Source: Candidatus Saccharimonadota bacterium
GTDB taxonomy: Bacteria; Patescibacteriota; Saccharimonadia; Saccharimonadales; Saccharimonadaceae
NCBI GenBank assembly: GCA_017515285.1
Contig: JAFWGN010000005.1
Coordinates: forward strand, 1 to 64,000
DNA: 64,000 bases
Direction of reading: 5' to 3'
The first letter of the stretch is position 1; every line of letters starts with the position of its first letter. This document shows, in pieces, positions 1 through 64,000 of this stretch. The position numbers were made by a program, and so were the translations under genes. A model generated the notes under the pieces. It did not search any database and had not been told where the DNA came from. It saw nothing but the letters and a program-made list of their open reading frames with translations.

Positions 1-396
1 ATTGTCGGAACCGGAAGTGGAGATAAAGACTGTATAATAGGTTCCGTTTGAAGTAATGCCGATAGTTTTCTTAATTACGCGTTCGGTACCATAGCTTCCG
101 GATGTTGCGTCGCGAGAAGTGGGAGTAATGCTACCGAAGACAATATCGCCGCGACTGGCAGTTTGGTCGGAACTTCCATAGTCCGGGTCGAGAGTTAAAG
201 AAACAGCGGACCAGTTGACGCCGGCGGAGACGTCGGTGGTGGCAGATGCCTCACTGATGAGAGTTGGGACTAATGCGAAGGAGACTAGGAAAAGTAAAAA
301 CGACGCGATTGATCCAATAAGGTATTTGCGGTAGAGTGTGCGAAATCCTATGTTCGTTTCTACGTCGGTTAGGGTTGGTGTTTTGGTTGGTTGCAT
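1..396 (-). CDS. N-terminal part of a secreted surface protein (paralogue of the 32249-34234 protein), cut by the window edge
   Basis: Translation from the ATG at 396 gives 132 residues that run off the window. There is a short polar start, a hydrophobic segment (about residues 28-48), then the motif LVPTLISEASA, which is identical in the FISUMP-type protein at 32249-34234. The next part (LTLDPDYGSSDQTASRGDIVFGSI in outline: a beta-rich stretch with DPD, a Gly-Asp and a conserved Thr-Tyr-Tyr) also aligns with that paralogue. It is therefore a secreted or surface-attached protein; the C-terminal domain is not visible. The ribosome site is AGGAGG just before the ATG. Upstream lies a structured leader RNA like that of the paralogue. 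Specific function unknown. Confidence 0.8.
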   Translation of the reverse strand, partial: MQPTKTPTLTDVETNIGFRTLYRKYLIGSIASFLLFLVSFALVPTLISEASATTDVSAGVNWSAVSLTLDPDYGSSDQTASRGDIVFGSITPTSRDATSGSYGTERVIKKTIGITSNGTYYTVFISTSGSDN

Positions 397-613
397 AGTC
401 CTCCTTTTGGTTTAACTGCCTCGAGGCGGACACGTTCCTTCTTAAACAAAATTGGCGCCACAAGGGCAATAACCAAATCACATTCAGTCGCGTTTCCGTT
501 ATCCGAATCAACTTGGTTCCTTATGACGCCAAGCAATGATTCGAATTTCAAAAACTTTGTTCGATAAGCAAAGTGCGACTTTATTAATATAAAATATGAT
601 TTGGTTATTGCTC
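397..613 (-). ncRNA. Structured 5' leader RNA, copy A (predicted H-type pseudoknot)
   Basis: Read as minus-strand RNA: a long stem pairs 597-613 with 464-480 (16 of 17 positions). Inside it 537-545 pairs with 502-510. The loop segment 519-532 pairs with 452-465, just downstream of the long stem, giving a hairpin-loop-to-downstream pseudoknot that ends about 50 bases before the start codon. A smaller hairpin lies at about 555-576. The same layout occurs upstream of the paralogous gene at 34234, with different bases in the long stem. The likely transcription start is at the first base of the long stem. Role inferred: cis-regulation of the surface protein. Confidence 0.7.
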
Positions 614-617
614 TTTT

Positions 618-646
618 ATTTTACCACGAACAAAAAAGCGTGCCTA
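618..646 (-). promoter_or_regulatory. Promoter of the leader A transcript
   Basis: On the minus strand, TAGGCA (646-641) is followed after 17 bases by an extended -10, TGG-TAAAAT (623-618). The start point would fall at 611-613, the 5' end of the long leader stem. The copy B promoter has the same TCTAG(G/A)CA and TGG-TA(A/T)(A/T)AT elements. Confidence 0.6.
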
Positions 647-691
647 GACTTGATTTTTGCGAGAATTGTTTTGTCCCACCTCTAGTAATCA

Positions 692-716
692 AAAAGCCCT
701 CCTTGAAGGAGGGCTT
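692..716 (-). terminator. Rho-independent terminator after the thioredoxin-like gene
   Basis: Perfect inverted repeat AAGCCCTCC/GGAGGGCTT with a 5-7 base loop, followed on the minus strand by a T run. It lies 67 bases beyond the stop of the gene at 783-1535. The T/A runs on both sides allow it to act in both directions. Confidence 0.8.
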
Positions 717-782
717 TATTGAGTTAGGCTAGTTGGTTGAAGCAGAAGAGCTGGAGGAGCTGGATCCGCAAAACCTCTTTTA

Positions 783-1535
783 TTATTCGTTACAGGTGGT
801 TTTACAGCCGGTTTTTTCGACAAGTTTTTCCATCATCGCGCCGACTTTTTCTTTCCAGGCGGCGACGCGCTCCTCGGTCCAGTATTCTTCCGGTTTCTCG
901 AGGCCGAGGGTGTCCTTCGAGGTTTCCCAGTCGTTCCCGACGATTTCGCCGTCGATAACGAAGGTTGCGTTCGGAACGTAGATTCGTTTTTCGCCAGTGT
1001 TGTTGTATTGAAGATAGTCTCCTAAAATCCCGACGAGTTTTTTATAAAAATCGGTGTTCTTTTCGCGGTCGTCGTGAACATTATAATAATAAATCTTTTC
1101 AATCCCCTTCTCCTTCGCGAGGTCGTTTAGCATTTTCGCGTAGGCCTGACACCAAGGGCAGGACGGAAAACCGAGGAAGACGACGCCGGTTCCGTGCTCT
1201 AAAATATTGCTGATTTCTTCGCCGGTTTTATATTCGAAGACGTTATCGACTTCGACGGTTGAGTATTCGTCAGAGAAGCGCATTGCGTCGGTTGCGGTGT
1301 AGTCGATAATCTTTTTGATAGTGAATGGGAGCAGGAGCGCCAAAAGAATTGCGCAGACGACTAAAATAATGATTCCAAAGGCGGGATGATACGGCTCGAC
1401 GGAGTGAACGGTTTTCTTCGCCGGAGCGGGTTTCGCGACGGTCTTTGCGACAGACTTTGCGGCGGTCTTTTTCGCCGGGGTCTTCTTCGCGGGGGTTTTA
1501 GTTGATTTCTTGGATGAAGTTTTTCTAGTAGCCAT
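783..1535 (-). CDS. Membrane-anchored thioredoxin-like protein with CPWC motif
   Basis: 250 residues. Residues 1-45 are a Lys/Ala/Pro-rich cytoplasmic tail, residues 52-73 a transmembrane helix, and the rest an extracytoplasmic thioredoxin fold. The redox motif C126-P-W-C129 sits in FPSCPWCQ. A cis-proline loop (VPNATFV) follows about 60 residues later, and two cysteines lie at the extreme C-terminus (GCKTTC). The fold resembles bacteriocin-accessory/PedC-type thioredoxins. The likely job is disulfide exchange in exported proteins; the partner is unknown. Start: TGCTAAAAT lies 8 bases before the ATG with no Shine-Dalgarno site, so the mRNA is probably leaderless. A terminator follows at 692-716. 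Confidence 0.75.
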   Translation of the reverse strand: MATRKTSSKKSTKTPAKKTPAKKTAAKSVAKTVAKPAPAKKTVHSVEPYHPAFGIIILVVCAILLALLLPFTIKKIIDYTATDAMRFSDEYSTVEVDNVFEYKTGEEISNILEHGTGVVFLGFPSCPWCQAYAKMLNDLAKEKGIEKIYYYNVHDDREKNTDFYKKLVGILGDYLQYNNTGEKRIYVPNATFVIDGEIVGNDWETSKDTLGLEKPEEYWTEERVAAWKEKVGAMMEKLVEKTGCKTTCNE

Positions 1536-1601
1536 AATTTAATTTTAGCATAAACGGTTTAATTTTAAAAGAAAAAAGGGGTTTTATTTTTTGCAAGGGA
1601 G

Positions 1602-1610
1602 TGTTATAAT
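1602..1610 (+). promoter_or_regulatory. Extended -10 promoter of the tRNA-Lys/tRNA-Val pair
   Basis: TGTTATAAT, an extended -10 hexamer, lies 14 bases before the mature tRNA-Lys 5' end. No good -35 is visible at the usual distance. Confidence 0.6.
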
Positions 1611-1624
1611 AGTAGAGGATTTTT

Positions 1625-1701
1625 GGGCCGGTAGCTCAGTTGGTTAGAGCACGGGCCTTTTAAGCCCGGTGTCGAGAGTTCGAGCCTCTCCCGGCTCACC
1701 A
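1625..1701 (+). tRNA. tRNA-Lys (anticodon TTT)
   Basis: Full cloverleaf with a 7-bp acceptor stem (one G-T pair), anticodon loop CTTTTAA, T-arm GAGAG-TTCGAGC-CTCTC, and encoded CCA. Confidence 0.95.
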
Positions 1702-1722
1702 AAAATCTTTTAACAATTCGTT

Positions 1723-1799
1723 GGAGCCTTAGCTCAGCTGGCTAGAGCGTTTCTTTGACGTAGAAAAGGTCAGAGGTTCAAATCCTCTAGGCTCCACCA
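1723..1799 (+). tRNA. tRNA-Val (anticodon GAC)
   Basis: Cloverleaf with acceptor GGAGCCT paired to AGGCTCC, anticodon loop TTGACGT between TTTCT and AGAAA, and encoded CCA. It lies 21 bases after tRNA-Lys and is probably cotranscribed. Confidence 0.93.
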
Positions 1800-1864
1800 C
1801 TTTTAGGAAGAGGCCGTTTGTGGCGTCTTTTTTTGTTGCGGATTATTATTGCGTCTTCAAAAAC

Positions 1865-2611
1865 TTAAAAAGGCTTTTTTCTAACGAGGCGGGAGCCGGG
1901 GGCGGCGGGCTTTTTGACGACCGTTTTCGCGCCGGAGCGGCGGAGGGAGTGGCGGACGGGCTTTTTTAGAGTCTTTTTCTTGCGTTCGAGGGCAGCGAGT
2001 TGGTTGTTGATTCGGAGGGTTGTGTCTTCGATTCCCTCTTCGTCGCCGGAGGCTTCGTAGAGAGCCAAGATTTGGCGCAAGGTGGTCGTCGAGGCTTCGA
2101 GTTCGTAGGCGGATTCGAGGGCGTCGATGGCCTCTTTTCTCCGGCCAAGTTTTTCGAGGGCCTTGGCGAGGGCGATGAAGCGCGCAGGGATTCCGCCTTC
2201 GAGTTCCAAGGCTTGCCGGAAGGCCATTTCCGCCTTTTCGTAGGCGCCGGTTTCTAGGTAGATGAGGCCGGCGTTATGGAGAGAGCTCGGGTTATTGTCG
2301 AGGGATTGGGCGATTTCGAAACATTCGATGGCTTCGGTGAACTTTGACTCTTTTGCGTAGAGGATTCCAAGACGGTTGTAGGCGGCGGCATTTTTTTCGT
2401 CGAACTTCAAAATCGTCAAAAGCGCTTTTTCCGCGCGGAGCGGCTTTCGCTCTTTCATGGAAACCCGGGCGATATTCCAGAGTTTTTTCATCTGGGCGTC
2501 AAAATTCGGAGACTTTTCGTCGTCGGCTTCTTTTTTTCGTTTCGAGAGGATTACGGGGTAACCAAAAATCAGGAAGGCGAGTAGCGTCAAAATCAGAATA
2601 ATTCCGAGCAT
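1865..2611 (-). CDS. Membrane-anchored TPR-repeat protein
   Basis: 248 residues. A single transmembrane helix at 2-23 is followed by a charged linker, and then about four TPR-type helix pairs between residues 50 and 200 (for example AAAYNRLGILYAKESKFTEA and the following SLHNAGLIYLETGAYEKAEM). The tail after about 210 is very basic (KKKTLKKPVR and similar). TPR domains carry protein-protein contacts; the partner cannot be read from the sequence. The gene starts an independent transcript: TGCTATAAT lies 11 bases upstream of the ATG, so the leader is at most a few bases. The clamp-loader-like gene ends just upstream, 13 bases away. Confidence 0.7.
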   Translation of the reverse strand: MLGIILILTLLAFLIFGYPVILSKRKKEADDEKSPNFDAQMKKLWNIARVSMKERKPLRAEKALLTILKFDEKNAAAYNRLGILYAKESKFTEAIECFEIAQSLDNNPSSLHNAGLIYLETGAYEKAEMAFRQALELEGGIPARFIALAKALEKLGRRKEAIDALESAYELEASTTTLRQILALYEASGDEEGIEDTTLRINNQLAALERKKKTLKKPVRHSLRRSGAKTVVKKPAAPGSRLVRKKPF

Positions 2612-2623
2612 ATATAATATATA

Positions 2624-3307
2624 TTATAGCATATCCGCGACGATATGGAGTTTTATGTGGCCGTTTTTTTCTAAATTCTCGTAGAGAGCGAGGAATTTTT
2701 TGAGTTTTTTGAGCAAGTTTTCTTGCCCGGTTGCGAAGTAGGATTTATAAGTGATTTCGATGGCGGCGCCAACAACTTCGAGAGCGTAGCCGCGAGGATT
2801 ATCTTTTTTCTTCGCGAGGTCACTGGCTATCGCTATGAGTTTTTTGGAGTCGGCAACCAGAAGCTCGCGGGCGAGGGTTCTGGTCTTTTCGCTTACTTCG
2901 ACGGGCCTTTTTAAGCCGTCGGTTTCTTTTAGGAAGAAGACTTGGGCGCGAGAGAGGATGGTCGGGAGGAGAGCGGAGGGGGTTTTGGTCAATAAAACGA
3001 AGTGATGATTGTTTTTTGGCTCTTCGAGGTTTTTGAGAAACGCGTTTTCGGCGGAATCGTTCATTGTTTCGGCGTTCAAGACGACAAAAAAGCGGTCAGT
3101 CGTTTCCGTCGTGAGGGTTTTATTCGTAAAATCACGAACCATCTCGACGGAGATTTTGCCGGTTTTTTCGTCCGGCTCGAGAAATAAGGCGCTCGATTTG
3201 AAAGCCTTATTTAGTTCAATCTTGGCCTTGAATGGGTTGATAGCAAAAATCGCAAAATTGGTTTTTCGGGCGAGAGCGGGAAGTTCGGCGAGAGAATTGA
3301 AAAACAT
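2624..3307 (-). CDS. DNA polymerase III delta-prime-like clamp-loader protein
   Basis: 227 residues. The segment with ENAFLKNLEEP, then FVLLTKTPSALLPTILSRAQ (about residues 88-125), is the AAA+ Walker B/sensor 1/SRC region of HolB/DnaX-type proteins. SRC appears as SRA. No Walker A P-loop is present at the N-terminus, as in delta-prime subunits, which do not hydrolyse ATP. The C-terminal 100 residues are helical, matching the collar domain. The protein is shorter than usual (about 300 or more). Expected role: part of the sliding-clamp loader with DnaX and HolA, acting on the DnaN encoded in this window. Its start abuts the stop of the upstream pseudouridine synthase gene, so the two are translationally linked. 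Confidence 0.7.
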   Translation of the reverse strand: MFFNSLAELPALARKTNFAIFAINPFKAKIELNKAFKSSALFLEPDEKTGKISVEMVRDFTNKTLTTETTDRFFVVLNAETMNDSAENAFLKNLEEPKNNHHFVLLTKTPSALLPTILSRAQVFFLKETDGLKRPVEVSEKTRTLARELLVADSKKLIAIASDLAKKKDNPRGYALEVVGAAIEITYKSYFATGQENLLKKLKKFLALYENLEKNGHIKLHIVADML

Positions 3308-4249
3308 TTAATCCTCGAACGGTCTAAAGAACTCTTCTGGAACGGGGGCTTCGAAGGTCATGCGGACATTGTTGTCCTCCGGGGTCTTCCCGGGGATAGT
3401 GATTTCGAGAGACTTGGCGTGGAGCATAAGGCGGTCTTTTGATTCGATGTTCTCGCCGACGCGGTTGGCGACGACCTCTTCGCCACCGTAAACGTAGTCG
3501 CCGAGGATTGGCGTTCCGAGATATTTAAGATGGATGCGGAGTTGGTGCGTGCGACCGGTCACGGGGCGGAGTTCAACGAGAGAGACGTCGCCGTTTGATT
3601 TTAGGACCTTATAAAAGGTAATCGACTCGCGGCCGTTGGGGTCAACCTGGAACGTGGCGTGGTGGTTATAGTTCCTCGCAATCGGAAGGTCGATTTTGGC
3701 TTCGTCGAGTTTTGGGCGGCCCTTGACGACGGCGTAGTAAACCTTGTGCGCGTGGCGCTCTTGGAATTGGCGGCGAAGCATGGTTTGGGTCGGTTCGTTT
3801 TTGGCGAGAATAATGACGCCGGAAGTTCCGCGGTCGAGGCGATGGACGAGGAGACCGAAATCCTCAAGCGTCGGCTCGACACAAAACTCACCCTTCCCCA
3901 TCGAGAGGAGTCCAGAGGGCTTGTTGACGACGAGGACATTTTCGTCTTCATAAATCACTGGCGGGGCGATTTCTTTGCGGAGCGGAGATTTCATCGGCAC
4001 CGAGAGGTCAAGTGCGGCAGTTTTTTCAATTTTTTCGGCAGGCTTCGTTTCGACGTCGCCGTTTACCGTAACGTAGCCTTCGCGAATGAACTTTTGGAGG
4101 GTTGAGCGGTTGTATTCCGGGAATTTTTCCACGAGAAGTTGGTCCAAACGAAATTTCTCCGGCTTTGTTTCGTCTTTTTCAAGAACGACGTCGCCATTGA
4201 TGACGCGAGACATCGCGGGTTTTGAAAACTTTTTACCGGTGATAATCAT
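3308..4249 (-). CDS. RluA/RluD-family 23S rRNA pseudouridine synthase
   Basis: 313 residues. An S4 RNA-binding domain lies at about 32-82 (FRLDQLLVEKF...VTVNG). The catalytic domain carries the family signature HRLDRGTSG at 137-145, with D139 as the catalytic aspartate, and the later GRTHQLRIHLKYLGTPILGD motif that completes the RluA-type active site. It isomerises uridines in rRNA; the exact target (RluC or RluD sites) cannot be told. The start codon overlaps the trpS stop as TAATG, so it is translationally coupled to trpS. The delta-prime-like gene follows without a gap. Confidence 0.88.
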   Translation of the reverse strand: MIITGKKFSKPAMSRVINGDVVLEKDETKPEKFRLDQLLVEKFPEYNRSTLQKFIREGYVTVNGDVETKPAEKIEKTAALDLSVPMKSPLRKEIAPPVIYEDENVLVVNKPSGLLSMGKGEFCVEPTLEDFGLLVHRLDRGTSGVIILAKNEPTQTMLRRQFQERHAHKVYYAVVKGRPKLDEAKIDLPIARNYNHHATFQVDPNGRESITFYKVLKSNGDVSLVELRPVTGRTHQLRIHLKYLGTPILGDYVYGGEEVVANRVGENIESKDRLMLHAKSLEITIPGKTPEDNNVRMTFEAPVPEEFFRPFED

Positions 4250-5262
4250 TATCTCAAACCTACTTTTTCATAGACTTCGGCCAGCTTCGCATTTGCGACG
4301 GCGTTGGCGTATTTCTCGCCCTCGGGGAGAAGATTCTCGACTCTATCGTCGGAGATTTCGGCAAGGCGTTTTTGGAAGCTAATTAAGAGGTTCGAGACGG
4401 AAAGGGAGACTTGTTTCTTTAGGTCGCCGTAGCGAGTCTTCCCCGCCCACTCGCGGATGACTTCGCCGAGCGGGACGTCGTTTACGAGGGCTTCGATTTG
4501 GAGTAGGTTCGAGATTCCGGGTTGAGTTTCGAGGTTGAAATCGATTTTTTCGAGCGAATCGGTAGTCGCCGACATGATTTTCTTGGCGGCGCGGTCGGGG
4601 TCGTCGCTTAACATGATTTTTGAGTTCTCGCCGGGGGTACTTTTACTCATTTTCTTTTCGGGGTTTTGAAGGTCGCGAATCCGAATCCCGGTGTCTGCGC
4701 CCATAAACTTGACTTGGGTTTTCGTGTCTTCAGGAATGGTAAAAGTGTCGCCGAAGCGGTGGTTAAAGCGTTCCGCGAGATTGCGCGTTAGCTCGATATG
4801 TTGGAATTGGTCCTCGCCGACTGGGACGAAGCTGGCGTCGTAAAGCAAAATGTCCGCCGCCATTAAAACGGGGTAGTCGAAAATACCGACGTTTGCAGAT
4901 TCTTTCCCTTCGGATTTTTCTTTGTATTGGATCATGCGTCCCATTTCCCCCATCGTCGCGATACAGTTCAAAATCCAGGTTAGCTCGGCATGGGCGGGGA
5001 CGCGGGATTGACGGTAAAGGTGGACGTTTTCGTTTAGTTTTAAGCCGGCGGCGAGATAATATTTGATACTTCGTAAAGTGTTTTCTTTCAAACTCCCGTC
5101 GATGTTTGAGATGATTGAATGGAGGTCGGGGATGAAGATGTTGACGTTGTATTTTTCGGAGTATTTATTGGCGAGGCGGACCATCGGGAGCAGAGCGCCA
5201 AGATAGTTTCCAAGGGTTAGCTCACTATTAACACGAAGGCCGGTTAAAATTGTCTTTTTCAT
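4249..5262 (-). CDS. trpS: Tryptophanyl-tRNA synthetase
   Basis: 337 residues, the normal length for bacterial TrpRS. It is a class I enzyme. The HIGH-equivalent region is LTLGNYLGAL (residues 16-24), and KMSKS stands at 204-208, followed by the GENSKIM loop. GEDQFQHIELTR (149-160) is the tryptophan and adenylate pocket typical of TrpRS. It charges tRNA-Trp in the cytosol. Upstream, TGATAAAAT lies 6 bases before the ATG with no Shine-Dalgarno site, indicating a leaderless transcript. tRNA-Ala lies 36 bases upstream on the same strand. It heads an operon with the pseudouridine synthase and clamp-loader genes. Confidence 0.95.
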   Translation of the reverse strand: MKKTILTGLRVNSELTLGNYLGALLPMVRLANKYSEKYNVNIFIPDLHSIISNIDGSLKENTLRSIKYYLAAGLKLNENVHLYRQSRVPAHAELTWILNCIATMGEMGRMIQYKEKSEGKESANVGIFDYPVLMAADILLYDASFVPVGEDQFQHIELTRNLAERFNHRFGDTFTIPEDTKTQVKFMGADTGIRIRDLQNPEKKMSKSTPGENSKIMLSDDPDRAAKKIMSATTDSLEKIDFNLETQPGISNLLQIEALVNDVPLGEVIREWAGKTRYGDLKKQVSLSVSNLLISFQKRLAEISDDRVENLLPEGEKYANAVANAKLAEVYEKVGLR

Positions 5263-5297
5263 ACTTTTATTTTATCACAGATTAAGATATAAAAAAA

Positions 5298-5373
5298 TGG
5301 TGGAGTACAGGAGATTCGAACTCCTCACCTCTTCCATGCCATGGAAGCGCTCTACCAAATGAGCTAGTACCCC
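5298..5373 (-). tRNA. tRNA-Ala (anticodon GGC)
   Basis: Cloverleaf on the minus strand with acceptor GGGGTAC paired to GTACTCC (one G-T pair), anticodon loop ATGGCAT between CTTCC and GGAAG, and encoded CCA. Confidence 0.93.
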
Positions 5374-5422
5374 ATCGGGACAATACTATCTTATCATACT
5401 TTTTTTGAAAAATAAAGAACAA

Positions 5423-5457
5423 AATCGGGCGCCCTCGCAGTTTTTGAGCGCCCGATT
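5423..5457 (-). terminator. Terminator after the 5613-6689 transcript
   Basis: Perfect 10-bp stem AATCGGGCGC/GCGCCCGATT, followed on the minus strand by TTTTGTTCTTTATTTTT. It closes a 3' untranslated region that contains the GTTCAACC repeat array. Confidence 0.8.
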
Positions 5458-5596
5458 GTTCAACCTAATTTGTTCAACCTTGGTGTTCAACCTTGTCCAA
5501 CCAGTTTTGTTCAACCTTTGGTGTTCAACCGTTTATTTGTTCAACCTGTTCAACCGTTTATTTGTTCAACCTGTTCAACCGTTTATTTGTTCAACC
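5458..5596. repeat. Array of 11 short GTTCAACC repeats
   Basis: Ten exact copies and one variant (GTCCAACC) of the octamer GTTCAACC occur in 139 bases, all in one orientation. The right half is a more regular 23-24 base unit, TTTGTTCAACCTGTTCAACCG with a short TTTA spacer, repeated about three times. It lies between the stop of the PDTG surface-protein gene and its terminator, so it would be in the 3' untranslated RNA as GGUUGAAC. Spacers are too short and too similar for a CRISPR array. Confidence 0.85.
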
Positions 5597-5612
5597 TGTG
5601 TAGAGTTTGCGA

Positions 5613-6689
5613 TTATTTTCTTCGGAGGTTCTTGCGGTAATCTTTCTTCTGCTTTGCGAGTATGAGGAGTGCGACCGCGGCTAGAGCGACGAAGGCGACG
5701 ATGCTAGTGATAACGACGTCTTCCGTGGCGAGATTAAGATTTTTGAATAATCCGCCGGTGTCCGGGACGTCCGGAGCAAGGGGCTGGACGTAGCTCACGA
5801 CGTAGATGGTGCGGGGCGAAGAAATTATTTCATATTCAACCGTATCTTCACCCTGTTCGCCGCTATCTGGATCGATTTCCCCGGGGACGGTCGTCGCAGA
5901 GTAGGCGGTAACAAGGAGGTTATAGTCGCCACTCGGGAAACCGTGTTCCGTGAAGGGGAGGACGATTGTCTTGGTTCCGGCGAGATAGTCGCCGTTTTCG
6001 TCGGGCTCGATTTCGATGACGATAGCTTCATAGAAGAGGGCGTTGCCGTTTCTGTCGACGGGCATAACTTCGATTTTAGCAACGCCGTCGTCGTAGATTA
6101 CGTCGGCAACCGGATTTTGGGTTGTTTCGGCGGAGCCGGTCTGGACCAAGTTTACGGGGACGTAGTCAAATTCGATTGCGTCGCCGGTCGAGGGGCCAAT
6201 CGGACTCGCCGAGACGGCGGTCAAGACGTAGTGGCCGTAGGAAAGGGCGGGAGTATCAGCTTCCGGATTCGGGTCGAAGAGGTTAATCGTTACCGTGTTC
6301 GAGTCGGAATCATAATTGAACGTCGGGTCGAGGCGGGACGGATCCGGGTTAAACCGCGGAAGCGGAACCTCGTGGACCGCGATGACTTCGCCGTCTTCAT
6401 CGAGCTCTTCGTAGCTCAAGGTGAAGTCGACGTAGGTGGAGTTCTCGTAGGTGAAATCCAAGTCAAACGTCGGAGACGTGGTTATGTAGTCCGTCGCGGG
6501 ACTATCGATTTTTATGGACGGGAACTGGTCATAGACCGTAACCCGAATGACATCTGTATGCGAATCGGAAGCATAGGACGCTTCGTCAGCGTACGCTCCA
6601 CTCGCAGGCAGAAAGTAGGCAAAGACGGTCAAGGCACCGACGAATACCAGACCGAGTAGCCCAAGAAAGTTTTTCTTGCGTTTTGGCAT
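5613..6689 (-). CDS. Secreted surface protein with PDTG-type C-terminal wall or membrane anchor
   Basis: 358 residues. Basic start (MPKRKK), hydrophobic signal segment at about 8-29, then a beta-rich extracellular part of about 270 residues with Ig-like sequence (many V-x-V and Y/T alternations). The end has the order of a sortase signal: VPDTGG, about 13 residues later a hydrophobic helix (VVITSIVAFVALAAVALLILA), then a basic tail (KQKKDYRKNLRRK). PDTG with Val in place of Leu is an LPxTG-like variant. No sortase gene is in the window, so the transmembrane tail alone may hold it. The repeat array and a terminator follow. Ligand unknown. Confidence 0.72.
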   Translation of the reverse strand: MPKRKKNFLGLLGLVFVGALTVFAYFLPASGAYADEASYASDSHTDVIRVTVYDQFPSIKIDSPATDYITTSPTFDLDFTYENSTYVDFTLSYEELDEDGEVIAVHEVPLPRFNPDPSRLDPTFNYDSDSNTVTINLFDPNPEADTPALSYGHYVLTAVSASPIGPSTGDAIEFDYVPVNLVQTGSAETTQNPVADVIYDDGVAKIEVMPVDRNGNALFYEAIVIEIEPDENGDYLAGTKTIVLPFTEHGFPSGDYNLLVTAYSATTVPGEIDPDSGEQGEDTVEYEIISSPRTIYVVSYVQPLAPDVPDTGGLFKNLNLATEDVVITSIVAFVALAAVALLILAKQKKDYRKNLRRK

Positions 6690-6756
6690 AACTCTACACT
6701 CGCTTTTTGTTTTTAGTTTTTATTTGGACTCGCAGTTCGTTCGATTCTTCGGCACT

Positions 6757-7710
6757 CTACACTACAAGCCGAGACGAACGTTCTTTACGTTTCCTGATTA
6801 AGATTATAGTCCAAACGAAGATGCTTGTCAATAGCAAAAGCGCAATGACGACGATGAAACCGGGTAGAATTAGAATGACGTGCGACTCGGTTTTTGCGAC
6901 GTCGATTGCGGAGACCGAGAAGGAGACGTTGAATACTCCAAAGAGGGGAGCTTCCGCCCAAGAGGTCGTAAACTTGCGCTCGGTTCCAGGAAGGACAATA
7001 AAATTATCGGAGTTTGAGTAGATCGGGGTGCCGAAGATTGATTTAACGGACATGTCATAGACGGCGAGGAAGTCGGTGTTGCCGGTGTTCTTGACTTTTG
7101 CCATGGCGTTGATGTCAGAGGCGGTAAACATTCCGGTTAAATTAAAATCGGTGATTTCGGCGGTGTCGCGGGTTTCTCCGTCGCCATGCCCCAAGATAAT
7201 CAGGGAGACGCGAGAGACAGAGCCGACGCCGGCGCTAGTCCCAGATTCGGTGAAAGTTTCGTCGTCGATTGACTCGGCGAAGATAATGCAGTATTGACCA
7301 CCCTCCGGAATATCGTCGGGGACGGTAACGCGGTAGATGATGGTGCGTTTTTCCCCGGCCTTGATTTTATAGACGGGGTTTTTGACGAAGGAACCGGTTT
7401 CGTCCTCGAAGGTAATCCAACGCATAATCATATTGTAGGAAGTTTCGTTCGTAAAATCGGCGTCGTAATCCTCGTTCGTCACGTTGTAGGGGGCGGTGTA
7501 TAACTTGAAACTATAATCTTTGGAGCTGACGTTTTCCAGGGTAAATTGGTAGTTTTGGGTTTGGCCGGCTTTGACTTGGATGGCGTTGGCGACGGGAGAA
7601 ATCTTCACCGCCGGGGCTTCGGCGAAGACAGAAATCGGGCTTAATAGGTTGAAAAGTAACGCCCCCACCAGGGTCAGACAGACGGCGAGACTGGAAAATA
7701 GTTTTTTCAT
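6757..7710 (-). CDS. WxLIP/DUF916-like membrane-anchored surface protein 1
   Basis: 317 residues. Signal peptide at 1-30 (ends around VFAEA), then two beta-sandwich domains. The first starts with AVKISPVANAIQVKAGQT and contains an EGGQY motif near its end, as in proteins that bind WxL partners (DUF916/DUF3324). The second ends in a TM helix at about 279-306 (GFIVVIALLLLTSIFVWTIIL) and an RKRKERSSR tail. The order signal, two beta domains, TM, basic tail is that of WxL-interacting proteins of Gram-positives. The assignment is by pattern, not by alignment. Two paralogues lie next door (7721-8677 and 9565-10443), each in a cluster with small secreted proteins. Confidence 0.6.
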   Translation of the reverse strand: MKKLFSSLAVCLTLVGALLFNLLSPISVFAEAPAVKISPVANAIQVKAGQTQNYQFTLENVSSKDYSFKLYTAPYNVTNEDYDADFTNETSYNMIMRWITFEDETGSFVKNPVYKIKAGEKRTIIYRVTVPDDIPEGGQYCIIFAESIDDETFTESGTSAGVGSVSRVSLIILGHGDGETRDTAEITDFNLTGMFTASDINAMAKVKNTGNTDFLAVYDMSVKSIFGTPIYSNSDNFIVLPGTERKFTTSWAEAPLFGVFNVSFSVSAIDVAKTESHVILILPGFIVVIALLLLTSIFVWTIILIRKRKERSSRLVV

Positions 7711-7720
7711 CTTTACTCCT

Positions 7721-8677
7721 TTATAAATTAAATCTATCAGCGCTCCCGGACGTGTTGCGCGAGTTTGAACGCATGCGACGGTCGTCGCGACGCTTCAAGA
7801 AGATGCGGGCAACAATCGTGAGAATAATCAAGAGAATAATCGCGATGAACCAGAGCGGGCAGACGAAGACAATGGCGGATTTCGTCTCGGCGTCGTTCAT
7901 GAACTCGTTGGTCAGATTCACCTTCAAAACGCCAAGGCGAGGAATCTCGTCGATGACGAGGCTGACTTCGCGCTCGGTTTCGGGGAGAATGGACTTTGAA
8001 AGCGGGTCTCCGGTGTTGTCGTATATTAGGGCACCATTCAGTTGGTTTTCGATTTTTACAGTCATCACGGCGTCGGCATCGACGTTACCGGTGTTTTTGA
8101 ATTTAGCGCTCACGGTTAGCGGTGGGTTCAAAACAAAGGCAGGAATGTTAGTTCCGGAGATTTCGCCAGTTTGACGAGTCTCGCCGGAGATTTTCGCGGC
8201 AACGACGACGCCGGCGCCAGCAACGACCTTGACGTTTTGGTTTTCGGTGTTAGTGTCGCTAGTCTTAACAAAAATTACGGCGTGTTGGCTTCCGCCCGGA
8301 GCGTCCTCGGGAACATTAATCGTGTAGCTCACTATGTCGATATGGTTAGGGTCCACTGCCCCATCGGTCTTGTCGACTGTTATCCAATTGGTTATTTGAG
8401 TATATGCGTTACTAACACTATAAATTGGCGCATAATCAAGCCCGGTAACTTGGTACGGTGTAATCTCGATGTAATAATTGATAGTATTATTTCCAGTATT
8501 AGCGATGGTGAAATTATTTGTATAGCTTGCGCCGGGGTCGAGAGAAACGCGGTCGGTCGTTGGCGATATCTGGACGCCAGCTGCGCCGTTATCTACCGCA
8601 AATGCCTCCAGCGCGTGTGCAAAACTAAAAATAATAGCGCAGGCTGCAAGTAAGTATTTTAATCTGGTCCTTTTCAA
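7721..8677 (-). CDS. WxLIP/DUF916-like membrane-anchored surface protein 2
   Basis: 318 residues from a TTG start at 8677, chosen because AGGAGG stands 6 bases upstream and the reading frame has no ATG there. An open extension to 8734 covers the promoter and is rejected. Signal peptide (LKYLLAACAIIFSFAHALEAFA), then GVQISPTTDRVSLDPGAS, which matches the opening of its neighbours, a PGGSQHAVIFV segment corresponding to their EGGQY/AGGQY stretch, a TM helix near the end (LWFIAIILLIILTIVARIFL) and an Arg-rich tail. Its stop is 11 bases before the next paralogue's start. A -10 TATAAT lies at about 8705-8710, next to the terminator of the preceding gene, so it starts its own transcript. Confidence 0.6.
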   Translation of the reverse strand: MKRTRLKYLLAACAIIFSFAHALEAFAVDNGAAGVQISPTTDRVSLDPGASYTNNFTIANTGNNTINYYIEITPYQVTGLDYAPIYSVSNAYTQITNWITVDKTDGAVDPNHIDIVSYTINVPEDAPGGSQHAVIFVKTSDTNTENQNVKVVAGAGVVVAAKISGETRQTGEISGTNIPAFVLNPPLTVSAKFKNTGNVDADAVMTVKIENQLNGALIYDNTGDPLSKSILPETEREVSLVIDEIPRLGVLKVNLTNEFMNDAETKSAIVFVCPLWFIAIILLIILTIVARIFLKRRDDRRMRSNSRNTSGSADRFNL

Positions 8678-8726
8678 AACATACCTCCTAAACTTTGTAT
8701 ATTCTATTATAAAGTAACAGTTCAAA

Positions 8727-8756
8727 AAAAACAACCGCTTTTTAGCGGTTGTTTTT
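8727..8756 (-). terminator. Terminator of the 8771-9448 gene
   Basis: Stem AACAACCGCT/AGCGGTTGTT with flanking A and T runs, 15 bases beyond the stop of the small secreted protein gene. Confidence 0.85.
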
Positions 8757-8770
8757 AGAAAAGGTTACGC

Positions 8771-9448
8771 TTAGTCGGCAGTCGTAACGTTGTATTCGAT
8801 GACGGCTTCGTAAGTACCGGCCACCTGGTCAGAAGCAGCTTTGATACCAAAGTTTACATAGTGGTATTCGTCGTAAGAAGCGGTGCGGACGTTGCCTTTC
8901 GCCTTAATGACTCCGGTTGCATCTGGCGTCGGGATAGGATTCCAATTGCCCGAGAAATTTGCAGCGGCGGGGTTGGCGATGGCGGAGTATTCTTCGATAC
9001 CTTCTCCTGCGGCTTGGTGCATGGACTTGTAGCCCCAACCACCGTCGGTGCCAATCGTATCAGTCGCCTCGGCGATAGAGTCAATTGTGTTATTCGCATC
9101 ATAACGAGCGGAGGCGCCGTCGGTATTTCTATCTTTGCTATTATCTTTGATAAGGCGAAGATTGGCATCGTCAGCGGTTTTTGCGTTCATTGTAAGCCTA
9201 TAGTCGTTGTAGGTATTACCTTCAACCCTAAGCGTGTGAATGAGGGTGTTATTTGCGTCTCCGCCACGAGTTAACGAGACCTGGTTGGTTTGAATATTGC
9301 TCGAAACGGTAAGAGACAAAGACTCTTCGACAACAGCTTTAATCGTTTGCTCGCCGGTAGTTGCAGCGAAAGCGCCGAGCGGGAGCATTGCAACGCCGAG
9401 ACCAGCCACAACACCAAGTCCGGCAATAAGTTTTTTGGATTGAACCAT
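8771..9448 (-). CDS. Small secreted beta-sandwich protein (WxL-like partner candidate)
   Basis: 225 residues. Signal peptide MVQSKKLIAGLGVVAGLG...PLGAFA at 1-28, followed by a single beta-rich domain that ends without any TM helix (VAGTYEAVIEYNVTTAD). The start TTGEQTIKAVVEESLSLTVSS and the end G-T-Y-x-x-x-I-x-Y match the second secreted protein at 10430-11158 (start TIAQETVDVSVTINGVLALA, end ADTYTGSITYTLSV). Domains with this end occur in WxL-type and other non-covalent surface proteins, but the W-x-L motif itself is not seen. It is flanked by the WxLIP-like genes, suggesting partner binding. Own terminator at 8727-8756; probably highly expressed. Confidence 0.55.
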   Translation of the reverse strand: MVQSKKLIAGLGVVAGLGVAMLPLGAFAATTGEQTIKAVVEESLSLTVSSNIQTNQVSLTRGGDANNTLIHTLRVEGNTYNDYRLTMNAKTADDANLRLIKDNSKDRNTDGASARYDANNTIDSIAEATDTIGTDGGWGYKSMHQAAGEGIEEYSAIANPAAANFSGNWNPIPTPDATGVIKAKGNVRTASYDEYHYVNFGIKAASDQVAGTYEAVIEYNVTTAD

Positions 9449-9564
9449 TTTTGTTTTCCTTTTTTATTTTTAGTTTTTATTTATGACCTTTTGTATTTTC
9501 TATTATACGCTTACGGTTAATAATGTCAAGACTTTTTCCTCGCGAATTTAAAATTATATTAAAA

Positions 9565-10443
9565 TCAATCTTCTTCCGGTTCCGGCTTCGGGCCGAGGCG
9601 GCGATATTTACGGATGCGCTCGACGATAGTGAAAATCACCGAGGCGAGAAAGACGAGGGCGAGACAGATAAACCAGGTCGGGGCGACAAGGACGAGAGTT
9701 TCCGTCCGGTCGATGCGGTCGCCAAAATCGATGTCTTGTTGGACACGGAAGAGGCCGAGAAGAGGGGTTTCCTCCCAAGTTTTCTCGGAATAGAGGGTCG
9801 TGTCGGGGATGACGACGCTGTGTTTCGGGGCTTCGTCGTTCGTATAAACCTCTTCGTTCGAGAAGAGCGGGAAGACGCGGAGGACGTAGGACACGGGGAG
9901 GTGGACGTTGCCGGTGTTTTCGACGAGAGAAGTGGTCTTTATCGGTTGGTTAAAATAGAACATGCCAACGTTATTCTCGAGGACGGTTCCCTCTTCGACG
10001 GTGTTGCCTTCGACGGTGGTATATAATAAGACGGCGACGCGAGATTTGTTTTCAATTGAGACGCCGGGCGAGCCGTTGGTTCCGGTCGGGGTGACGGGCG
10101 AGACGAGAAAACTTGCGTATTGGCCACCGGCGGGGGCATCGCTCGGGACAGTGATTTTGAATTTGATGGCGCGGCGCTCGGCGACTTCGAGAGCGCCGGA
10201 GACCTCTTCGATTTCGATCCAATCGACGATTTGGTTATAATCGTCGCGTTCGGAAAAAGATAAATCGTAGAATTCGTTTTCGAAAGTTAGAGGGGCGGGA
10301 GCGACGGAAAATTCGAGGGATTTGCCATCGAGGTTCGGGTTCGTGATAAAAAACTCCCCCTCGTAAACTTCGCCCGGTTTTAAGTCAACAGAAATTAGCC
10401 CAGGCGAAACGGCGAGGGAGAGGGGGGTGTTAACTTGCTGCAT
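9565..10443 (-). CDS. WxLIP/DUF916-like protein 3, lacking its own signal peptide
   Basis: 292 residues. The opening MQQVNTPLSLAVSPGLISVDLKPGE goes straight into the domain that follows the signal peptide in its two paralogues. AGGQYASFLVSP matches their EGGQY/GGSQ stretch, and the C-terminal TM (WFICLALVFLASVIFTIVE) and charged tail are kept. No signal peptide or Shine-Dalgarno site is visible, and the frame is closed by a stop 18 bases upstream. The first 14 bases overlap the end of the secreted-protein gene in a +1 frame. Export may rely on the TM alone, on a missed start, or on a +1 frameshift that fuses it to the preceding protein; the sequence does not decide. Confidence 0.55.
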   Translation of the reverse strand: MQQVNTPLSLAVSPGLISVDLKPGEVYEGEFFITNPNLDGKSLEFSVAPAPLTFENEFYDLSFSERDDYNQIVDWIEIEEVSGALEVAERRAIKFKITVPSDAPAGGQYASFLVSPVTPTGTNGSPGVSIENKSRVAVLLYTTVEGNTVEEGTVLENNVGMFYFNQPIKTTSLVENTGNVHLPVSYVLRVFPLFSNEEVYTNDEAPKHSVVIPDTTLYSEKTWEETPLLGLFRVQQDIDFGDRIDRTETLVLVAPTWFICLALVFLASVIFTIVERIRKYRRLGPKPEPEED

Positions 10444-11158
10444 TGACTGATAAAGTGTAGGTTATGGAGCCGGTGTAAGTGTCGGCAGGAGTTGAAGAAC
10501 CGGCGGAGACGCTATAAACGGCGTTGAAAGATTGCGTTCCGATGTAGGTGTAGGCGCCGTTTACGGGGCCGGTGAATGTATTTCCGGTGACGACGGTTTT
10601 GTTGGTTGAAGTGGAAATCGGGATGGTTTCGAAGTCGGCGTAGTTGATTCCGGTTGCGGTATAGGCGGCGAGAGCGCCACCGCCATTTGAGACCGGGACG
10701 ATTTTCATGAGCCAGTTGGAGTTGGAGCCGTCGTGTCCGTTGGCCTTGTTGGAAAGGATTTTATGGGCGTTTGAAGCACCGCCGACCATGGTCGCGTAGG
10801 AGTTATTGTTGGTGTCGGATTCGGCGGTGACCTTCCAACCGTTTTCGCAGCCGGGGTAGGTTGTCCCGCTCTCTGTGTAAGTTAGGTAGTTACAGGTTAC
10901 TTCGTAAGTCGTCGTCCCGAAATCGTCAGCGGCAGTGCGGGCGTAGATTGAGCCGGAATAGATGTTATTTGTCTCGTCGTAAGAGGAAGAGGTTCCGGCG
11001 ACATTGTTCGTCGCGGCGAGGGCAAGAACGCCGTTAATCGTTACGCTTACGTCCACGGTTTCTTGGGCGATAGTCGTGGCGTGAGTCCCGAGTGGCAAAA
11101 GCGTCGCGGCAAGTCCGAGCAGAATCCCATTTATTGCAACAAGTCTTGACGACTTCAT
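10430..11158 (-). CDS. Small secreted beta-sandwich protein 2, partner of WxLIP-like 3
   Basis: 242 residues from the ATG at 11158, preferred because GAGGTG is 8 bases upstream; the ATG at 11164 is only 2 bases from it. Signal peptide MKSSRLVAINGILLGLAATLLPLGTHA in outline, then one Ser/Thr/Asn-rich beta domain ending TYTGSITYTLSVNAAS. It contains two cysteines (about C131 and C142, in TCNY and YPGCENG) that could form a disulfide. It resembles the 8771-9448 protein in size, signal and end. The stop codon TAA is followed by C and overlaps the start of the next gene in the +1 frame. Confidence 0.55.
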   Translation of the reverse strand: MKSSRLVAINGILLGLAATLLPLGTHATTIAQETVDVSVTINGVLALAATNNVAGTSSSYDETNNIYSGSIYARTAADDFGTTTYEVTCNYLTYTESGTTYPGCENGWKVTAESDTNNNSYATMVGGASNAHKILSNKANGHDGSNSNWLMKIVPVSNGGGALAAYTATGINYADFETIPISTSTNKTVVTGNTFTGPVNGAYTYIGTQSFNAVYSVSAGSSTPADTYTGSITYTLSVNAAS

Positions 11159-11251
11159 TATCATTTCACCTCTTTTTTTATTTTCTATACTTTTATTTTA
11201 CACAAGCGGAATAAAAATGTCAATGGTTTTTCCCAAGTTTTTTTATGGATT

Positions 11252-14200
11252 TTACTCTGTTCGGAGGGCTTCAACGGGGTCTTTTTTCGCGGCGGAGCGG
11301 GCGGGAATAAAGCCACCGACGAGTGTTAAAATAATGCTTAAAATAACAAGCGAAGCGGCGCTTGCGGCGGGTAAAGCGGCGGAAATATCGATGCCGCCGG
11401 TGAAGTGAGCGAGAATACCGTTGATAATGGGGATGAGCGAATAGGAGACGCCGATGCCAATTAATCCCGCGAGAAGTCCAATGATGACGGTTTCGGCGTT
11501 GAAGATGCTGGAAATGTTACGTTTTGAGGCGCCCATGGCGCGGAGGATGCCGATTTCTTTGGTGCGTTCGAAGACGGAGATATAAGTAATGACGCCGATC
11601 ATAATCGAAGAGACAACGAGCGAGATGGAGACGAAGGCGATGAGGACGTAAGAGACGGCGTCAACGATGACCTTGATGGAGCTCATGAGGATTCCGGCGG
11701 TGTCGGAAAAGTTGATAATCTTATCTTTTTCTCCGGCGGCTTCGACCATGTCGTTGTATTTGTTGATGAAGGCGATAAAGTTTTCTTTGCCTTCGAAACT
11801 CGCGAAATAGATAGAGATTGAACTTGGTTCATCGCGGTCCTGGAAGCCGAGTTTTAAGAGGTTGTTCTTGGCGGTCGAGTCGGTTTTGTTGAGCATACTG
11901 GAGACGACGCGCATAAGTTCGTCTTCGGTGAAGTTGAGTTTGAAAGCGCTCGTGATTTTTTGCGGGTCGATATTGAAACTTTTAGCGAAAGAGTTACTAA
12001 TAGTTTCGGTGAGGGTTGCGACTTTTTGCATGACTTCGAGTTTGGCCTTCATTTCCGTCATTCGGATTGCGAGTTGCTCTTCGAGGGTGACGATTGGGGT
12101 GCTTTGGCGGAAGAAGCGGGAGTAGATGCGGAATAATGTGTCGCTAATCGTGGCGCGGTCGCCGGTTTTGATAAGGTTCGACAAATCTAGGTTTTCGAGC
12201 GATTCAAGGTCGAGGTTTTCTATTTCGAGCGAGAAGTCGAACGTGAGAATATTGTAAAGTGAGACGTAATTGCCGAGGTATGATTCGAGGACGCCTTTGA
12301 GGGCGAGACGGAAGCCCTCCTTCGGGAAATGAAAATCGGTTTCGAGGGCGGCGAGGTCGGCGGAGACTTCGTAAGTCGCGAGGTAGGTTTCGACGATGGT
12401 CGGGATGTCGGCGCGGTCGATATAGCGCCGAGATGTTAGAACGGGGTATTCTTCCGTGCCGAGGTTGACTTCCTCGGTGGTTTCGACGGAGGCGACGACG
12501 CCGGTGAGGCTTTTTTCTAGGAGTTCCACGAGCCTGTCCTTTGCGGGAGTAATGTCGGCGGTAACGGAATTGCCAATTTCTAGCATCTGCTTCTTGACCT
12601 CGGTGGCGACGGCGTTTTGGTCGATGGTGATATTGAAGGCTTGTTGGAGTTTTTCGGTATCAACCGTAACGAGGTCCTCGAAAGCATAGTCGAAACGACC
12701 GGTTTCTTGGTCGAAGCGGGCGCCAGAGAAGACATCGACCTCTTCGTCTTTTAATTGTTTTTGGACAATTTCCGAATCCTTGGCGGAGTTAATTATGAAG
12801 TCAATGAGGCTTGACTGGTAACCGATTCCGGGTTGAAGTATGGCGGACATGGAGCCATTTTTAGGGTAAACGACGCCGGAGATTTTGAGCTTGACGGCGC
12901 TTTCGAAGGCTTGTTTGACGAATTCTTTGTCGCCCGACATATCTTCATAGACGCCGTATTTGTCGTTGTATTTATAGAGTTCGTAGGGCAAGATAAGGCG
13001 GAGGTCGAGGTTTAGGAAATCTTCGTAGTTCATCGTGAGCGGTTCGGATTTAATATCGACGGATTCGCCGGACATGAGTTTTGTCACCATGGTTGAGAGT
13101 TCGTTAGTGTCTTTGAGGCCGATGGAGTAGGCGAGGAGGTCGGTGATAGCGTGTTCCGAAGAGAGGACGAGAACCATTTCGTTATAGTTCTCTGGCCAAT
13201 GGCCGGCTTTGAGTTCGTAATTCTTTTCGAGAGCGGCGCGGTCTTCGGTTATTTTAGAGAAGACGGAAGCGTAGCCTGAGAAGCTCGCCATCATGTTGCT
13301 ACCGCCGAACATAGAGGAGAAAAGGTTGCTTGGGTTGAGTTTTGCGAGGGTGTTGGTGCCGTCGATGGTGTAGATGAGTGGATCGACGGAGTAATTGTAT
13401 TCTAAAGAGGTAACGTCGTCTTTGTAGTCGTTGGCGTGGTCTTCGAGGTGGTGCTTGAAACTTTTGAGGTCGTTCGTCGCGACCGAGCGAAGAGTGTTGG
13501 CGAGGAATTGGTATTCGACGACGTCTTTGCCGGATTGCTCGAGAATTGAGAGAGCGGACTTTGAATCGTCTTCGGGAGGCATGAGGAGCGTGGCGATTGA
13601 GAAGGATTCGTCGCGGATGCCGAGTGGATAGGAGCTCAGGGTTTCTTCTTGGACGCCATCGACGTAGTTTTGGAAGCCGGTCGAGACCGCCAAGATGAGG
13701 GCGATGCCGATGATGCCAATTGAGGCGGCGAGAGAGACGAGAAGCGTGCGCTTTTTCTTGGTCAGGAGGTTATTTCCGGAGAGGGTGAAGGCGGTAAACA
13801 TCGACATGGCGGTTTTGCCGTGTTTTTGTTTCCGAACTTTGGCGGGTTCTTTCTCGAGTTCCTTCTTTTTGGCCGGGTTCGAATCGGAGATGATTTTGCC
13901 GTCTTTTAAATTGATAATTCGAGTTGAGTATTCTTCCGCGAGTTCGGGGTTGTGCGTTACCATGATAACGAGGCGGGTTTTTGAGACCGTTTTGAGAATC
14001 TTCATGATTTGGACGCTGGTCTCGGAGTCGAGGGCGCCGGTTGGTTCGTCGGCGAGAATGATGTCCGGGTCGTTGACGAGGGCGCGGGCGATGGCGACGC
14101 GTTGCATTTGACCGCCGGAAAGTTGAGCAGGGCGCTTGTGGACATGTTCGCCGAGGCCAACATCTTCAAGAGCCTTTTTGGCGCGGGCGATTCCCTCTTT

Positions 14201-14545
14201 TTTGGAGATTCCCGAGACGGTGAGGGCGAGGCGGACGTTGTTCAAAATTGATTGGTGCGGAATTAGGTTGTAACTTTGGAAGACGAAGCCGATGCGATGG
14301 TTTCTATATGAGTCCCAGTTGGCATCATTGTAGCGTTTAGTGGAGACGCCAGAGACGAGCAGATTTCCGTCGGTGTAGCCGTCGAGGCCACCGATGATGT
14401 TTAGGAGAGTGGTTTTTCCAGAGCCGGAGGGTCCCAAAATGCTCGCGAACTCACTCCTGCGGAAGTTCAGCGAAATACCATCGAGCGCTTTCTGCTCGAA
14501 ATCGCCGGTATTATAAACCTTGGTGATTTTTCTTAACTCTAACAT
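11252..14545 (-). CDS. MacB-like ABC transporter, ATPase fused to an FtsX-type permease
   Basis: 1097 residues. ATPase domain 1-225: Walker A GPSGSGKTT at 38-46, signature LSGGQ at 142-146, Walker B DIILADEP at 161-168, and a MacB/LolD-type D-loop (TGALD). A TM helix follows at about 267-290, then a very long extracytoplasmic region of about 650 residues with many charged and helical segments, and a C-terminal FtsX domain with three TMs (about 955-1090). It has the type VII ABC form (mechanotransmission rather than transport through the membrane), as in MacB and peptide-antibiotic exporters. The external region is far larger than MacB's. Substrate unknown. The start codon is preceded by AAATAGAG only, and no partner genes are adjacent. 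Confidence 0.85.
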   Translation of the reverse strand: MLELRKITKVYNTGDFEQKALDGISLNFRRSEFASILGPSGSGKTTLLNIIGGLDGYTDGNLLVSGVSTKRYNDANWDSYRNHRIGFVFQSYNLIPHQSILNNVRLALTVSGISKKEGIARAKKALEDVGLGEHVHKRPAQLSGGQMQRVAIARALVNDPDIILADEPTGALDSETSVQIMKILKTVSKTRLVIMVTHNPELAEEYSTRIINLKDGKIISDSNPAKKKELEKEPAKVRKQKHGKTAMSMFTAFTLSGNNLLTKKKRTLLVSLAASIGIIGIALILAVSTGFQNYVDGVQEETLSSYPLGIRDESFSIATLLMPPEDDSKSALSILEQSGKDVVEYQFLANTLRSVATNDLKSFKHHLEDHANDYKDDVTSLEYNYSVDPLIYTIDGTNTLAKLNPSNLFSSMFGGSNMMASFSGYASVFSKITEDRAALEKNYELKAGHWPENYNEMVLVLSSEHAITDLLAYSIGLKDTNELSTMVTKLMSGESVDIKSEPLTMNYEDFLNLDLRLILPYELYKYNDKYGVYEDMSGDKEFVKQAFESAVKLKISGVVYPKNGSMSAILQPGIGYQSSLIDFIINSAKDSEIVQKQLKDEEVDVFSGARFDQETGRFDYAFEDLVTVDTEKLQQAFNITIDQNAVATEVKKQMLEIGNSVTADITPAKDRLVELLEKSLTGVVASVETTEEVNLGTEEYPVLTSRRYIDRADIPTIVETYLATYEVSADLAALETDFHFPKEGFRLALKGVLESYLGNYVSLYNILTFDFSLEIENLDLESLENLDLSNLIKTGDRATISDTLFRIYSRFFRQSTPIVTLEEQLAIRMTEMKAKLEVMQKVATLTETISNSFAKSFNIDPQKITSAFKLNFTEDELMRVVSSMLNKTDSTAKNNLLKLGFQDRDEPSSISIYFASFEGKENFIAFINKYNDMVEAAGEKDKIINFSDTAGILMSSIKVIVDAVSYVLIAFVSISLVVSSIMIGVITYISVFERTKEIGILRAMGASKRNISSIFNAETVIIGLLAGLIGIGVSYSLIPIINGILAHFTGGIDISAALPAASAASLVILSIILTLVGGFIPARSAAKKDPVEALRTE

Positions 14546-14637
14546 CTCTATTTCTTGTGTATATATTATATATGTATTTTATGTATAATGCAATTATGAT
14601 ATTATAGTAATAGTAATTATTATTTGGAGGTATTTTG

Positions 14638-15744
14638 ATGTTTAATCCCAATGCACGAAAAACGGTTTCGGATTATGAGCGTGTAGAAAATACATTGGCG
14701 GAACTTACGCCCGACCCGCGAGATTTTGAGGAGCAGGTTTATCCGACGGAAGACGTCAGGAGTGACGTTAAACAACTCGACAATTATCGACGCACTCCGG
14801 AATACAAAAGAGGCGGAGAGCGTTCGGACGCTAAACTTTTGGAAAAAACTTTTACGGACATGGTTGAGCGGGGCGACTGGTTCGGCGAAGAAGAAGCGTA
14901 TGGGGATGACCCGGATTATCTCGCGCTGATTACCTTCCCTACCGCCGACATCGACGATGCGTTTAATCATATTGACGTGATTGGGATGATTAGCAACGAA
15001 ACGACGGAGCACGAGACAATGCCGTTCGCGATTGACCTAACTTATAATACCGACAACGCAAAAATGGCGCAAAAGTTCAGGTGGAGACATGTTTATGGAA
15101 AAAAGCCGGGCGTGCCGGAGGAGGTTTCCGAGTTCGGCGATTGCTATATGGATAAAGATTACTATGGGAGAGATGTTTTGAGGGGGCGGGCGCTTTCGCT
15201 GAAAAATAGGTATGGACTTAAAGTACCGGGTTTTTCTTCGGCTAAATATTTTGAAGATAAGAATAATCCTTGGGATCCGATGCATGATAAGGGGCGGATT
15301 GATGTCATGCCACGCTTCGTGGTTGGCTACTCGACTGAGATTGCCGACGTTTTGTCCGTCGGGATGCCGAGCGAGGAGTATCGAAAGAGGTATGGCGAGG
15401 AGGACTTTTTGAGGAGAAAGATGGAATATAGGAACGCCGAGCGGCGCGCAAAATGGTGCACGTTGCTCGAGTGTCGCGAACAGGCGTGTGATATTCGTTT
15501 TATGTTGGAGCATATGGACAGTGAAGAAACAAAATGGATGAATCCCGAAGAGTTGGAAAAGGCGAAGAAACAGATTGTTGCGATGGATGCGTATTTCACA
15601 AAGGCAGTTGAGCTAGCCACTCAAAAGGCGCAGGACGATCCGGAGGAGATGGCGGCGATGAATTATGCCGACAGGGATGTCGTTCGTCAAGCGACTAAAC
15701 ATCATAGTTTTGAGACTTATGTTGCGAAGGGGTGGAGTAAATAG
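14638..15744 (+). CDS. Hypothetical acidic soluble protein
   Basis: 368 residues from the ATG at 14638, with GGAGG 7 bases upstream; the TTG at 14635 is a less likely start. No signal or TM helix. Rich in Asp, Glu, Tyr and Arg. The segment FPTADIDDAFNHIDVIGM...FAIDLTYNTD (about residues 99-142) has the spacing D-D, ID-V, x-ID-T that I have seen in cytosolic hypothetical proteins of CPR bacteria and that could be a PD-(D/E)xK-like core, but this is a guess. The C-terminal third is helical and contains CTLLECREQACD. It is transcribed opposite to all neighbours from a divergent AT-rich promoter region (14546-14625) shared with the ABC transporter. Confidence 0.6.
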   Translation: MFNPNARKTVSDYERVENTLAELTPDPRDFEEQVYPTEDVRSDVKQLDNYRRTPEYKRGGERSDAKLLEKTFTDMVERGDWFGEEEAYGDDPDYLALITFPTADIDDAFNHIDVIGMISNETTEHETMPFAIDLTYNTDNAKMAQKFRWRHVYGKKPGVPEEVSEFGDCYMDKDYYGRDVLRGRALSLKNRYGLKVPGFSSAKYFEDKNNPWDPMHDKGRIDVMPRFVVGYSTEIADVLSVGMPSEEYRKRYGEEDFLRRKMEYRNAERRAKWCTLLECREQACDIRFMLEHMDSEETKWMNPEELEKAKKQIVAMDAYFTKAVELATQKAQDDPEEMAAMNYADRDVVRQATKHHSFETYVAKGWSK

Positions 15745-15782
15745 GTTTTTAAAGTCTAGTCAGGGCACGTCAAATAAAAAAC

Positions 15783-15805
15783 AATCCCCTTTGGGGGATT
15801 TTTTA
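15783..15805 (+). terminator. Terminator of the hypothetical gene 14638-15744
   Basis: Stem AATCCCC/GGGGATT with a 4-base loop followed by TTTT, 38 bases after the stop codon. Confidence 0.75.
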
Positions 15806-15959
15806 ATCTGGTGCGCCTGACTAGAAATCGTTCGCTTCGCGAACTCCTCGCCGGCGGCGCCTCGGAAAATCCAGAACAAGTTCTGGATTTTCTCTCGGCT
15901 TCTTGGCGAGACGAACTACGTTCTCGTCTAGTCAGGGGCATTAATCATAAAAATAAAAC

Positions 15960-15976
15960 AAGACCCTTCGGGTCTT
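15960..15976 (-). terminator. Terminator of tRNA-Leu(GAG)
   Basis: Stem AAGACCC/GGGTCTT just downstream of the tRNA 3' end on the minus strand, followed by a T-rich run (TGTTTTATTTTT). Confidence 0.75.
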
Positions 15977-15988
15977 TTTTTATTTTTA

Positions 15989-16078
15989 TGGTGCGCCTGA
16001 CTAGACTCGAACTAGCACAGCTTTAAAATCGCCACTACCACCTCAAGGTAGCGTGTCTACCAATTCCACCACAGGCGC
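15989..16078 (-). tRNA. tRNA-Leu (anticodon GAG)
   Basis: Class II tRNA with acceptor GCGCCTG paired to CAGGCGC, anticodon loop TTGAGGT between CTACC and GGTAG, a long variable arm, a TTCGAGT T-loop, and encoded CCA. Confidence 0.93.
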
Positions 16079-16107
16079 ACGGATTGTAAAAGTATAGGGT
16101 TATTATA

Positions 16108-17835
16108 TCACGGCGTGCGGTTTTTGGCAACTTTTTCTACGCCCCAAAATCGGACATCGACAAATCGGTCGGTGGCGACGACGAGGGAGAGGTCCTCGGA
16201 GAAGGGTTTTACGTTCTTGTCGAAGAAGTAGCTCATGTTGACTTGGTATAAACCTATGGCAGGGGCGTCGTCGAGCCAGCGAGAGAGGAAGGACTCGTAT
16301 TTTTGGTTACGAAGTTTTTCGTCGGTGGTTTCGCGGGCGGAGATGATTAAATCGTCGGCGACGGAGCTGTTGTAGTTTGAGAGGTTAAGGCCGTTTTGAG
16401 TGGCTTGAGAGGAGTGATAGTAAACGAGGAGGTCGGGGTTGCTGCCTAGCTCGATTTCGTATAATAATAAATCGTAGTCGCGGTTGGCGATGGTGTTGAC
16501 GAGGAAATCTTGGCCGGGTTCCTCGATTGAGCGGATGACTTCGAAGCCGAGAGATTCGAGTTGCTCGGCGATGTTCTCGAGGACGGTCGGGAGATAGCCG
16601 GAACGAACGGTCGCGAGGCGGAGGGTCTTTTTCTCGACTCCGGAGACGGTGTTCTTGGCGGCTTCGACGTTCAGGGCGGGGAGAGCGGGCCAAGTTTCGA
16701 GGTCGATTTGGGACGTTAGAATCGGGAAATCGAGGGGAAGTTCGTCGCCAATGACGGAGCGGGCTTCGTTAACGTCGAGGCCGGATTGAATGGCTTTTCT
16801 TAGGTCGCGGTTTTTTAAGACGCTTGATTTCGTGTTCATGAAGAGGAAGACGCCGGAGTTGATTGCGGTCTGCTTTTCGTAGATGTTGCGAGAAGTGATT
16901 TCGGCGGAGTCGGTCGGGAGAAGTTCGGCGGTTGCGGAAACGGCGCCGGATTTTATGGCGGATTTGATGTCGTCAACGGTCAAATATGCGTGGACGACGA
17001 AGCTGTTGATTTTGGGCGCGCCCTTGTAGTAGTTTTGGTTTGCGGTGAGGTAAACGATAGACTCACCGGAAGAGCCGACGGCTTGTTGAGCGTTAAAACT
17101 GAAGGGGCCGGAAGAAACGGGGTTGGCGCCGAAACTCGACTCGAGGAGGGTCATTGAGTCGGCGTCCTCGAGAATGTGCTTGGGGAGGATGGGGAAATCG
17201 AGGGCGGTCGCGAACTCCGACCAGACGGCGGGAAGAGAAAAGACGAGTTCGCCGTTGTCGTTGAGCTTGACGGAGACGTTTGAGAGGCCGGAGTAGTAAC
17301 TCGAGACTTGGCCGAGGCCAGAGATTAAATTTGCGGTAAAAATCACGTCTTCGGCGGTTAGCGGTTCCCCGTCGGACCATTTCAAATCGTCCTTTAACTT
17401 GACCGTCCAGACTTTCGCGGAGGCGTCGGATGAGACGGACTTCGCGAGGACGTTACCAACGTGTCCCGAGGCGTCGGAAGCGGTAAGTCCGAGGAACATG
17501 AGTTTGCTCAAGGTTTTTTCGCTGTTGGTCGAGGCAAAGAGAGGATTAAGAGAGCTTACTTTTCCGAGAGTGGCTTCGGTGTAGGTTCCGCCTTCGATAA
17601 AACCGGTCATGGAGTAGGAGTCCGTAAACCAGAAACTTTGGGTTAGGGCGAGCATAAAGAGAGCAAAGACGAGGAGACCCCATTCGATGATAAAAAGGCG
17701 GACGTCGGAGATGTGGGAAAGGCGGCGAAGGAAGTTTTTCTTGATGTGTTTTTCGCCAGAATCAACAACTTCCTCGGTGAGACGAGAAACTTGCTTTAAT
17801 GCTTTTTGCCCACGCTTTTTAGAGAATAGTTTCAT
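16108..17835 (-). CDS. Membrane-anchored oligopeptide-type solute-binding protein (SBP_bac_5)
   Basis: 575 residues. A cytoplasmic N-terminus of about 47 residues and a TM helix at about 48-67 replace the usual lipoprotein signal. The binding domain has the family start SLNPLFASTNSEKTLSKLMF, then LKDDLKWSDGEPLTAEDVIFT (about 148-168), the most conserved motif of peptide/nickel-binding proteins. The C-terminal part includes the ...LLLYEIELGSNPDLLVYYHSSQ segment of the second lobe. Expected to capture peptides outside the cell for an ABC importer; no permease or ATPase genes lie nearby. The start is 2 bases after the secG stop, so the two are probably one operon. Confidence 0.85.
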   Translation of the reverse strand: MKLFSKKRGQKALKQVSRLTEEVVDSGEKHIKKNFLRRLSHISDVRLFIIEWGLLVFALFMLALTQSFWFTDSYSMTGFIEGGTYTEATLGKVSSLNPLFASTNSEKTLSKLMFLGLTASDASGHVGNVLAKSVSSDASAKVWTVKLKDDLKWSDGEPLTAEDVIFTANLISGLGQVSSYYSGLSNVSVKLNDNGELVFSLPAVWSEFATALDFPILPKHILEDADSMTLLESSFGANPVSSGPFSFNAQQAVGSSGESIVYLTANQNYYKGAPKINSFVVHAYLTVDDIKSAIKSGAVSATAELLPTDSAEITSRNIYEKQTAINSGVFLFMNTKSSVLKNRDLRKAIQSGLDVNEARSVIGDELPLDFPILTSQIDLETWPALPALNVEAAKNTVSGVEKKTLRLATVRSGYLPTVLENIAEQLESLGFEVIRSIEEPGQDFLVNTIANRDYDLLLYEIELGSNPDLLVYYHSSQATQNGLNLSNYNSSVADDLIISARETTDEKLRNQKYESFLSRWLDDAPAIGLYQVNMSYFFDKNVKPFSEDLSLVVATDRFVDVRFWGVEKVAKNRTP

Positions 17836-17836
17836 G

Positions 17837-18064
17837 TTAAGCTGGAATTAGTAATAGCCCCATAATCGAGAGGACGAAGACGACGGCGAAGAAGATGGTT
17901 GCGTTGAAGAGGGATTTGTCGAGGCCGCGGCGGGTCGTATAAAGTTCGCCCGTACCGCCGAGGCCGGCACCGAGAGAAGCGCCGCGTTGTTGGAGCAGAA
18001 CCAGGAGAATAACGAGGACGGCGGAGATGATGATTGCGGTTTGGAAAACAGAGGCTAGATTCAT
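17837..18064 (-). CDS. secG: SecG subunit of the protein translocase
   Basis: 75 residues with two TM helices (about 6-24 and 54-73) and the SecG loop LLQQRGASLGAGLGGTGEL between them, ending with the conserved RRGLDK. SecG assists SecYE during export through the membrane. Start ATG at 18064 is preceded by AAAGTATT rather than a Shine-Dalgarno site. The gene sits between uvrC (40 bases upstream) and the solute-binding protein (2 bases downstream), with no other sec genes. Confidence 0.93.
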   Translation of the reverse strand: MNLASVFQTAIIISAVLVILLVLLQQRGASLGAGLGGTGELYTTRRGLDKSLFNATIFFAVVFVLSIMGLLLIPA

Positions 18065-18103
18065 AATACTTTTATTATAGATTATTGGCGGAGATTTTAC
18101 AAG

Positions 18104-19369
18104 TTACTTTAGGAGCCTTTTTCGCTTTAAGAGCGAGTGGTAGGTGATAGCGAAACGATGCGCTTCTTCGTCGATGCGGGCGATGAGGCGGGCAATGTGA
18201 GAATCTTGAGAGAGTTCAACGGCGCGGTAACCGTCAGCGGTCGGAATGATGATGTTGACGGGGGCGGATTTTGAGTGGTTGCCGGATTTGTCGCGACCGA
18301 AGACCGGGATTTTAAGGGGCTCTAAAATTGGCAAAAGCGCGGAGACTTGGGGGATGCCGCCGTCGAGAATAATCAGGTCGGGGAAGTCCCAATCGGAGTG
18401 TTTTAGGCGTCGCGTTAAAACTTCCTTCAGGCTTTCAGTGTCGTTGTTTTGTTGTTTTTTTAACTTGAACTTGCGATATTCGGAACGATCGGAGGCGCCG
18501 TTGACGAAGACGACCATGGAAGCGACGACGTCTTGACCGCTTTGGTGGGAAATGTCGTAGCCTTCGATTCTCTTGGGAGGAGCTTTTAGATCGAGTAATC
18601 TTTGGAGACCCTTCAAGGCTTGGTCGGAAGAAATGTCAAGAAACTCTTTATCGGAAAAAACAATTTTCTTTTTTAGGCCCTTGAGGCCAAAAAGTTCGTT
18701 TCTAAGTTCGGCGGCGCGCTCGAAATGGCCGAGTTTGGCCTCGTCTTTCATTTCCCGTTCGAGGTCGCTGAGGAGTTTTTGGCGGTCGCCCTCGAGGTAG
18801 CGAATTAAGTTCCGGAGAATCTTTTTATAGTCTTTTGAGGTCATTTTCCCGACTTCGATGCCGGGGGTTAGCCCGAGGTCCGTGTCGAGGGTTTTCTTTC
18901 CGGTATAGGGCTTATCGTAGTAAGGGAAAATCTTGCGCAGGATCCGAAGGGCGGTCGCGATGGTCGTTTTTGCATAGAAGGGGCCGATATAGCGAGCATT
19001 GTCGCCAAGAGGTTGCCGGGTGATCGAAACGAAGGGGACGTCGGATTTCATGTCGATACGGACGAAGGAGACGGTCTTGTCGTCTCTTAAAAGGATGTTC
19101 CATTTCGGCATATAGCGCTTTATCATTTCGCTTTCCAAAAAGAGCGCGTCCATCTCCGTGTCAACGACAATCCAATCCGTCATCGCGATTTCTTCGACGA
19201 GAACGGTGGTTTTGGGGTCTTTCTCGGTTTTACTAAAATATTGGCGGACGCGGTTTTTGAGGACCGCGGCTTTTCCGACGTAAATCACTTCACCCGCCTT
19301 GTTTTTATGAAAATAAACGCCCGGGGCGGCGGGGAGGGTTTTTAGTTTTTGTTTTAACTCGTCGGTCAT
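18104..19369 (-). CDS. uvrC: UvrC excinuclease subunit, short form without HhH domain
   Basis: 421 residues against about 600 in most bacteria. GIY-YIG nuclease at the N-terminus (GVYFHKNKAGEVIYVGKAAVLKNRVRQYF in outline, residues 17-45), UvrB-contact motif around 200-230 (LEREMKDEAKLGHFERAAELRN), then the RNase H-like 5' nuclease (GYDISHQSGQDVVASMVVF near 268 and DLIILDGGIPQ near 327). The sequence ends at a KRKRLLK tail, so the helix-hairpin-helix DNA-binding end is missing. It makes both incisions in nucleotide-excision repair with UvrA and UvrB. The ATG overlaps the stop of the upstream gene by 4 bases (coupling). Confidence 0.9.
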   Translation of the reverse strand: MTDELKQKLKTLPAAPGVYFHKNKAGEVIYVGKAAVLKNRVRQYFSKTEKDPKTTVLVEEIAMTDWIVVDTEMDALFLESEMIKRYMPKWNILLRDDKTVSFVRIDMKSDVPFVSITRQPLGDNARYIGPFYAKTTIATALRILRKIFPYYDKPYTGKKTLDTDLGLTPGIEVGKMTSKDYKKILRNLIRYLEGDRQKLLSDLEREMKDEAKLGHFERAAELRNELFGLKGLKKKIVFSDKEFLDISSDQALKGLQRLLDLKAPPKRIEGYDISHQSGQDVVASMVVFVNGASDRSEYRKFKLKKQQNNDTESLKEVLTRRLKHSDWDFPDLIILDGGIPQVSALLPILEPLKIPVFGRDKSGNHSKSAPVNIIIPTADGYRAVELSQDSHIARLIARIDEEAHRFAITYHSLLKRKRLLK

Positions 19370-19932
19370 GTTTCTATTATATCGTAATCTTCGACCGTAT
19401 TCAAAGATTTTTGATATTCGTCGAGCAAGTCTTTTAGGCTTTCGTATTCGTCCGGCGCGGAGTCGAGAGGCTCAAAATCTTCAAAGTCAAAGATTTCCGT
19501 AAGTTTTTCGAGGTCTTTTGCGGTCGCCTCGAGAACGTTCTCGTCAAGTTTGGCGGCGAGTTCGGACTTCTTGTCGAGAAGATATAATTCATCTTTTGAG
19601 AGGTATTCGCCGGGATTATCGAAATCCTCTCCCGGGACGCCGAGGCGCGAGAGTTTTGCTTCGAGTTCGAGCTCGACAAGGTCGGAAAAGCCGTCGAAAT
19701 AATAATACATTTTGTCTGTCTCGCTTCGCGAGCCAGAAATTTCTGCGTCGCCTCCCTCGGAATAACTTCGTTCTTCCGAGTTCGGACTCCTTGAAATTTC
19801 GCAATTTTCACACGCGCTCTCTTCGCGGGATTTTATAACTAAAAACGCAGCTAAAATGACGACGGAAATAGCGAGAATAATCCGCACGGGACGAAGTTTC
19901 CGGGACTTTTCGGGGTTTAACACTCTGGTCAT
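19366..19932 (-). CDS. Hypothetical single-TM protein coupled to uvrC
   Basis: 188 residues from the ATG at 19932, chosen because TGGTATAAT lies 7 bases upstream; the longer frame to 19968 runs through a hairpin and is rejected. Short basic start (MTRVLNPEKSRKLRP), TM helix at about 16-36, then an acidic domain of about 140 residues with coiled helices (EYLSKDELYLLDKKSELAAKL and similar). Between them is a Ser/Glu stretch (CENCEISRSPNSEERSYSEGG) whose DNA (about 19735-19800) is full of short palindromes such as CTCGCTTCGCGAG. That stretch may be an inserted palindromic element read as protein. Function unknown. Confidence 0.55.
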   Translation of the reverse strand: MTRVLNPEKSRKLRPVRIILAISVVILAAFLVIKSREESACENCEISRSPNSEERSYSEGGDAEISGSRSETDKMYYYFDGFSDLVELELEAKLSRLGVPGEDFDNPGEYLSKDELYLLDKKSELAAKLDENVLEATAKDLEKLTEIFDFEDFEPLDSAPDEYESLKDLLDEYQKSLNTVEDYDIIET

Positions 19933-19950
19933 TAGGGTCATTATACCAAT

Positions 19951-19988
19951 AAAAAAGCCCCCCGGCAACTATGAAATCGGGGGCTTTT
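19951..19988. terminator. Strong hairpin between divergent genes
   Basis: AAAAGCCCCCC and GGGGGCTTTT flank a loop containing CGGCAACTATGAAATC. It resembles a terminator in both directions, but lies between the divergent hypothetical/uvrC operon and eno, so it ends no known transcript. An upstream small RNA on the plus or minus strand is possible; none can be defined. The rest of 19990-20062 shows a short CTGGTTCC/GGGAACTAC dyad. Confidence 0.5.
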
Positions 19989-20062
19989 ATCCGTTGCGCG
20001 CTGGTTCCGTTTGGGAACTACAACAATAAGGCTCTTTTAGTATAGCACATTATTTTTATTTT

Positions 20063-20071
20063 TGCTATAAT
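20063..20071 (+). promoter_or_regulatory. Extended -10 promoter of eno (leaderless)
   Basis: TGCTATAAT ends 6 bases before the eno ATG, so transcription should start at or within a base or two of the start codon. No Shine-Dalgarno site fits in between. Confidence 0.7.
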
Positions 20072-20077
20072 ATTCTT

Positions 20078-21358
20078 ATGGATAATTTAACTATTTCTAA
20101 CATCAAAGCGAGGCAGATTCTGGACTCGCGGGGGAATCCGACCGTGGAGGCGGATGTGTTCTTGGAATCTGGACAGGCGGGGCGGGCGGCGGTGCCGTCG
20201 GGTGCATCGACCGGTTCGGGCGAAGCGTTGGAACTCCGTGACAAGGATCCGAAGTTCTTCGGTGGAAAGAGCGTACTTAAAGCCGTTTGGAACGTGAATT
20301 CGAAAATCAAAGACGTGCTCGTCGGAAATTCGGCGGAGCAGGCGGTCGTGGACCAAATTATGCTTGACCTCGACGGGACTGCGAACAAAAGTAATCTCGG
20401 GGCGAACGCCATCTTGGCCGTTTCTCTCGCGACGGCGAAGGCGGTTGCGAGGGCGAAGAGACTTCCGTTTTATGCTTATATTGCGGAACTTGCGGGGACG
20501 ATGGACGAGATGTCGCTGCCGATGCCGATGATGAACGTGATGAACGGGGGCGAGCACGCAGATTGGGCGACCGATTTCCAAGAATACATGATAATCCCGA
20601 AAGCCGCCGAAAATATTAACGATGCGGTGAGAATGGGCGCGGAAGTGTTTCATGCGCTTCGCGACGTTTTGAAAGAGCGAGGCTATCCGGTAACGGTGGG
20701 GGACGAAGGTGGCTATGCGCCGAAGGTGCGCGACGGGAATAATGAGCCGCTCGAATGTATTAAAATCGCGATTGAACGCGCGGGTTATAAACCGGGGACG
20801 GATATTGCGATGGCGATGGATATTGCGAGCTCAGAGTTTTATGATAAGGATCACTACGTTTTGAAGACGAACGGAGATTGGAAGAGCGCCGACGACCTTA
20901 CGAACTGGTACACTTGGATTGCGGACAACTATCCAGTGGTTTCGATTGAAGACGGGCTTGCGGAGTCAGACTGGGTGGGATGGAAGATGATGACCGCTCG
21001 ACTTGGCGACCGGGTGCAACTCGTTGGCGATGATTTATTTGTGACCAATACGCGACTTTTGAAGCGCGGGATTGAAGAAAAGGCGGGGAACGCGATTTTG
21101 ATTAAGCCGAACCAAATCGGAACGCTCTCCGAGACGATTAGTGCCGTCATGACGGCGAAAAAAGCGGGGTATAAGACGATTATTTCTCATCGCTCCGGCG
21201 AGACGGAAGACGTTTCGATTGCGCACATCGCGGTCGGGCTTGACGCCGGGCAGATTAAGACCGGGTCACTCTCGAGAACGGAACGCATGGCGAAATATAA
21301 TGAGCTGATTCGGATTGCGGAGGGCAATTCGCGGCTCGGGCTTCACAAACCGTTTTAG
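20078..21358 (+). CDS. eno: Enolase
   Basis: 426 residues, the usual length. N-terminal signature [25 protein letters not shown] loop (residues 41-48), catalytic and Mg2+ sites in [10 protein letters not shown] (about 207), [11 protein letters not shown] (about 289) and VGDDLFVTN (about 315), and the closing loop SHRSGETED (about 369). Interconverts 2-phosphoglycerate and phosphoenolpyruvate in glycolysis, a step kept in fermenting CPR bacteria. The transcript is probably leaderless. The reverse transcriptase gene begins 19 bases after the stop, with no terminator between, so it may be read through from eno. Confidence 0.97.
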
Positions 21359-21377
21359 CTTTTTCGCCCCAACACGA

Positions 21378-22904
21378 ATGAAACGAATCGTGAGATGTCG
21401 AAAACTCCTTGAACTTTCTCCGGAGAAAGCGCGGGAGTTTTTCCTTGAGAAAGGCAATTATTGCAGCTTGAAACTGCCGCCTTATTTCCGGTTTAATCGA
21501 ATCCTCGGGAGGGCGGGGAGAATTCTTGAGGGGCGGCCTTTACCTGAGTTTTATAAAATCGGAGTGAGCCCGGTGGATTTCGAGAACGTGAATTTGACGT
21601 TTTTAATGAGTAAAGACGGGCGTTTTAGTTGGCGACCAATGCAAATTATTCATCCGGTGATATATTTATCACTCGTTAATCGCTTGACAGAGCCTAAAAA
21701 TTGGGTTTTAATTCAAAAATTCTTCTCGGCGGAGGCGCGCTTAAAAATCATCCGGCCGGTCGGGCAGATTCTTGCGGCGGCCCGAGAGAGGTCGGGGGCG
21801 GCGGCGGCGATCATGAATTGGCGGCAGAAGATTGAGCAGGAATCGCTTATGCTGTCGCTAGATTATCGAGTGATGGCGGAGACGGACATCGAGCTTTATT
21901 ATGAGTCGATTCGGTTCGGCGATTTGAAGCGGGAGTTTTTAAACTCGGGGATTCGGGGGATGGGGCTACTCGGGGAGGAAATCATGACCAGTCTCCAGGC
22001 GGGGCTACAAGGGACGACGCAAGGGTTGCCGCAGGGGAGCGTGGTGATGGATTTTTTGGCGGAGATGCTGCTTCTTGGGGTTGACCTTCGGCTTGAGGCG
22101 AGATTGAGACAAGAAAACTTACTTGATAAGATTAAAATCCTCCGGTTTAGAGATGACTATCGGATTTTTGCGGAAGATATTCCGACGGCGGAGGGGGTAG
22201 TGGGGCTGATTTCCGAGGCGCTCGCGGAGTTTTCTTTGCATCTCAGTACGAAAAAGACGCGTTTTTACAACGACGTGATTGCTGTGGCGCGGAAGGAGGA
22301 CAAGGCGTATTGGGACGAGCGGCGGGCGACGGTGTTTTTGGACCGGAATGGCGAGCCGAGGGAGATGTCGCTTCAGAAACAGTTGTTTAGGATTTATGAA
22401 CTCGCGCGAGAGTTCCCGAATTCGGGGAGCGTTTGTCGGGCGCTGATGGACCTTTTTGAGAAACGGATTTTGAAACTGGAAGAGAAACCGAGAGATAACT
22501 TGCAACTCATTGCGATTGTAGCAAAAATCTTTCTGGAAAACCCAAGGGCGGGGATGGTGGCGGCGGGGATTTTGAGCCGGTTGCTTGATTTTGAGAAGTT
22601 GGCGGGACGGAGGCAGTTGCTCGAGAAGTTGGCGGGGCAAGTGAGGAAGCTGTCGCACAATGAGTATCTTGAGATTTGTTTGCAGAGGTTGACGATTTTA
22701 GAGCTTCCGGAATTGCCATTTTCTGGGAAGTTGGCGCGGTTTATGGCGGGCGAGGACGTGAGGCTTTGGAATTCGGATTGGCTCGATGCGGAGTTTAACG
22801 AGGAGAGCGTCATCAATCATCGCGCGCTGACTCGGCTAAGTCCCGTGATGACCGCGGAAGAGGTGAGGGTTTTTGAGAACTATGAGATGTTTACGGGGAT
22901 ATAA
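21378..22904 (+). CDS. Stand-alone reverse transcriptase with helical C-terminal domain (Abi/DRT-like)
   Basis: 508 residues from the ATG at 21378. RT motifs in order: RPMQIIHP (86-93), motif A TDIELYYESI (169-178) with D170, motif B TQGLPQGSVV (214-223), motif C FRDDYRIF (257-264) with the D259-D260 pair in place of YxDD, then LHLSTKKTRF (287-296). No maturase, endonuclease, integrase or retron-type partner is present. Residues about 330-508 are helical, leucine-rich and repeat-like, as in the HEAT-like tails of abortive-infection and defence-associated RTs. The 19-base gap to eno leaves no room for a retron RNA. It is probably read through from eno. Exact class not resolved. Confidence 0.8.
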   Translation: MKRIVRCRKLLELSPEKAREFFLEKGNYCSLKLPPYFRFNRILGRAGRILEGRPLPEFYKIGVSPVDFENVNLTFLMSKDGRFSWRPMQIIHPVIYLSLVNRLTEPKNWVLIQKFFSAEARLKIIRPVGQILAAARERSGAAAAIMNWRQKIEQESLMLSLDYRVMAETDIELYYESIRFGDLKREFLNSGIRGMGLLGEEIMTSLQAGLQGTTQGLPQGSVVMDFLAEMLLLGVDLRLEARLRQENLLDKIKILRFRDDYRIFAEDIPTAEGVVGLISEALAEFSLHLSTKKTRFYNDVIAVARKEDKAYWDERRATVFLDRNGEPREMSLQKQLFRIYELAREFPNSGSVCRALMDLFEKRILKLEEKPRDNLQLIAIVAKIFLENPRAGMVAAGILSRLLDFEKLAGRRQLLEKLAGQVRKLSHNEYLEICLQRLTILELPELPFSGKLARFMAGEDVRLWNSDWLDAEFNEESVINHRALTRLSPVMTAEEVRVFENYEMFTGI

Positions 22905-22930
22905 AAAGTCCCCAAAGGGGGAATTTATAT

Positions 22931-23015
22931 TGGTGCCCGAGATGGGACTTGAACCCATATGGTAGAGACCATTCGATTTTAAGTCGAACGCGTATACCAA
23001 TTCCGCCACTCGGGC
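22931..23015 (-). tRNA. tRNA-Leu (anticodon TAA)
   Basis: Class II tRNA with acceptor GCCCGAG paired to CTCGGGC, anticodon loop CTTAAAA between TTCGA and TCGAA, long variable arm, and encoded CCA. Confidence 0.93.
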
Positions 23016-23062
23016 TTGGAGGTGTTAGAAATGCCGAGATGGCGCTTTCTAGCTAGAAATTT

Positions 23063-23136
23063 TGGAGGCGCCGACCGGAATTGAACCGGTGTACAAGGTT
23101 TTGCAGACCTCTGCGTAACCACTCCGCCACAGCGCC
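23063..23136 (-). tRNA. tRNA-Cys (anticodon GCA)
   Basis: Acceptor GGCGCTG paired to CGGCGCC (one T-G pair), anticodon loop CTGCAAA, T-arm CCGGTTCAATTCCGG, and encoded CCA. It is followed on the minus strand by a perfect 14-base palindrome (TTTCTAGCTAGAAA) and then tRNA-Leu. Confidence 0.93.
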
Positions 23137-23145
23137 ATGAATAAA

Positions 23146-23214
23146 CTTATATGGAACTTACCCGGCGCACGCGGTTTCGCAGCCTCTAAAGTAACCACTC
23201 CGCCACAGCGCCAT
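23146..23214 (-). pseudogene. tRNA-Cys-like fragment with an intact 5' end
   Basis: The 24 bases at 23191-23214 are identical to 23115-23138, the 5' half of tRNA-Cys (acceptor strand and D-arm). After that the similarity fades: the anticodon region reads GAGGCTGCGAAACC, and there is no T-arm or matching acceptor strand. It stands at the 5' end of the tRNA-Cys/tRNA-Leu transcript, directly after TATAAT at 23219-23224 (minus strand). Confidence 0.6.
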
Positions 23215-23218
23215 ATAT

Positions 23219-23509
23219 ACATTATATCACAAAAAAGCGTCGAGTATGACAAAACCGACGCGATTTTGAGTGTTTATTTTTCAGATTCTAGGCGGATAAA
23301 TGCCCCACCTCCCGAAATTCGAACGCCTCTCAACGTCAGACCCGTTCGAATTTCTTAATATTATTTTATCACAAGCAGAATCAGAGTCAATATTGATTTT
23401 TCATAATCTTTATGGTTTAACTTTAGCGTTTCCCTGTTCGGGTTGTTCGGTTATTAGAAAATAAAGTTCAGTTTCTTGCAAGCCGGGCAGATATATGTAT
23501 TTTGCCACA
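23219..23509. other. Intergenic stretch with promoter and two hairpins, no gene
   Basis: It holds the TATAAT of the tRNA transcript, a GCGTCG/CGACGC hairpin at about 23240-23263, and a perfect 12-bp inverted repeat (GAAATTCGAACG at 23314-23325 with 23343-23354). The latter resembles a T-arm, but no tRNA can be folded around it. No open frame here looks coding. Confidence 0.5.
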
Positions 23510-23541
23510 AAAAACCGCCTCGTGTCCAGGAGGCGGTTTCT
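23510..23541 (-). terminator. Terminator of the giant surface-protein gene
   Basis: Stem AAACCGCCTC/GAGGCGGTTT with an 8-base loop, followed on the minus strand by a T run, starting 5 bases after the stop codon. Confidence 0.85.
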
Positions 23542-23545
23542 CATA

Positions 23546-26500
23546 CTAGAAGTTGTCGGTGTCTTCGGTTGATTCGACGTAGCGCTCGCGGGTGCGGCGG
23601 ACGATGATGATGAAGGCGCCGACAATGAGGAAGGTGGTTAATCCCCACCAAAAGACGTCGAGGGTTTCGAAAGCGTAGAGAATCGGAGAGCCTTCGAGGT
23701 AGGCGCGGTAGGCGTCGAGAACGGCGTAGTATTTGGTCATTAAGGACGGACCGACGAGGGAGCGACCATAGTCGGAGAGGACATTATAGAGACCTTCGGT
23801 GGCCTTAATGAGCAAACGGGAGGAATAGTTGACTTCTTCGGGGTTCGGGAGGCGCGAGACGAGGTTCTCGAACTCGGCGACTTGGTCGAGGACGTCGAGG
23901 GCGGAGCCTAAAATCGAGACGCGACCATTTACGTCGAAGAGGTCGGAGAGAGCGAGGTTCGAGTCAAAGACGCCGAGAGCGCCAGTGTAGCCATTCAGGG
24001 CGTCCTCAAGAACCGTCTGGTCGTCTGGAGTGACGTTTCCGGGGGTGATGTTGCCGGCATGGTCATTTTGTTTAGCTTCCTCGATGGCTTTTTCTGCTTC
24101 GGCGATGCGGTTCTTTAATTCCGAGATGGTTTCGAGGAGTTCCCCTAAGTGTTCCTTTTCTTCGTTCGTAACGTTTAAGCTTTCGAGGAGGGTTTCGATT
24201 CTGGACTCTAAATGTTCGAGGGTTTCGAGGTCATCTTTAGTAACGGTCTCGAGAGTGAAGGAATTGACGCCGGCGTCAACGGCTTCGAGCTCTGCCTTGG
24301 TGTCTTCGATGTGCTCGCGTTTTCCACGAAGGTCGTCTAGCGTTTCGTCGAGTTCGTGCTTTTCTTCGGGGGTAAGGCGATTCCCGTTTTCGGTTTCGAC
24401 GGCGAGAATGGCGGAGATAAGTGCGTCGATTTTGGCTTCGTCGGCGCTAGTAACGTGGTCGAGGTCGGGGACGGTGGCGTAGGAATCTCTGATGATGACG
24501 ATTTTGGTTTCCGTGTCGTTAATCTCTTCGATGGCGGTTTCGTAATCTGTTAAGAAGTCCTTAACGATTTGGTTGTCGTCGTGCGTGTCGAGGAAGTTGG
24601 TGAGGTCGGTTTTTACGTTCTCGAGGGTTTCGAGGTTGTTTTTATTGGCGTGTTCTAAGCCGTCAAAGAGGGTAATTTCTCCGGAGCCGGTAACAAGACT
24701 TGAAAAGCCGGCGTCCTTCGAGACGACTTCCACGTCGAGACTAGAGAGTCCCGGGAGGTCGAAGACGACACCGCTCTCGCTTACAATCGAGACGTTGCCG
24801 GCGCGGTCGGTGAGGCGGAAGTAGAGGTTCGCAGACTTGTTTGGGTCGAGAGAAACGGAGCCAGAGGTAGTCTTCCAATCTTGCGAGGACTTCAAGGTTT
24901 CGGCGTTAAGTTCGGAATCGGAGGCGAGGTATTCAACGGTGTTGATGCCGGAGCGGTCGTCCGAGGCGGACATATCGTAAACCTTGGTTTCGTTGAAGAG
25001 AAGACCGAAGGTGATGGCGTTTAAGACGACGTTGGTTTGGTTTTCACCGGTGGATACTTCCCCGGTGGGGACGACGGAGTCTTTCTTTACCTCGGCAGAA
25101 ACAACTTCGGACTCAAGCCCGGCAGCGGAGACGGCCTTAAACTCGAAGACTCTGGAGTCCGTATCTTCGGTAACGATTTTACTCGCGAGATAGGGCAGCC
25201 AATCGTTGCCGTCAACGGTCGATTGCTCACGATAGAAGAGAGTGACGGGGCTGATGTTTCCGGCGACGTTACTTGCGGAGAGGGTGACGGGGTGGTTGGT
25301 CCAAGAACCGAGGCGATAACCGTGAGCATCGACTTCGACTGCGGGCGTTACGGGGTCGATGTTATGATAGACGACGGTTTTGACGTCGGAATTGCCGAAG
25401 GAGTTGGTTGCGCGGAAGAGATAAGTACCGTTTTCTACGACGGTATAGACGCCGGAGTCGAGGTTAGTGATTAAGGTCCAGGTTTCCCCGCCGTCGTTTG
25501 AGACTTCAAGTCGGTCAAGGTCATAGGCGTCGGTCGCAGAGACGCCGGCGACGTCTGAAGAAACCCATTTTTCCGTTTCGGAGACGACGGAGAGGGTCGG
25601 GAAGGTCGTCCGGCGGATTTCTTCCCAGATTTTGTTTTCGATGTCTTCGAGGGCGCGGTCGATGGCGGCCAATTCATCTTCGATTGTCTGTTTTTCTTCG
25701 TCGGTGTAGTTGTTGACGTAGTTTTCTAGCGCCGATTCTAAATCCGCTCTCGCTTCCTCCAAATCGGTTTTATCTTCGACGGTGTAGCCGGTCGGGAGTT
25801 TGCCGTCGATGTCTTTAATATTTTCGGTTTCCTTGGCGGCTTCGGCATCGTTAATGCGGTCTAATAAATCGTTTAGTTTTTTGACGGCGGCTTCGACGTC
25901 TTGGCGTTCAACTTCGGTTAGGTTTTCGCTTTCCAAAAGCGATTCTGCCATCTCCTTCAAATCTTCGAGTTCGGATTTGTCTTCGGTTTTGATAACATCA
26001 ACGTCGGTGCGGCTCAAACCGTCGAGCGCGTTCAAATCGTCTTGAACCTCGTCGAGGCGGCGGAGTTTGTCTTCGAGTTCGCGTTTTTCAACGAGAAGGG
26101 CGTTCGTCTCGTTGATGGTGAGATGAGTACTGTCTTGCTCGATGGTGGTTTTGATGTCATCGATGATTTCTTTTATCGTGTCGTAGTCGGCGCTAGTAAT
26201 GTGTTCGAGGTCGGGAGTGGCGTCACCGCGGTCATGTTCGTCTTTAATTTCCGCTTCAAGGGCGTCGATTCTTTCGACTAGGGTTTCGTAACCGGAGACT
26301 AAATCTTCGATGATTGCTTTTTCTTCGTCCACCGCGTGGTCGCCTTCTTTTTCGAGGATTTCGTCGAGTTTTTGCCCGGCTTCTTCGAGGGTGGGTTTGT
26401 CGGAGGTTTTGAAGTTATCTTCGTTTAATCCTAGATCGAGCGAAGAGAGGCCGGCGGTATGAATCGTAATCTCGGAGACGTTGCCAGCGCGGTCGGTTGC

Positions 26501-28663
26501 GACGACGTGGTAAGTTGCGTTGGGGGAGAGATTGATGAGGGTTTCGGTTGTTGCGACGCCGTTGACTTTAACTTCGCCGAGGGCGCGGTTGTCCGAGACG
26601 AGGAGTTTTTGGGTGAGATAGTAGGTTTCGCCGTCTTCGAGGGGGTAAGTGTGGCCCGCGTCAACGTAGCCTTGGATTAGGGCTTTCGTGGTGTCGAGGG
26701 CAATTCCGTCGGTGTTGATGACAGCGACGTTGCCAGCGCGGTCGATTAGTTTGAAGTAAAGAATAAAATCACCTTCGGGGTTGATGGCGACAGGGCCAGT
26801 CGTCGTTTCCCAACCTTCAGCGGAGAGGGCGGATTCTTTCGAGTCGAAAGCGGCGGACGAGACTAAATATTCGATATGGTCGAGACCGGAAAGATCATCC
26901 GTGGCTTCGACCTCGAAGTTCTTAGTTTCGTTGAAGAAGAGGCCGAAGGTGACTGTGTTTAGAAATTCGTTCCAACCGTTCGCGGAAGAATTGATTTCGC
27001 CGGCCGGAGCGGTGATGTCGCGACGGACGAGGGTTTCGACAACATCGGATTCGACGCCAGCGGCGCTTATGGCCTTGAAATAATAAGTTTTACCATCAAG
27101 ACCGGTTTCTTCATTTACGACAACGGCGCCGGAATACGGAAGCCAAGTCGCACCGTCTTCGGAATAATAGTATTTGGTTTCGCCGACGTTTAAGGTTACG
27201 CTTTCGACGGTGAGAGTAACCGAATCTTTCGTCCATTCCCCCTCGGTGTAGCCGTTGGTGTTGACGCGGACGACGGGCTTTGAGGTGTCGAGGTTGGAGT
27301 AGGTAACACAAGTGGCTTCGGAGATATTATTATAGTTGTCGATAGCGCGATAACAATAGGTGCCGTTCTCGCGGATTTCTCGTTCGGCGCGGTCGCCGTC
27401 AACGAGTTTAGTCCAGGTTTCGCCGCCGTCAAGGCTTTCGTCGAGTTGCTTAACGCCGCTTGCGTCGATGCCGATTATAGTGGCGTCGTCTTTAATTTGA
27501 ATTAGCCCGGGGTTAGCAACAATCGAGACGGTCGGAGGGGTGGTTTCGGGTAATGTTGTAAAATTTACAACATTTGAACTAATGCTTTGGCCTTCATTGT
27601 TCTCGGCGCGGACGCGGGTGTAGTAAAGAGTGTTGCCAGTGAGGCCGGTGGCGGTGAGGGAGGTGTTATTTACGAGAAGGTTGTTAAAACCGGGGACGAT
27701 GTTCTTAAAATCTGGGTCGAGGGCAATGTCGAGGCGGTAACTCGTCGCGCGGGGGACGGCGTCCCAGGAAATGTCGGCAGTCGTTTCGGCGACATTGGAG
27801 ACGCGGATGGTTTCGACGGGGTCCGGGGCGGAGATGTTGACCATGCCGGTTATGGCGTAAATGCCGCAGAAAATCCCTTCGGTCGAAGAATTGCCGTTTC
27901 TTCCGGTCAAAACGAGGTCAACGGAAGAGACGAGTTTTTTCGGGTTGACGTTGATGGTGGCGGATTGGAGATAGGGGGCGCCGGAAGTAGAGCCTTCGTA
28001 GTTGTAGGTCGTGGTTGTGGTCTTGTTTTTGCCGGAGCCGGAGGTAGTGGTCGAGGCTTGGAGGACGCGGCGGGCGGTACCGGGCCATTTATAGACGCCG
28101 GAGACAGCGGTTGCGTCATACCAGTCGTAGAGACGGTAATCGGTTTCGTCTTCCGTCCCGTCGGTATAGTGGACGACAACGGCGAAGTTCGCGTAGTTCC
28201 CCTCGCCCGGACCGCCGGCGGTCCCGAGGACGTAGAGTTTTTCGTAGGCGCCGATAGTGTTGAGGGAGATAGTGGCGGATTCGTGGCCTTGATACAGGCG
28301 AATTGTGTCGTTGCCGGTATAGTCGGAGGCGCCGGTCCACTGAAGTTGGTAGGGGACACCGTTGATACTTAAAGCACCGGAGGCGTCGAGGCCACCGGAG
28401 GACTTATTCGTGGCGGAGTAGAAAGCCGCCCAGTTGTCGAGGCCGCCGGAGGAAACGATAGTTTCGAAAGTCTCACCACCGCCCCAAATGGAGTTACCGT
28501 TAAGCGAAGTTCCGGCGATTTTGAGCGACTCGTAGTAGCTCGAGCCAGCGGCGGATTTTGGCTTTTTAAAAATAAAAAGCGAGCCAAAAATTAGCCCGAC
28601 GCACAAAAGCGATAAAAGAATAGTTTTTAACCTTGGTTTCATGGTACCTCCAAAATGCTTCAC
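23546..28663 (-). CDS. Giant multidomain surface protein (1705 residues)
   Basis: Hydrophobic signal or anchor at about 12-30. About 40-275: a beta jelly-roll-like domain (NSIWGGGETFETIVSSGG...). About 284-374: a fibronectin type III domain (VETIRVSNVAETTADISWD). Then a unit of Ig-like beta domains (EVSLDGGETW, WLPYSGAV, FKAISAAGVES, FNETK..., RAGNVAV) and a long helical, coiled-coil-like Asp/Glu/Leu-rich part with repeats around 770-1075. The whole unit is repeated once (Ig-like about 1085-1370, helical about 1390-1620). A TM helix near the end (FWWGLTTFLIVGAFIIIVRR) and an acidic tail anchor it. Probably an adhesin or stalk for contact with a host bacterium (inferred). It lies 54 bases behind cpsB in a capsule-type operon. 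Ends with a terminator. Confidence 0.75.
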   Translation of the reverse strand: MKHFGGTMKPRLKTILLSLLCVGLIFGSLFIFKKPKSAAGSSYYESLKIAGTSLNGNSIWGGGETFETIVSSGGLDNWAAFYSATNKSSGGLDASGALSINGVPYQLQWTGASDYTGNDTIRLYQGHESATISLNTIGAYEKLYVLGTAGGPGEGNYANFAVVVHYTDGTEDETDYRLYDWYDATAVSGVYKWPGTARRVLQASTTTSGSGKNKTTTTTYNYEGSTSGAPYLQSATINVNPKKLVSSVDLVLTGRNGNSSTEGIFCGIYAITGMVNISAPDPVETIRVSNVAETTADISWDAVPRATSYRLDIALDPDFKNIVPGFNNLLVNNTSLTATGLTGNTLYYTRVRAENNEGQSISSNVVNFTTLPETTPPTVSIVANPGLIQIKDDATIIGIDASGVKQLDESLDGGETWTKLVDGDRAEREIRENGTYCYRAIDNYNNISEATCVTYSNLDTSKPVVRVNTNGYTEGEWTKDSVTLTVESVTLNVGETKYYYSEDGATWLPYSGAVVVNEETGLDGKTYYFKAISAAGVESDVVETLVRRDITAPAGEINSSANGWNEFLNTVTFGLFFNETKNFEVEATDDLSGLDHIEYLVSSAAFDSKESALSAEGWETTTGPVAINPEGDFILYFKLIDRAGNVAVINTDGIALDTTKALIQGYVDAGHTYPLEDGETYYLTQKLLVSDNRALGEVKVNGVATTETLINLSPNATYHVVATDRAGNVSEITIHTAGLSSLDLGLNEDNFKTSDKPTLEEAGQKLDEILEKEGDHAVDEEKAIIEDLVSGYETLVERIDALEAEIKDEHDRGDATPDLEHITSADYDTIKEIIDDIKTTIEQDSTHLTINETNALLVEKRELEDKLRRLDEVQDDLNALDGLSRTDVDVIKTEDKSELEDLKEMAESLLESENLTEVERQDVEAAVKKLNDLLDRINDAEAAKETENIKDIDGKLPTGYTVEDKTDLEEARADLESALENYVNNYTDEEKQTIEDELAAIDRALEDIENKIWEEIRRTTFPTLSVVSETEKWVSSDVAGVSATDAYDLDRLEVSNDGGETWTLITNLDSGVYTVVENGTYLFRATNSFGNSDVKTVVYHNIDPVTPAVEVDAHGYRLGSWTNHPVTLSASNVAGNISPVTLFYREQSTVDGNDWLPYLASKIVTEDTDSRVFEFKAVSAAGLESEVVSAEVKKDSVVPTGEVSTGENQTNVVLNAITFGLLFNETKVYDMSASDDRSGINTVEYLASDSELNAETLKSSQDWKTTSGSVSLDPNKSANLYFRLTDRAGNVSIVSESGVVFDLPGLSSLDVEVVSKDAGFSSLVTGSGEITLFDGLEHANKNNLETLENVKTDLTNFLDTHDDNQIVKDFLTDYETAIEEINDTETKIVIIRDSYATVPDLDHVTSADEAKIDALISAILAVETENGNRLTPEEKHELDETLDDLRGKREHIEDTKAELEAVDAGVNSFTLETVTKDDLETLEHLESRIETLLESLNVTNEEKEHLGELLETISELKNRIAEAEKAIEEAKQNDHAGNITPGNVTPDDQTVLEDALNGYTGALGVFDSNLALSDLFDVNGRVSILGSALDVLDQVAEFENLVSRLPNPEEVNYSSRLLIKATEGLYNVLSDYGRSLVGPSLMTKYYAVLDAYRAYLEGSPILYAFETLDVFWWGLTTFLIVGAFIIIVRRTRERYVESTEDTDNF

Positions 28664-28717
28664 CTTTTTATTTTACTAAAGGTTAAAAGAAGCGTCAAGG
28701 CTAGTAAACTTTAGGAT

Positions 28718-29431
28718 TTATTTTATAGTTTCAAGGATTTTGAGAGGGTTGTCTTCGAGAAGACGCCGCAGTTTGGCCTCGCCGTAGATTTTCGCTAGAA
28801 AATATAAACTGTCGTCGATTTCGTCGAAATCGCGCATGTGGTGAGTGTCGGTGCCGAAAGCAAAAATGAGGTCGCGCTTTGCCATTTTTTTCACGGTTTT
28901 TTCGGCGTGACGACCGTATTGGCCGTTGATTGAACCGAGATTGGATTGAAAAAGGACGCCTTGGCTCGACAGACGCTCGAGAATCTTGAATTCTTTTTGA
29001 ACCGAGACGTAGCGTTCGGGGTGGGCGAGAATGACTTTATAACCCTCGGCTTGAAGATTATAAAAAATATCTTCATAGCCCTCAAAATGACCGGACATCG
29101 GAAGCTCGATTAGGAGGTATTTGCTATCGGCGAGGGGGGAGATGAGTTTCTTTTTTAGTAAATTGGTGATTTCGCGGTTGATATAAAGTTCGTTGCCGAG
29201 ATAAAGTTCGATACCGATTCCCTGTTCGGCGGCGAGTTTTTTAAGTTCGTGAAGCAACTTAAAATTATCGACACGCGGGCTGTTGTAAATTGTTTCGGGA
29301 ATATAATGCGGGGTGAGGAAAAGTTTTTTGACGCCGTGTTTTTCGAGTTCGGCGAGGATTTCAAGGCTCTCGTCGAAAGTTTCGACTCCATCGTCGATGC
29401 TGGGGAGCAGATGAGAATGGAGGTCAATCAT
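28718..29431 (-). CDS. CpsB/YwqE-type protein tyrosine phosphatase (PHP fold)
   Basis: 237 residues. MIDLHSHLLPSIDDG (1-15) supplies the first metal ligands (D3, H5, H7), FLTPHYIPE (38-46) and GNELY (79-83) further ligands, and AHPERY and GTDTHHMRDFDE the last. These are the PHP-domain motifs of CpsB, a Mn-dependent phosphatase that removes phosphate from the tyrosine tail of BY-kinases. It acts on the kinase encoded 5 bases upstream. The reversal of kinase phosphorylation controls polysaccharide assembly in Gram-positives; no polysaccharide genes are in the window. Confidence 0.9.
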   Translation of the reverse strand: MIDLHSHLLPSIDDGVETFDESLEILAELEKHGVKKLFLTPHYIPETIYNSPRVDNFKLLHELKKLAAEQGIGIELYLGNELYINREITNLLKKKLISPLADSKYLLIELPMSGHFEGYEDIFYNLQAEGYKVILAHPERYVSVQKEFKILERLSSQGVLFQSNLGSINGQYGRHAEKTVKKMAKRDLIFAFGTDTHHMRDFDEIDDSLYFLAKIYGEAKLRRLLEDNPLKILETIK

Positions 29432-29436
29432 GAGAA

Positions 29437-30804
29437 TTATTTTTTCTTTTCGTCGCCGTAATAGCTACCGTAATAATTATAATAGTGACCAACTTTTCTG
29501 TCGATATTGTTGACGACGACGCCAGCAATCTTCGCGCCGACTTTGTTTAACGAATCTTTGGTCGAGAGAAGCGCGGCGCGCGGAGTTTTCGAATCGCGAG
29601 AGACGATTATCGTGCGGTCGGCAAGAGTGGACATGATGAGCGGATCAGCGACAGCGCCAACTGGGGCGGAGTCGAAAATGATAAGGTCAAACTCTTTCTT
29701 TAGGGCTTTAATCAAATCTTTATTTTTCTCGGACGAGAGAAGCTCGGCGGGGTTCGGGATTGAGGTTCCACGGGTTAAAATCGAGAGATTTTCGACTTCG
29801 GTTTCTTGGATGTATTCGTCGCGCTTGGAAATATAGTCGGCGAGAAGATTGGTGAGGCCGATGGAATTGGTTTTCTTGAAAATTGTGTGTTGACGGCCTT
29901 TACGAAGGTCGCAGTCGACGAGGAGAACTTTCTCCCCGGCTTGCGCGAAAGAGACGGCAAGGTTTGCGGAGACGAAACTTTTACCTTCGCTCGCAACGGA
30001 AGAGGTAACGTGAAGAGTCTTAATCTTTTTATCGACGGAGGCAAATTGAAGGTTGGTGCGAAGAGAGCGAATTGACTCGGAGACAATTGACTTTGGATAC
30101 TTCGTGACGATGAGTTCGCTATCATTTTCCTTGAGTTTGATGTCGCTTTTGATGATTTTGCCGACGATAGGAAGTTTGATGGTTTCTTCTAAAGTGTCGC
30201 TGTATTTAATCGTGTCGTCGAAATAATAAATCACAAAGGCTATGCCGGCGACAGCGAAGACGGAAATGACGACGGCGAGGGCGAGGTCGCGGAGAAGGGT
30301 GTTATTCGCGGGTTTGTTCGGAGTCTCGGCGGTTTCGAGAATCGCAACGTTGTCGAGCGTCTTAATTAAGTCGGTTTTTTTCGTGAACACGTCAGCGACG
30401 GCGTTCGCAATTGAAGCAGAAAGCGCGGCGTCCGGGTCGGAAACGGTGATTTTCAAAATCGTCGTCTCGGAAATCGTGGTGACTTTGACGTTTTTTGAGA
30501 GTTCATCGACGGTTTTGTTGAGCCCGAGTTCGGAAATTACTTGTTCCAAAACGACTTTGCTTTTTGCAATGACTGAGTAGGTGCTCGTTAGTTTTTGGTT
30601 CGCGTTGATTTCATTTAAGGTCGCGGCGGCCGAGGAAGATTCGGTCTGGATCAGGGCGACTTGGGCCGAGGATTCATAAAGCGGGACCTTAATTTTTGTG
30701 TCATAGTATAAAACGCAAATAGCCGCCAAAATAGGGACTACGATTAGCGAGATGAGGTATTTCTTGAGATAGCTCAAGAAGTCTTTTAAGTCTAGCTCTT
30801 CCAT
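29437..30804 (-). CDS. Wzz/CapA-CapB fusion, bacterial tyrosine kinase
   Basis: 455 residues. Wzz-like chain-length domain with TM helices at about 16-36 and 168-190. The cytoplasmic kinase follows: Walker A VASEGKSFVSANLA, Walker A' VLLVDCDLRKGRQH, Walker B LIIFDSAPVGA. The C-terminus is a tyrosine cluster (HYYNYYGSYYGDEKKK), the autophosphorylation site. In CpsCD-type systems the two halves are separate proteins; here they are one chain. Start: TGATAAAAT 10 bases upstream of the ATG. The cognate phosphatase follows at a 5-base gap, the LCP protein gene precedes it. Confidence 0.9.
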   Translation of the reverse strand: MEELDLKDFLSYLKKYLISLIVVPILAAICVLYYDTKIKVPLYESSAQVALIQTESSSAAATLNEINANQKLTSTYSVIAKSKVVLEQVISELGLNKTVDELSKNVKVTTISETTILKITVSDPDAALSASIANAVADVFTKKTDLIKTLDNVAILETAETPNKPANNTLLRDLALAVVISVFAVAGIAFVIYYFDDTIKYSDTLEETIKLPIVGKIIKSDIKLKENDSELIVTKYPKSIVSESIRSLRTNLQFASVDKKIKTLHVTSSVASEGKSFVSANLAVSFAQAGEKVLLVDCDLRKGRQHTIFKKTNSIGLTNLLADYISKRDEYIQETEVENLSILTRGTSIPNPAELLSSEKNKDLIKALKKEFDLIIFDSAPVGAVADPLIMSTLADRTIIVSRDSKTPRAALLSTKDSLNKVGAKIAGVVVNNIDRKVGHYYNYYGSYYGDEKKK

Positions 30805-30839
30805 AATTCTTCTTATTTTATCACGGATTGGCTAATTAG

Positions 30840-30900
30840 TCAAGAATATGGTGCGCTCGCGAACGGCACCTCCTCGGACCCGGCGTCGCGGGGGTCGCGC
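30840..30900. other. GC-rich palindromic element between LCP and kinase genes
   Basis: Contains GGTGC...GCACC with GCTCGCGAAC in the loop, then CCCGGCGTCGCGGGGG, in an otherwise AT-rich setting. It can fold into adjacent hairpins and may act as terminator or RNA-processing site for the LCP gene. It recalls the palindromes near the tRNA-Leu at 15830. Confidence 0.45.
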
Positions 30901-30905
30901 GCCTA

Positions 30906-32069
30906 TTACTCGGTCGTAACCTCCGTGATGTCCTTGGAGGCGCCGTTCGCTTCACTCTCTAATTCGGCGGCGGTTTTGAGATAATCCTGGATTTTTTGCT
31001 TCGCGGAGGCAACGGAGGCGTCGTTTGGGAGCATAACGTAGAGGGATTGACCCGGCATCGAGTAGGTCGGCGCCATTGAGCCGGTGCCGTCGAGCGAGAT
31101 GGACTCGATGGTCCAGGAAGGGCCGTTCCAGAGTTGATATTTAATAATGTCGAGAATCTCGGAATAGGTGAGACTAGTTTCAAAAAGTCCGTCGGCGGCG
31201 CGGAGGATTTCCGGGAGCTTCAAAAGGTATGCCGGGGTTGCGACTTTTTCGATAATCTTGGTTATGACTTGCTCCTGGTTTTCGCCACGGTGACGGTCGC
31301 CGGTCGAATAGGCGTAGCGTTCGCGAGAGAAGCCGAGTGCGCAGAAACCGTTGACGTGTTGCGTACCGACGGAAAAGTGGCACTTGTTATTGTGCGTGGT
31401 TAAATCTTGGTCGGAATAAAGGTCAATTCCGCCAATCGCGTCAACAACAGTTTCGAGAGCGTCGAAGCCGACCTTGATCGTTTCGTCGATATGGACGCTC
31501 AAGAGGTCTTCGATAGTCGCCTTGCTCATGCCGATTCCATAAATCCCGGCGTGCGTCAATTTATCACGAAGGCCGGTTGTTCCGTGAAGTTGAACGTAGT
31601 AGTCGCGAGGAATAGAGACGAGGAGGATTTTTGAGGTGGTCGGGTTGACGACGGCGAGGATGTTGACGTCGCTTCGCGCCTTGGAGTCGGCGACGCTAAC
31701 GCGGGAGTCGGAACCGGAGATATAGAAGACGAGCGGAGATTCGCCGAAAGATAGTTTTTCTTCCTTTCTTTCTTCGGGTTGCTCCTCGGAAGTCTCCGGT
31801 TCGTCTTGTTCGCTGATAGATTTTAGGTAGCCTTCCAATGCACCGAAATAGCGGAAATAGAGAAAAACTGGAAGCGCCATAATCAAAACGGCCGCGATAA
31901 GCGCTTTTATAATAGCGTGTTTAGTCGGGGCGTGCTCCTTTGGAGCGCTTCTTTGGCGGAGGACTCTTTCGATATGCTTTGGAGTTTTTGCCGCTTCAAT
32001 TTTTGCGGTTTCTTCGTCTAATCTTTGTTCGATTCGGTCAATCGAATCAACTTTCTGACTTCTTCCCAT
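30906..32069 (-). CDS. LytR-CpsA-Psr (LCP) family protein
   Basis: 387 residues from the ATG at 32069, with TATGATAATAT about 9-18 bases upstream; a longer frame to 32168 runs into a hairpin and is not used. Cytoplasmic part about 1-75, TM helix about 79-100 (ALIAAVLIMALPVFLYFRY), then the LCP domain: NILAVVNPTTSKILLVSIPRDYYV, DKLTHAGIYG and AIGGIDLYSD carry the conserved Arg and Asp residues for polyprenyl phosphate binding. LCP enzymes attach teichoic acid or capsule chains to peptidoglycan. Here it heads the operon with the BY-kinase and phosphatase, so it probably links a surface polymer to the wall. Confidence 0.88.
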   Translation of the reverse strand: MGRSQKVDSIDRIEQRLDEETAKIEAAKTPKHIERVLRQRSAPKEHAPTKHAIIKALIAAVLIMALPVFLYFRYFGALEGYLKSISEQDEPETSEEQPEERKEEKLSFGESPLVFYISGSDSRVSVADSKARSDVNILAVVNPTTSKILLVSIPRDYYVQLHGTTGLRDKLTHAGIYGIGMSKATIEDLLSVHIDETIKVGFDALETVVDAIGGIDLYSDQDLTTHNNKCHFSVGTQHVNGFCALGFSRERYAYSTGDRHRGENQEQVITKIIEKVATPAYLLKLPEILRAADGLFETSLTYSEILDIIKYQLWNGPSWTIESISLDGTGSMAPTYSMPGQSLYVMLPNDASVASAKQKIQDYLKTAAELESEANGASKDITEVTTE

Positions 32070-32225
32070 ATTGTCAACTATATTATCATAATCCGACGGT
32101 TTAGTCAATTTTGGCACAAAAACCACCCCAATCTTCGCGACTGGGGCGGGTACCTGGCGGGTTGGCAATTTCGGGGTTGACGCTATGGTCTTTATCGTTT
32201 ATACTAAAGGTAGGTTTTTAGATTA

Positions 32226-32248
32226 TCGCTTCCTTCTGGGAGCGATTG
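32226..32248 (-). terminator. Probable terminator of the FISUMP-type gene
   Basis: Hairpin ATCGCTCCC/GGAAGCGAT directly after the stop codon of the gene at 32249-34234, with one mismatch. The T run is weak. Confidence 0.5.
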
Positions 32249-34234
32249 TCAATTTCGGGCGACGCACCGAACGAATTGGGCACAGGCGCGTAGCGGGTTC
32301 CCTCCGTCTCTAATCAACTGTGAACCGGTCCATTGAAAATTCTCTGATGCGCGGGGTGAGTAGTGCATGTTTGGCGTGGACGTTTTCCAATAGCCGTTGC
32401 TTTGGGCATATAATTGCGTCCCGTCCCCGCTCGGATCGTAAGCTCCTCCCTTAACTGGCAAGAAAACATTGCCGTATGGGAGTAGATTTTGCGCCTGCTC
32501 GTAACTTGGCAAAGTCCAGTTTGCCGGGCATACGCTATGTTCAGCTTCGCTCCATGCGGTATCTACTGGTACCGCTACAGTCATAGCCGTTGCGGCGGCA
32601 TAATTATACCAAACCGTCGGAATACCATCTGGGTTTAGACCTTCATGAACTTTTGCCTCCGTGTATGACCACGATATAGAGGCGTCACCGTAGTCAAACC
32701 TTGTCGCGACCGCCACGTCGCTCGTCTCAGGGTCGAGGGTGGTGCCGACAAAGCGGAGGTTATCAACCATCCAACAATCGTCTCCGAGTTTTCTGATTCT
32801 GTAGGAGATATCGTCACGAACATCTTTGAGGGGGAAGGTGGTGGCGACGGAACTAGCCGAATCAAAGGCGGTGGTGTTCTGACAAATACTCCCCGTCATC
32901 TCCTGCATATACTTCACCGCGTTCTCGTTTGCAAGGTCCGGGTGGGGAGTTTGGAGAGAGTTGGCGTAGATGAAGCTAGAAACGAGAGCATCGGAAGAAC
33001 TGGTGCTATGTTCGTCGTTTGCATTGTACTTGCTAACGTAGTCGTAATTGTAGGTACCAATGTTTAGCCAAAAGTCAAAACCTGTTCCGTTAGTTCCGGC
33101 TGGAATTGTGCAAGAAACTTTACCGAGTCCTGCGGTTGTTCCGGTTTCGCTAATCGAGAAAGAGTTAGCTTTGATTGGACAGTTCTTTATGTTTGCAAGT
33201 TGGGCAGAGGTTAAGGCGGTCGGGTCGTAGTTTGCTGTTACCATATCGGAATGGAGGACAAGCCTAACCGTAAGTTGGTTTTCTTGGATAGCGGTTGTGA
33301 CGGCTCCTGCAATCTCGAACTCCAAATCCACCGTCTCTCCGCCTTGACCGATTCTAATGTTACGGTAAAGGTTAGTAGAAACTTCATCAAGCGATGAAGA
33401 ACTCGAGATTGCCGTATAGACTATTTGGTTCGTATAAGCCCCGCTCACGGTATGGTCGTTTACGACTACGGCATAGTAGATGTCGAACTTACTGTTTACC
33501 GTATCTCCGGTTGCAATGCCGTTATTCCCGGAAGAGAAGCCATAAAGATTACTGGTTCCTGCCTTCCAGATTTGTTGGGCAGAACTACCTTCTGGAACAC
33601 CGGCAAAGTTGGCCGTATAGACATTACCGCCATTATTATAAATAAGTGGCGTGTCAAGAAGAGTAGGAGAAAAGACGCTACTTGCAGAGAAGTTAGGATA
33701 AGTTGGCGTAGTAGCAGCAGGGTCTATGGGGACCGGCGTTCCCGGAACGGCATAACCCCAACCGGCACCAGTAAACGGAGTCGGAGACGCCCAAGTACCG
33801 GAAGAAGCGGGAATATAGATGTTTGAGTTGCTAGTAGAATTGTGGGTAAGGTTAAGGTTGTTATTGCTAGAGCCGGAAGAAAGGTAGACCGCATAATAGT
33901 TACCGTTTGTATCTACGTTAATGGTCCTTTTCTTTACGATCATAGTGCCAATGTTGCCGGTAAGGGTATCGAGCTTGGTAGGAACAATCTCGCCAAAGTC
34001 AACATCACCATGCCTAGTATCAGAAATCGGTTCACCGGCTTCAGTTGCGGCAAAGTCTGGGTCAAGAATAAGATAGATGCTCTTTCTAGTGGCGGTGACG
34101 GAGATATCTTCGGCAGCAGAGGCCTCAGAGATTAGGGTTGGAACGAGACAGAAGGCAAGAACAAATAAACCGAGCATGGTGAGACTAGCTCGCAAGGCTT
34201 GGGTGATTAGGTTGATTTCTTTGATTGGTTGCAT
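32249..34234 (-). CDS. Secreted surface protein with FISUMP-type C-terminal domain
   Basis: 661 residues from the ATG at 34234 (AGGAGG 4 bases upstream); a frame reaching 34327 lies within the leader RNA and is rejected. Residues 1-42 form a signal or anchor (TM about 12-35, ending LVPTLISEASA). The next 350 residues are Ser/Thr/Asn/Tyr-rich beta domain. From about 480, YRIRKLGDDCWMVDNLRF, the VWYNYAAAT stretch, CPANWTLPSYEQAQNL, YWKTSTPN and RCVARN are the Cys-flanked motifs of the Fibrobacter succinogenes major paralogous (FISUMP) domain, a carbohydrate- or surface-related fold. Paralogue of the truncated gene at 1-396, with the same leader RNA. Probably a species-specific surface layer or binding protein. 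Confidence 0.78.
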   Translation of the reverse strand: MQPIKEINLITQALRASLTMLGLFVLAFCLVPTLISEASAAEDISVTATRKSIYLILDPDFAATEAGEPISDTRHGDVDFGEIVPTKLDTLTGNIGTMIVKKRTINVDTNGNYYAVYLSSGSSNNNLNLTHNSTSNSNIYIPASSGTWASPTPFTGAGWGYAVPGTPVPIDPAATTPTYPNFSASSVFSPTLLDTPLIYNNGGNVYTANFAGVPEGSSAQQIWKAGTSNLYGFSSGNNGIATGDTVNSKFDIYYAVVVNDHTVSGAYTNQIVYTAISSSSSLDEVSTNLYRNIRIGQGGETVDLEFEIAGAVTTAIQENQLTVRLVLHSDMVTANYDPTALTSAQLANIKNCPIKANSFSISETGTTAGLGKVSCTIPAGTNGTGFDFWLNIGTYNYDYVSKYNANDEHSTSSSDALVSSFIYANSLQTPHPDLANENAVKYMQEMTGSICQNTTAFDSASSVATTFPLKDVRDDISYRIRKLGDDCWMVDNLRFVGTTLDPETSDVAVATRFDYGDASISWSYTEAKVHEGLNPDGIPTVWYNYAAATAMTVAVPVDTAWSEAEHSVCPANWTLPSYEQAQNLLPYGNVFLPVKGGAYDPSGDGTQLYAQSNGYWKTSTPNMHYSPRASENFQWTGSQLIRDGGNPLRACAQFVRCVARN

Positions 34235-34458
34235 AGGCCTCCTTGGGGTTATTGAACCTCGGGGGTTATATACAAAAATGGCACCACGAGGTGCAGAACT
34301 CAAAAGACTTCTAACCGCTTTCCGCAATCAGAATCGATTGGGTCTCCTCATGGTGCCAATTCTAATTCTGATTCACGAAAAAAGTTAGAAATCCAACATT
34401 AGTATCTAATGTGCGGTTACCTGGATATAATCCAGAAACAAAGTCTTGAGTTCTGCAT
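34235..34458 (-). ncRNA. Structured 5' leader RNA, copy B (predicted H-type pseudoknot)
   Basis: Minus-strand RNA: long stem 34441-34458 with 34291-34310 (18 pairs, 2-base bulge), inner stem 34365-34373 with 34326-34334 (9 of 9), and a loop-to-downstream pseudoknot 34346-34358 with 34279-34291 (13 pairs including one G-U). Two further perfect hairpins, CTGGAT/ATCCAG and CATTAG/CTAATG, lie in the 5' arm at about 34413-34440 and 34398-34415. Order and location equal copy A (397-613). The pseudoknot ends about 45 bases before the start codon. Probably controls translation or stability of the surface protein. Confidence 0.72.
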
Positions 34459-34462
34459 CTCT

Positions 34463-34492
34463 ATAATACCACAACCAAAATACTTTTGTCTA
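34463..34492 (-). promoter_or_regulatory. Promoter of the leader B transcript
   Basis: On the minus strand, TAGACA (34492-34487) is followed after 18 bases by the extended -10 TGG-TATTAT (34468-34463). The predicted start point is at the first bases of the long leader stem. Confidence 0.6.
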
Positions 34493-34581
34493 GACCATCG
34501 TTCTGGTTCAAAACAAATCTCACCCGAAACCGTTTCGTTGCCCCACCCATCCCCCTCACGCTAGCCAATCGCAAGAAAACG

Positions 34582-34590
34582 TGTTATACT
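34582..34590 (+). promoter_or_regulatory. Extended -10 promoter of rny
   Basis: TGTTATACT in the 210-base gap between the leader B promoter and rny; the transcript would carry an untranslated leader of about 75 bases. The -35 region is weak. The gap also has a CCGTCTAGG/CCCTAGAC dyad. Confidence 0.5.
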
Positions 34591-34672
34591 AGACACGGAA
34601 TATTAAATATTGATAATTTGTTACCCGTCTAGGACAGTCAAACCCTAGACAAACAATTAGAAAGAAGCAACC

Positions 34673-36190
34673 ATGGATATTTTAGCCATTGCAATTGCTG
34701 GCATAATCGGCCTCGGTGTCGGTGCTGGCGGTATTTTTGCATACAACAAAAAGAAAGAAAACGGCGGCAAAAACAAGGCCGACGACCTCATCAGAAAAGC
34801 CAAACATGAAGCCGGCGACATCGTTCTCGAAGCCAAGCGCGAGGCCTCAAAAATCTCCGAAAAGTCCAACCAAGAAGAAACCGAGCGCAGAAAAGAGTGG
34901 AAACGCACCGAAAATCGCCTCGCCGAGCGCGAAACCTCTCTCGACTCAAAACTCGACCAACTCGAAAAGAAAACCGAACGCTTGAATCGTTCCGAAAAAG
35001 AGCTCGAAGATTTAAAAAACGAAGTTCGCGACATTAGAACCAAGCAACACGAAAAGCTCCAAAAAATCGCCGGTCTCTCCAAAGCCGAAGCCCGCGAAAA
35101 ACTCATGAAAATGACTGAAAACGACATTAAACAAGATTTAGTCGCTCTCGTCGCCAAGGAACAAAAAGAAATCAAACACGACATCGACGAAACCGCCCAA
35201 AGCATCTTACTAACCGCCATGGAGCGAATGTCCTCCGAAGTCACTGCCGACCGAACAATCACCGCCCTCAAACTCCCTGACGACGAAATGAAAGGCCGCA
35301 TCATCGGCAAAGAGGGAAGAAACATCCAAGCCCTCCAACGCGCCACCGGTGTTGACATCGTCGTTGACGACGCCCCGGGCATGGTCGTTTTAAGCTCCTT
35401 CGACCCCATTCGCCGCCAAGTCGCCCGCTACGCTTTAGAGCGCCTCATGAAAGACGGTCGCATCAACCCCGCCTCAATCGAAGAAGCCGTCGCCAAAGGC
35501 GAAAAGGAAATCGAAAAAGAAGTCGTCCGCGCCGGCGAAGACGCCGCCCGCGAAGTCGGCGTTGTCGGAATCCCGCGCGAAATCCTACATCTCCTCGGCG
35601 AGCTCAAGTTCCGAACCTCCTACGGCCAAAACGTCCTTTTGCACAGCATCGAAATGGCCCACATGGCTGGCATGATTGCCGAAGAAATCGGCGCTGACAA
35701 ACGCGTCGCCAAAACCGCCACTTTATTACACGACATGGGCAAAGCCGTCACACACAAAATCGAAGGCAAACACGCCGAAATCGGCGCCGAACTCGCCAAA
35801 AAATACGGCATGCCCGAGCCCATCGTCCACGCCATCGCCGCGCACCACGACGACATCGAACCGACGACCCCCGAAGCCCTCATCGTAAAGATTTGCGACG
35901 CTATCTCCGCCGCCCGCCCCGGCGCCAGAAACATTAGCGCCGAGAACTTCGCCGAACGTATGCGCGACCTCGAAAACATCGCGACCTCTTTCCCCGGAAT
36001 CGACAAGGCTTACGCCATCTCCGCCGGCCGAGAAATCCGCGTCATCGTCGAACCAAAGCAAATCGACGATTTAACCGCATTGAAGCTCGCCCGCGACATC
36101 GCCAACAAAATCGAAGCCACGATGTCTTACCCCGGCGTCATCAAAGTCAACGTCATCCGCGAGACTCGCGCTGTCGAATACGCTAAATAA
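34673..36190 (+). CDS. rny: Ribonuclease Y
   Basis: 505 residues, normal length. N-terminal TM helix at about 3-25 anchors it to the membrane. A long charged coiled coil covers about 30-175 (Lys/Glu/Arg-rich). A KH domain is at about 200-260, with GRIIGKEGRNIQ. The HD domain at about 320-420 carries LLHSIEMAHMAG, TATLLHDMGK (HD pair) and HAIAAHHDD. It starts mRNA decay by endonuclease cutting, in CPR bacteria as in Gram-positives. Ends with a terminator shared with the convergent Mur ligase gene. Confidence 0.95.
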   Translation: MDILAIAIAGIIGLGVGAGGIFAYNKKKENGGKNKADDLIRKAKHEAGDIVLEAKREASKISEKSNQEETERRKEWKRTENRLAERETSLDSKLDQLEKKTERLNRSEKELEDLKNEVRDIRTKQHEKLQKIAGLSKAEAREKLMKMTENDIKQDLVALVAKEQKEIKHDIDETAQSILLTAMERMSSEVTADRTITALKLPDDEMKGRIIGKEGRNIQALQRATGVDIVVDDAPGMVVLSSFDPIRRQVARYALERLMKDGRINPASIEEAVAKGEKEIEKEVVRAGEDAAREVGVVGIPREILHLLGELKFRTSYGQNVLLHSIEMAHMAGMIAEEIGADKRVAKTATLLHDMGKAVTHKIEGKHAEIGAELAKKYGMPEPIVHAIAAHHDDIEPTTPEALIVKICDAISAARPGARNISAENFAERMRDLENIATSFPGIDKAYAISAGREIRVIVEPKQIDDLTALKLARDIANKIEATMSYPGVIKVNVIRETRAVEYAK

Positions 36191-36193
36191 CCG

Positions 36194-36228
36194 AAAAAAA
36201 TAACCCCCGAAAAAAGGGGTTATTTTTT
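36194..36228. terminator. Bidirectional terminator between rny and the Mur ligase gene
   Basis: AAAAAAATAACCCC paired with GGGGTTATTTTTT, with a short A-rich loop. It overlaps the Mur ligase stop codon and serves both convergent genes. Confidence 0.85.
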
Positions 36229-37588
36229 ATTCCACTATATTCCCGTATTCACCTTCCTCGCGTTTCCGCCTTTTCCGCTCCACTTCTTCACGCAGCTTCC
36301 GCGCTTGCTCCGCCGCCTCTTTTTTAAGGTCATCTTCGCGCATCCTCTCTCGCAAATATCTTTTAGCTACCTTAATATCTTCAAACTTATGCGCCCCATC
36401 TGCACGGAGAATCGTCTTCTCGTGTCCTTTCCCGAGTAGCAACACTACATCCCCCTTCCTTGCCAGTCTCACCGCCGCGCGAATCGCCTCCTCTCGGTCG
36501 AGGTTCACCGCCAAATCCTTCCCGAGTTTCTTCCCAGCCTTCTCCGCCCCTTTGACAAACTGTCCCGCAATCTTTTCCGGATTCTCGTCTCTCGAATCGT
36601 CTTCCGTAATAATCACAATATCACTATTCCTCCCAAGTATCTCTCCCCGCTCCGCTCGCGTCGTCTCGTCTCTCCTCCCCGCGCCCCCGTGCACCGAAAT
36701 CACCCGCCCAGAAACCTCCCCCAACGCCCCAAACACTTTCTCGAGCGCGTCCGGCGTGTGCGCATAGTCCACAATCACCGTAAAATCCTGCCCCTCATCC
36801 ACTTTTGTCATTCTCCCCTCGACGCTCTCAAGCGCAGAAATCCCTCGAGAAATCTCCTCGCTTTTAAGTCCCAGCTTCTGCCCCACCACTACCGCCGCCA
36901 GGGAATTATACACACTAAACTCCCCTGGAATTTGCGTTTCGACCTTTATATCACCGCACGAATATTTTGTGCCTTTTGGCGTCAATTCAACATTCTTCGC
37001 CCGCACTTTTCCATTTTTTATACCATAAGTGATGTAATCCTTCGCCGCTTTCATAAACTTCTTCGCATATTCATCGTCTGCATTTATCACCGAGAATCGT
37101 GCTTTCCGAAACAACTTGCACTTCGCTCGCGCATACCTCTCCATCGTCTTGTGATAATCAAGATGTTCATGCGTTAAATTCGTAAACACCGCAATCTCAA
37201 TTGGCACCCCAAGCGTCCTAAACTGCTCCATCGCGTGCGACGTTACTTCAAGGACCAAATACTCCGCCCCCGCGTCGGCAATAGTCTTCACCCTCTTATT
37301 CAAAGTCCTACTATCGACAGTCGTCATATGATTCAACTCATTATGAATCCGCTTGTACCCCCACCCCACCGTCGTCATCAACCCCGCTTTCCGCCCACTC
37401 TCATTCAGCATCTTCCAGATATAAAAACATGTCGAAGTCTTCCCATTCGTCCCCGTCACTCCAATCACCTTCAACTTCCGAGCCGGGAACCGGTACCTCA
37501 CCGCCGCTACTACCGCTCGCACCCAATGCACCGGCTTCACGGCACTATTATAGAAAGACAACCCCTCTAACTTCTTCTTCAAACTCAT
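36227..37588 (-). CDS. Mur ligase of MurE type without the N-terminal domain
   Basis: 453 residues. P-loop VIGVTGTNGKTSTCFYIW (about 41-58), HEHLDYHKTMERYARAK (about 142), ELTPKGTKYSCG, then DYAHTPDALEKVF (about 270) and HGGAGRRDETTRAERG (about 300). After the P-loop these follow MurE, but the about 90-residue uridine-binding N-domain is absent; only about 35 residues precede the P-loop. The DNPR/DNPA substrate loop reads DDSRDENPEK, so the amino acid added is uncertain. The C-terminal 40 residues are an extremely charged Lys/Glu/Arg tail. Probably adds the third residue of the peptidoglycan stem peptide, but amidation or another Mur-type reaction is possible. Confidence 0.75.
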   Translation of the reverse strand: MSLKKKLEGLSFYNSAVKPVHWVRAVVAAVRYRFPARKLKVIGVTGTNGKTSTCFYIWKMLNESGRKAGLMTTVGWGYKRIHNELNHMTTVDSRTLNKRVKTIADAGAEYLVLEVTSHAMEQFRTLGVPIEIAVFTNLTHEHLDYHKTMERYARAKCKLFRKARFSVINADDEYAKKFMKAAKDYITYGIKNGKVRAKNVELTPKGTKYSCGDIKVETQIPGEFSVYNSLAAVVVGQKLGLKSEEISRGISALESVEGRMTKVDEGQDFTVIVDYAHTPDALEKVFGALGEVSGRVISVHGGAGRRDETTRAERGEILGRNSDIVIITEDDSRDENPEKIAGQFVKGAEKAGKKLGKDLAVNLDREEAIRAAVRLARKGDVVLLLGKGHEKTILRADGAHKFEDIKVAKRYLRERMREDDLKKEAAEQARKLREEVERKRRKREEGEYGNIVE

Positions 37589-37709
37589 ATTAACTTAATT
37601 ATACCACACTCCACCCACAAACCCCAACGAAAGCTATTTTTCAAAAAAAGTATTGAAATTATGCTTAAAATAATATAAAATAGTTATGTTAAACAAGTGT
37701 GGAGGTAAA

Positions 37710-38402
37710 ATGTCCGAGGATTGTTCCGTCCACGTTATAGTGGGCAGAATATTACACATCGAAGACAAAAGCGAGGTCTATTATCCTAAGGTTTCTTGCG
37801 TCTATTCTAAACTCGAAGAGGCCAAGGAGTCCGAACTGACCCCGACAATTCGGCAAACCCGAAGACAACGCGGTTTCAAAATGCTTCTTTTCCGCCTTGG
37901 CACTCTCGCGACCACTCTAATCGTCGTCGTCGCCCTTACTCTCGTCGGTGTCAAAATCGCCGGCTTCAAAACCTTTACCGTCATGTCCGGCTCCATGGAG
38001 CCCAAACTCCCCGTCGGCTCCCTCATTTACGTCAAACCGACCGACTATAAAACCCTCAAGGTCGGCGACGTCATCTCCTACGTCGCAAACAACGACAAAA
38101 CCGTCGTCACCCACCGCATCGTCGCCATCGAACCCGACGCTAAAGATTCCGAAGTCCTTCGTTTCAAGACTCAAGGCGACGCCAACGCCTCCGCCGACGC
38201 CAATCTCGTTCACTACAAGAATGTCCTTGGCACCCCCGTTGTCACCATTCCTTATCTGGGGTACATCGCACATAGCATCCAACAGCCACCTGGCATTTAT
38301 ATCACACTAGTCGTGGGCACACTCCTTCTAGCGTGGACATTCCTACCAGGGACATTGGAAGAAAGGAGGAAAACTGCGAGAAAAAGTGTAGCTAAAGTGT
38401 GA
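37710..38402 (+). CDS. SipW-type (S26B) signal peptidase
   Basis: 230 residues from the ATG at 37710 with GGAGG 4 bases upstream; the ATG at 37686 is possible but less well placed. About 55 residues of charged N-terminus, TM helix about 57-80, then the catalytic serine in TVMSGSMEPKLPVGS and the catalytic histidine in VTHRIVAIE. The Ser-His pair, with no Lys, is the archaeal/ER/SipW type. It ends with a second TM (ITLVVGTLLLAWTFLP) and a basic tail. SipW enzymes cut TasA-type signal peptides. Three such substrates follow directly (38437, 39074, 40113), so it is very likely their dedicated peptidase. Confidence 0.85.
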   Translation: MSEDCSVHVIVGRILHIEDKSEVYYPKVSCVYSKLEEAKESELTPTIRQTRRQRGFKMLLFRLGTLATTLIVVVALTLVGVKIAGFKTFTVMSGSMEPKLPVGSLIYVKPTDYKTLKVGDVISYVANNDKTVVTHRIVAIEPDAKDSEVLRFKTQGDANASADANLVHYKNVLGTPVVTIPYLGYIAHSIQQPPGIYITLVVGTLLLAWTFLPGTLEERRKTARKSVAKV

Positions 38403-38436
38403 GATTATTAACTTTAAAGGTAGAGAAAGGAGGCGA

Positions 38437-39039
38437 ATGTTTCAAAAAGTTAGAATCACAATCGGTTCAATAGCAGTAATTGCGCTTTGTTTGTTAAGCT
38501 CAACTTTCACGCTATCGTACTTCACGGACACTGTCGATTCGGTCAACAGCTTCAAAATCGGTAACGCCGCGTCCACGTTGTCAATTTTCAAAGACGACAC
38601 CGGCGAAACCCTTTTCGACGCCAGCGAGTACACCTTGACCCCAAACATGGATGACATTCCATTCTATCTCGAAGCGACCAACACCGGCAACATCCCCGTT
38701 TATCAACGATTCCGCATCGTGATTCCAACAGCCTTAGCTGATTACATCACGCTAAATCTACCTACAACCACCGACAACTATACCGTAACGACCCCCCAAC
38801 CCGGCACCTATTATATCGTCAGCAACAACGTTCTGCCCGTAGATGGAAAGACCGAACGTTGGCCGACCCTTTCTATCCGAGTTGGCGACATTTCCGAAGT
38901 TGACCCGTCCGCGTATATTTGTCAAGAAACCAGCGCCAACGACTGCGTCCTCGGCATCAACGTCCACTCGGATGTAATTCAAACTACCGGGTTCGAAAAC
39001 GCCGACGATGCCTTCGCAAACCTGGACAACAATAATTAA
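38437..39039 (+). CDS. TasA/camelysin-like protein 1
   Basis: 200 residues, AAAGGAGG 5 bases before the ATG. The signal region MFQKVRITIGSIAVIALCLLSSTFTLSYFTD is of the SipW type: hydrophobic stretch, then S-x-F-T-D-T, with the probable cut before FTDT. The mature part is a beta domain of about 165 residues starting with VNSFKIGNAAS, as in TasA (NTFTxGxx). The middle has NIPVYQRFRIVIPT, matching the domain of camelysin/TasA proteins, and ends in DNNN without TM. Two cysteines at about 168 and 176 (YICQETSANDCVLG). Subunit or regulator of an extracellular fibre (inferred). Confidence 0.7.
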   Translation: MFQKVRITIGSIAVIALCLLSSTFTLSYFTDTVDSVNSFKIGNAASTLSIFKDDTGETLFDASEYTLTPNMDDIPFYLEATNTGNIPVYQRFRIVIPTALADYITLNLPTTTDNYTVTTPQPGTYYIVSNNVLPVDGKTERWPTLSIRVGDISEVDPSAYICQETSANDCVLGINVHSDVIQTTGFENADDAFANLDNNN

Positions 39040-39073
39040 TTTCGTTTAACAATAATTAAAAAGGAGTTATTAA

Positions 39074-40084
39074 ATGAAAACTAACAATAAAGCCATTCTC
39101 TCCGCCGCCGCCATCCTTGGCGTTGCCGGTTTAGTCGCCGGTGGCACCATCGCCTACTTCACCGACACCAAGACCGAAACCAACACCTTCACTGTCGGTG
39201 ACGTCAAAATCACGATGTATGAATCCCAACTTCACCGCCAGAACTCTGGTCGCATGGGCAACTTCCCGAGCCTCGCTTCTGACCCCGATTACTGCGACTG
39301 GACCGTCTCTAGCGCCGTTGCGACCACTGCCGGCGACAGCACTCTTATCAACGGCTCCTACGATAAAGCGCGCTACTGCACTCCGAACATGGGTACTGAC
39401 GTTTACTACGCCGACGACATTACTGCCGTCGCCAACGGGCACACCAAAGCAAGCCGCTCCTGGGGCTTCTCCGACGCTCAAATCATCGCCGACGCCGCCA
39501 ACTACAAAGCCGGCGCTAACACCACTGACACTACCGACGATGGCTACTTCACTCGCGTCTCCCAAGGAATCGTCCCGGGCGCTTGGGTTCGCAAGTTTAC
39601 CTACGTTAAGAATAATGATACCAGCAGCGACGCTTATGTCTTGATCCGCTACATGGTCCCGACCAGCTACGCTAACAACATCGAAGTCAAGGTTCCAGGC
39701 ACCCCGTATGAAGAGGACGTCAGCACTGACACCGGTCACCAAGGCTACTTCACCGCCGTCACTTACGATTCCACTAACAATACTTACACTGCCTTCGATT
39801 CTAGCGCCAAAGATTCGATGGACAACTACACTGGCTACATCCAAGAAATCGATGGCACCGAATATCGTGTCTATGCCGCCGTTACCACTCAGGCTCTTAA
39901 ACCGGAAGAAATGACCTTCTGGAGCCCGGTCAACAACGTCCGTCTCAAAACAACCGTCATTAACACCGACACTACCGATCCTAACTATGTCGCTCCATCT
40001 TCCCAAGTTGACGTAAAAGTTGATGCCCAAGCTATCCAGGCCAAAACCTTCTCCAATGCTATCGAAGCCATCAACAACCTTTAA
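39074..40084 (+). CDS. TasA/camelysin-like protein 2, main fibre-subunit candidate
   Basis: 336 residues, AAGGAG upstream. SipW-type signal MKTNNKAILSAAAILGVAGLVAGGTIAYFTDTKTETNTFTVGDV in outline: the TIAYFTDTKTETNTFTVG segment matches the canonical TasA/CotN start. The mature protein of about 305 residues is Thr/Asp/Asn-rich, with Cys pairs (PDYCDW, ARYCTP), VPGAWVRKFTYVKN, DAYVLIRYMVPT and KPEEMTFWSPV segments of the TasA beta domain. It is the largest and best-conserved member of the operon and would polymerise on the cell surface. Codon use is very C-rich. The protein ends without TM. Confidence 0.75.
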   Translation: MKTNNKAILSAAAILGVAGLVAGGTIAYFTDTKTETNTFTVGDVKITMYESQLHRQNSGRMGNFPSLASDPDYCDWTVSSAVATTAGDSTLINGSYDKARYCTPNMGTDVYYADDITAVANGHTKASRSWGFSDAQIIADAANYKAGANTTDTTDDGYFTRVSQGIVPGAWVRKFTYVKNNDTSSDAYVLIRYMVPTSYANNIEVKVPGTPYEEDVSTDTGHQGYFTAVTYDSTNNTYTAFDSSAKDSMDNYTGYIQEIDGTEYRVYAAVTTQALKPEEMTFWSPVNNVRLKTTVINTDTTDPNYVAPSSQVDVKVDAQAIQAKTFSNAIEAINNL

Positions 40085-40112
40085 TAGCTAAAACAAACAG
40101 GAATCCGACCTT

Positions 40113-40688
40113 ATGCGCCAAAACTCTCGCACTCGCCTTCTCATCGTCCTCGGAGCAATTTCGCTCCTGAGCCTAGGTGGCACCGTGGCCTACTTCGTCA
40201 CGTCCGAGACGGCGCATAATGTCGTTTCCATGAGCGGGGTCAGCATCCTCCTCAACGAATTTGCTGGCCCCGAAGGCTCTCACCCCTTCCACGACCTCGA
40301 AGACATCGTCCCCGGAAAAACTTACAGCAAAATCCCTTACATAGAAAACAACGGCCCCGAACCCGTCTGGATTCGCGCTAAAGTCTCGCTAAAACAAACC
40401 GCGAACGATGGAACCGAAAGCGCAGTCGCCGATTTTTCCCGTCTCATGACTCTCGAAAATATCGGCCCAAATTGGACTTTACATAGCGACGGCTTTTATT
40501 ACTACGCGTCGCCCCTCTCAAGCGGGGAATCGTCGACGCCAATTTTCGACTCCGTCAAATTCGCCGACGCTATTGACGGCGAATTCCAACTCTCGACCTA
40601 CACTTTAACCGTCTCCGCCGAAGCAACCCAAGTCAAACATAACGGTTCTAGCGCCCTTGATGCTGCCTGGACCGAAAGTGGAGTTTAA
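40113..40688 (+). CDS. TasA/camelysin-like protein 3
   Basis: 191 residues with AGGA about 9 bases upstream of the ATG. Signal MRQNSRTRLLIVLGAISLLSLGGTVAYFVTSE in outline has the SipW-type VAYFVTSETAHN start of the mature domain. The mature part of about 165 residues has the NVVSMSGVSILLNE opening, KTYSKIPYIENNGPEPVWIRAKVSL and IFDSVKFADAID, all present in TasA-family proteins. No cysteine or TM. Only 2 bases separate its stop from the next gene, so it is one operon. It may be a minor fibre subunit or an initiator. Confidence 0.68.
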   Translation: MRQNSRTRLLIVLGAISLLSLGGTVAYFVTSETAHNVVSMSGVSILLNEFAGPEGSHPFHDLEDIVPGKTYSKIPYIENNGPEPVWIRAKVSLKQTANDGTESAVADFSRLMTLENIGPNWTLHSDGFYYYASPLSSGESSTPIFDSVKFADAIDGEFQLSTYTLTVSAEATQVKHNGSSALDAAWTESGV

Positions 40689-40690
40689 TC

Positions 40691-41326
40691 ATGAAACGGC
40701 TTTTTAATTATATCGCCTCCACCTTCCTCGCTCTCACCCTCCTCATGACCCCGAACGCTCACGCGACCTCCGTCGTCTCCTTCGAAAACAACGCCGACCG
40801 CTTCGTTTTCTACAACGCCTCCGATTCCGACCTCTTCTCCGACTTCCACGCCCTCATGCCGGGCGACACCCTCTCCGCCGACATCGCCGTCAAGAACACC
40901 GCCGCCGAATACGATTTTGTTAAAATCTACCTCCGCGCCGAACCAGACCCAAGTAGCTCCACCTTTCTCGAGAAACTCAACCTAAACCTTTATCAAGACG
41001 GCACCCTTCTCTCCAGCGCCCCCGCCTCCGATCCCGCCGTCTTAACCGAAAACTTCGAACTCGGCACTTTCAATCCCGGCGCCGAAACCCTCCTCACCGT
41101 CGAACTCTCCGCCCCGCTCACTCTCGAAAACGATTTTCAATTTGCGGGAGGCGGAATTAACTGGATTTTCACCGCCGAAGCCTACAAAGACGGCAAAATA
41201 ATCGCCCCCGACACCGGCGCCGCCCCAACCATTGGCATCACTCTCGCCCTCCCAGGAATCCTCTTTGCGGCTTTATTGACTACAACACTAGTATTACTGA
41301 TAAATAAACGAAAAATGAGAAAATAA
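40691..41326 (+). CDS. PDTG-anchored surface protein of the SipW operon
   Basis: 211 residues, GTGGAG upstream of the ATG. Signal peptide MKRLFNYIASTFLALTLLMTPNAHA in outline, a beta-rich domain of about 140 residues (TSVVSFENNADRF, LSADIAVKNTAAEYDFVKIYLRAE), then a sortase-like end: APDTGAA, a hydrophobic helix (ITLALPGILFAALLTTTLVLLI) and a basic tail NKRKMRK. The same PDTG-TM-basic order ends the protein at 5613-6689. It would hold the fibre at the cell surface. It closes the operon and is followed by a terminator. Confidence 0.72.
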   Translation: MKRLFNYIASTFLALTLLMTPNAHATSVVSFENNADRFVFYNASDSDLFSDFHALMPGDTLSADIAVKNTAAEYDFVKIYLRAEPDPSSSTFLEKLNLNLYQDGTLLSSAPASDPAVLTENFELGTFNPGAETLLTVELSAPLTLENDFQFAGGGINWIFTAEAYKDGKIIAPDTGAAPTIGITLALPGILFAALLTTTLVLLINKRKMRK

Positions 41327-41332
41327 TAATCC

Positions 41333-41370
41333 AAAAACGAGATCGGAATTCACTTCCGTCTCGTTTTTTT
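41333..41370 (+). terminator. Terminator of the SipW/TasA-like operon
   Basis: AAAAACGAGA...TCTCGTTTTTTT with a smaller inner CGGAA/TTCCG dyad, 7 bases after the last stop codon. Confidence 0.85.
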
Positions 41371-41421
41371 ATCCTAAAGTTTTCTTCGTTGGGGCTTCTT
41401 TTGCAAAAGAAGCCCCACTGT

Positions 41422-41448
41422 CTAGCACTCCGCCCTTGACAGTGCTAA
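41422..41448 (+). promoter_or_regulatory. CIRCE operator of groES-groEL
   Basis: CTAGCACTC-9 bases-CAGTGCTAA, two mismatches from the TTAGCACTC-N9-GAGTGCTAA consensus. It is the binding site of the heat-shock repressor HrcA, not encoded in the window. It covers the -35 hexamer. Confidence 0.9.
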
Positions 41449-41463
41449 TTTTTGCGCTACAAT
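41436..41463 (+). promoter_or_regulatory. Sigma70-type promoter of groES-groEL
   Basis: TTGACA (41436-41441), 16 bases, TACAAT (41458-41463), 23 bases before the groES ATG. An AAAAGGAG ribosome site is in the short leader. Confidence 0.88.
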
Positions 41464-41486
41464 AGAGTGCAGAAAAGGAGAAAAAC

Positions 41487-41741
41487 ATGCTAAAACCATT
41501 AAAAGACCGCGTTGTCGCAAAAGTCGAAAAACCGGCGGAAAAAACCGCTTCCGGCCTCCTTCTTCCGAGCGACTCCAAAGAAAAACCCAGCTTCGCCGTC
41601 GTCGAAGCCGTCGGCCCAGAAGTAAAGTCCGTTAAAAAAGGCGACAAGATTATTTACAAAGAATACAGCACCACCAACGTCAAACTCGGCGACGAAGACT
41701 ACCTCATCCTCGACGAAAAAGACATTTTAGCAACTCTCTAA
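41487..41741 (+). CDS. groES: Co-chaperonin GroES
   Basis: 84 residues, against 94-97 usually. Starts MLKPLKDRVVAKVEKPAEKTASGLLLPS, with the mobile loop (about residues 14-32) shortened, then GDKIIYKEY (52-60) and the ending DEKDILATL. It caps the GroEL ring. groEL starts 15 bases later. Controlled by the CIRCE/TTGACA promoter. Confidence 0.95.
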   Translation: MLKPLKDRVVAKVEKPAEKTASGLLLPSDSKEKPSFAVVEAVGPEVKSVKKGDKIIYKEYSTTNVKLGDEDYLILDEKDILATL

Positions 41742-41756
41742 ACAGGATATAATTAT

Positions 41757-43376
41757 ATGGCAAAAAAGATTTATTACGAAGCCGAAGCCCGCGAAAAGGT
41801 CCTATCCGGCGCTAAACAACTCTACGACGCCGTTAAAGTTACTTTCGGCCCGAAGGGCAAAAACGTCGTGATCGAAAAAGAATACGGCGCTCCAACCATC
41901 ACCCACGACGGCGTCACCGTCGCCGAAGCCGTCGAACTCGGCAAAACCGAAGATAACCTAGGCGAAGAAGTCGGCGCCAAACTCATCAAGACCGCCGCTC
42001 AAAAACTCAACAAATCCGCCGGCGACGGAACCACCACCGTCACGGTCTTAACTTACGAGATTTTGAACGAAGCCAACAAACTCATCGCCGCGGGCGTCAA
42101 TCCCATGGAACTTAGAAAGGGAATCGAAAAAGCCGGCGCGGAAATCATCAAAGGAATCGACAAACTCGCCGAAAAAATCGAAGGCGACGACAATAAAGTC
42201 GCCGAAGTCGCGACCATTTCCGCCGGCGACGCCGAAATCGGCAAACTCATCGCCGAAGTCATCAGCAAAATCGGCAAAGATGGTGTCGTTACCGTCGAAG
42301 CTGGCCAAGGCCTCGAGATGGAGCAAGAAATCGTCGAAGGCTTCTCCTACGATAAAGGTTATTCCTCCCCGTTCTTCGTCACCGACGTCAACCGCCAAGA
42401 AGCCGTCTTCGACAAACCCGCCATTTTAGTCACCGATAAAAAGATTTCCGCCGCCTCCGACATTCTCCCACTCCTCGAGAAGTGCGCCCAGGCCGGGCAG
42501 AAAGACCTAGTCATCATCGCCGAAGAAGTCGAAGGCGAAGCCCTCTCTCTCCTCGTTTTGAACAAGTTAAAGGGCGTCTTTAACTCTCTCGTCTTGAAAG
42601 CCCCCGCTTTCGGCGACAGAAGAAAAGAAGTCATGGAAGACATCGCCATCTTGACCGGTGCCACCCTCGTCTCTCAAGACCGCGGCCTCAAGCTTGAAGA
42701 AGCTGGCCTTGACGTCCTCGGCTCTGCCGGCAAAGTCATCGCCACCAAAGACGAAACCACTATCGTCAAAGGTTCCGGCGACAAAAAGGCGGTCAAGTCC
42801 CGCATCGACCTCATCCACTCCCAAGCCGAACTCGCTACCTCCGACTACGAAAGGGAGCAGTTCGAAAAACGCGCTGCCGCCCTCGAAGGCAAAGTTGCTA
42901 TCATCAAAGTCGGCGGCGCCACCGAAACCGAAATCGACGAAAAGAAATATCGCGTTGACGACGCTGTCGCTGCCACTAAAGCCGCGCTTAGTGAAGGTAT
43001 CGTCCCCGGCGGTGGTGTTACTCTCGTCAATCTCGCAAACGACCTCAAAGCCACCGATGACGGCGCTAAAATCGTTAAAAACGCTTTGAAACGCCCGCTC
43101 CTCCATATCTTGGAAAACGCTGGCTTGAATGCCCAAGCTCTCCTCGCCGAGGTAGAAAAAGCAAAGCCCGGCTTCGGCATTAACGTCATGAACCCCGAAG
43201 ACGGTCTCGTTGACATGAAAAAATCCGGCGTCATCGACCCCGCCCGCGTGACCAAGGAAGCCGTCAAGAACGCGGTCTCTATCGCCGCCACGGCTATCAC
43301 TATGGGTGCCCTCATCGTCGAAATCCCGGAAAAGGAACCCGAAGCTCCCGCCGGCAACATGGGCGGCATGTACTAA
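41757..43376 (+). CDS. groEL: Chaperonin GroEL
   Basis: 539 residues. ATP-binding [11 protein letters not shown] (30-40) and DGTTTVTVL (86-94), apical domain with the ...[10 protein letters not shown]... substrate-binding segment, [13 protein letters not shown] (about 405-417), and the C-terminal GNMGGMY tail (shorter GGM repeat than in most bacteria). Folds cytosolic proteins in a ring with GroES. Ribosome site ACAGGATATA just before the start. Confidence 0.97.
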
Positions 43377-43380
43377 CCCT

Positions 43381-43415
43381 AAAAAAATAACCCCCTAAAA
43401 GGGGGCTATTTTTTA
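43381..43415. terminator. Bidirectional terminator after groEL
   Basis: AAAAAATAACCCCC/GGGGGCTATTTTTT around a 5-base loop, shared with the convergent gene ending at 43413. Confidence 0.87.
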
Positions 43416-43919
43416 TTTTAACTTATTAACAAGTTCAAGTAGCGCCTTCGCCCTACTCCCTTCGTCTGCAATCTGCTTCGCAAGTTCAAGCGCCTTCGCC
43501 GGCTCGCCAAATCTCAACGTAATATCAAATTTTTCCTCAACCGGCATCTCGACCTTATCAAGCAACGGATAAAGCGCCCGATACGCCTCGCTCAAAGTGT
43601 CTTCATTTGCCCCTCCCGCCGCCGGAGCCGCTACCGCCTCGGGAGCTGTCGCCTCGGGAACCGCCGGCGCCACCATCCCCGGCATCGGAGGCATCGCAGG
43701 CTCGGCCGGAACTTCCGGAGCCGGCGCCGCCGCAAATTCCGGTTGGACCGGAGCAACGTCAACTCTCGCCCCAGTTACCGGCGCACCCGGAACCGCCGCG
43801 AGTTCGTTCGCGAGCTGTTCGTTTTCCGCCACCGAAGTCGCCGAATCCACCGGCGCTTCCGCAGGTGCACTGTCCCTGGTTATATCATCAATTGCTTTTT
43901 GCAATTCGTCGTTATTCAT
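43413..43919 (-). CDS. Hypothetical Ala/Pro-rich protein with a helical end
   Basis: 168 residues. A short helical start (MNNDELQKAIDDITRD), then about 95 residues of Ala/Pro/Glu/Val linker, then a conserved-looking helical C-terminus of about 60 residues (EDTLSEAYRALYPLLDKVEMPVEEKFDITLRF...ALELVNKLK in outline). The latter part pairs EKFDITLRFGEPAKALELAKQIAD with a short helix. No TM or signal; it may link two folded parts. The role is unknown. GTGG within an AAAAGGGTGG stretch stands near the ATG as ribosome site. Confidence 0.6.
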   Translation of the reverse strand: MNNDELQKAIDDITRDSAPAEAPVDSATSVAENEQLANELAAVPGAPVTGARVDVAPVQPEFAAAPAPEVPAEPAMPPMPGMVAPAVPEATAPEAVAAPAAGGANEDTLSEAYRALYPLLDKVEMPVEEKFDITLRFGEPAKALELAKQIADEGSRAKALLELVNKLK

Positions 43920-44005
43920 TTACCACCCTTTTCTTTTCTTATTTTATTTTTAATATAAAACTCTACTTACCCCCCATAATACCACATCTCGAATAAAAGC
44001 ACAAG

Positions 44006-44491
44006 CTAAATCCGCAGCAATCTCACCACTTTATCCAAAAAATCCGGTTGCACTTCTTCCATGGGCAACCTCGCCCCGAACGCATCGACAATCTCCTCTC
44101 CACTCTCCTTCGGGAAAAACACCGTTACCTGAAGCGAAAATCGTCGTCTAGGTCGAAGCACAATCGCAAAATTCTCCCCCTCTTGCAAAATCCCAAAGCT
44201 CCTATAATCCTCGTATTTATAAAGATTATTCCCCTCTAAAAGCCCCTTCGAAGAAAGGGAATAACGCAGTTTCCTTGGCGGACGCACCGAATAAATAATC
44301 AGTGCCACCGCCGAAAACACGACGAGCGCCGTAAACGTCCACCATCTCAAATAAACCGACAGTGCGACAAGTATAACCGCAACAACCGCAAATCCAATAT
44401 ACCACCCCGCCTTTTTCTCTCGCCAAACATACTCTTCCGCCTCCCAGTTCACAATCTCTGCATTAACCGCACTAGAACTTTTCTTTACCAT
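44006..44491 (-). CDS. Hypothetical two-TM membrane protein
   Basis: 161 residues. Short hydrophilic start, two TM helices at about 28-48 and 50-68 (WYIGFAVVAVILVALSVYL then WWTFTALVVFSAVALIIYSV), followed by an about 90-residue cytoplasmic domain with RPPRKLRYSLSSKG, Arg-rich RPRRRFSLQV and KVVRLLRI. The form suits PH-like membrane-associated domains, which is a tentative comparison. TGGTATAAT ends 6 bases before the ATG, a leaderless start. It stands alone between the Ala/Pro-rich protein and tRNA-Ser. Confidence 0.55.
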   Translation of the reverse strand: MVKKSSSAVNAEIVNWEAEEYVWREKKAGWYIGFAVVAVILVALSVYLRWWTFTALVVFSAVALIIYSVRPPRKLRYSLSSKGLLEGNNLYKYEDYRSFGILQEGENFAIVLRPRRRFSLQVTVFFPKESGEEIVDAFGARLPMEEVQPDFLDKVVRLLRI

Positions 44492-44521
44492 AGCCCCATT
44501 ATACCACGCACTAACTAAAAT

Positions 44522-44622
44522 TTGTTAGCTAGAATCGCCTAGATTGGTGATTTCTTCGTTCGACGCGCGCCTATCGGCGAGCAAAAACGAAAAATCGCCA
44601 AGATCGGCGACTCTAGCAACAA
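44522..44622. repeat. Imperfect 32-bp inverted repeat downstream of tRNA-Ser
   Basis: The left arm 44522-44553 and right arm 44590-44621 pair at about 27 of 32 positions (TTGTT, GCTAGA, TCGCC, TTGG and GATTT are shared). The right arm itself contains CGCCGATCTTGGCGATTTTT, a terminator-like hairpin directly after tRNA-Ser on the minus strand. The loop holds a CGCGCGCC stretch. Confidence 0.6.
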
Positions 44623-44627
44623 ATTTT

Positions 44628-44720
44628 TGGCGGAGGGTGGGAGATTCGAACTCCCGCTCCAGATTACTCCAGACTAACGATTTAGCAAACCGTCCCCTTC
44701 AGCCACTTGGGTAACCCTCC
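44628..44720 (-). tRNA. tRNA-Ser (anticodon GCT)
   Basis: Class II tRNA with acceptor GGAGGGT paired to ACCCTCC, anticodon loop TTGCTAA, a long variable arm, T-loop TTCGAAT, and encoded CCA. Confidence 0.93.
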
Positions 44721-44829
44721 ATCCTCTATATCTTACCATAAAACTGAAAATAATACACCATTGCTTTTTACTACAACTTGTGATATAATTATAAAATATA
44801 ACCATTTAATCAAATAACTGCGAGATTAT

Positions 44830-45198
44830 ATGAACAAAATCATCCAAAAAGCCTCCCAAGTCCTCACTGGCGCTGCCACTATGGCCACTCTCGGCGCCGG
44901 CAAGGTTATGGCCTACTCCGTCAAAGAGGGAATCGAAACCGCGAAAACCTCCGAAATGCCCAACAACCTCATTGGCAACGGCGGTGTCATCAACAAGATC
45001 ACCTCTTACATTCTTTATGCCCTCGGCATCATCTCCGTGATTATGCTCATCGTCGGCGGCGTTAAATACGCTCTCTCCGGCGGCGACTCCAAAGCCGTCA
45101 CCGACGCAAAGAACACCATCATCTACGCCCTCATCGGCCTCGCTGTCGCGCTTCTTTCTTACGCGATTGTCAGCTTCGTTCTTGGCGTCGTCGCCTAG
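44830..45198 (+). CDS. T4SS-type pilin-like two-TM protein 1
   Basis: 122 residues. Weak signal at the N-terminus, then TM helices at about 60-82 (ILYALGIISVIMLIVGGVKYALSGG) and 95-119 (NTIIYALIGLAVALLSYAIVSFVL). The loop GGDSKAVTDAKNT between them is the hallmark of the small CPR pilin family (T4SS_pilin/TrbC-like). Such proteins resemble VirB2 pilins. Here it is alone, 3 kb before the VirB6-VirB4 genes, and convergent with comF (the two stops overlap by 4 bases). Probably subunit of a surface or DNA-uptake pilus. Confidence 0.78.
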   Translation: MNKIIQKASQVLTGAATMATLGAGKVMAYSVKEGIETAKTSEMPNNLIGNGGVINKITSYILYALGIISVIMLIVGGVKYALSGGDSKAVTDAKNTIIYALIGLAVALLSYAIVSFVLGVVA

Positions 45199-45911
45199 TC
45201 AACTTCGCCTTGTCGAATTACCGGCTTCTTCCGAGGCCGGTTTTTTGTTATCGCCAAAGCCTCCACCTTCAAAATCCCCGCCTCCTTCAATATTCTCCCC
45301 GCCTCAGTCAAACTCGCCCCCGTCGTCCAAACATCATCCAAAATCACCACTCTCGCATCTTTATATTTACCAAAATCAATCGCCGAATTAATCTGCACCG
45401 CCTCCTTCGCCTGCTTCCGTCGCACTTTCTCGCTCGCTCCCACCTGCACCGTATCTTTCGCCCGCGAAAGCAACCTCACTCTCCGAATTTCCCCGCCCGA
45501 AAGTCGCTCAATCTCCCGCGCAATCATATCCATATGGTCAAGCCCCCTCTCCCGAATATGCTTCCGACTCGTCGGCATCGGCACTAGAACCACCTCCTCT
45601 CGGCTCTCTTTCGTCATCTTAGAAAAATACCCCAGATACACCACCTCCGCAATCTCCAGAAAAAGCCCTCTAACCGAATAATACTTCGCCTCCTCGACCA
45701 TCTCCCCAAGAATCTCATCCCTAAACCCCAAAAACCTCGCGCGAAATAACTCCCCTTTCTCCTGAATTATGGAGGCCTTCATATTCTCGCTTATGTATTT
45801 TTTACAACACCCACACAAGTACTCTCCGCTCACTCCGCACCCCCGACAACGGGGAGGGAAAAGCCCGTTTATTATATTTTTTACAACACTTTTTATGTTA
45901 ATTTTTGTCAT
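45195..45911 (-). CDS. ComF-family phosphoribosyltransferase
   Basis: 238 residues. An N-terminal zinc-binding stretch with CRGCGVSGEYLCGCCKKYI (four or more Cys, about 19-37), then a type I phosphoribosyltransferase fold: VPMPTSRKHIRERGLDHMD and the PRPP-binding loop ARVVILDDVWTTGASLTEAG (about 190-208). ComF supports competence for DNA uptake, in line with the nearby pilin and secretion genes. The ATG is 8 bases after TGGTAAAAT, so it is probably leaderless. It is convergent with the pilin gene. Confidence 0.9.
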   Translation of the reverse strand: MTKINIKSVVKNIINGLFPPRCRGCGVSGEYLCGCCKKYISENMKASIIQEKGELFRARFLGFRDEILGEMVEEAKYYSVRGLFLEIAEVVYLGYFSKMTKESREEVVLVPMPTSRKHIRERGLDHMDMIAREIERLSGGEIRRVRLLSRAKDTVQVGASEKVRRKQAKEAVQINSAIDFGKYKDARVVILDDVWTTGASLTEAGRILKEAGILKVEALAITKNRPRKKPVIRQGEVD

Positions 45912-45981
45912 CTCTCTTGATTTTACCAGAAAACCGCTTTATAATTAAGCATATACTATATAAAGTGGAGGAAAACCGAGT

Positions 45982-46515
45982 ATGGCTCGTAAAACCAACG
46001 ATGACATGCTGATGGAAGATGAACTAGCTGCCGCCTTCCTCGAAGACGACGCTGCCACTATGCTCGAGCCCGACGAGCCTATTTCCGCTCCCGCGGAAGA
46101 AGAAGCTGCCGTCGCACCCGAAGAAGAAGAAACAATCGAACCATCAGACGAGGGGGATGATGGGTGGGAAACTGGCGATGATTTTCCTGGACAACTCGCC
46201 GTAGATGTCTATGAAACCGCCGACAAATTAGTAATCAAGGCCCGCACCGCCGGAATCAAGAAATCCGACTTAAACGTCTCGATTCACGATTCAATTCTAA
46301 CAATTTCCGGCGTTTTGAGCGGCGGGGAAGATGACCAAACGACCCGTTGGCACATCCAAGAATGTTACTGGGGCGAATTCTCCCGGACGATTGCCCTCCC
46401 GGTCGCCGTCCGCGAAGACGAGAATTCCGTCAAAGCCGAACTTCGAGATGGCGTCTTGACAATCACCTTCGAAAAAGAAAAAGTCGAAGCCCCGAAAGTC
46501 ATCCCCGTCCAATAA
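45982..46515 (+). CDS. Small heat-shock protein (Hsp20/alpha-crystallin)
   Basis: 177 residues. The first 65 residues are a very acidic arm (EEEEAAVAPEEEETIEPSDE and similar). The alpha-crystallin domain then starts at GQLAVDVYETADKLVIKARTAGIKKSDLNVSIHDSILTISG, and the WGEFSRTIALPVAVREDENSVKAELRDGVLTITFEK stretch is the family signature; it ends in KVIPVQ in place of the usual I-x-I tail. GGAGG lies 9 bases upstream; TATAAT is at about 45941. No CIRCE. An ATP-independent holdase. Confidence 0.93.
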   Translation: MARKTNDDMLMEDELAAAFLEDDAATMLEPDEPISAPAEEEAAVAPEEEETIEPSDEGDDGWETGDDFPGQLAVDVYETADKLVIKARTAGIKKSDLNVSIHDSILTISGVLSGGEDDQTTRWHIQECYWGEFSRTIALPVAVREDENSVKAELRDGVLTITFEKEKVEAPKVIPVQ

Positions 46516-46533
46516 CCCGCCTCACTAACCCCA

Positions 46534-46565
46534 ATTAGCCCGGAACCCTCCGGGCTAATTTTTAT
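46534..46565 (+). terminator. Terminator of the Hsp20 gene
   Basis: ATTAGCCCGGA/TCCGGGCTAAT with a short loop and TTTTTATT following, about 20 bases after the stop codon. Confidence 0.87.
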
Positions 46566-46599
46566 TCATTATTCATGAACTCAACACTTTACCTTAAAA

Positions 46600-46626
46600 A
46601 ATCCCCTACCGTACTGGTAGGGGATT
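46600..46626 (-). terminator. Terminator of the pilin gene cluster
   Basis: AATCCCCTACC/GGTAGGGGATT with a 5-base loop, followed on the minus strand by TTTTT. It lies 15 bases past the 46641 stop. Confidence 0.87.
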
Positions 46627-46640
46627 AAAGTAAAAACATT

Positions 46641-47045
46641 TTAGTCTCTGCCCGTTAAGGCGCCAAGCACGAAGTTGACGATAGCATAAGCAAGCACGGC
46701 AATCGCAAGCCCAACGAGCCCATAGATAATCGTGTTCTTCGCCTTCGTCACGGCAGCTTGATCACCCGCCGACGTCGCATATTGCACGCCACCAATGATA
46801 ATCATCACGACCGCAAGAATACCAATAACATAGAGCAAGGTATTAATTACTCTCTTTACTATCGTTTCCAGGTCGGCCGAACTGCTGCTCGGCTCAACAA
46901 CCCTCAAAGCATCCCTGACTGAATCCGCCGCATCCGCATACGCCGGGGTTGTTTCCATGAGCGCCGGCGCCGCCGCCGCACCTACGCCAACGACAGCAAA
47001 CACAATCGCCATCATCGCAGTTTTGAGTTTACTAGATAATTTCAT
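46641..47045 (-). CDS. T4SS-type pilin-like two-TM protein 2
   Basis: 134 residues. Signal peptide MKLSSKLKTAMMAIVFAVVGVGAAAAPALM in outline, then TMs at about 73-95 (LLYVIGILAVVMIIIGGVQYATSAG) and 108-131 (TIIYGLVGLAIAVLAYAIVNFVL), with the GDQAAVTKAKNT loop. Same family as the proteins at 44830, 47117 and 47441. AAAGGA stands before the ATG. It is the last gene of a minus-strand cluster of three pilin-like proteins and ends with a strong terminator. Confidence 0.78.
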   Translation of the reverse strand: MKLSSKLKTAMMAIVFAVVGVGAAAAPALMETTPAYADAADSVRDALRVVEPSSSSADLETIVKRVINTLLYVIGILAVVMIIIGGVQYATSAGDQAAVTKAKNTIIYGLVGLAIAVLAYAIVNFVLGALTGRD

Positions 47046-47116
47046 TTTATCCTTTCTTTTAGCTTAAGCATATAATAACAAACTACTCTCTAAAAATCAA
47101 GCCTTTTAAGAATAAT

Positions 47117-47431
47117 CTAGCCGTTCGTCAAAGTAGTCAGCACGAAGTTCACAATCGCATAAGCGAGAATAACAATCGCAAGCCCGACAATCGCCGCGAC
47201 AAGCGTTGCCTTCGCCTTCGCCACTGCACTCGGATTTCCGGCGCTCGAAGTCATCTGGATCCCCGAAATAATAATCATCACCACCGCAATAATCCCCGTC
47301 GCATAAAAAATCGTGTTAATAACGTTATTCGTAACCGTCTCCGAACTCGTCTTCGGAAGCGACTCCAAAACCTCCACCACTTGCGACTTCCCCGCATTTG
47401 GGTCCACCCCGAAAATTTCCAAAATCTTCAT
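47117..47431 (-). CDS. T4SS-type pilin-like two-TM protein 3 (no signal peptide)
   Basis: 104 residues. Starts MKILEIFGVDPNAGKSQVVEVLESL and has no signal peptide, unlike its neighbours. TMs at about 45-67 (FYATGIIAVVMIIISGIQMTSSAG) and 78-101 (ATLVAAIVGLAIVILAYAIVNFVL), with the GNPSAVAKAKAT loop. AGGAGAAAGAG lies just upstream of the ATG as a ribosome site. It follows the 47441 gene by 9 bases, so the two share a transcript. Possibly an accessory inner-membrane pilin. Confidence 0.75.
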   Translation of the reverse strand: MKILEIFGVDPNAGKSQVVEVLESLPKTSSETVTNNVINTIFYATGIIAVVMIIISGIQMTSSAGNPSAVAKAKATLVAAIVGLAIVILAYAIVNFVLTTLTNG

Positions 47432-47440
47432 CTCTTTCTC

Positions 47441-47878
47441 CTAAACCCCCACCGTCTTTAATACCGCCGTCACGATTGCATAAGCAAGCAGAGAAATCAC
47501 TAGCCCCGTAATCGCCCCAGAAATCGTCTTTTTCGCTTTCGTCATCGTCATCGGGTCCCCGGCACTCAACATATACTGGATTCCTCCGACCATAGTCAGC
47601 ACTACCGACAAAATCCCCACCACGAACAGCAAGTCCTTCACGACCGTCCCGACAATCCCAATCACCGTATTTTGCAACTTATCCTTTTCAAAATTCTTGC
47701 CAGAAATATTGCCGTCCGAATCGCAAATTAGCGTCGCATACCACGGGTCCAACCCAAAAAACTTAATCTGCCGACAGCTCCCTCCACCCCCATCACCCGT
47801 CGCGAACGCCCCCGCCGGAGTCAACGCCCCCGCCATTATCATCATCCCCGCCAAAATACTTAAAAGTTTCTTTCTCAT
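47441..47878 (-). CDS. T4SS-type pilin-like two-TM protein 4
   Basis: 145 residues from the ATG at 47878, which lies 6 bases after TGGTATAAT; the ATG at 47896 lies upstream of that element. Signal peptide MRKKLLSILAGMMIMAGALTPAGAFA in outline. The mature part has a Cys pair (about 31 and 48; GGGSCRQIKFFG, LICDSDG), then the two TMs of the family (DLLFVVGILSVVLTMVGGIQYMLSAG and AITGLVISLLAYAIVTAVL). It is first in the cluster of three. The short Cys-rich loop may mark it as a specialised subunit. Confidence 0.77.
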   Translation of the reverse strand: MRKKLLSILAGMMIMAGALTPAGAFATGDGGGGSCRQIKFFGLDPWYATLICDSDGNISGKNFEKDKLQNTVIGIVGTVVKDLLFVVGILSVVLTMVGGIQYMLSAGDPMTMTKAKKTISGAITGLVISLLAYAIVTAVLKTVGV

Positions 47879-47900
47879 ACCCTCATTATACCACATAAGG

Positions 47901-47971
47901 GAAGCTTTAATAGTTCTTTTCTTAACAACCGCGGCGAGACTTCTGTCAAGAAAAGAAGCTATTGAAGCTTT
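47901..47971. repeat. Inverted repeat in the divergent pilin/VirB6 promoter region
   Basis: 47901-47923 and 47948-47970 pair at 21 of 23 positions with one bulged base (GAAGCTTTAATAG...CTATTGAAGCTT). It lies between the divergent pilin and VirB6 transcripts, upstream of the TTGACG-TATAAT promoter. It may be an operator or cruciform; the role is inferred from location. Confidence 0.7.
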
Positions 47972-47983
47972 CTCTTTAATTAC

Positions 47984-48012
47984 TTGACGGAAAGCTTTTT
48001 CTGTGCTATAAT
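47984..48012 (+). promoter_or_regulatory. Promoter of the VirB6-VirB4 operon
   Basis: TTGACG, 17 bases, TATAAT with upstream TGC (extended -10), 21 bases before the ATG at 48034. It is among the best -35/-10 matches in the window. Confidence 0.82.
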
Positions 48013-48033
48013 TTAAGAGATAATCTTATCTGT

Positions 48034-51000
48034 ATGAGTGTGTTAAAAGAAATTAAGAAAATTACACTTTCTCTGGGCGCTTTTTTCCTAATGTTTTCTA
48101 CACCTCTTGCAGTTCTATCTACCCCTGTACATGCCGAGCCAGAAACTAGCGAAACCACATCTTCCGAACAAACGCAAGCCGACTCCTCGCAAACCACCGA
48201 TGACGCTACAACTACCACCGAAGAAACCCAAGACGCCCCCTCAACCAACGTCTGTTACGACGAATCCGGCTCCCTCGGCTGGCTCATCTGCCCGACCACC
48301 GGCTTCCTCGCTCGTGTTGTTGACGGCCTTTACGGAGTTATCGAAGGCCTCCTCGTTCTAAAACCCCTCACGACCGACTCCGACTCCCCCTATCACCAAA
48401 TCTGGGCCATCTTCCGCGACTTTACGAACGTCGTCTTCGTCATTTTCTTCCTCGTCATCATTTATTCCCAACTCACCGGCGTCGGCATCAGCAACTACGG
48501 AATCAAAAAACTCCTCCCCAAAATCATCGTCTCCGCCATTTTAATTAACCTCTCCTACATCATTTGCGCCGCCCTCGTTGACGTCTCGAACATCGCCGGT
48601 TCCTCCCTCCGTGGCGTCTTCCAAGGCGTAGAAGACAACATCACCGCCACCGGTCTCGTCGCGAACGCCACCGAAGGCGTAGAAATCAACTACTCTGGTA
48701 TCGTCTCTGGACTCGTCGGAGGTACTTTCCTCGGTGGCCTCGCAATTAGCGTCACCGGTGGTTTCGGCGCCCTCTTTATCTCTCTTATTCCGGTCCTCCT
48801 CGGCGCCGTAGTCGCAGTCGCCATCGCCTACCTCACCATCGCCGCCCGCCAAGCCTTCGTTTACCTCTTAATCATGGTAAGCCCCCTCGCTTTCGTCTGT
48901 AACCTTCTCCCGAACACCGAAAAATGGTTCGGCTCCTGGAAAAAATCCTTGTCCCAAATGCTTTTCTTCTACCCCCTCTTTGCCGCCCTCTTCGGTGCTT
49001 GTTCACTCGTTGGTTGGACTATTATCGCCGCCGCCGAAGACGCCTTAACCTTAATTATGGGTATCGCCGTCCGCGTAATCCCTCTCTTCGCCGCTTGGCC
49101 TCTTCTCAAAATGTCCGGCACCATCCCCGGCCAACTCAACTCCGCCCTTACAAATCTCTCCGCAAAGCCCCTCGGCATTTTCCGCAACTACACCGCCGAA
49201 CAAGCCGCCCTTCGCCGCGCTAAATACCTCGGCGAAAAACCCCGCGACTGGCAATATGGCCGCGCCCTCGCGCAACACAATTTCGACGTTAAAAACCGTC
49301 GCCTCTCCGATACGAAGAAGTATCTCGAAATGGCAAACACCCGTAGCGCCGCCTTCGCCTCGAATATTCACACCAGTACCGGCGCTATTTCTCGTCGCGG
49401 TCGCAAGATGACCGCCCTCCAAGCCCAGGTACACGATTATCAGCGCCAAGCTCTGCGTAACGCCAACGACATGGACAAGGGTCTCGCCCACTATGCCAAG
49501 AACGATAAAGACAAGGAGAAGCTCAAAGCTATCGACCACGCGAACATGACCGCCGCCGACGATCTTTACATCGAAACCGGCCGCGGCGAAAAGATTCGCT
49601 TCGACAATGCCCAATCTCGCGCCGACCGCATCAACGCCGCCTTCGATGCCAACTCCGGTGCCATCTTCAACGCCTCTCGCGGCACTCAACCCGCCCGCAT
49701 CGTCAACTCCGAAGACCTCGCCCGCTTCAAGAGAATCAACTCCGCTCTCGAAGGCGATCTCATGGGCACTCACCTCATCGGCGCCAACGCCGCCTACGAT
49801 TACTCGAGTCAAACTGCCCTCCTCGGTAAGAAGTTCGACGCTTACTTTACCTCTCTCCCGCCGACCCAGGAGCTCTATGACCGCCTCTTCCAACTTACTG
49901 GTACCGACACTATCGCAAAAGATATTGACCCGATTTTGACTGGTATGAAGGCTCTCAACATGCGCGGCGATACCGACCTCGTAACCAACGTTATGCGCCG
50001 TATCGTTGAGACTAAACAAATCAGGCTCGGCACTCATGCTTCCCAAGCTATTGCCAACTTCTGCATGTTCGATGTTAAAGATTCCGACGTCCTCCTTCGC
50101 CGCTATGGTAAATATATCAACCTTGAAACCGCCCGCGTCTTTAACGAGGGCCAATCCAAGGGCAAGCGCAAGAACGACACCTTAAGCTTCAAAGAATATA
50201 TCACCGGCGAATACGACGAATACGACGACTCGGGCAATCTTGTCAAAAATCTCGGCCGCTCCAAGCTTTCCGTCGCCCCACTTCTCATGGGTACTTCCTT
50301 GAACGGCGCTGAGCGCACCACCTTCGAAAACCTCGACGCGAACCTCCGTCTCGCCTACACCGACGAACATGGTAACGTCGATATTGAAAAATTCAAGGCC
50401 AAACGTAACGAAGTCAACAACGCCATGCTTCCGGCCATTATTACCGCCGCCCTAACTTTCCCCTCCGGCTCCGAACAGGGAATTAACCTCGCTTCCTACA
50501 TCACTGGCCTCAAAGCCAATGGTGACGGCACCTACACAAAGCGTTGGGAGAAAGGAAGCGACCCGCTCTATGGTCTCGACCAAGATTACTTCGCCGACTT
50601 CGTCAAACTCTATCTCTCCGCCCAAGTCCCGAACCAAATCACTTCTCTCCGCACCGACACCTTCAACCCGCTCGTCGAGGTTCTCGCTGACGATTACATC
50701 GACCAAATCAAGCGCCACAAGGCCGACCCCGAACACGTCCCCGACCCAGCCTCCATTCTTCCGGATTCCGCTATCGCTCCGTCCGAAGACCTTCCTGACA
50801 TCCTGTCCCAAGAACCCGAAAAGATTCTCTCAACCGACTCTCCCGCCGAAAGAGAAGCCAAGCGCGCTCGCAACAAAGACCTCGCAAAGAGAAAGAAACA
50901 AGCCCGCGACCAATATGCCAAGGCTAACTTCATGGGCACCCTCCACAAGGCTAACACCCTCGGTCCGATTATCCGCACTCTCGCGTCCGGTTCTGTCGGT

Positions 51001-51429
51001 GGCGCCAAACGTGTCGTCCGTGACTTCCTCGGCGTCAACGACCAAGATCCGTTCTCAATCCTCTATAAAGACGAACTCAAGAAGATTCGCAACGACGCCG
51101 TTCGCCGCGCCCGCGCCTCTAAACGCGCGGAAGCTCCTACCGAAGAACAACCCGAAGAACCCGCATCGGAAACCGGTGGCGACTCCGCTCCTCTCTATGA
51201 CGACGCCAAGCGCGAAGACCTCAAGCAGACTTACTCTGACTGGATTGATGAACGCGGCTACGCCGACGAGGAACAATTCGTTGAAGATGTTGTCGAAGAC
51301 CTCCAAGGCAATGGTCTCGATGTCGAAGCTGATGAGTTCTCTCAATATTACGAGCGCAATCCTGACGCCAGCTTCGAAGAACTCCTCGGTCTCATCAAAT
51401 ACATTCTCGACGGCTCTGCGAACTTCTAA
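48034..51429 (+). CDS. VirB6/TrbL-like membrane protein with a long cytoplasmic domain
   Basis: 1131 residues. Signal-type N-terminus at about 8-34, a Ser/Thr/Glu-rich linker, then at least six TM helices between about 85 and 375 (VVFVIFFLVIIYSQL, KIIVSAILINLSYIICAAL, GTFLGGLAISVTGGFGALFISLIPVLLGAVVAVAIAYL, FVYLLIMVSPLAFVC, TIIAAAEDALTLIMGIAVRVIPLFAAWPLL in outline). After about residue 400 the chain is hydrophilic for over 700 residues, Asp/Lys/Ala-rich and helical. VirB6/TrbL forms the inner-membrane channel of type IV secretion systems; the giant tail is unusual. First gene of the operon, with its own promoter. No lytic domain inside. Confidence 0.82.
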   Translation: MSVLKEIKKITLSLGAFFLMFSTPLAVLSTPVHAEPETSETTSSEQTQADSSQTTDDATTTTEETQDAPSTNVCYDESGSLGWLICPTTGFLARVVDGLYGVIEGLLVLKPLTTDSDSPYHQIWAIFRDFTNVVFVIFFLVIIYSQLTGVGISNYGIKKLLPKIIVSAILINLSYIICAALVDVSNIAGSSLRGVFQGVEDNITATGLVANATEGVEINYSGIVSGLVGGTFLGGLAISVTGGFGALFISLIPVLLGAVVAVAIAYLTIAARQAFVYLLIMVSPLAFVCNLLPNTEKWFGSWKKSLSQMLFFYPLFAALFGACSLVGWTIIAAAEDALTLIMGIAVRVIPLFAAWPLLKMSGTIPGQLNSALTNLSAKPLGIFRNYTAEQAALRRAKYLGEKPRDWQYGRALAQHNFDVKNRRLSDTKKYLEMANTRSAAFASNIHTSTGAISRRGRKMTALQAQVHDYQRQALRNANDMDKGLAHYAKNDKDKEKLKAIDHANMTAADDLYIETGRGEKIRFDNAQSRADRINAAFDANSGAIFNASRGTQPARIVNSEDLARFKRINSALEGDLMGTHLIGANAAYDYSSQTALLGKKFDAYFTSLPPTQELYDRLFQLTGTDTIAKDIDPILTGMKALNMRGDTDLVTNVMRRIVETKQIRLGTHASQAIANFCMFDVKDSDVLLRRYGKYINLETARVFNEGQSKGKRKNDTLSFKEYITGEYDEYDDSGNLVKNLGRSKLSVAPLLMGTSLNGAERTTFENLDANLRLAYTDEHGNVDIEKFKAKRNEVNNAMLPAIITAALTFPSGSEQGINLASYITGLKANGDGTYTKRWEKGSDPLYGLDQDYFADFVKLYLSAQVPNQITSLRTDTFNPLVEVLADDYIDQIKRHKADPEHVPDPASILPDSAIAPSEDLPDILSQEPEKILSTDSPAEREAKRARNKDLAKRKKQARDQYAKANFMGTLHKANTLGPIIRTLASGSVGGAKRVVRDFLGVNDQDPFSILYKDELKKIRNDAVRRARASKRAEAPTEEQPEEPASETGGDSAPLYDDAKREDLKQTYSDWIDERGYADEEQFVEDVVEDLQGNGLDVEADEFSQYYERNPDASFEELLGLIKYILDGSANF

Positions 51430-51477
51430 TAACTTATGCTCGTAAATTTCGCCGTATTATGATATTATATATAATAT

Positions 51478-52308
51478 ATGGCGCAATATAAGGTCCCCCA
51501 AGACGTCGAAGCGGACGATAAACTTCTCGGCCCTTTTAATTTTCGTCAATTCATCTACTTACTCATCGTCGCCGCCCTTATCGCCCTCGCTTGGGCCTTG
51601 TCTCAAATTTTCCCCTTACTCGCAATTTTTCCAATTCCACCCGCTCTTTTTCTTCTCGTCCTCGCTCTACCCTTACGCAAGGACCAACCTATGGAAACCT
51701 ACATCGCCGCCCTCATCAGCTACTACACCAAACCCAACAAACGCCTCTGGAATCCCGGCCAACGCGAATCGACCATCCAAATCACCGCCCCTAAAATCGT
51801 CGAAAAAGTCCTCACTAAAAACCTCTCCGAAGAAGAGGCTGGGCGTCGAATCTCCTTTCTCGCCGGTCTCGTTGACTCCGAAGGTTACTCAATAAAAAAC
51901 AGTCTAACCACCCCTTCTCAATCTCCTGTCCGCGAAGAATTTCTCGCCGAAGCCGATTCTACCCCCGACATTTTCGAAAACTATCAATCCGCCCAACTTG
52001 GCACCGATTTAACCTCCGAAGCCGACCGTCGCCGTGCCGAAATCGTCCAACAAATGCGTGCCGCCATCGCCGCCAACAATCCGATTCACACCGAACCCCC
52101 CGCCGCTCCCGAACCTCCCGCTCCAGTTTTTAACGCCGCCAACTTAACCCTCCCCGCCGCCGAGCCAACCATCCCGAATCCCGCTCCCGAACTCCACCGC
52201 CTCCGTGAACTTTCAGAAAACAATGATTTTTCCGTCGCTACCATTGCCAAGGAAGCTCACCGCCCAAGAAAAGCCGACGGAGAAGAAGTATATATTAGTT
52301 TACATTAA
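51478..52308 (+). CDS. PrgI-family (VirB3-like) inner-membrane protein
   Basis: 276 residues. The first 90 residues are a PrgI-type domain: start MAQYKVPQDVEADDKLLGPFNFRQFIYLL in outline, two TM helices (about 23-42 and 46-63), and KPNKRLWNPGQ, the conserved end. It is a VirB3-like partner of the VirB4 ATPase. The remaining 180 residues are hydrophilic and low in order, Glu/Ala/Pro-rich. Follows VirB6 after 48 bases with its own AT-rich TATAAT-type stretch. Confidence 0.82.
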   Translation: MAQYKVPQDVEADDKLLGPFNFRQFIYLLIVAALIALAWALSQIFPLLAIFPIPPALFLLVLALPLRKDQPMETYIAALISYYTKPNKRLWNPGQRESTIQITAPKIVEKVLTKNLSEEEAGRRISFLAGLVDSEGYSIKNSLTTPSQSPVREEFLAEADSTPDIFENYQSAQLGTDLTSEADRRRAEIVQQMRAAIAANNPIHTEPPAAPEPPAPVFNAANLTLPAAEPTIPNPAPELHRLRELSENNDFSVATIAKEAHRPRKADGEEVYISLH

Positions 52309-52323
52309 GGAGAAAAGATTATC

Positions 52324-53175
52324 ATGAACCCCTCTATTCCAACCCCCCAAACCGCCTCTGCCGCCGCCGGCGTTTTCCCCGGCCAACCCTTACCCAATTC
52401 CGCCCCGACCATCACTAGCGCCCCCATCGTCAACGGCCAAGTCCTATCTCCAATGCAACAAGCCCCCACGCAGGCCACTCCCGACCACCCAAGCTCCACC
52501 CAATCCACCCTCTTAATCTCCGAACTCCGCGACAGCATGGTCATCATGAAAGACGGCTCCTTCCGCGCCGTTGTCGCCTGCCAGTCCATCAACTTCGACC
52601 TCATGAGCGAAACCGAGCGCGAAGGCGTCGAATATTCCTACCAAAACTTCTTAAACTCCTTAAACTTCACGACTCAAATCCTCATTCGCTCTCAACGCGT
52701 CGATATCGGCCCCTACATCAATCGCCTCATGGACATTCGTCGTAACAACGACAATATGCTTCTCGGAATCTTAATGGACGACTACATTAACTTCATCGAC
52801 GTCCTCTCCCAAGAAGCCAACATCATGGACAAGAGCTTCTTCATCATCGTCCCTTACTACCCCGACGCCGAAAAGGAAAGAATGCTCAACGAAACCAAAA
52901 ACCTCTTCGCCTCTCTCCAAAAAACCAAGGCCCAACCCGTCACTCGTATTGACCGCGCCACTTATGACAAGGCCTCCGCAGAAATCAACAACCGCGTCGA
53001 AACCGTAACCTCCGGCCTCTACCAAATCGGAATTCACTCCGTCCGCCTCAACACCAAGCAACTCGCCGAACTTTACTATGATTTCAACAACCCCGACACC
53101 GCTGTTCGCGAACCGCTCGTTGACTTTTCTCAACTTGCCACCACTTACGTCAAAAAAGGAGAACCCAATGCCTAG
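52324..53175 (+). CDS. Conserved type IV secretion accessory protein (TraC-like)
   Basis: 283 residues. A Pro/Ala-rich start (about 60 residues), then the domain STLLISELRDSMVIMKDGSFRAVVACQSINFDLMSETE in outline, which recurs between PrgI and VirB4 in CPR bacteria and has the beta-strand order of a VirB4 N-domain. No TM, no P-loop. The middle part (RSQRVDIGPYINRL, MDKSFFIIVPYY) has the form of this group. Start preceded by AAGGAG; the VirB4 start overlaps its stop by 8 bases. Probably part of the secretion ATPase complex. Confidence 0.72.
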   Translation: MNPSIPTPQTASAAAGVFPGQPLPNSAPTITSAPIVNGQVLSPMQQAPTQATPDHPSSTQSTLLISELRDSMVIMKDGSFRAVVACQSINFDLMSETEREGVEYSYQNFLNSLNFTTQILIRSQRVDIGPYINRLMDIRRNNDNMLLGILMDDYINFIDVLSQEANIMDKSFFIIVPYYPDAEKERMLNETKNLFASLQKTKAQPVTRIDRATYDKASAEINNRVETVTSGLYQIGIHSVRLNTKQLAELYYDFNNPDTAVREPLVDFSQLATTYVKKGEPNA

Positions 53176-54982
53176 AAAGAATAAACAAACCGCGGCTCAA
53201 ATTGCCGCTCAAAGCCAGTTAACCGAAGACCAACAAATCCAACAGGCTTTCGAAGCCGGCATCACCACCCTTCGCGACTTAATCTCCCCCAGCTCCATCG
53301 AAATCAACTCCGACTATTTCCGCCTTGGCACCAAATACGGCCGCACTCTTTATATCTACGGGTACCCCCGCTCTCTCTACACCGGTTGGCTTTCTCCCCT
53401 CATCAACATCGACGAAGTTCTCGATATTTCCATGTATATTTACCCCGTCGATACCGGCGTCGTTATGAAAAACCTTAGAAAAAAAGTTACGCAACTTGAA
53501 GCTTCCATGAACGTCAACGCCGAACGCGGTAAAGTCCGCGACCCGGAACTCGAAGCCGCTATCAACGACGCTGAGGAACTCCGCGACCAACTTCAAGTCG
53601 GCGCCGAACGTTTCTTCCGCTTCGGTCTCTATGTTACTCTCTGGGCCGACTCTCTCGACGAACTAAAATTCGTCCAACAAAAAATCGAAACCATCTTCGG
53701 TCAACAAATGGTTTTTTCCAAGGTCGCCTCGTCCCAACAAGAGCAGGGAATGCAATCAACCCTCCCTCAATGCACCGACCAACTCCAAATTCGCCGCAAC
53801 ATGAACACCGGCGCTATCTCCACTTCTTTTCCGTTCACTTCCGCCGACCTCACCCAAGAAAAGGGAATTCTCTACGGCGTCAATATGCACAATAACGGCC
53901 TCGTCATTTTCGACCGCTTCTCCCTCGAAAACGCCAACATGGTCGTCTTCGCTAAATCCGGCGCCGGAAAATCCTTCACCGTCAAACTCGAAGCCATGCG
54001 CAGTATGATGATAGGTAGCGAAATTATCATCATCGACCCTGAAAACGAATATCAAAAACTTTGCGACGCCGTCGGCGGCTCTTATATTCGCCTGAGTCTA
54101 AACTCCGACGTCCGCATTAACCCCTTTGACCTCCCCAAGGTCATCGACAGCGAAGACGCCAACGACGCTCTCCGCGCCAACCTCGTTACACTCCACGGCC
54201 TCTTCCGTCTTATGCTCGGCGGAAGCACCGTCGCCGGTCAACCTGCCGCTCCCCTCACTCCGAACGAAGAAGCGGATTTGGATCAAGCCCTAATCGACAC
54301 TTACGCTCGCGCCGGCATCACTTCCGACCCCTTAACTCATCAGTCCACCCCTCCAACCATCTTAAACCTCTACGATACTCTTCTTCACATGGAAGGCACC
54401 GGCCCTCAACTCGCTCAACGTCTCCGCAAATACACCACTGGTACTTTCGCCGGCATCTTCTCCCAACAAAGCAACGTCGACATCAACAACCCCATGGTCG
54501 TCTTTAACATCCGCGACCTCGAAGACGAACTTCGCCCCGTCGCTATGTATATCGTCCTCTCGCACATCTGGAACGTCGTCCGCGCCGAACAAAAACGCCG
54601 CCTTCTCCTCGTCGATGAGGCTTGGCAACTCATGCAATACGAAGACTCCGCTAACTTCCTCTTTTCTCTCGCCAAACGCGCTCGGAAATACTATCTCGGC
54701 CTCACCACCATCACCCAAGACGTCGAAGATTTCATGAGTACCAAAATGGGACGCGCCATCGTCGCCAACTCCTCAATTCAACTTCTCTTAAAACAAAACG
54801 CTTCCGCCGTCGATGTTCTTTCCGACGTCTTCAAACTCACCGACGAAGAAAAGAAACGCCTCGCCAACTTCCCGGTCGGCCAAGGACTCTTCTTCGCCGG
54901 CCCCAACCACGTCCACATTCAGATTATCGCGTCAGAAACCGAAGAATCCCTCATCACCACCAACCCCGCCGCCACTAAATAA
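53168..54982 (+). CDS. VirB4-type ATPase of the secretion system
   Basis: 604 residues from the ATG at 53168 (AAAAAGGAG 8 bases before). The N-terminal VirB4 domain is followed by the ATPase: Walker A VVFAKSGAGKSFTVKLE (about 286-302), the INPFDLPKVI segment typical of VirB4, Walker B RRLLLVDEAWQLMQYEDS (about 480-497), and the TITQDVEDF motif with sensor glutamine. It powers pilus or substrate transfer at the inner membrane, with VirB6 and PrgI above it in the operon. No VirD4 coupling protein or relaxase is in the window, so conjugation is not implied. Confidence 0.9.
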   Translation: MPRKNKQTAAQIAAQSQLTEDQQIQQAFEAGITTLRDLISPSSIEINSDYFRLGTKYGRTLYIYGYPRSLYTGWLSPLINIDEVLDISMYIYPVDTGVVMKNLRKKVTQLEASMNVNAERGKVRDPELEAAINDAEELRDQLQVGAERFFRFGLYVTLWADSLDELKFVQQKIETIFGQQMVFSKVASSQQEQGMQSTLPQCTDQLQIRRNMNTGAISTSFPFTSADLTQEKGILYGVNMHNNGLVIFDRFSLENANMVVFAKSGAGKSFTVKLEAMRSMMIGSEIIIIDPENEYQKLCDAVGGSYIRLSLNSDVRINPFDLPKVIDSEDANDALRANLVTLHGLFRLMLGGSTVAGQPAAPLTPNEEADLDQALIDTYARAGITSDPLTHQSTPPTILNLYDTLLHMEGTGPQLAQRLRKYTTGTFAGIFSQQSNVDINNPMVVFNIRDLEDELRPVAMYIVLSHIWNVVRAEQKRRLLLVDEAWQLMQYEDSANFLFSLAKRARKYYLGLTTITQDVEDFMSTKMGRAIVANSSIQLLLKQNASAVDVLSDVFKLTDEEKKRLANFPVGQGLFFAGPNHVHIQIIASETEESLITTNPAATK

Positions 54983-55003
54983 TCTTATGCTATAATAATT
55001 CTA

Positions 55004-55555
55004 ATGAACCCCGAACCCTCTCGCTTAAAGCAATTTCTTCGCTCTCCGCTCACCCTACTCATCGCCGGCATTCTTGTCTTTACCGCCCTTATCGCCGTTT
55101 TTATTATTGCTTTTTCTCGCCCCAAAGAAGAGTCTGCCACCGCCCCCGCCGCCTCCTCAATCACCGTCTCGAACTTTTCCGACTTTTTTCCCGACCTAAG
55201 TGGCGAATTTCTCGACAACCTCGAAAGCCGCCTCTTAACTCAATCCTTAGCCGATTCTTCTTTTTCTAGCACCACCTCCGCCGAAATCAGTTCCGACTCT
55301 TTCTTCTCGCTAAAATCCAACAACTACACCACCGGTGACTTTCTCATCACCCTCCCGTCTCTCAACTTAACCTATCTCGTCTCCTTCCAATACGGCACTT
55401 TCGCCGGTCGCTCCGTCGAATCCGAAGCCTTCGCAACTATTTATTGCACCGAAAGTTCTGGGAGCCCCTGTTCCGCTAAAACCAACTACTCTCGCCCCAC
55501 CCTCGAAGCTCTCACCGCGACCGAAGAGGCCGAACTCACCTTAACCAACCTTTAA
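55004..55555 (+). CDS. Hypothetical single-TM protein of the secretion locus
   Basis: 183 residues. Short polar start, TM helix at about 14-37 (SPLTLLIAGILVFTALIAVFIIAF), then an exported part of about 145 residues, Ser/Thr-rich, with one Cys pair (YCTESSGSPC). TGCTATAAT lies 7 bases before the ATG (leaderless). It matches in layout the protein at 57075 (TM then small exported domain), so the two may form a pair. Role unknown; location suggests a secretion component. Confidence 0.55.
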   Translation: MNPEPSRLKQFLRSPLTLLIAGILVFTALIAVFIIAFSRPKEESATAPAASSITVSNFSDFFPDLSGEFLDNLESRLLTQSLADSSFSSTTSAEISSDSFFSLKSNNYTTGDFLITLPSLNLTYLVSFQYGTFAGRSVESEAFATIYCTESSGSPCSAKTNYSRPTLEALTATEEAELTLTNL

Positions 55556-55606
55556 CTCGCTTCCGCTTTCTTTTCCGACTCTTTCTGATATAATATTATA
55601 TATATT

Positions 55607-57085
55607 ATGGTCAAACGCCTAAGTCTCCTAATCCTGTCTCTTGCCCTAGTTTTTTTCGCCCCGCTCTCCGCCGCTAAGCCCGCCACTGCTCTTTCGAAAG
55701 CCGATTTACGTTTTTACGCCCAAAACAACATCATGTTCATCGACGATGAGGACTCCCTTCTCTCCGACTGCCTTAATGGCGATCTCGTTGACCTTGGCGA
55801 CAACTCCAAAACCGCCCTCAACTTCCTCATTCAAAAAGGCTACTCCACTTCTTCTGCCGCCGCCATCGTCGGCAACTTAATCGCCGAATCGAGTGTCGTC
55901 CCCAACAAAAAGGAGGGCGGGGAACTAATCACCGACGAATCCTGGCGCCTGACCGACTGGGAAAAATTTGGCTCCCGCGGCTTCGGTATCGCCCAATGGA
56001 CCTCCTCGGGTCGTCAAACCTCCCTCCAAAACTTCGCTGACGCAAACGGTCTCCCCGTAATCTCCATGGAAGCCCAACTCGGCTACCTCTTCGACGAACT
56101 TCAACGCGAAGTCCGCGGCTCCGGCTCTTCCGTCGCCAACATGAACTCGGTGAGTTTGGAAGAGGCCACCTTCTTCATGTATAGAAAGTTCGAAACCCCT
56201 CGCTCCAGTTTTTGTACTTCTAACGACGGCGCCGGTTGCTACAATAACTACGCCCCCTCTTCCTACTCTGAACTCTCGGAAACCGAAACTTCCTCCGCCT
56301 ACTCCGCCTTCATGAATCGTCTCAAATACGCCAAGTCCGCTCTCGCCGAAGTGGGCGACCTCACCGCCTCAACCGTCGATGGCTCCGCCACAACCCCCCT
56401 CTCGAGCTTAACCTGTTCCGGCATCACCGGTGGCTCCGCCGGCTCCAAGAAAATCGTCGAAACTGCCGTCTCGATGTCCTGGCCCAACTCCGACGGTAAC
56501 TGCGAATCCGCCTTCGGCCTCGTTGCTTGGAAATCTCGCGCGAGCGGTGGAGTCCAAGCCTGCTCCGACACTCTAAACTCCGTCGCCAAACTCGCCCAAA
56601 AAGCCGTTGGCGGCCTCTCTCTCCGCGACTGCGGAAAATTCGTCGGCGCCGTCATGAACTACGGCGGAATCGACACGAGCTTCCCCAAGGTCGGCGTCCG
56701 CTCCCAAATGGCCTACATGAACAGCAGCAACAAATGGACCAAAGTCTCAACCGACGGAGAAGCCTTTTCTATGTCAAACCTCCAACCCGGCGACGTCCTC
56801 GCCTACTCCGCCGGCTCGGGCGACGCCACTGCCGGACACATCCAAATCTGGATTGGCGAGCAATCCGTCAAGGGCGCTGCCTGCCCCGGCGGCACCTGCA
56901 AAGTCAACATCGCCTCCGCCTCCTACCAGTCCTGGACCCCATCTCTAAACTACACCTCCCGCACGTCCACCACTTACGACGGCGTTAAATACTATTATTC
57001 CGTCTATCGTTTTGCCGCTTCTCCCGAGACCAACACCCCCGCCGCCCAAGTCGTCTCTGACTCCGGAGAAGTCGATGGAAACTAG
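55607..57085 (+). CDS. Secreted peptidoglycan hydrolase, lysozyme plus NlpC/CHAP-like domains
   Basis: 492 residues. Signal peptide at 1-28. Residues about 60-210: a phage-tail-lysozyme-like domain (SAAAIVGNLIAESSVVPNKKEGG, GSRGFGIAQWTSSGRQ, with the catalytic Glu in AES). Residues about 290-465: a cysteine-peptidase domain with the catalytic Cys in SLRDCGKFVGAVM and His in GDATAGHIQIWIG, of NlpC/CHAP form. Together they cut glycan and peptide bonds to open the wall, the job of VirB1 in T4SS loci. The next gene starts 11 bases before the stop (overlap in another frame). Confidence 0.82.
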   Translation: MVKRLSLLILSLALVFFAPLSAAKPATALSKADLRFYAQNNIMFIDDEDSLLSDCLNGDLVDLGDNSKTALNFLIQKGYSTSSAAAIVGNLIAESSVVPNKKEGGELITDESWRLTDWEKFGSRGFGIAQWTSSGRQTSLQNFADANGLPVISMEAQLGYLFDELQREVRGSGSSVANMNSVSLEEATFFMYRKFETPRSSFCTSNDGAGCYNNYAPSSYSELSETETSSAYSAFMNRLKYAKSALAEVGDLTASTVDGSATTPLSSLTCSGITGGSAGSKKIVETAVSMSWPNSDGNCESAFGLVAWKSRASGGVQACSDTLNSVAKLAQKAVGGLSLRDCGKFVGAVMNYGGIDTSFPKVGVRSQMAYMNSSNKWTKVSTDGEAFSMSNLQPGDVLAYSAGSGDATAGHIQIWIGEQSVKGAACPGGTCKVNIASASYQSWTPSLNYTSRTSTTYDGVKYYYSVYRFAASPETNTPAAQVVSDSGEVDGN

Positions 57086-57773
57086 CGTCAAACCCCCTTC
57101 TCGCCTCAAGACCTTTTATAAGGAACATAGGCTCGCTTTCTTTTCTCTCCTTAGTGGCGCCCTCCTCATCCTTATCTTGATTGTTGTAATTTTTACAACA
57201 TTACGAGAAGACGACGGCGTTCTCGGCACCGATTCGAGGTCGGCCGACCTCTCTCTCGCCGAAGACCAAAAAGCCCTCCAAGCAACCGAAGCCTTCAAAA
57301 TCTCCGCCTACCTCCCCATCACCTCCGCCGACCCGGCTTATAAAATCTCTTACCTCCTCGACCGCGACGAGACAGGGAATTATAGTTTCAAATTATCCTT
57401 AAACGCCTTCACCGCCTCCGCCCGCACACCCATGATTGAGCGCCTCCTCTCCGAATCCTTTGGCAGCTACGACCCCCTCGACTACGAAATCGTCCTCGAA
57501 AACTACCGCAACCCCTTCGCAAACTTCTCTCTCGACGATCTAAAATCCGGTCGCCTCCCCACAAACTTCAAAACCGGAAACCTCTACAAATTCGGCGACT
57601 CAAAATACACCGTCCAAACCCTAACCCACACCCTCTACGACGGCTCCACCAACACTTACCGTTACGTCCTAGAAAACGGCGAGCCAAAAACCCTCCCGCA
57701 ACTCTTCTTTACTTACAAAGACCTCGACTTCCTAGAAAAATCCATCGTAAAATCCATCAACGCTCTGGAATAA
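57075..57773 (+). CDS. Hypothetical single-TM exported protein
   Basis: 232 residues from the ATG at 57075, which overlaps the end of the hydrolase gene; the longer frame to 57012 is a shadow of that gene. TM helix about 20-43 (LAFFSLLSGALLILILIVVIFTTL), then an extracytoplasmic domain of about 185 residues with YKISYLLDRDETGNYSFKLSLN and KYTVQTLTHTLYDG. No catalytic motif seen. Translational coupling to the hydrolase links it to the secretion locus. It resembles in layout the protein at 55004. Confidence 0.6.
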   Translation: METSVKPPSRLKTFYKEHRLAFFSLLSGALLILILIVVIFTTLREDDGVLGTDSRSADLSLAEDQKALQATEAFKISAYLPITSADPAYKISYLLDRDETGNYSFKLSLNAFTASARTPMIERLLSESFGSYDPLDYEIVLENYRNPFANFSLDDLKSGRLPTNFKTGNLYKFGDSKYTVQTLTHTLYDGSTNTYRYVLENGEPKTLPQLFFTYKDLDFLEKSIVKSINALE

Positions 57774-57801
57774 TCATTCCGTCTATGCTAAACTAATCTT
57801 A

Positions 57802-58755
57802 ATGAACAAGGTCATCAAGTTCACCTTCTCCTCTCTTCTCTTGCTTACTTTTTGTGCTTTCGCCCTAAAAACCTCCGTTTTTGCTAGTAGCTCCACCAAA
57901 CTCAACCTCCGCTCCGCCAACCCCAAATGCGAATCCCCCTCCACCCCCGAAAATCCCGAAAGCCAAGAAACCCCCGAAGGTTCCGAAGGCTCCGAAGGTT
58001 CCGAGAATCCCGAAGACTCCGAAGACGGCTCCGAAGATTCCGAACCCTCCGTTTCTGGTAACTGCGCCTGCCAAAACGGCTGCGGAAAACAATCCGCCAG
58101 TGGGCTTTTTAGTCAAAATGACGGCCGCAACACCTACCAATCCGTCCTCTGGAAAACCGGCGGAGACAAGGACGTCCAAACTTCCGGTTGCTCTCTCGTC
58201 GCCGTCGTCAACGCCGCCAACGCCCTCGGGCAAAGCAACACCATCGAATCCGTCGCCGCTTGGTCCTATAAAAACCTCAAAGTCAGCACCGGAAGCTGGA
58301 GCGGCACCGTCAAGCCTATCGCTAGCCACCTCGGTCTCAAACTCTACGACCTTTTCGACAACGTCCATTCCGGCGGCAACAAAACCACCAACGTCTCCGA
58401 AAAACTCGCCCTCATAAAGCAAGCTCTCGCGAGCAACCTCTCTGTGGTCGTCAGCGGCCAAGTCTCCGGTTCGTGTAGCAACCGCGCCAGTTCCGCCGGC
58501 GTTTCCGGAACCACCTTCGCCAATCAAGGCAACTGCGTTTTCACTAACGGCGGCCATTACGTCTCCATCGTTGGCGTCACTTCCGACAACAAGCTCGTCG
58601 TCGGCAACCCCGCCCTCGGAAGCAAATCTGCCACCGGTTGGGTTTTCCCGGCGGAGAACGTCCTTCAATTCGCCGACATCGCCAAAGCCGTCGGCACCGC
58701 CAACTCAACCGGTCTCTCAAGCTGCTCCAGTGGCTCCACTAGCGCCAACGATTAA
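57802..58755 (+). CDS. Secreted C39-like cysteine peptidase with acidic linker
   Basis: 317 residues. Signal peptide about 1-29 (ending VFASSS), then an about 55-residue Pro/Glu/Ser/Asp linker (GSEGSEGSENPEDSEDGSED). The C-terminal domain of about 210 residues has the papain-like order of C39_2 peptidases: Cys in TSGCSLVAVVNAAN (about 133), His in NGGHYVSIVGV (about 253), Asn/Asp in VVGNPA. TGCTAAACT lies 7 bases before the ATG. Cleaves peptides or peptidoglycan cross-links outside the cell; last gene of the secretion locus and convergent with recF (stops overlap by 4 bases). Confidence 0.72.
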   Translation: MNKVIKFTFSSLLLLTFCAFALKTSVFASSSTKLNLRSANPKCESPSTPENPESQETPEGSEGSEGSENPEDSEDGSEDSEPSVSGNCACQNGCGKQSASGLFSQNDGRNTYQSVLWKTGGDKDVQTSGCSLVAVVNAANALGQSNTIESVAAWSYKNLKVSTGSWSGTVKPIASHLGLKLYDLFDNVHSGGNKTTNVSEKLALIKQALASNLSVVVSGQVSGSCSNRASSAGVSGTTFANQGNCVFTNGGHYVSIVGVTSDNKLVVGNPALGSKSATGWVFPAENVLQFADIAKAVGTANSTGLSSCSSGSTSAND

Positions 58756-59768
58756 CTCGTCTCAATATCTTCCACCGCGTTAACACTTGTAATAATTACT
58801 TGATTTCTCTTAAAATTATAAACTAGCGCCTTTTGCCTCGTCTCATCAAGTTCAGAAAACACATCATCAAGCAGCACCACCGGCGCCTTCCCAGTCACCT
58901 CGACAATGATGTCCGCCTCAATAAACTTCAGCGCCACGATAATCGACCTCACCTCCCCCCGGCTCGCCGATCCGCCCGCCGCCACCTCATTAAAGAAGAA
59001 TTCGTAGTTATCTCTATGTGCCCCAAAACTCGTGTGTCCCAGGATTTTATCTCTCGAAAAACTATTCTCAAGTTCTCGAAGATACGCGCTCTCGTTTATT
59101 TTCTCCAAATCCTTCTTCAAAAAAATCCGCACCTCGTCTTCATTCTCCGCAATCGAACGATAAACTTCCGTCAGCCTCTCATTAATCCGCCTTACCTGCT
59201 CCTCTCTAAACTTCCAAATCTCCGCCCCAAGTTTCGCAAGTATCACATTCCAAGAAAACACCGCCTCCGTCGTCGCGTATTCCGCTTTTAAGAGTTCATT
59301 CCTCTGTTTAAGCGCCTTGTTATACCTCGAAACCGCCGCCCCATAACCATCGTCAAGCTGACTAAAAATTCGGTCAAAATACTCCCGCTTGTGCGACGGG
59401 GAACTAGATATAAGATTAAGGTCGTCCGGCTCAAACAGCACCACTGGGTACTTATATTTTTTCGGCAACCTCGCCGTCTTTTTATCTCCAACTAAAAACG
59501 TTTTCTTTCCATCTTTCTGATAAACCGCAACGATTTTCTCCCCATTAACATATTGCAACTCAACCCGATAAAACTCCGCCCCCCGCCGCAAAATCTCCCG
59601 ATCGACCGCCCTAAAACTTTTTCCCCGAAGTCCCTCATAAATCGCCTCAAGTATCGACGTCTTTCCACCCCCATTCTCCCCAGAAATCATCGTCGTCTCT
59701 TTCCAACACTCAAGGTCAAAAAACTCATGACTCCTAAAGTTAGTTAATTTACAGCTCTCGATAATCAT
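58752..59768 (-). CDS. recF: RecF recombination and gap-repair ATPase
   Basis: 338 residues, slightly short. Walker A ISGENGGGKTSILEAIYEGL (about 28-47), RecF signature region (about 250-280: AGGSASRGEVRSIIVALKFIEAD), Walker B PVVLLDDVFSELDETRQ (about 302-318). Binds single-strand gaps and loads RecA with RecO/RecR. The start overlaps the dnaN stop as TAATG, so coupled translation, as in many bacteria. Confidence 0.95.
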   Translation of the reverse strand: MIIESCKLTNFRSHEFFDLECWKETTMISGENGGGKTSILEAIYEGLRGKSFRAVDREILRRGAEFYRVELQYVNGEKIVAVYQKDGKKTFLVGDKKTARLPKKYKYPVVLFEPDDLNLISSSPSHKREYFDRIFSQLDDGYGAAVSRYNKALKQRNELLKAEYATTEAVFSWNVILAKLGAEIWKFREEQVRRINERLTEVYRSIAENEDEVRIFLKKDLEKINESAYLRELENSFSRDKILGHTSFGAHRDNYEFFFNEVAAGGSASRGEVRSIIVALKFIEADIIVEVTGKAPVVLLDDVFSELDETRQKALVYNFKRNQVIITSVNAVEDIETS

Positions 59769-60874
59769 TATGACTTTAATGGCATGATGATATGCGTATA
59801 ATTATCGCTTTTTGCATTCCGAACAATAATCGGCAACGTTTTTCCGGGAAACTCCAGCCTCACTTTATCTTCCTCAAGCGCGTTAATTGCGTCAATCAAA
59901 AAGCGCGAGTTAAGCGTCATTCTTTCGTCTTTTGTGACTTCTGTCTCAATCTCCGACGAGTTCTCCCCAAACTCATTCGCCACCGACGCAACCGAGAATG
60001 TTCCTGTCGCTGTTTTCGCTTCAAGCACAATCGTCCCCCCGACCTCTCTCGCAAACAGCGCCGCCAGTTTTGTCGCCCTCATCAACTCCGCCTTATCAAC
60101 AATAATCGTCGCCTCTATTTCTTTCGGAATGATTTGTCGGTAATCCGGATAACTTCCGTCAATCAACTTCGACGTAATCTCAATTTCTCCGAATCTAAAC
60201 CGCACCTGCGTCTCGTCAAACAAAATCTCAATCTCCTCCACCTCGTCTGACAGTGACCGCATCACCTCAGAAAGGGAAGAGGCCGGCACGATCACCTTCA
60301 CCTCACTCTCAACTCTATCAATCAGTTTCCGTTCCGCGAGTCGATAACCGTCCGTCGCCGCCGCATGAAGCGACCCCTCGATTGTACTAAAGAAAACTCC
60401 CGTAAGCGCCGGCCGTGTCATGTCGTTAGAACTCGCAATCATCGCCTCCGTCACCCCATTCTTAAACTCATCTACGCTCATCTTAAACCGAACCATCTTC
60501 ACTTCATCAATCTCCGGAAGCTCCGGAAAATCGTCCGCCACCACTCCATTTAGCGTCGAGCGATACTTTCCCGACTCAAGTGTAACTTTAAGCCCCTCCG
60601 TCTTCACCTTTACAGTTTTTCCTTTTGGCAAATTCGAGCTAAACTCCGCAAGCAACCTCGCTGGTACGGTAATCACCCCGTCTTTCGAGTCGCTCACTGG
60701 CAAATAATCCACCACCGCCATATCTAAATTGGTGGTAGTGAGCGTCACTTTCCCCGAATCGACTCTAATTAAAACATTATTAAGAATCGGCAGTGTCGTT
60801 TTCCCAGAACTGGCTACCCTACTAACCACATTAAGTGCTCTTGCTAGTTTTCCCGAATTAACTTCTATTTCCAT
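59768..60874 (-). CDS. dnaN: DNA polymerase III beta subunit (sliding clamp)
   Basis: 368 residues with the three beta-clamp domains. Start MEIEVNSGKLARALNVVSRVASSGKTTLPILNN, NLDMAVVDYLPVS, the middle domain DMTRPALTGVFF and DGYRLAERKL, the third domain with LNSRFLIDAINAL and the ending NYTHIIMPLKS (the peptide-binding pocket MPLK). It holds the polymerase on DNA and is loaded by the clamp-loader proteins, one of which is encoded at 2624-3307. AAAGGAG before the ATG. Confidence 0.97.
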   Translation of the reverse strand: MEIEVNSGKLARALNVVSRVASSGKTTLPILNNVLIRVDSGKVTLTTTNLDMAVVDYLPVSDSKDGVITVPARLLAEFSSNLPKGKTVKVKTEGLKVTLESGKYRSTLNGVVADDFPELPEIDEVKMVRFKMSVDEFKNGVTEAMIASSNDMTRPALTGVFFSTIEGSLHAAATDGYRLAERKLIDRVESEVKVIVPASSLSEVMRSLSDEVEEIEILFDETQVRFRFGEIEITSKLIDGSYPDYRQIIPKEIEATIIVDKAELMRATKLAALFAREVGGTIVLEAKTATGTFSVASVANEFGENSSEIETEVTKDERMTLNSRFLIDAINALEEDKVRLEFPGKTLPIIVRNAKSDNYTHIIMPLKS

Positions 60875-60899
60875 GTTGCTCCTTTCTTGTATAATATCA

Positions 60900-61182
60900 T
60901 AATTTCAGTTTTCCTTTATAAATATATTAGTAATAGTAGTTATAGACTATGTGGAAACCGTGGAAAACCACGACAAACGTATTAATCACATCCGTAAAAC
61001 CTTTTCCACCACAAACCCGAACAAACTCACCAAAACCGAACAACAACGTGTAAAACCGAACATTTTCCCACCAAACCGAACAACCCGAACACGCCAACCT
61101 TCCGCTCTCCACCAACTTTTTCACACCGTTTCCACAACTTTCCCACCGGTTTTCCCACAAGTTTTTCCACAGGTACCGCATT
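60900..61182. other. Replication origin oriC between dnaN and dnaA
   Basis: AT-rich stretch (60900-60927), then a DnaA-trio run TAG-TAA-TAG-TAG-TTA-TAG (60928-60945; CTA triplets on the minus strand), two bases, and two adjacent DnaA-box-like sites TGTGGAAAC (60950-60958) and CGTGGAAAA (60959-60967). This is the layout of a basal unwinding region. Further box-like sites occur to 61182 (TTTTCCAC at about 61000, TTTCCACAA at about 61129, TTTTTCCACAGG at about 61164, TTATCCATA at about 61183). The span also repeats AACCGAACA. No gene. Confidence 0.8.
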
Positions 61183-62577
61183 TTATCCATAAATCGCCTC
61201 CCGAATCTGCTCCACTTGGTCGTGCAGCTGTGCGTCGCTTCTTGAATCCTTTTCGATTTTTCGGATTCCGTTCATAACCGTCGTATGGTCTTTTACTCCA
61301 ACCTCCGGCGCAATTTTATTAGTTGACATCCCAAGCTCTTTTGAGAGTAAATACATCGCCACTTGTCTCGCCGTCTTAATAATTGCCACTCGGCTTCTCC
61401 CGGTCATTTCCACGACGGTCAAATCATAGTATTTTGCCACCTTCTCAACGACGGTTCTCGGCGTTACGCTCCTCCGCCTCTGAACCACCGCCCCGGACAT
61501 ATACCCCTCATTTATCAACTCAAGTGGCGTCATCCCTTTAATCTCCGACGTCACCATCAGTTTCTGGAACTCCCCCTCAAGTTCGCGAATATTCGTCTTA
61601 ATATTTTCCGCGAGATATTCAATAGCCGCGTCTTCAATCTCTTGCCCCATAAACTCCGCCTTCGCTTTCAGAATCGCGCAACGGTCTTCGAAACCAGGGA
61701 ACTGAATATCATATGCTCCGCCCGCCCTTAGCCGACTCGAAAGTCTCGGGTCAAGCGTCTTAATTTGTTCTGGCAACCGATCGCTCGTAATAATAATCTG
61801 CTTGTTCGCCTGATGAAGGTCATTAAAAATATTAAAGAATTCTTCCTGACTCCGGTCCTTCCCAATAATCATCTGGAAGTCGTCTATGATGAGGACGTCA
61901 AGCCGCTGATATTTTTTAATAAACTGCTCCCCCCGGTTTGCTCGAACCGCATTGATAAACTCCGAATAAAAATGATTCGTCGTAATATAAAGCACTCGCT
62001 TCGTCGGGTCATTCTCCAAAATCGCATTCCCAATCGCCTGAACAAGGTGTGTTTTCCCAAGCCCCGGCCCACCATAAAGAAAGAATGGATTATAACCTAC
62101 CCCCGGGTTTTTAACAATCAGCCTTGCCACCCCCGCGGCAAGTTCGTTGCTGCTCCCAACGATAAAACTATCAAGCGTATATTTCGAATTAAGCCCCGTC
62201 GAAGTCTGCGCCGCCGGCCTCGCCGCGACAAGATGTTCCGTAAGGTCCCGAACGGACTTCACCCTCTCTCCGCCCCCGAGTCGAATCCCGTCCTCATCTC
62301 TCACTTCTCTGGATTTTGTCTTAATGCCATCATTCGACTTTATAACGAAATCAATTTGTTTAAGGTCGATTTTGTTGTGCCGAAAAGCATCCATCAAAAT
62401 CCCGCGATACTTCGTCTCGAGCGTCTTCACCAAGAACACGTTTGGCACTCCAATCGTCGCTACACCCGCCTCTCTGTCTAAAGCCGAAAGCTCGACATTC
62501 TTGAACCACGTCTTGAACGCCATCTCGCTCGTTTCTTTCTGTACCTCTGCGAGAACGTTTCGGAATACATCAAACAT
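61183..62577 (-). CDS. dnaA: Chromosomal replication initiator DnaA
   Basis: 464 residues. N-terminal domain I (VFRNVLAEVQKETSEMAFKTWF), AAA+ domain III with Walker A FFLYGGPGLGKTHLVQAIGN (about 162-181), Walker B DVLIIDDFQMIIGKDRSQEEFF (about 226), and the domain IV DNA-binding signature KDHTTVMNGIRKIEK (about 431-445), in which the TTV of TTVMNGIRK reads minor-groove/box contacts. It binds the DnaA boxes of the neighbouring oriC. GGAGGT stands 9 bases before the ATG; TATAAT at 62608-62613 (minus). Confidence 0.97.
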   Translation of the reverse strand: MFDVFRNVLAEVQKETSEMAFKTWFKNVELSALDREAGVATIGVPNVFLVKTLETKYRGILMDAFRHNKIDLKQIDFVIKSNDGIKTKSREVRDEDGIRLGGGERVKSVRDLTEHLVAARPAAQTSTGLNSKYTLDSFIVGSSNELAAGVARLIVKNPGVGYNPFFLYGGPGLGKTHLVQAIGNAILENDPTKRVLYITTNHFYSEFINAVRANRGEQFIKKYQRLDVLIIDDFQMIIGKDRSQEEFFNIFNDLHQANKQIIITSDRLPEQIKTLDPRLSSRLRAGGAYDIQFPGFEDRCAILKAKAEFMGQEIEDAAIEYLAENIKTNIRELEGEFQKLMVTSEIKGMTPLELINEGYMSGAVVQRRRSVTPRTVVEKVAKYYDLTVVEMTGRSRVAIIKTARQVAMYLLSKELGMSTNKIAPEVGVKDHTTVMNGIRKIEKDSRSDAQLHDQVEQIREAIYG

Positions 62578-62813
62578 TTTTCTTTCGACCTCCTTCTAAC
62601 ACCCCTATTATACCCTATTTCCCCAAAGTTTTCCACAGCCCCGCATCCCGATTTTTTATTTTATAATATCATAATCTTATAACAGGGGTGGATTTTTCCA
62701 CCTCGCCCCCAACCAATCTGTAACACCTGTGGAAAACTCCTTGATTTTAGTGGAAAACTGCGGTATAATAAACCAAATATTTGCTAAACTAACAAATTAT
62801 ACAGGATTTATTT
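62578..62813. promoter_or_regulatory. Divergent dnaA/rpmH promoter region with DnaA boxes
   Basis: Sites TTTTCCACA (62629-62637), TTTTCCACC (about 62695), TGTGGAAAA (62729-62737) and AGTGGAAAA (62749-62757). The rpmH promoter is TTGATT (62741-62746), 17 bases, TATAAT (62764-62769), with one box inside the spacer. The dnaA -10 lies at 62608-62613. DnaA may therefore control both transcripts. Possibly a second half of a split origin. Confidence 0.7.
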
Positions 62814-62951
62814 ATGCCCAAACGTACCTACCAGCCTCACAAGCGCCAGCGCAAAGCTGAGCATGGCTTCATGAAGCGAAACGCCACCCACTCTGGTCGC
62901 CTCGTTTTGAAGCGCCGCCGCCTCAAAGGCCGCAAACAACTCACCTACTAG
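62814..62951 (+). CDS. rpmH: 50S ribosomal protein L34
   Basis: 45 residues: [20 protein letters not shown] opening and [13 protein letters not shown] ending, with GRLVLKRRR the usual L34 core. Highly basic. Translated directly after the TTGATT-TATAAT promoter. Precedes rnpA, the order found in most bacteria. Confidence 0.97.
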
Positions 62952-62960
62952 CAATTATGG

Positions 62961-62979
62961 AACCCCGTAAGGGGTTTTG
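62961..62979 (+). terminator. Weak terminator or attenuator between rpmH and rnpA
   Basis: AACCCC/GGGGTT with a 4-base loop and TTTG after it. It may lower read-through from the abundant rpmH message to rnpA. Confidence 0.5.
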
Positions 62980-62997
62980 TAATATAATATATATAAT

Positions 62998-63339
62998 ATG
63001 TTAAACAAAAAATACCGTTTCCACTCCCGTGGCGGCGTCAAATATGTTTATCGTCACGGAAAGACTATCAGAAAGCCCGATTGCTCGCTTGTTTTTTGCA
63101 ATAACGAGCGGGGAAGAACCCGCGTCGCCGTCGTCGTCTCCAAAAAGGTGGAAAAAACCGCTGTCGGTCGCAACCGTCTCCGAAGAAGGGTTTACGAAGC
63201 CGTCCGAGTAAACTTCGATAAACTAAAAAAGCCCCGCGACTACATCTTTGTCATATATAGCAAAAGACTCATTGGCATCCCCTTCGAAGACCTCGAAAAA
63301 CTTCTTTGTTCTCTATTAAAAGAAAGTATGTTACAATAG
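62998..63339 (+). CDS. rnpA: Ribonuclease P protein component
   Basis: 113 residues. MLNKKYRFHSRGGVKYVYRHGKTIR opening, RVAVVVSKKVEKTAVGRNRLRRRVYEAVR with the RNR motif that contacts RNase P RNA. Cofactor for tRNA 5' processing. TATAAT-rich stretch within 15 bases of the ATG (short or absent leader). Its stop lies 8 bases before yidC. Confidence 0.95.
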   Translation: MLNKKYRFHSRGGVKYVYRHGKTIRKPDCSLVFCNNERGRTRVAVVVSKKVEKTAVGRNRLRRRVYEAVRVNFDKLKKPRDYIFVIYSKRLIGIPFEDLEKLLCSLLKESMLQ

Positions 63340-63347
63340 TATAAGAT

Positions 63348-64000
63348 ATGTTTAGCCTAATTGATCTAATAATCGTCCGCCCCATCACCAACATCCTCTT
63401 TTTGATTTACAACCTCGTTGGCGACTTTGGCCTTGCGATTATTCTCTTTGTGCTTCTAGTCAAACTCTGTATGTGGCCCCTCGTCAAGCGCCAGCTTCAC
63501 CAAACCAAGCTCATGCGCAAGATTCAGCCCGAGCTCGCCGAAATCAAAAAGAACTGCAACGGCAACCGCCAGCTCGAGAGTCTCCAAACCATGGACCTCT
63601 ACAAGAAATATAACGTCAAGCCTTTTCGCTCTCTCCTCTCGATCTTGATTCAACTCCCGATGTTCATCGCCATCTTCGGCGCCATCCGTGTCATGGTCAA
63701 CGTCCCGACCGCCGACTCGAACCTCGACGTCCGCGCCTACTCCTTCGTAAAATACGAAGACTCAAACATCGAGCAAGTAATCGCCCTCCAAAACAAATAC
63801 CTGGAAGAAAAATCCGCCTACGATTCGAAGTCCGAAGAAGAAAAGAGCGCCATATCTGCCCCGGTTTACGAATTTCACCCGTCCTTCCTCGGCCTCTGGA
63901 ATCTCGAGGTAAACCCCGGGTTCAAGTCCGCCTCGGAAATCACCACTCTCTTCGTTGCAATTCTCGCTTGTTTCGTCCAATACCTAACCAGCAAACAACT
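63348..64000 (+). CDS. yidC: Membrane protein insertase YidC (Oxa1 family), partial
   Basis: First 217 residues; runs off the window. TM helix about 9-39 (TNILFLIYNLVGDFGLAIILFVLLV), then a charged stretch QTKLMRKIQPELAEIKKNC, and FRSLLSILIQLPMFIAIFGAIR (about 92-113), the conserved pair of Oxa1 helices. A large extracytoplasmic loop of about 85 residues follows before the next TM. It inserts membrane proteins, alone or with SecYEG. Follows rnpA after 8 bases; no membrane insertase signal peptide, as in Gram-positive-type YidC. TACAAT stands 10 bases before the ATG. Confidence 0.93.
   Translation, partial: MFSLIDLIIVRPITNILFLIYNLVGDFGLAIILFVLLVKLCMWPLVKRQLHQTKLMRKIQPELAEIKKNCNGNRQLESLQTMDLYKKYNVKPFRSLLSILIQLPMFIAIFGAIRVMVNVPTADSNLDVRAYSFVKYEDSNIEQVIALQNKYLEEKSAYDSKSEEEKSAISAPVYEFHPSFLGLWNLEVNPGFKSASEITTLFVAILACFVQYLTSKQ

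Follow-up and report, generated by a model that had tools for sequence, protein, structure and literature searches.

Surface-protein genes of a Saccharibacteria genome are preceded by a multi-copy leader RNA, in which a long closing stem (P1) and a pseudoknot are maintained by paired base changes and are followed by a near-invariant U-tract. We regard it as a lineage-specific, cis-acting leader module that separates a strong extended −10 promoter from the Shine-Dalgarno (SD) sequence of genes for surface proteins and other accessory proteins. Its likeliest mechanism, which we hold with middling confidence, is transcription attenuation: the element sits at +1 of strong promoters, and its terminator arm would be pseudoknotted. 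The window, that is, the whole stretch of DNA analyzed, covers the first 64 kb of a contig of 72 kb, which belongs to an 850-kb genome that is 98.6% complete. It harbors two copies of the leader, A and B, both on the minus strand, where an earlier note had placed them.

Copy A is read on the minus strand from a promoter at 646–618 through a transcript start at about 613 to the start codon at 396. The −35-like hexamer is TAGGCA (641–646), and the extended −10 element is TGGTAAAAT (618–626). The RNA fold from P1 to the U-tract comprises 170 nt (444–613), as delimited by a covariance model match and assessed by a shuffle test. P1 consists of GCAAUAACCAAAUCA (597–611) and UGAUUUGGUUAUUGC (466–480), and the inner helix P3 of AGUCGC (575–580) and GCGACU (486–491). 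The P5 hairpin (504–543) carries the pseudoknot 5′ arm UUGGCGUCAUAAGG (519–532) in its loop; the pseudoknot 3′ arm CCUUGUGGCGCCAA (452–465) lies directly 3′ of P1, and the U-tract UUUUGUUU (444–451) follows. Further downstream are the SD region AAAAGGAGGACU (397–408) and the 5′ part of a surface-protein gene (1–396) that is truncated by the contig start.

The region of copy B extends from 34494 to 34234 on the minus strand, with the −35-like hexamer TAGACA (34487–34492) and the extended −10 element TGGTATTAT (34463–34471). Its fold of 189 nt (34270–34458, covariance model match and shuffle test) is built from P1 (UGCAGAACUCAAGACUU, 34441–34457, with AAGUCUUUUGAGUUCUGCA, 34292–34310), P3 (AACCGC, 34413–34418, with GCGGUU, 34313–34318) and the pseudoknot arms AUUGGCACCAUGAGG (5′, 34346–34360) and CCUCGUGGUGCCA (3′, 34279–34291). 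The 3′ arm can alternatively take part in a local terminator-like hairpin (34294–34281), and it is followed by the U-tract UUUUUGUAU (34270–34278) and the SD region AAGGAGGCCU (34235–34244). The downstream gene (32249–34234) encodes an exported protein of 661 aa whose FISUMP domain (TIGR02145) scores below cut-off. As the earlier note had pointed out, the promoter elements are alike, namely TAGGCA-17-TAAAAT for A and TAGACA-18-TATTAT for B, both with TG before the −10. Elsewhere in the window, a repeat tract of TTCAACC / TTGTTCAACC occupies 5455–5600, downstream of the minus-strand gene at 5613–6689.

A DNA search of the genome with copy A as query matched a third copy. A protein search found 19 FISUMP gene places, and reading of the upstream DNA revealed the same leader at 17 of them; L015 is a FISUMP gene with a short leaderless 5′ UTR, and L004 starts at a contig end. 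Covariance model R1, built from 15 leader copies of this genome, gave 19 matches, including A and B, and genes for exported FISUMP-type surface proteins lie directly downstream of 17 of these. The two orphan copies (L038, 1501–1649, and L041, 372–522, in G000) have no adjoining surface gene downstream and are possibly remnants or RNA-only copies. We dropped the idea of a trans-acting guide, as the P1 sequence of copy A was found nowhere else in the genome. Contigs often break within a few hundred bases of leaders (position 1 of the window; C15:1, C17 end, C6:1 and C18:1 in G000; many contig ends of relatives). These breaks fall in the near-identical 5′ ends of surface genes; repeats are one possible cause, and population variation with recombination at these loci is another. 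Between U-tract and SD, leader L009 of G000 has a GC-rich insert (GCGAGCGAGGCAATAGCCCG...GCGACGGCGGGCGGGCGCGACCCG), parts of which recur in L010 and L021 of the same genome; other leaders are without it.

To find the paired structure, we searched exhaustively for helices on a MAFFT alignment of 15 paralogs, made from sequence only with no structure supplied. The top two covarying helices were P1 (columns 2–17 with 179–194; 16 bp, 91% paired, 3.3 pair types per pair) and a helix that involves the P5 loop (columns 110–124 with 198–212; 15 bp, 94% paired). In the latter, the P5 loop (GGCACCAUGAGG) pairs over 12–15 bp with the strand that directly follows P1 on its 3′ side (CCUCGUGGUGCC); because P1 encloses P5, this helix is a pseudoknot. 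The 36 pairs of the alignment were 90.3% paired, with double changes in 24 of them; none of 500 shuffles did as well, and slid controls reached 35–45%. The inner helix P3 (ACCGC/GCGGU in many copies) was 77% paired, and the interior of the fold varied between copies in both length and sequence. We then enlarged the set to 94 copies from this genome and relatives, aligned with a model that did not include the pseudoknot. P1 (17 bp) was 96.6% paired with double changes at all 17 pairs, and the pseudoknot core was 95.5% paired. Over all 41 pairs, pairing was 93.2% against 37–47% in slid controls, and double changes occurred in 36.

Energetic comparisons agreed with the covariation. Each paralog's own P1 strand was its best partner in 17 of 17 cases (−23.2 versus −7.9 kcal/mol with foreign strands), and the pseudoknot helix of the same 17 paralogs amounted to −23 to −30 kcal/mol. 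The folds of copy A (−56.8 kcal/mol, z = −5.7) and copy B (−68.8 kcal/mol, z = −6.2) each beat the average dinucleotide shuffle by more than 23 kcal/mol, and none of 200 shuffles per copy was as good. Cells with G-U far outnumbered those with A-C among the 94 copies, by 127 to 9 in P1 and 135 to 31 in the pseudoknot; therefore the RNA of the minus strand, in the case of A and B, is the folding and selected strand. These results strongly support the view of the earlier note that a working RNA fold has been conserved in structure. They bear out its remarks that P1 differs wholly in sequence between A and B yet is fully complementary within each and that some mismatches are G-U pairs in the RNA, and the further copies and the folding advantage over shuffles that it had proposed to look for were both found. 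It had not singled out the most telling element, the pseudoknot in which the P5 loop pairs with the strand after P1 and which the U-tract follows.

Sequence conservation is concentrated in the pseudoknot arms, the base of P1 and the U-tract, with little else. The GC-rich stem and U-rich tract of an intrinsic terminator or attenuator are represented by the pseudoknot stem and, directly after its 3′ arm, at least U4 in 93 of the 94 copies. The longest U run there is 5 in 82 copies, 6 in five, 4 in six and 3 in one, and this tract is conserved more than its A-rich partner strand. Outside it, only two U's among the unpaired positions of the 94 copies were conserved at 80% or more. The earlier note had proposed conserved loop bases as ligand or protein contacts. 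Of the 17 paralogs, only two have CGGAAA (TTTCCG on the plus strand) and five have GATTC, and the bases are not conserved among the 94 homologs; their agreement in A and B is coincidental, and a contact role is not supported. In 72 of 90 copies, the first position of the model is preceded by the −10 element at a distance of 4 nt, and this fixed spacing indicates that the RNA starts at P1, at about +1. The U-tract is present on one strand only, and the promoter lies outside the inverted repeat.

The 3′ arm of the pseudoknot can also form a local hairpin, whose pairs are formed in 94% of cells and whose five pairs are all present in 50 of the 94 copies; it is weak or absent in L005, L017 and L020. 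A terminator scan called the local hairpin of copy B with its U5 terminator-like, and the same scan of copy A did not call the arm a terminator.

Of the 147 genomes of the genus, 66 gave covariance model matches to the leader, with up to 20 scored copies each. Across the order, 51 of 393 genomes and 16 of 156 genera had it, three other families included, and copies outside the genus were mostly single. A sample of the phylum gave 10 of 380 genomes, nine in the same family and one doubtful, G685 from another family of the phylum, whose match (E 1.2e-4) was unconvincing by eye. We also located named contigs with the full motif by a DNA-pattern scan. They belong mainly to Ca. Saccharibacteria, many being metagenome-assembled genomes from ruminant gut, and the pattern matches in unrelated bacteria were ordinary terminators, with the same 3′ arm and U-run as short local hairpins. 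Full or partial motifs occur on contigs labeled Oscillospiraceae, Clostridia (rabbit gut) or viral (L244, 2678–2824; L234, 1–81; L341, 11423–11268). The downstream surface-protein genes there resemble those of Saccharibacteria, and the contigs are probably misbinned or misclassified.

Within the genus, nearly all genes downstream of the leader start with signal-peptide-like N-termini. Outside it, downstream genes encode a type III-like DNA methylase (N6_N4_Mtase), a Tsp45I-type restriction enzyme and a C5 cytosine methylase as well as TM2 and DUF4352 proteins and a FISUMP protein. Leaders before restriction-modification genes were seen at L162 (1629–1501), L319 (151–285) and L327 (151–286), in G048, G425 and G412. 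These targets in other genera and families suggest a wider accessory-gene regulon. Many genomes of the genus harbor 20–33 FISUMP domains with no leader match, and leaderless FISUMP genes whose start could be placed have a −10 element shortly before the SD and a short 5′ UTR. Thus, the leader is an added module and not a requirement of the gene, and we rejected FISUMP genes as its sole determinant.

The arrangement around the U-tract points to attenuation. A GC-rich arm with U5 stands between promoter and gene, and it has mutually exclusive partners: the far upstream pseudoknot strand and, in most copies, a local strand overlapping the base of P1. Attenuators are built from competing strands that overlap in this way around a U-tract, and for this reason we prefer attenuation. 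Deletion of the 5′ strand of P1 in silico let the upstream loop capture the arm in 12 of 17 copies, giving a nested stem of terminator-like form. Attenuation also agrees with the ordinary terminators of unrelated bacteria that have this 3′ arm and U-run, and with the terminator-like call for the local hairpin of copy B. In our reading, the transcript begins at P1, which closes a multi-helix fold whose P5 loop displays GGCACCAUGAGG. As RNA polymerase leaves the 3′ strand of P1 (P1′), the next 12 nt would pair with this loop, with the U-tract immediately after, and the pseudoknot helix would stand in for the two arms (5′ and 3′) that an intrinsic terminator normally has. Most copies offer an alternative, in which the 3′ arm can form the short local hairpin and excludes the base of P1. 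The winning pairing would set the outcome, either an RNA that ends at the U-tract or read-through into the gene. Termination and its regulation are inferred from this arrangement, as would be any assignment of the ON state to one of the pairings, and the leader probably switches production of the downstream surface proteins on or off. A pseudoknot terminator with a loop of 65–70 nt would be unusual, which speaks against attenuation; so do the arm of copy A, which the terminator scan did not call, and the lack of a specialized NusG paralog beside the leader. Since the state with P1 and the pseudoknot is so stable, the switch would need a factor or kinetic control.

The main rival, which we regard as unlikely but ahead of the other alternatives, is a switch of translation or mRNA processing. 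The strand at the junction of P1′ and the pseudoknot would pair either upstream (with P1 and the P5 loop) or with a 5′ UTR strand near the ribosome binding site and would thereby set ribosome access once the whole leader is made. It ranks as the main rival because the downstream partners would act after the termination decision. A second copy of the pseudoknot 5′ arm was found downstream of the U-tract in all copies tested (11 in G009, 11 in G005 and 9 in G029), and its pairing had a mean ΔG of −36.5, −33.3 and −25.9, respectively, compared with −13 to −16 for shuffles. This second arm (e.g., AAGUGGCACCGCAAGGGGG) lies 15–50 nt after the U-tract in these genomes (e.g., L070, L073, L102) and pairs with the 3′ arm and the U-tract. 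In G014, the downstream strand matches the variable P1′ end of its own copy (own −17.1 versus foreign −12.1 kcal/mol; own best in 7 of 12). The strand in G014 leaders (e.g., L135, L138, L139, L159) is complementary to the own P1′ end plus CACCC and is positioned about 20–60 nt after the U-tract, just before the SD. Pairing of the post-U-tract segment with the SD and start region was somewhat above chance (30% at p<0.05) but weak on average (mean z −1.2), and we did not retain SD sequestration by this segment, which was weakly above chance. Moreover, G000 and G007 showed no second downstream strand, and the near-invariant U-tract would be left unexplained. Because the second partner strand of several species lies downstream of the U-tract, where termination would be beyond its reach, it counts against attenuation and points to a later post-transcriptional role.

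Less probable still is a constitutive stabilizer of the 5′ end, in which P1 at +1 would stack on the pseudoknot, hide the 5′ end and shield abundant surface-protein mRNAs from decay. The position of P1 at about +1 with rigid spacing, the very stable folds and the strong promoters would suit this role, but it needs neither the U5 tract nor the overlapping alternative pairings, and leaderless paralogs with the same promoter type exist. A small-molecule riboswitch, with the P2–P5 region as aptamer and the pseudoknot plus U-tract as expression platform, seems improbable to a greater degree. P1, the pseudoknot, the U-tract and the many paralogous target genes do resemble riboswitch-controlled regulons. 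Against this, no conserved small-molecule pocket was seen in the leader copies; the unpaired conservation among the 94 copies is confined to the U-tract and two U's, the interior is variable in length and sequence, and there was no Rfam match. Rfam 15 matched nothing but tRNA in the window, and the leader copies and the compact leader forms of relatives gave best E values of 0.35–0.96 and 0.83, respectively, the scores of the leader copies lying far below the gathering cut-off. A DNA-level element, such as an attC-like folded recombination site or an invertible promoter, is very improbable: structure kept amid changing sequence typifies folded recombination sites, and this multi-copy family at surface genes has assembly breaks nearby, but the strand-specific G-U excess over A-C (127 versus 9 in P1), the fixed −10 distance, the single-strand U-tract and the promoter outside the inverted repeat have a polarity foreign to the DNA-strand fold of integron attC sites, which lacks transcript strand bias.

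The preferred attenuator can be compared with known systems. Like intrinsic attenuators and riboswitch expression platforms, the leader has a GC-rich 3′ arm followed by U5, alternative partners of the arm and a position between promoter and start codon; it differs in that the 5′ arm lies some 70 nt upstream, within the loop of a hairpin, that the helix is a pseudoknot and that no conserved aptamer core is present. Among pseudoknot riboswitches, the preQ1 type and others control terminators (review PMC11625349). They likewise have a pseudoknot involving the strand that feeds the terminator, but the leader is far larger (150–190 nt, 17-bp P1), with no common sequence and no Rfam match. Processive antitermination leaders of the EAR and LoaP type are structured, pseudoknotted and located at surface-product genes, as is the leader studied here. 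Unlike in those systems, the genomes have no NusG paralog for such antitermination, each with one NusG whether or not it has the leader, and the Rfam EAR family was not matched. Multi-copy cis-regulatory RNAs of surface-protein regulons are known too, c-di-GMP riboswitches among them; these share with the leader one RNA class over many surface genes per genome, but the c-di-GMP families of Rfam were not matched, and sequence conservation is much lower in the leader. We conclude that the leader most likely works like an attenuator and falls in no named RNA family among those tested. A literature search, mostly beyond subscription journals, returned no paper on such an RNA or on any regulatory RNA in Saccharibacteria.

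How Patescibacteria/CPR bacteria regulate their genes has hardly been explored, and here a very strongly supported RNA class reaches 20 or more copies in genomes of 0.6–0.9 Mb. The leader is a possible example of a pseudoknotted terminator. We tentatively suggest, as a possibility short of an even chance, that this is a new RNA class, in which one common knotted attenuator on nearly every member of a large surface-protein family would let an episymbiont switch all of the surface that meets its host, along with restriction-modification genes in relatives, by one RNA-sensed signal; the 5′ arm of the terminator would be delivered by a pseudoknot, and downstream strands may later dismantle this terminator. 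As the leader is tied to proteins that probably contact the host cell, it offers a testable handle on how an episymbiont controls its surface.
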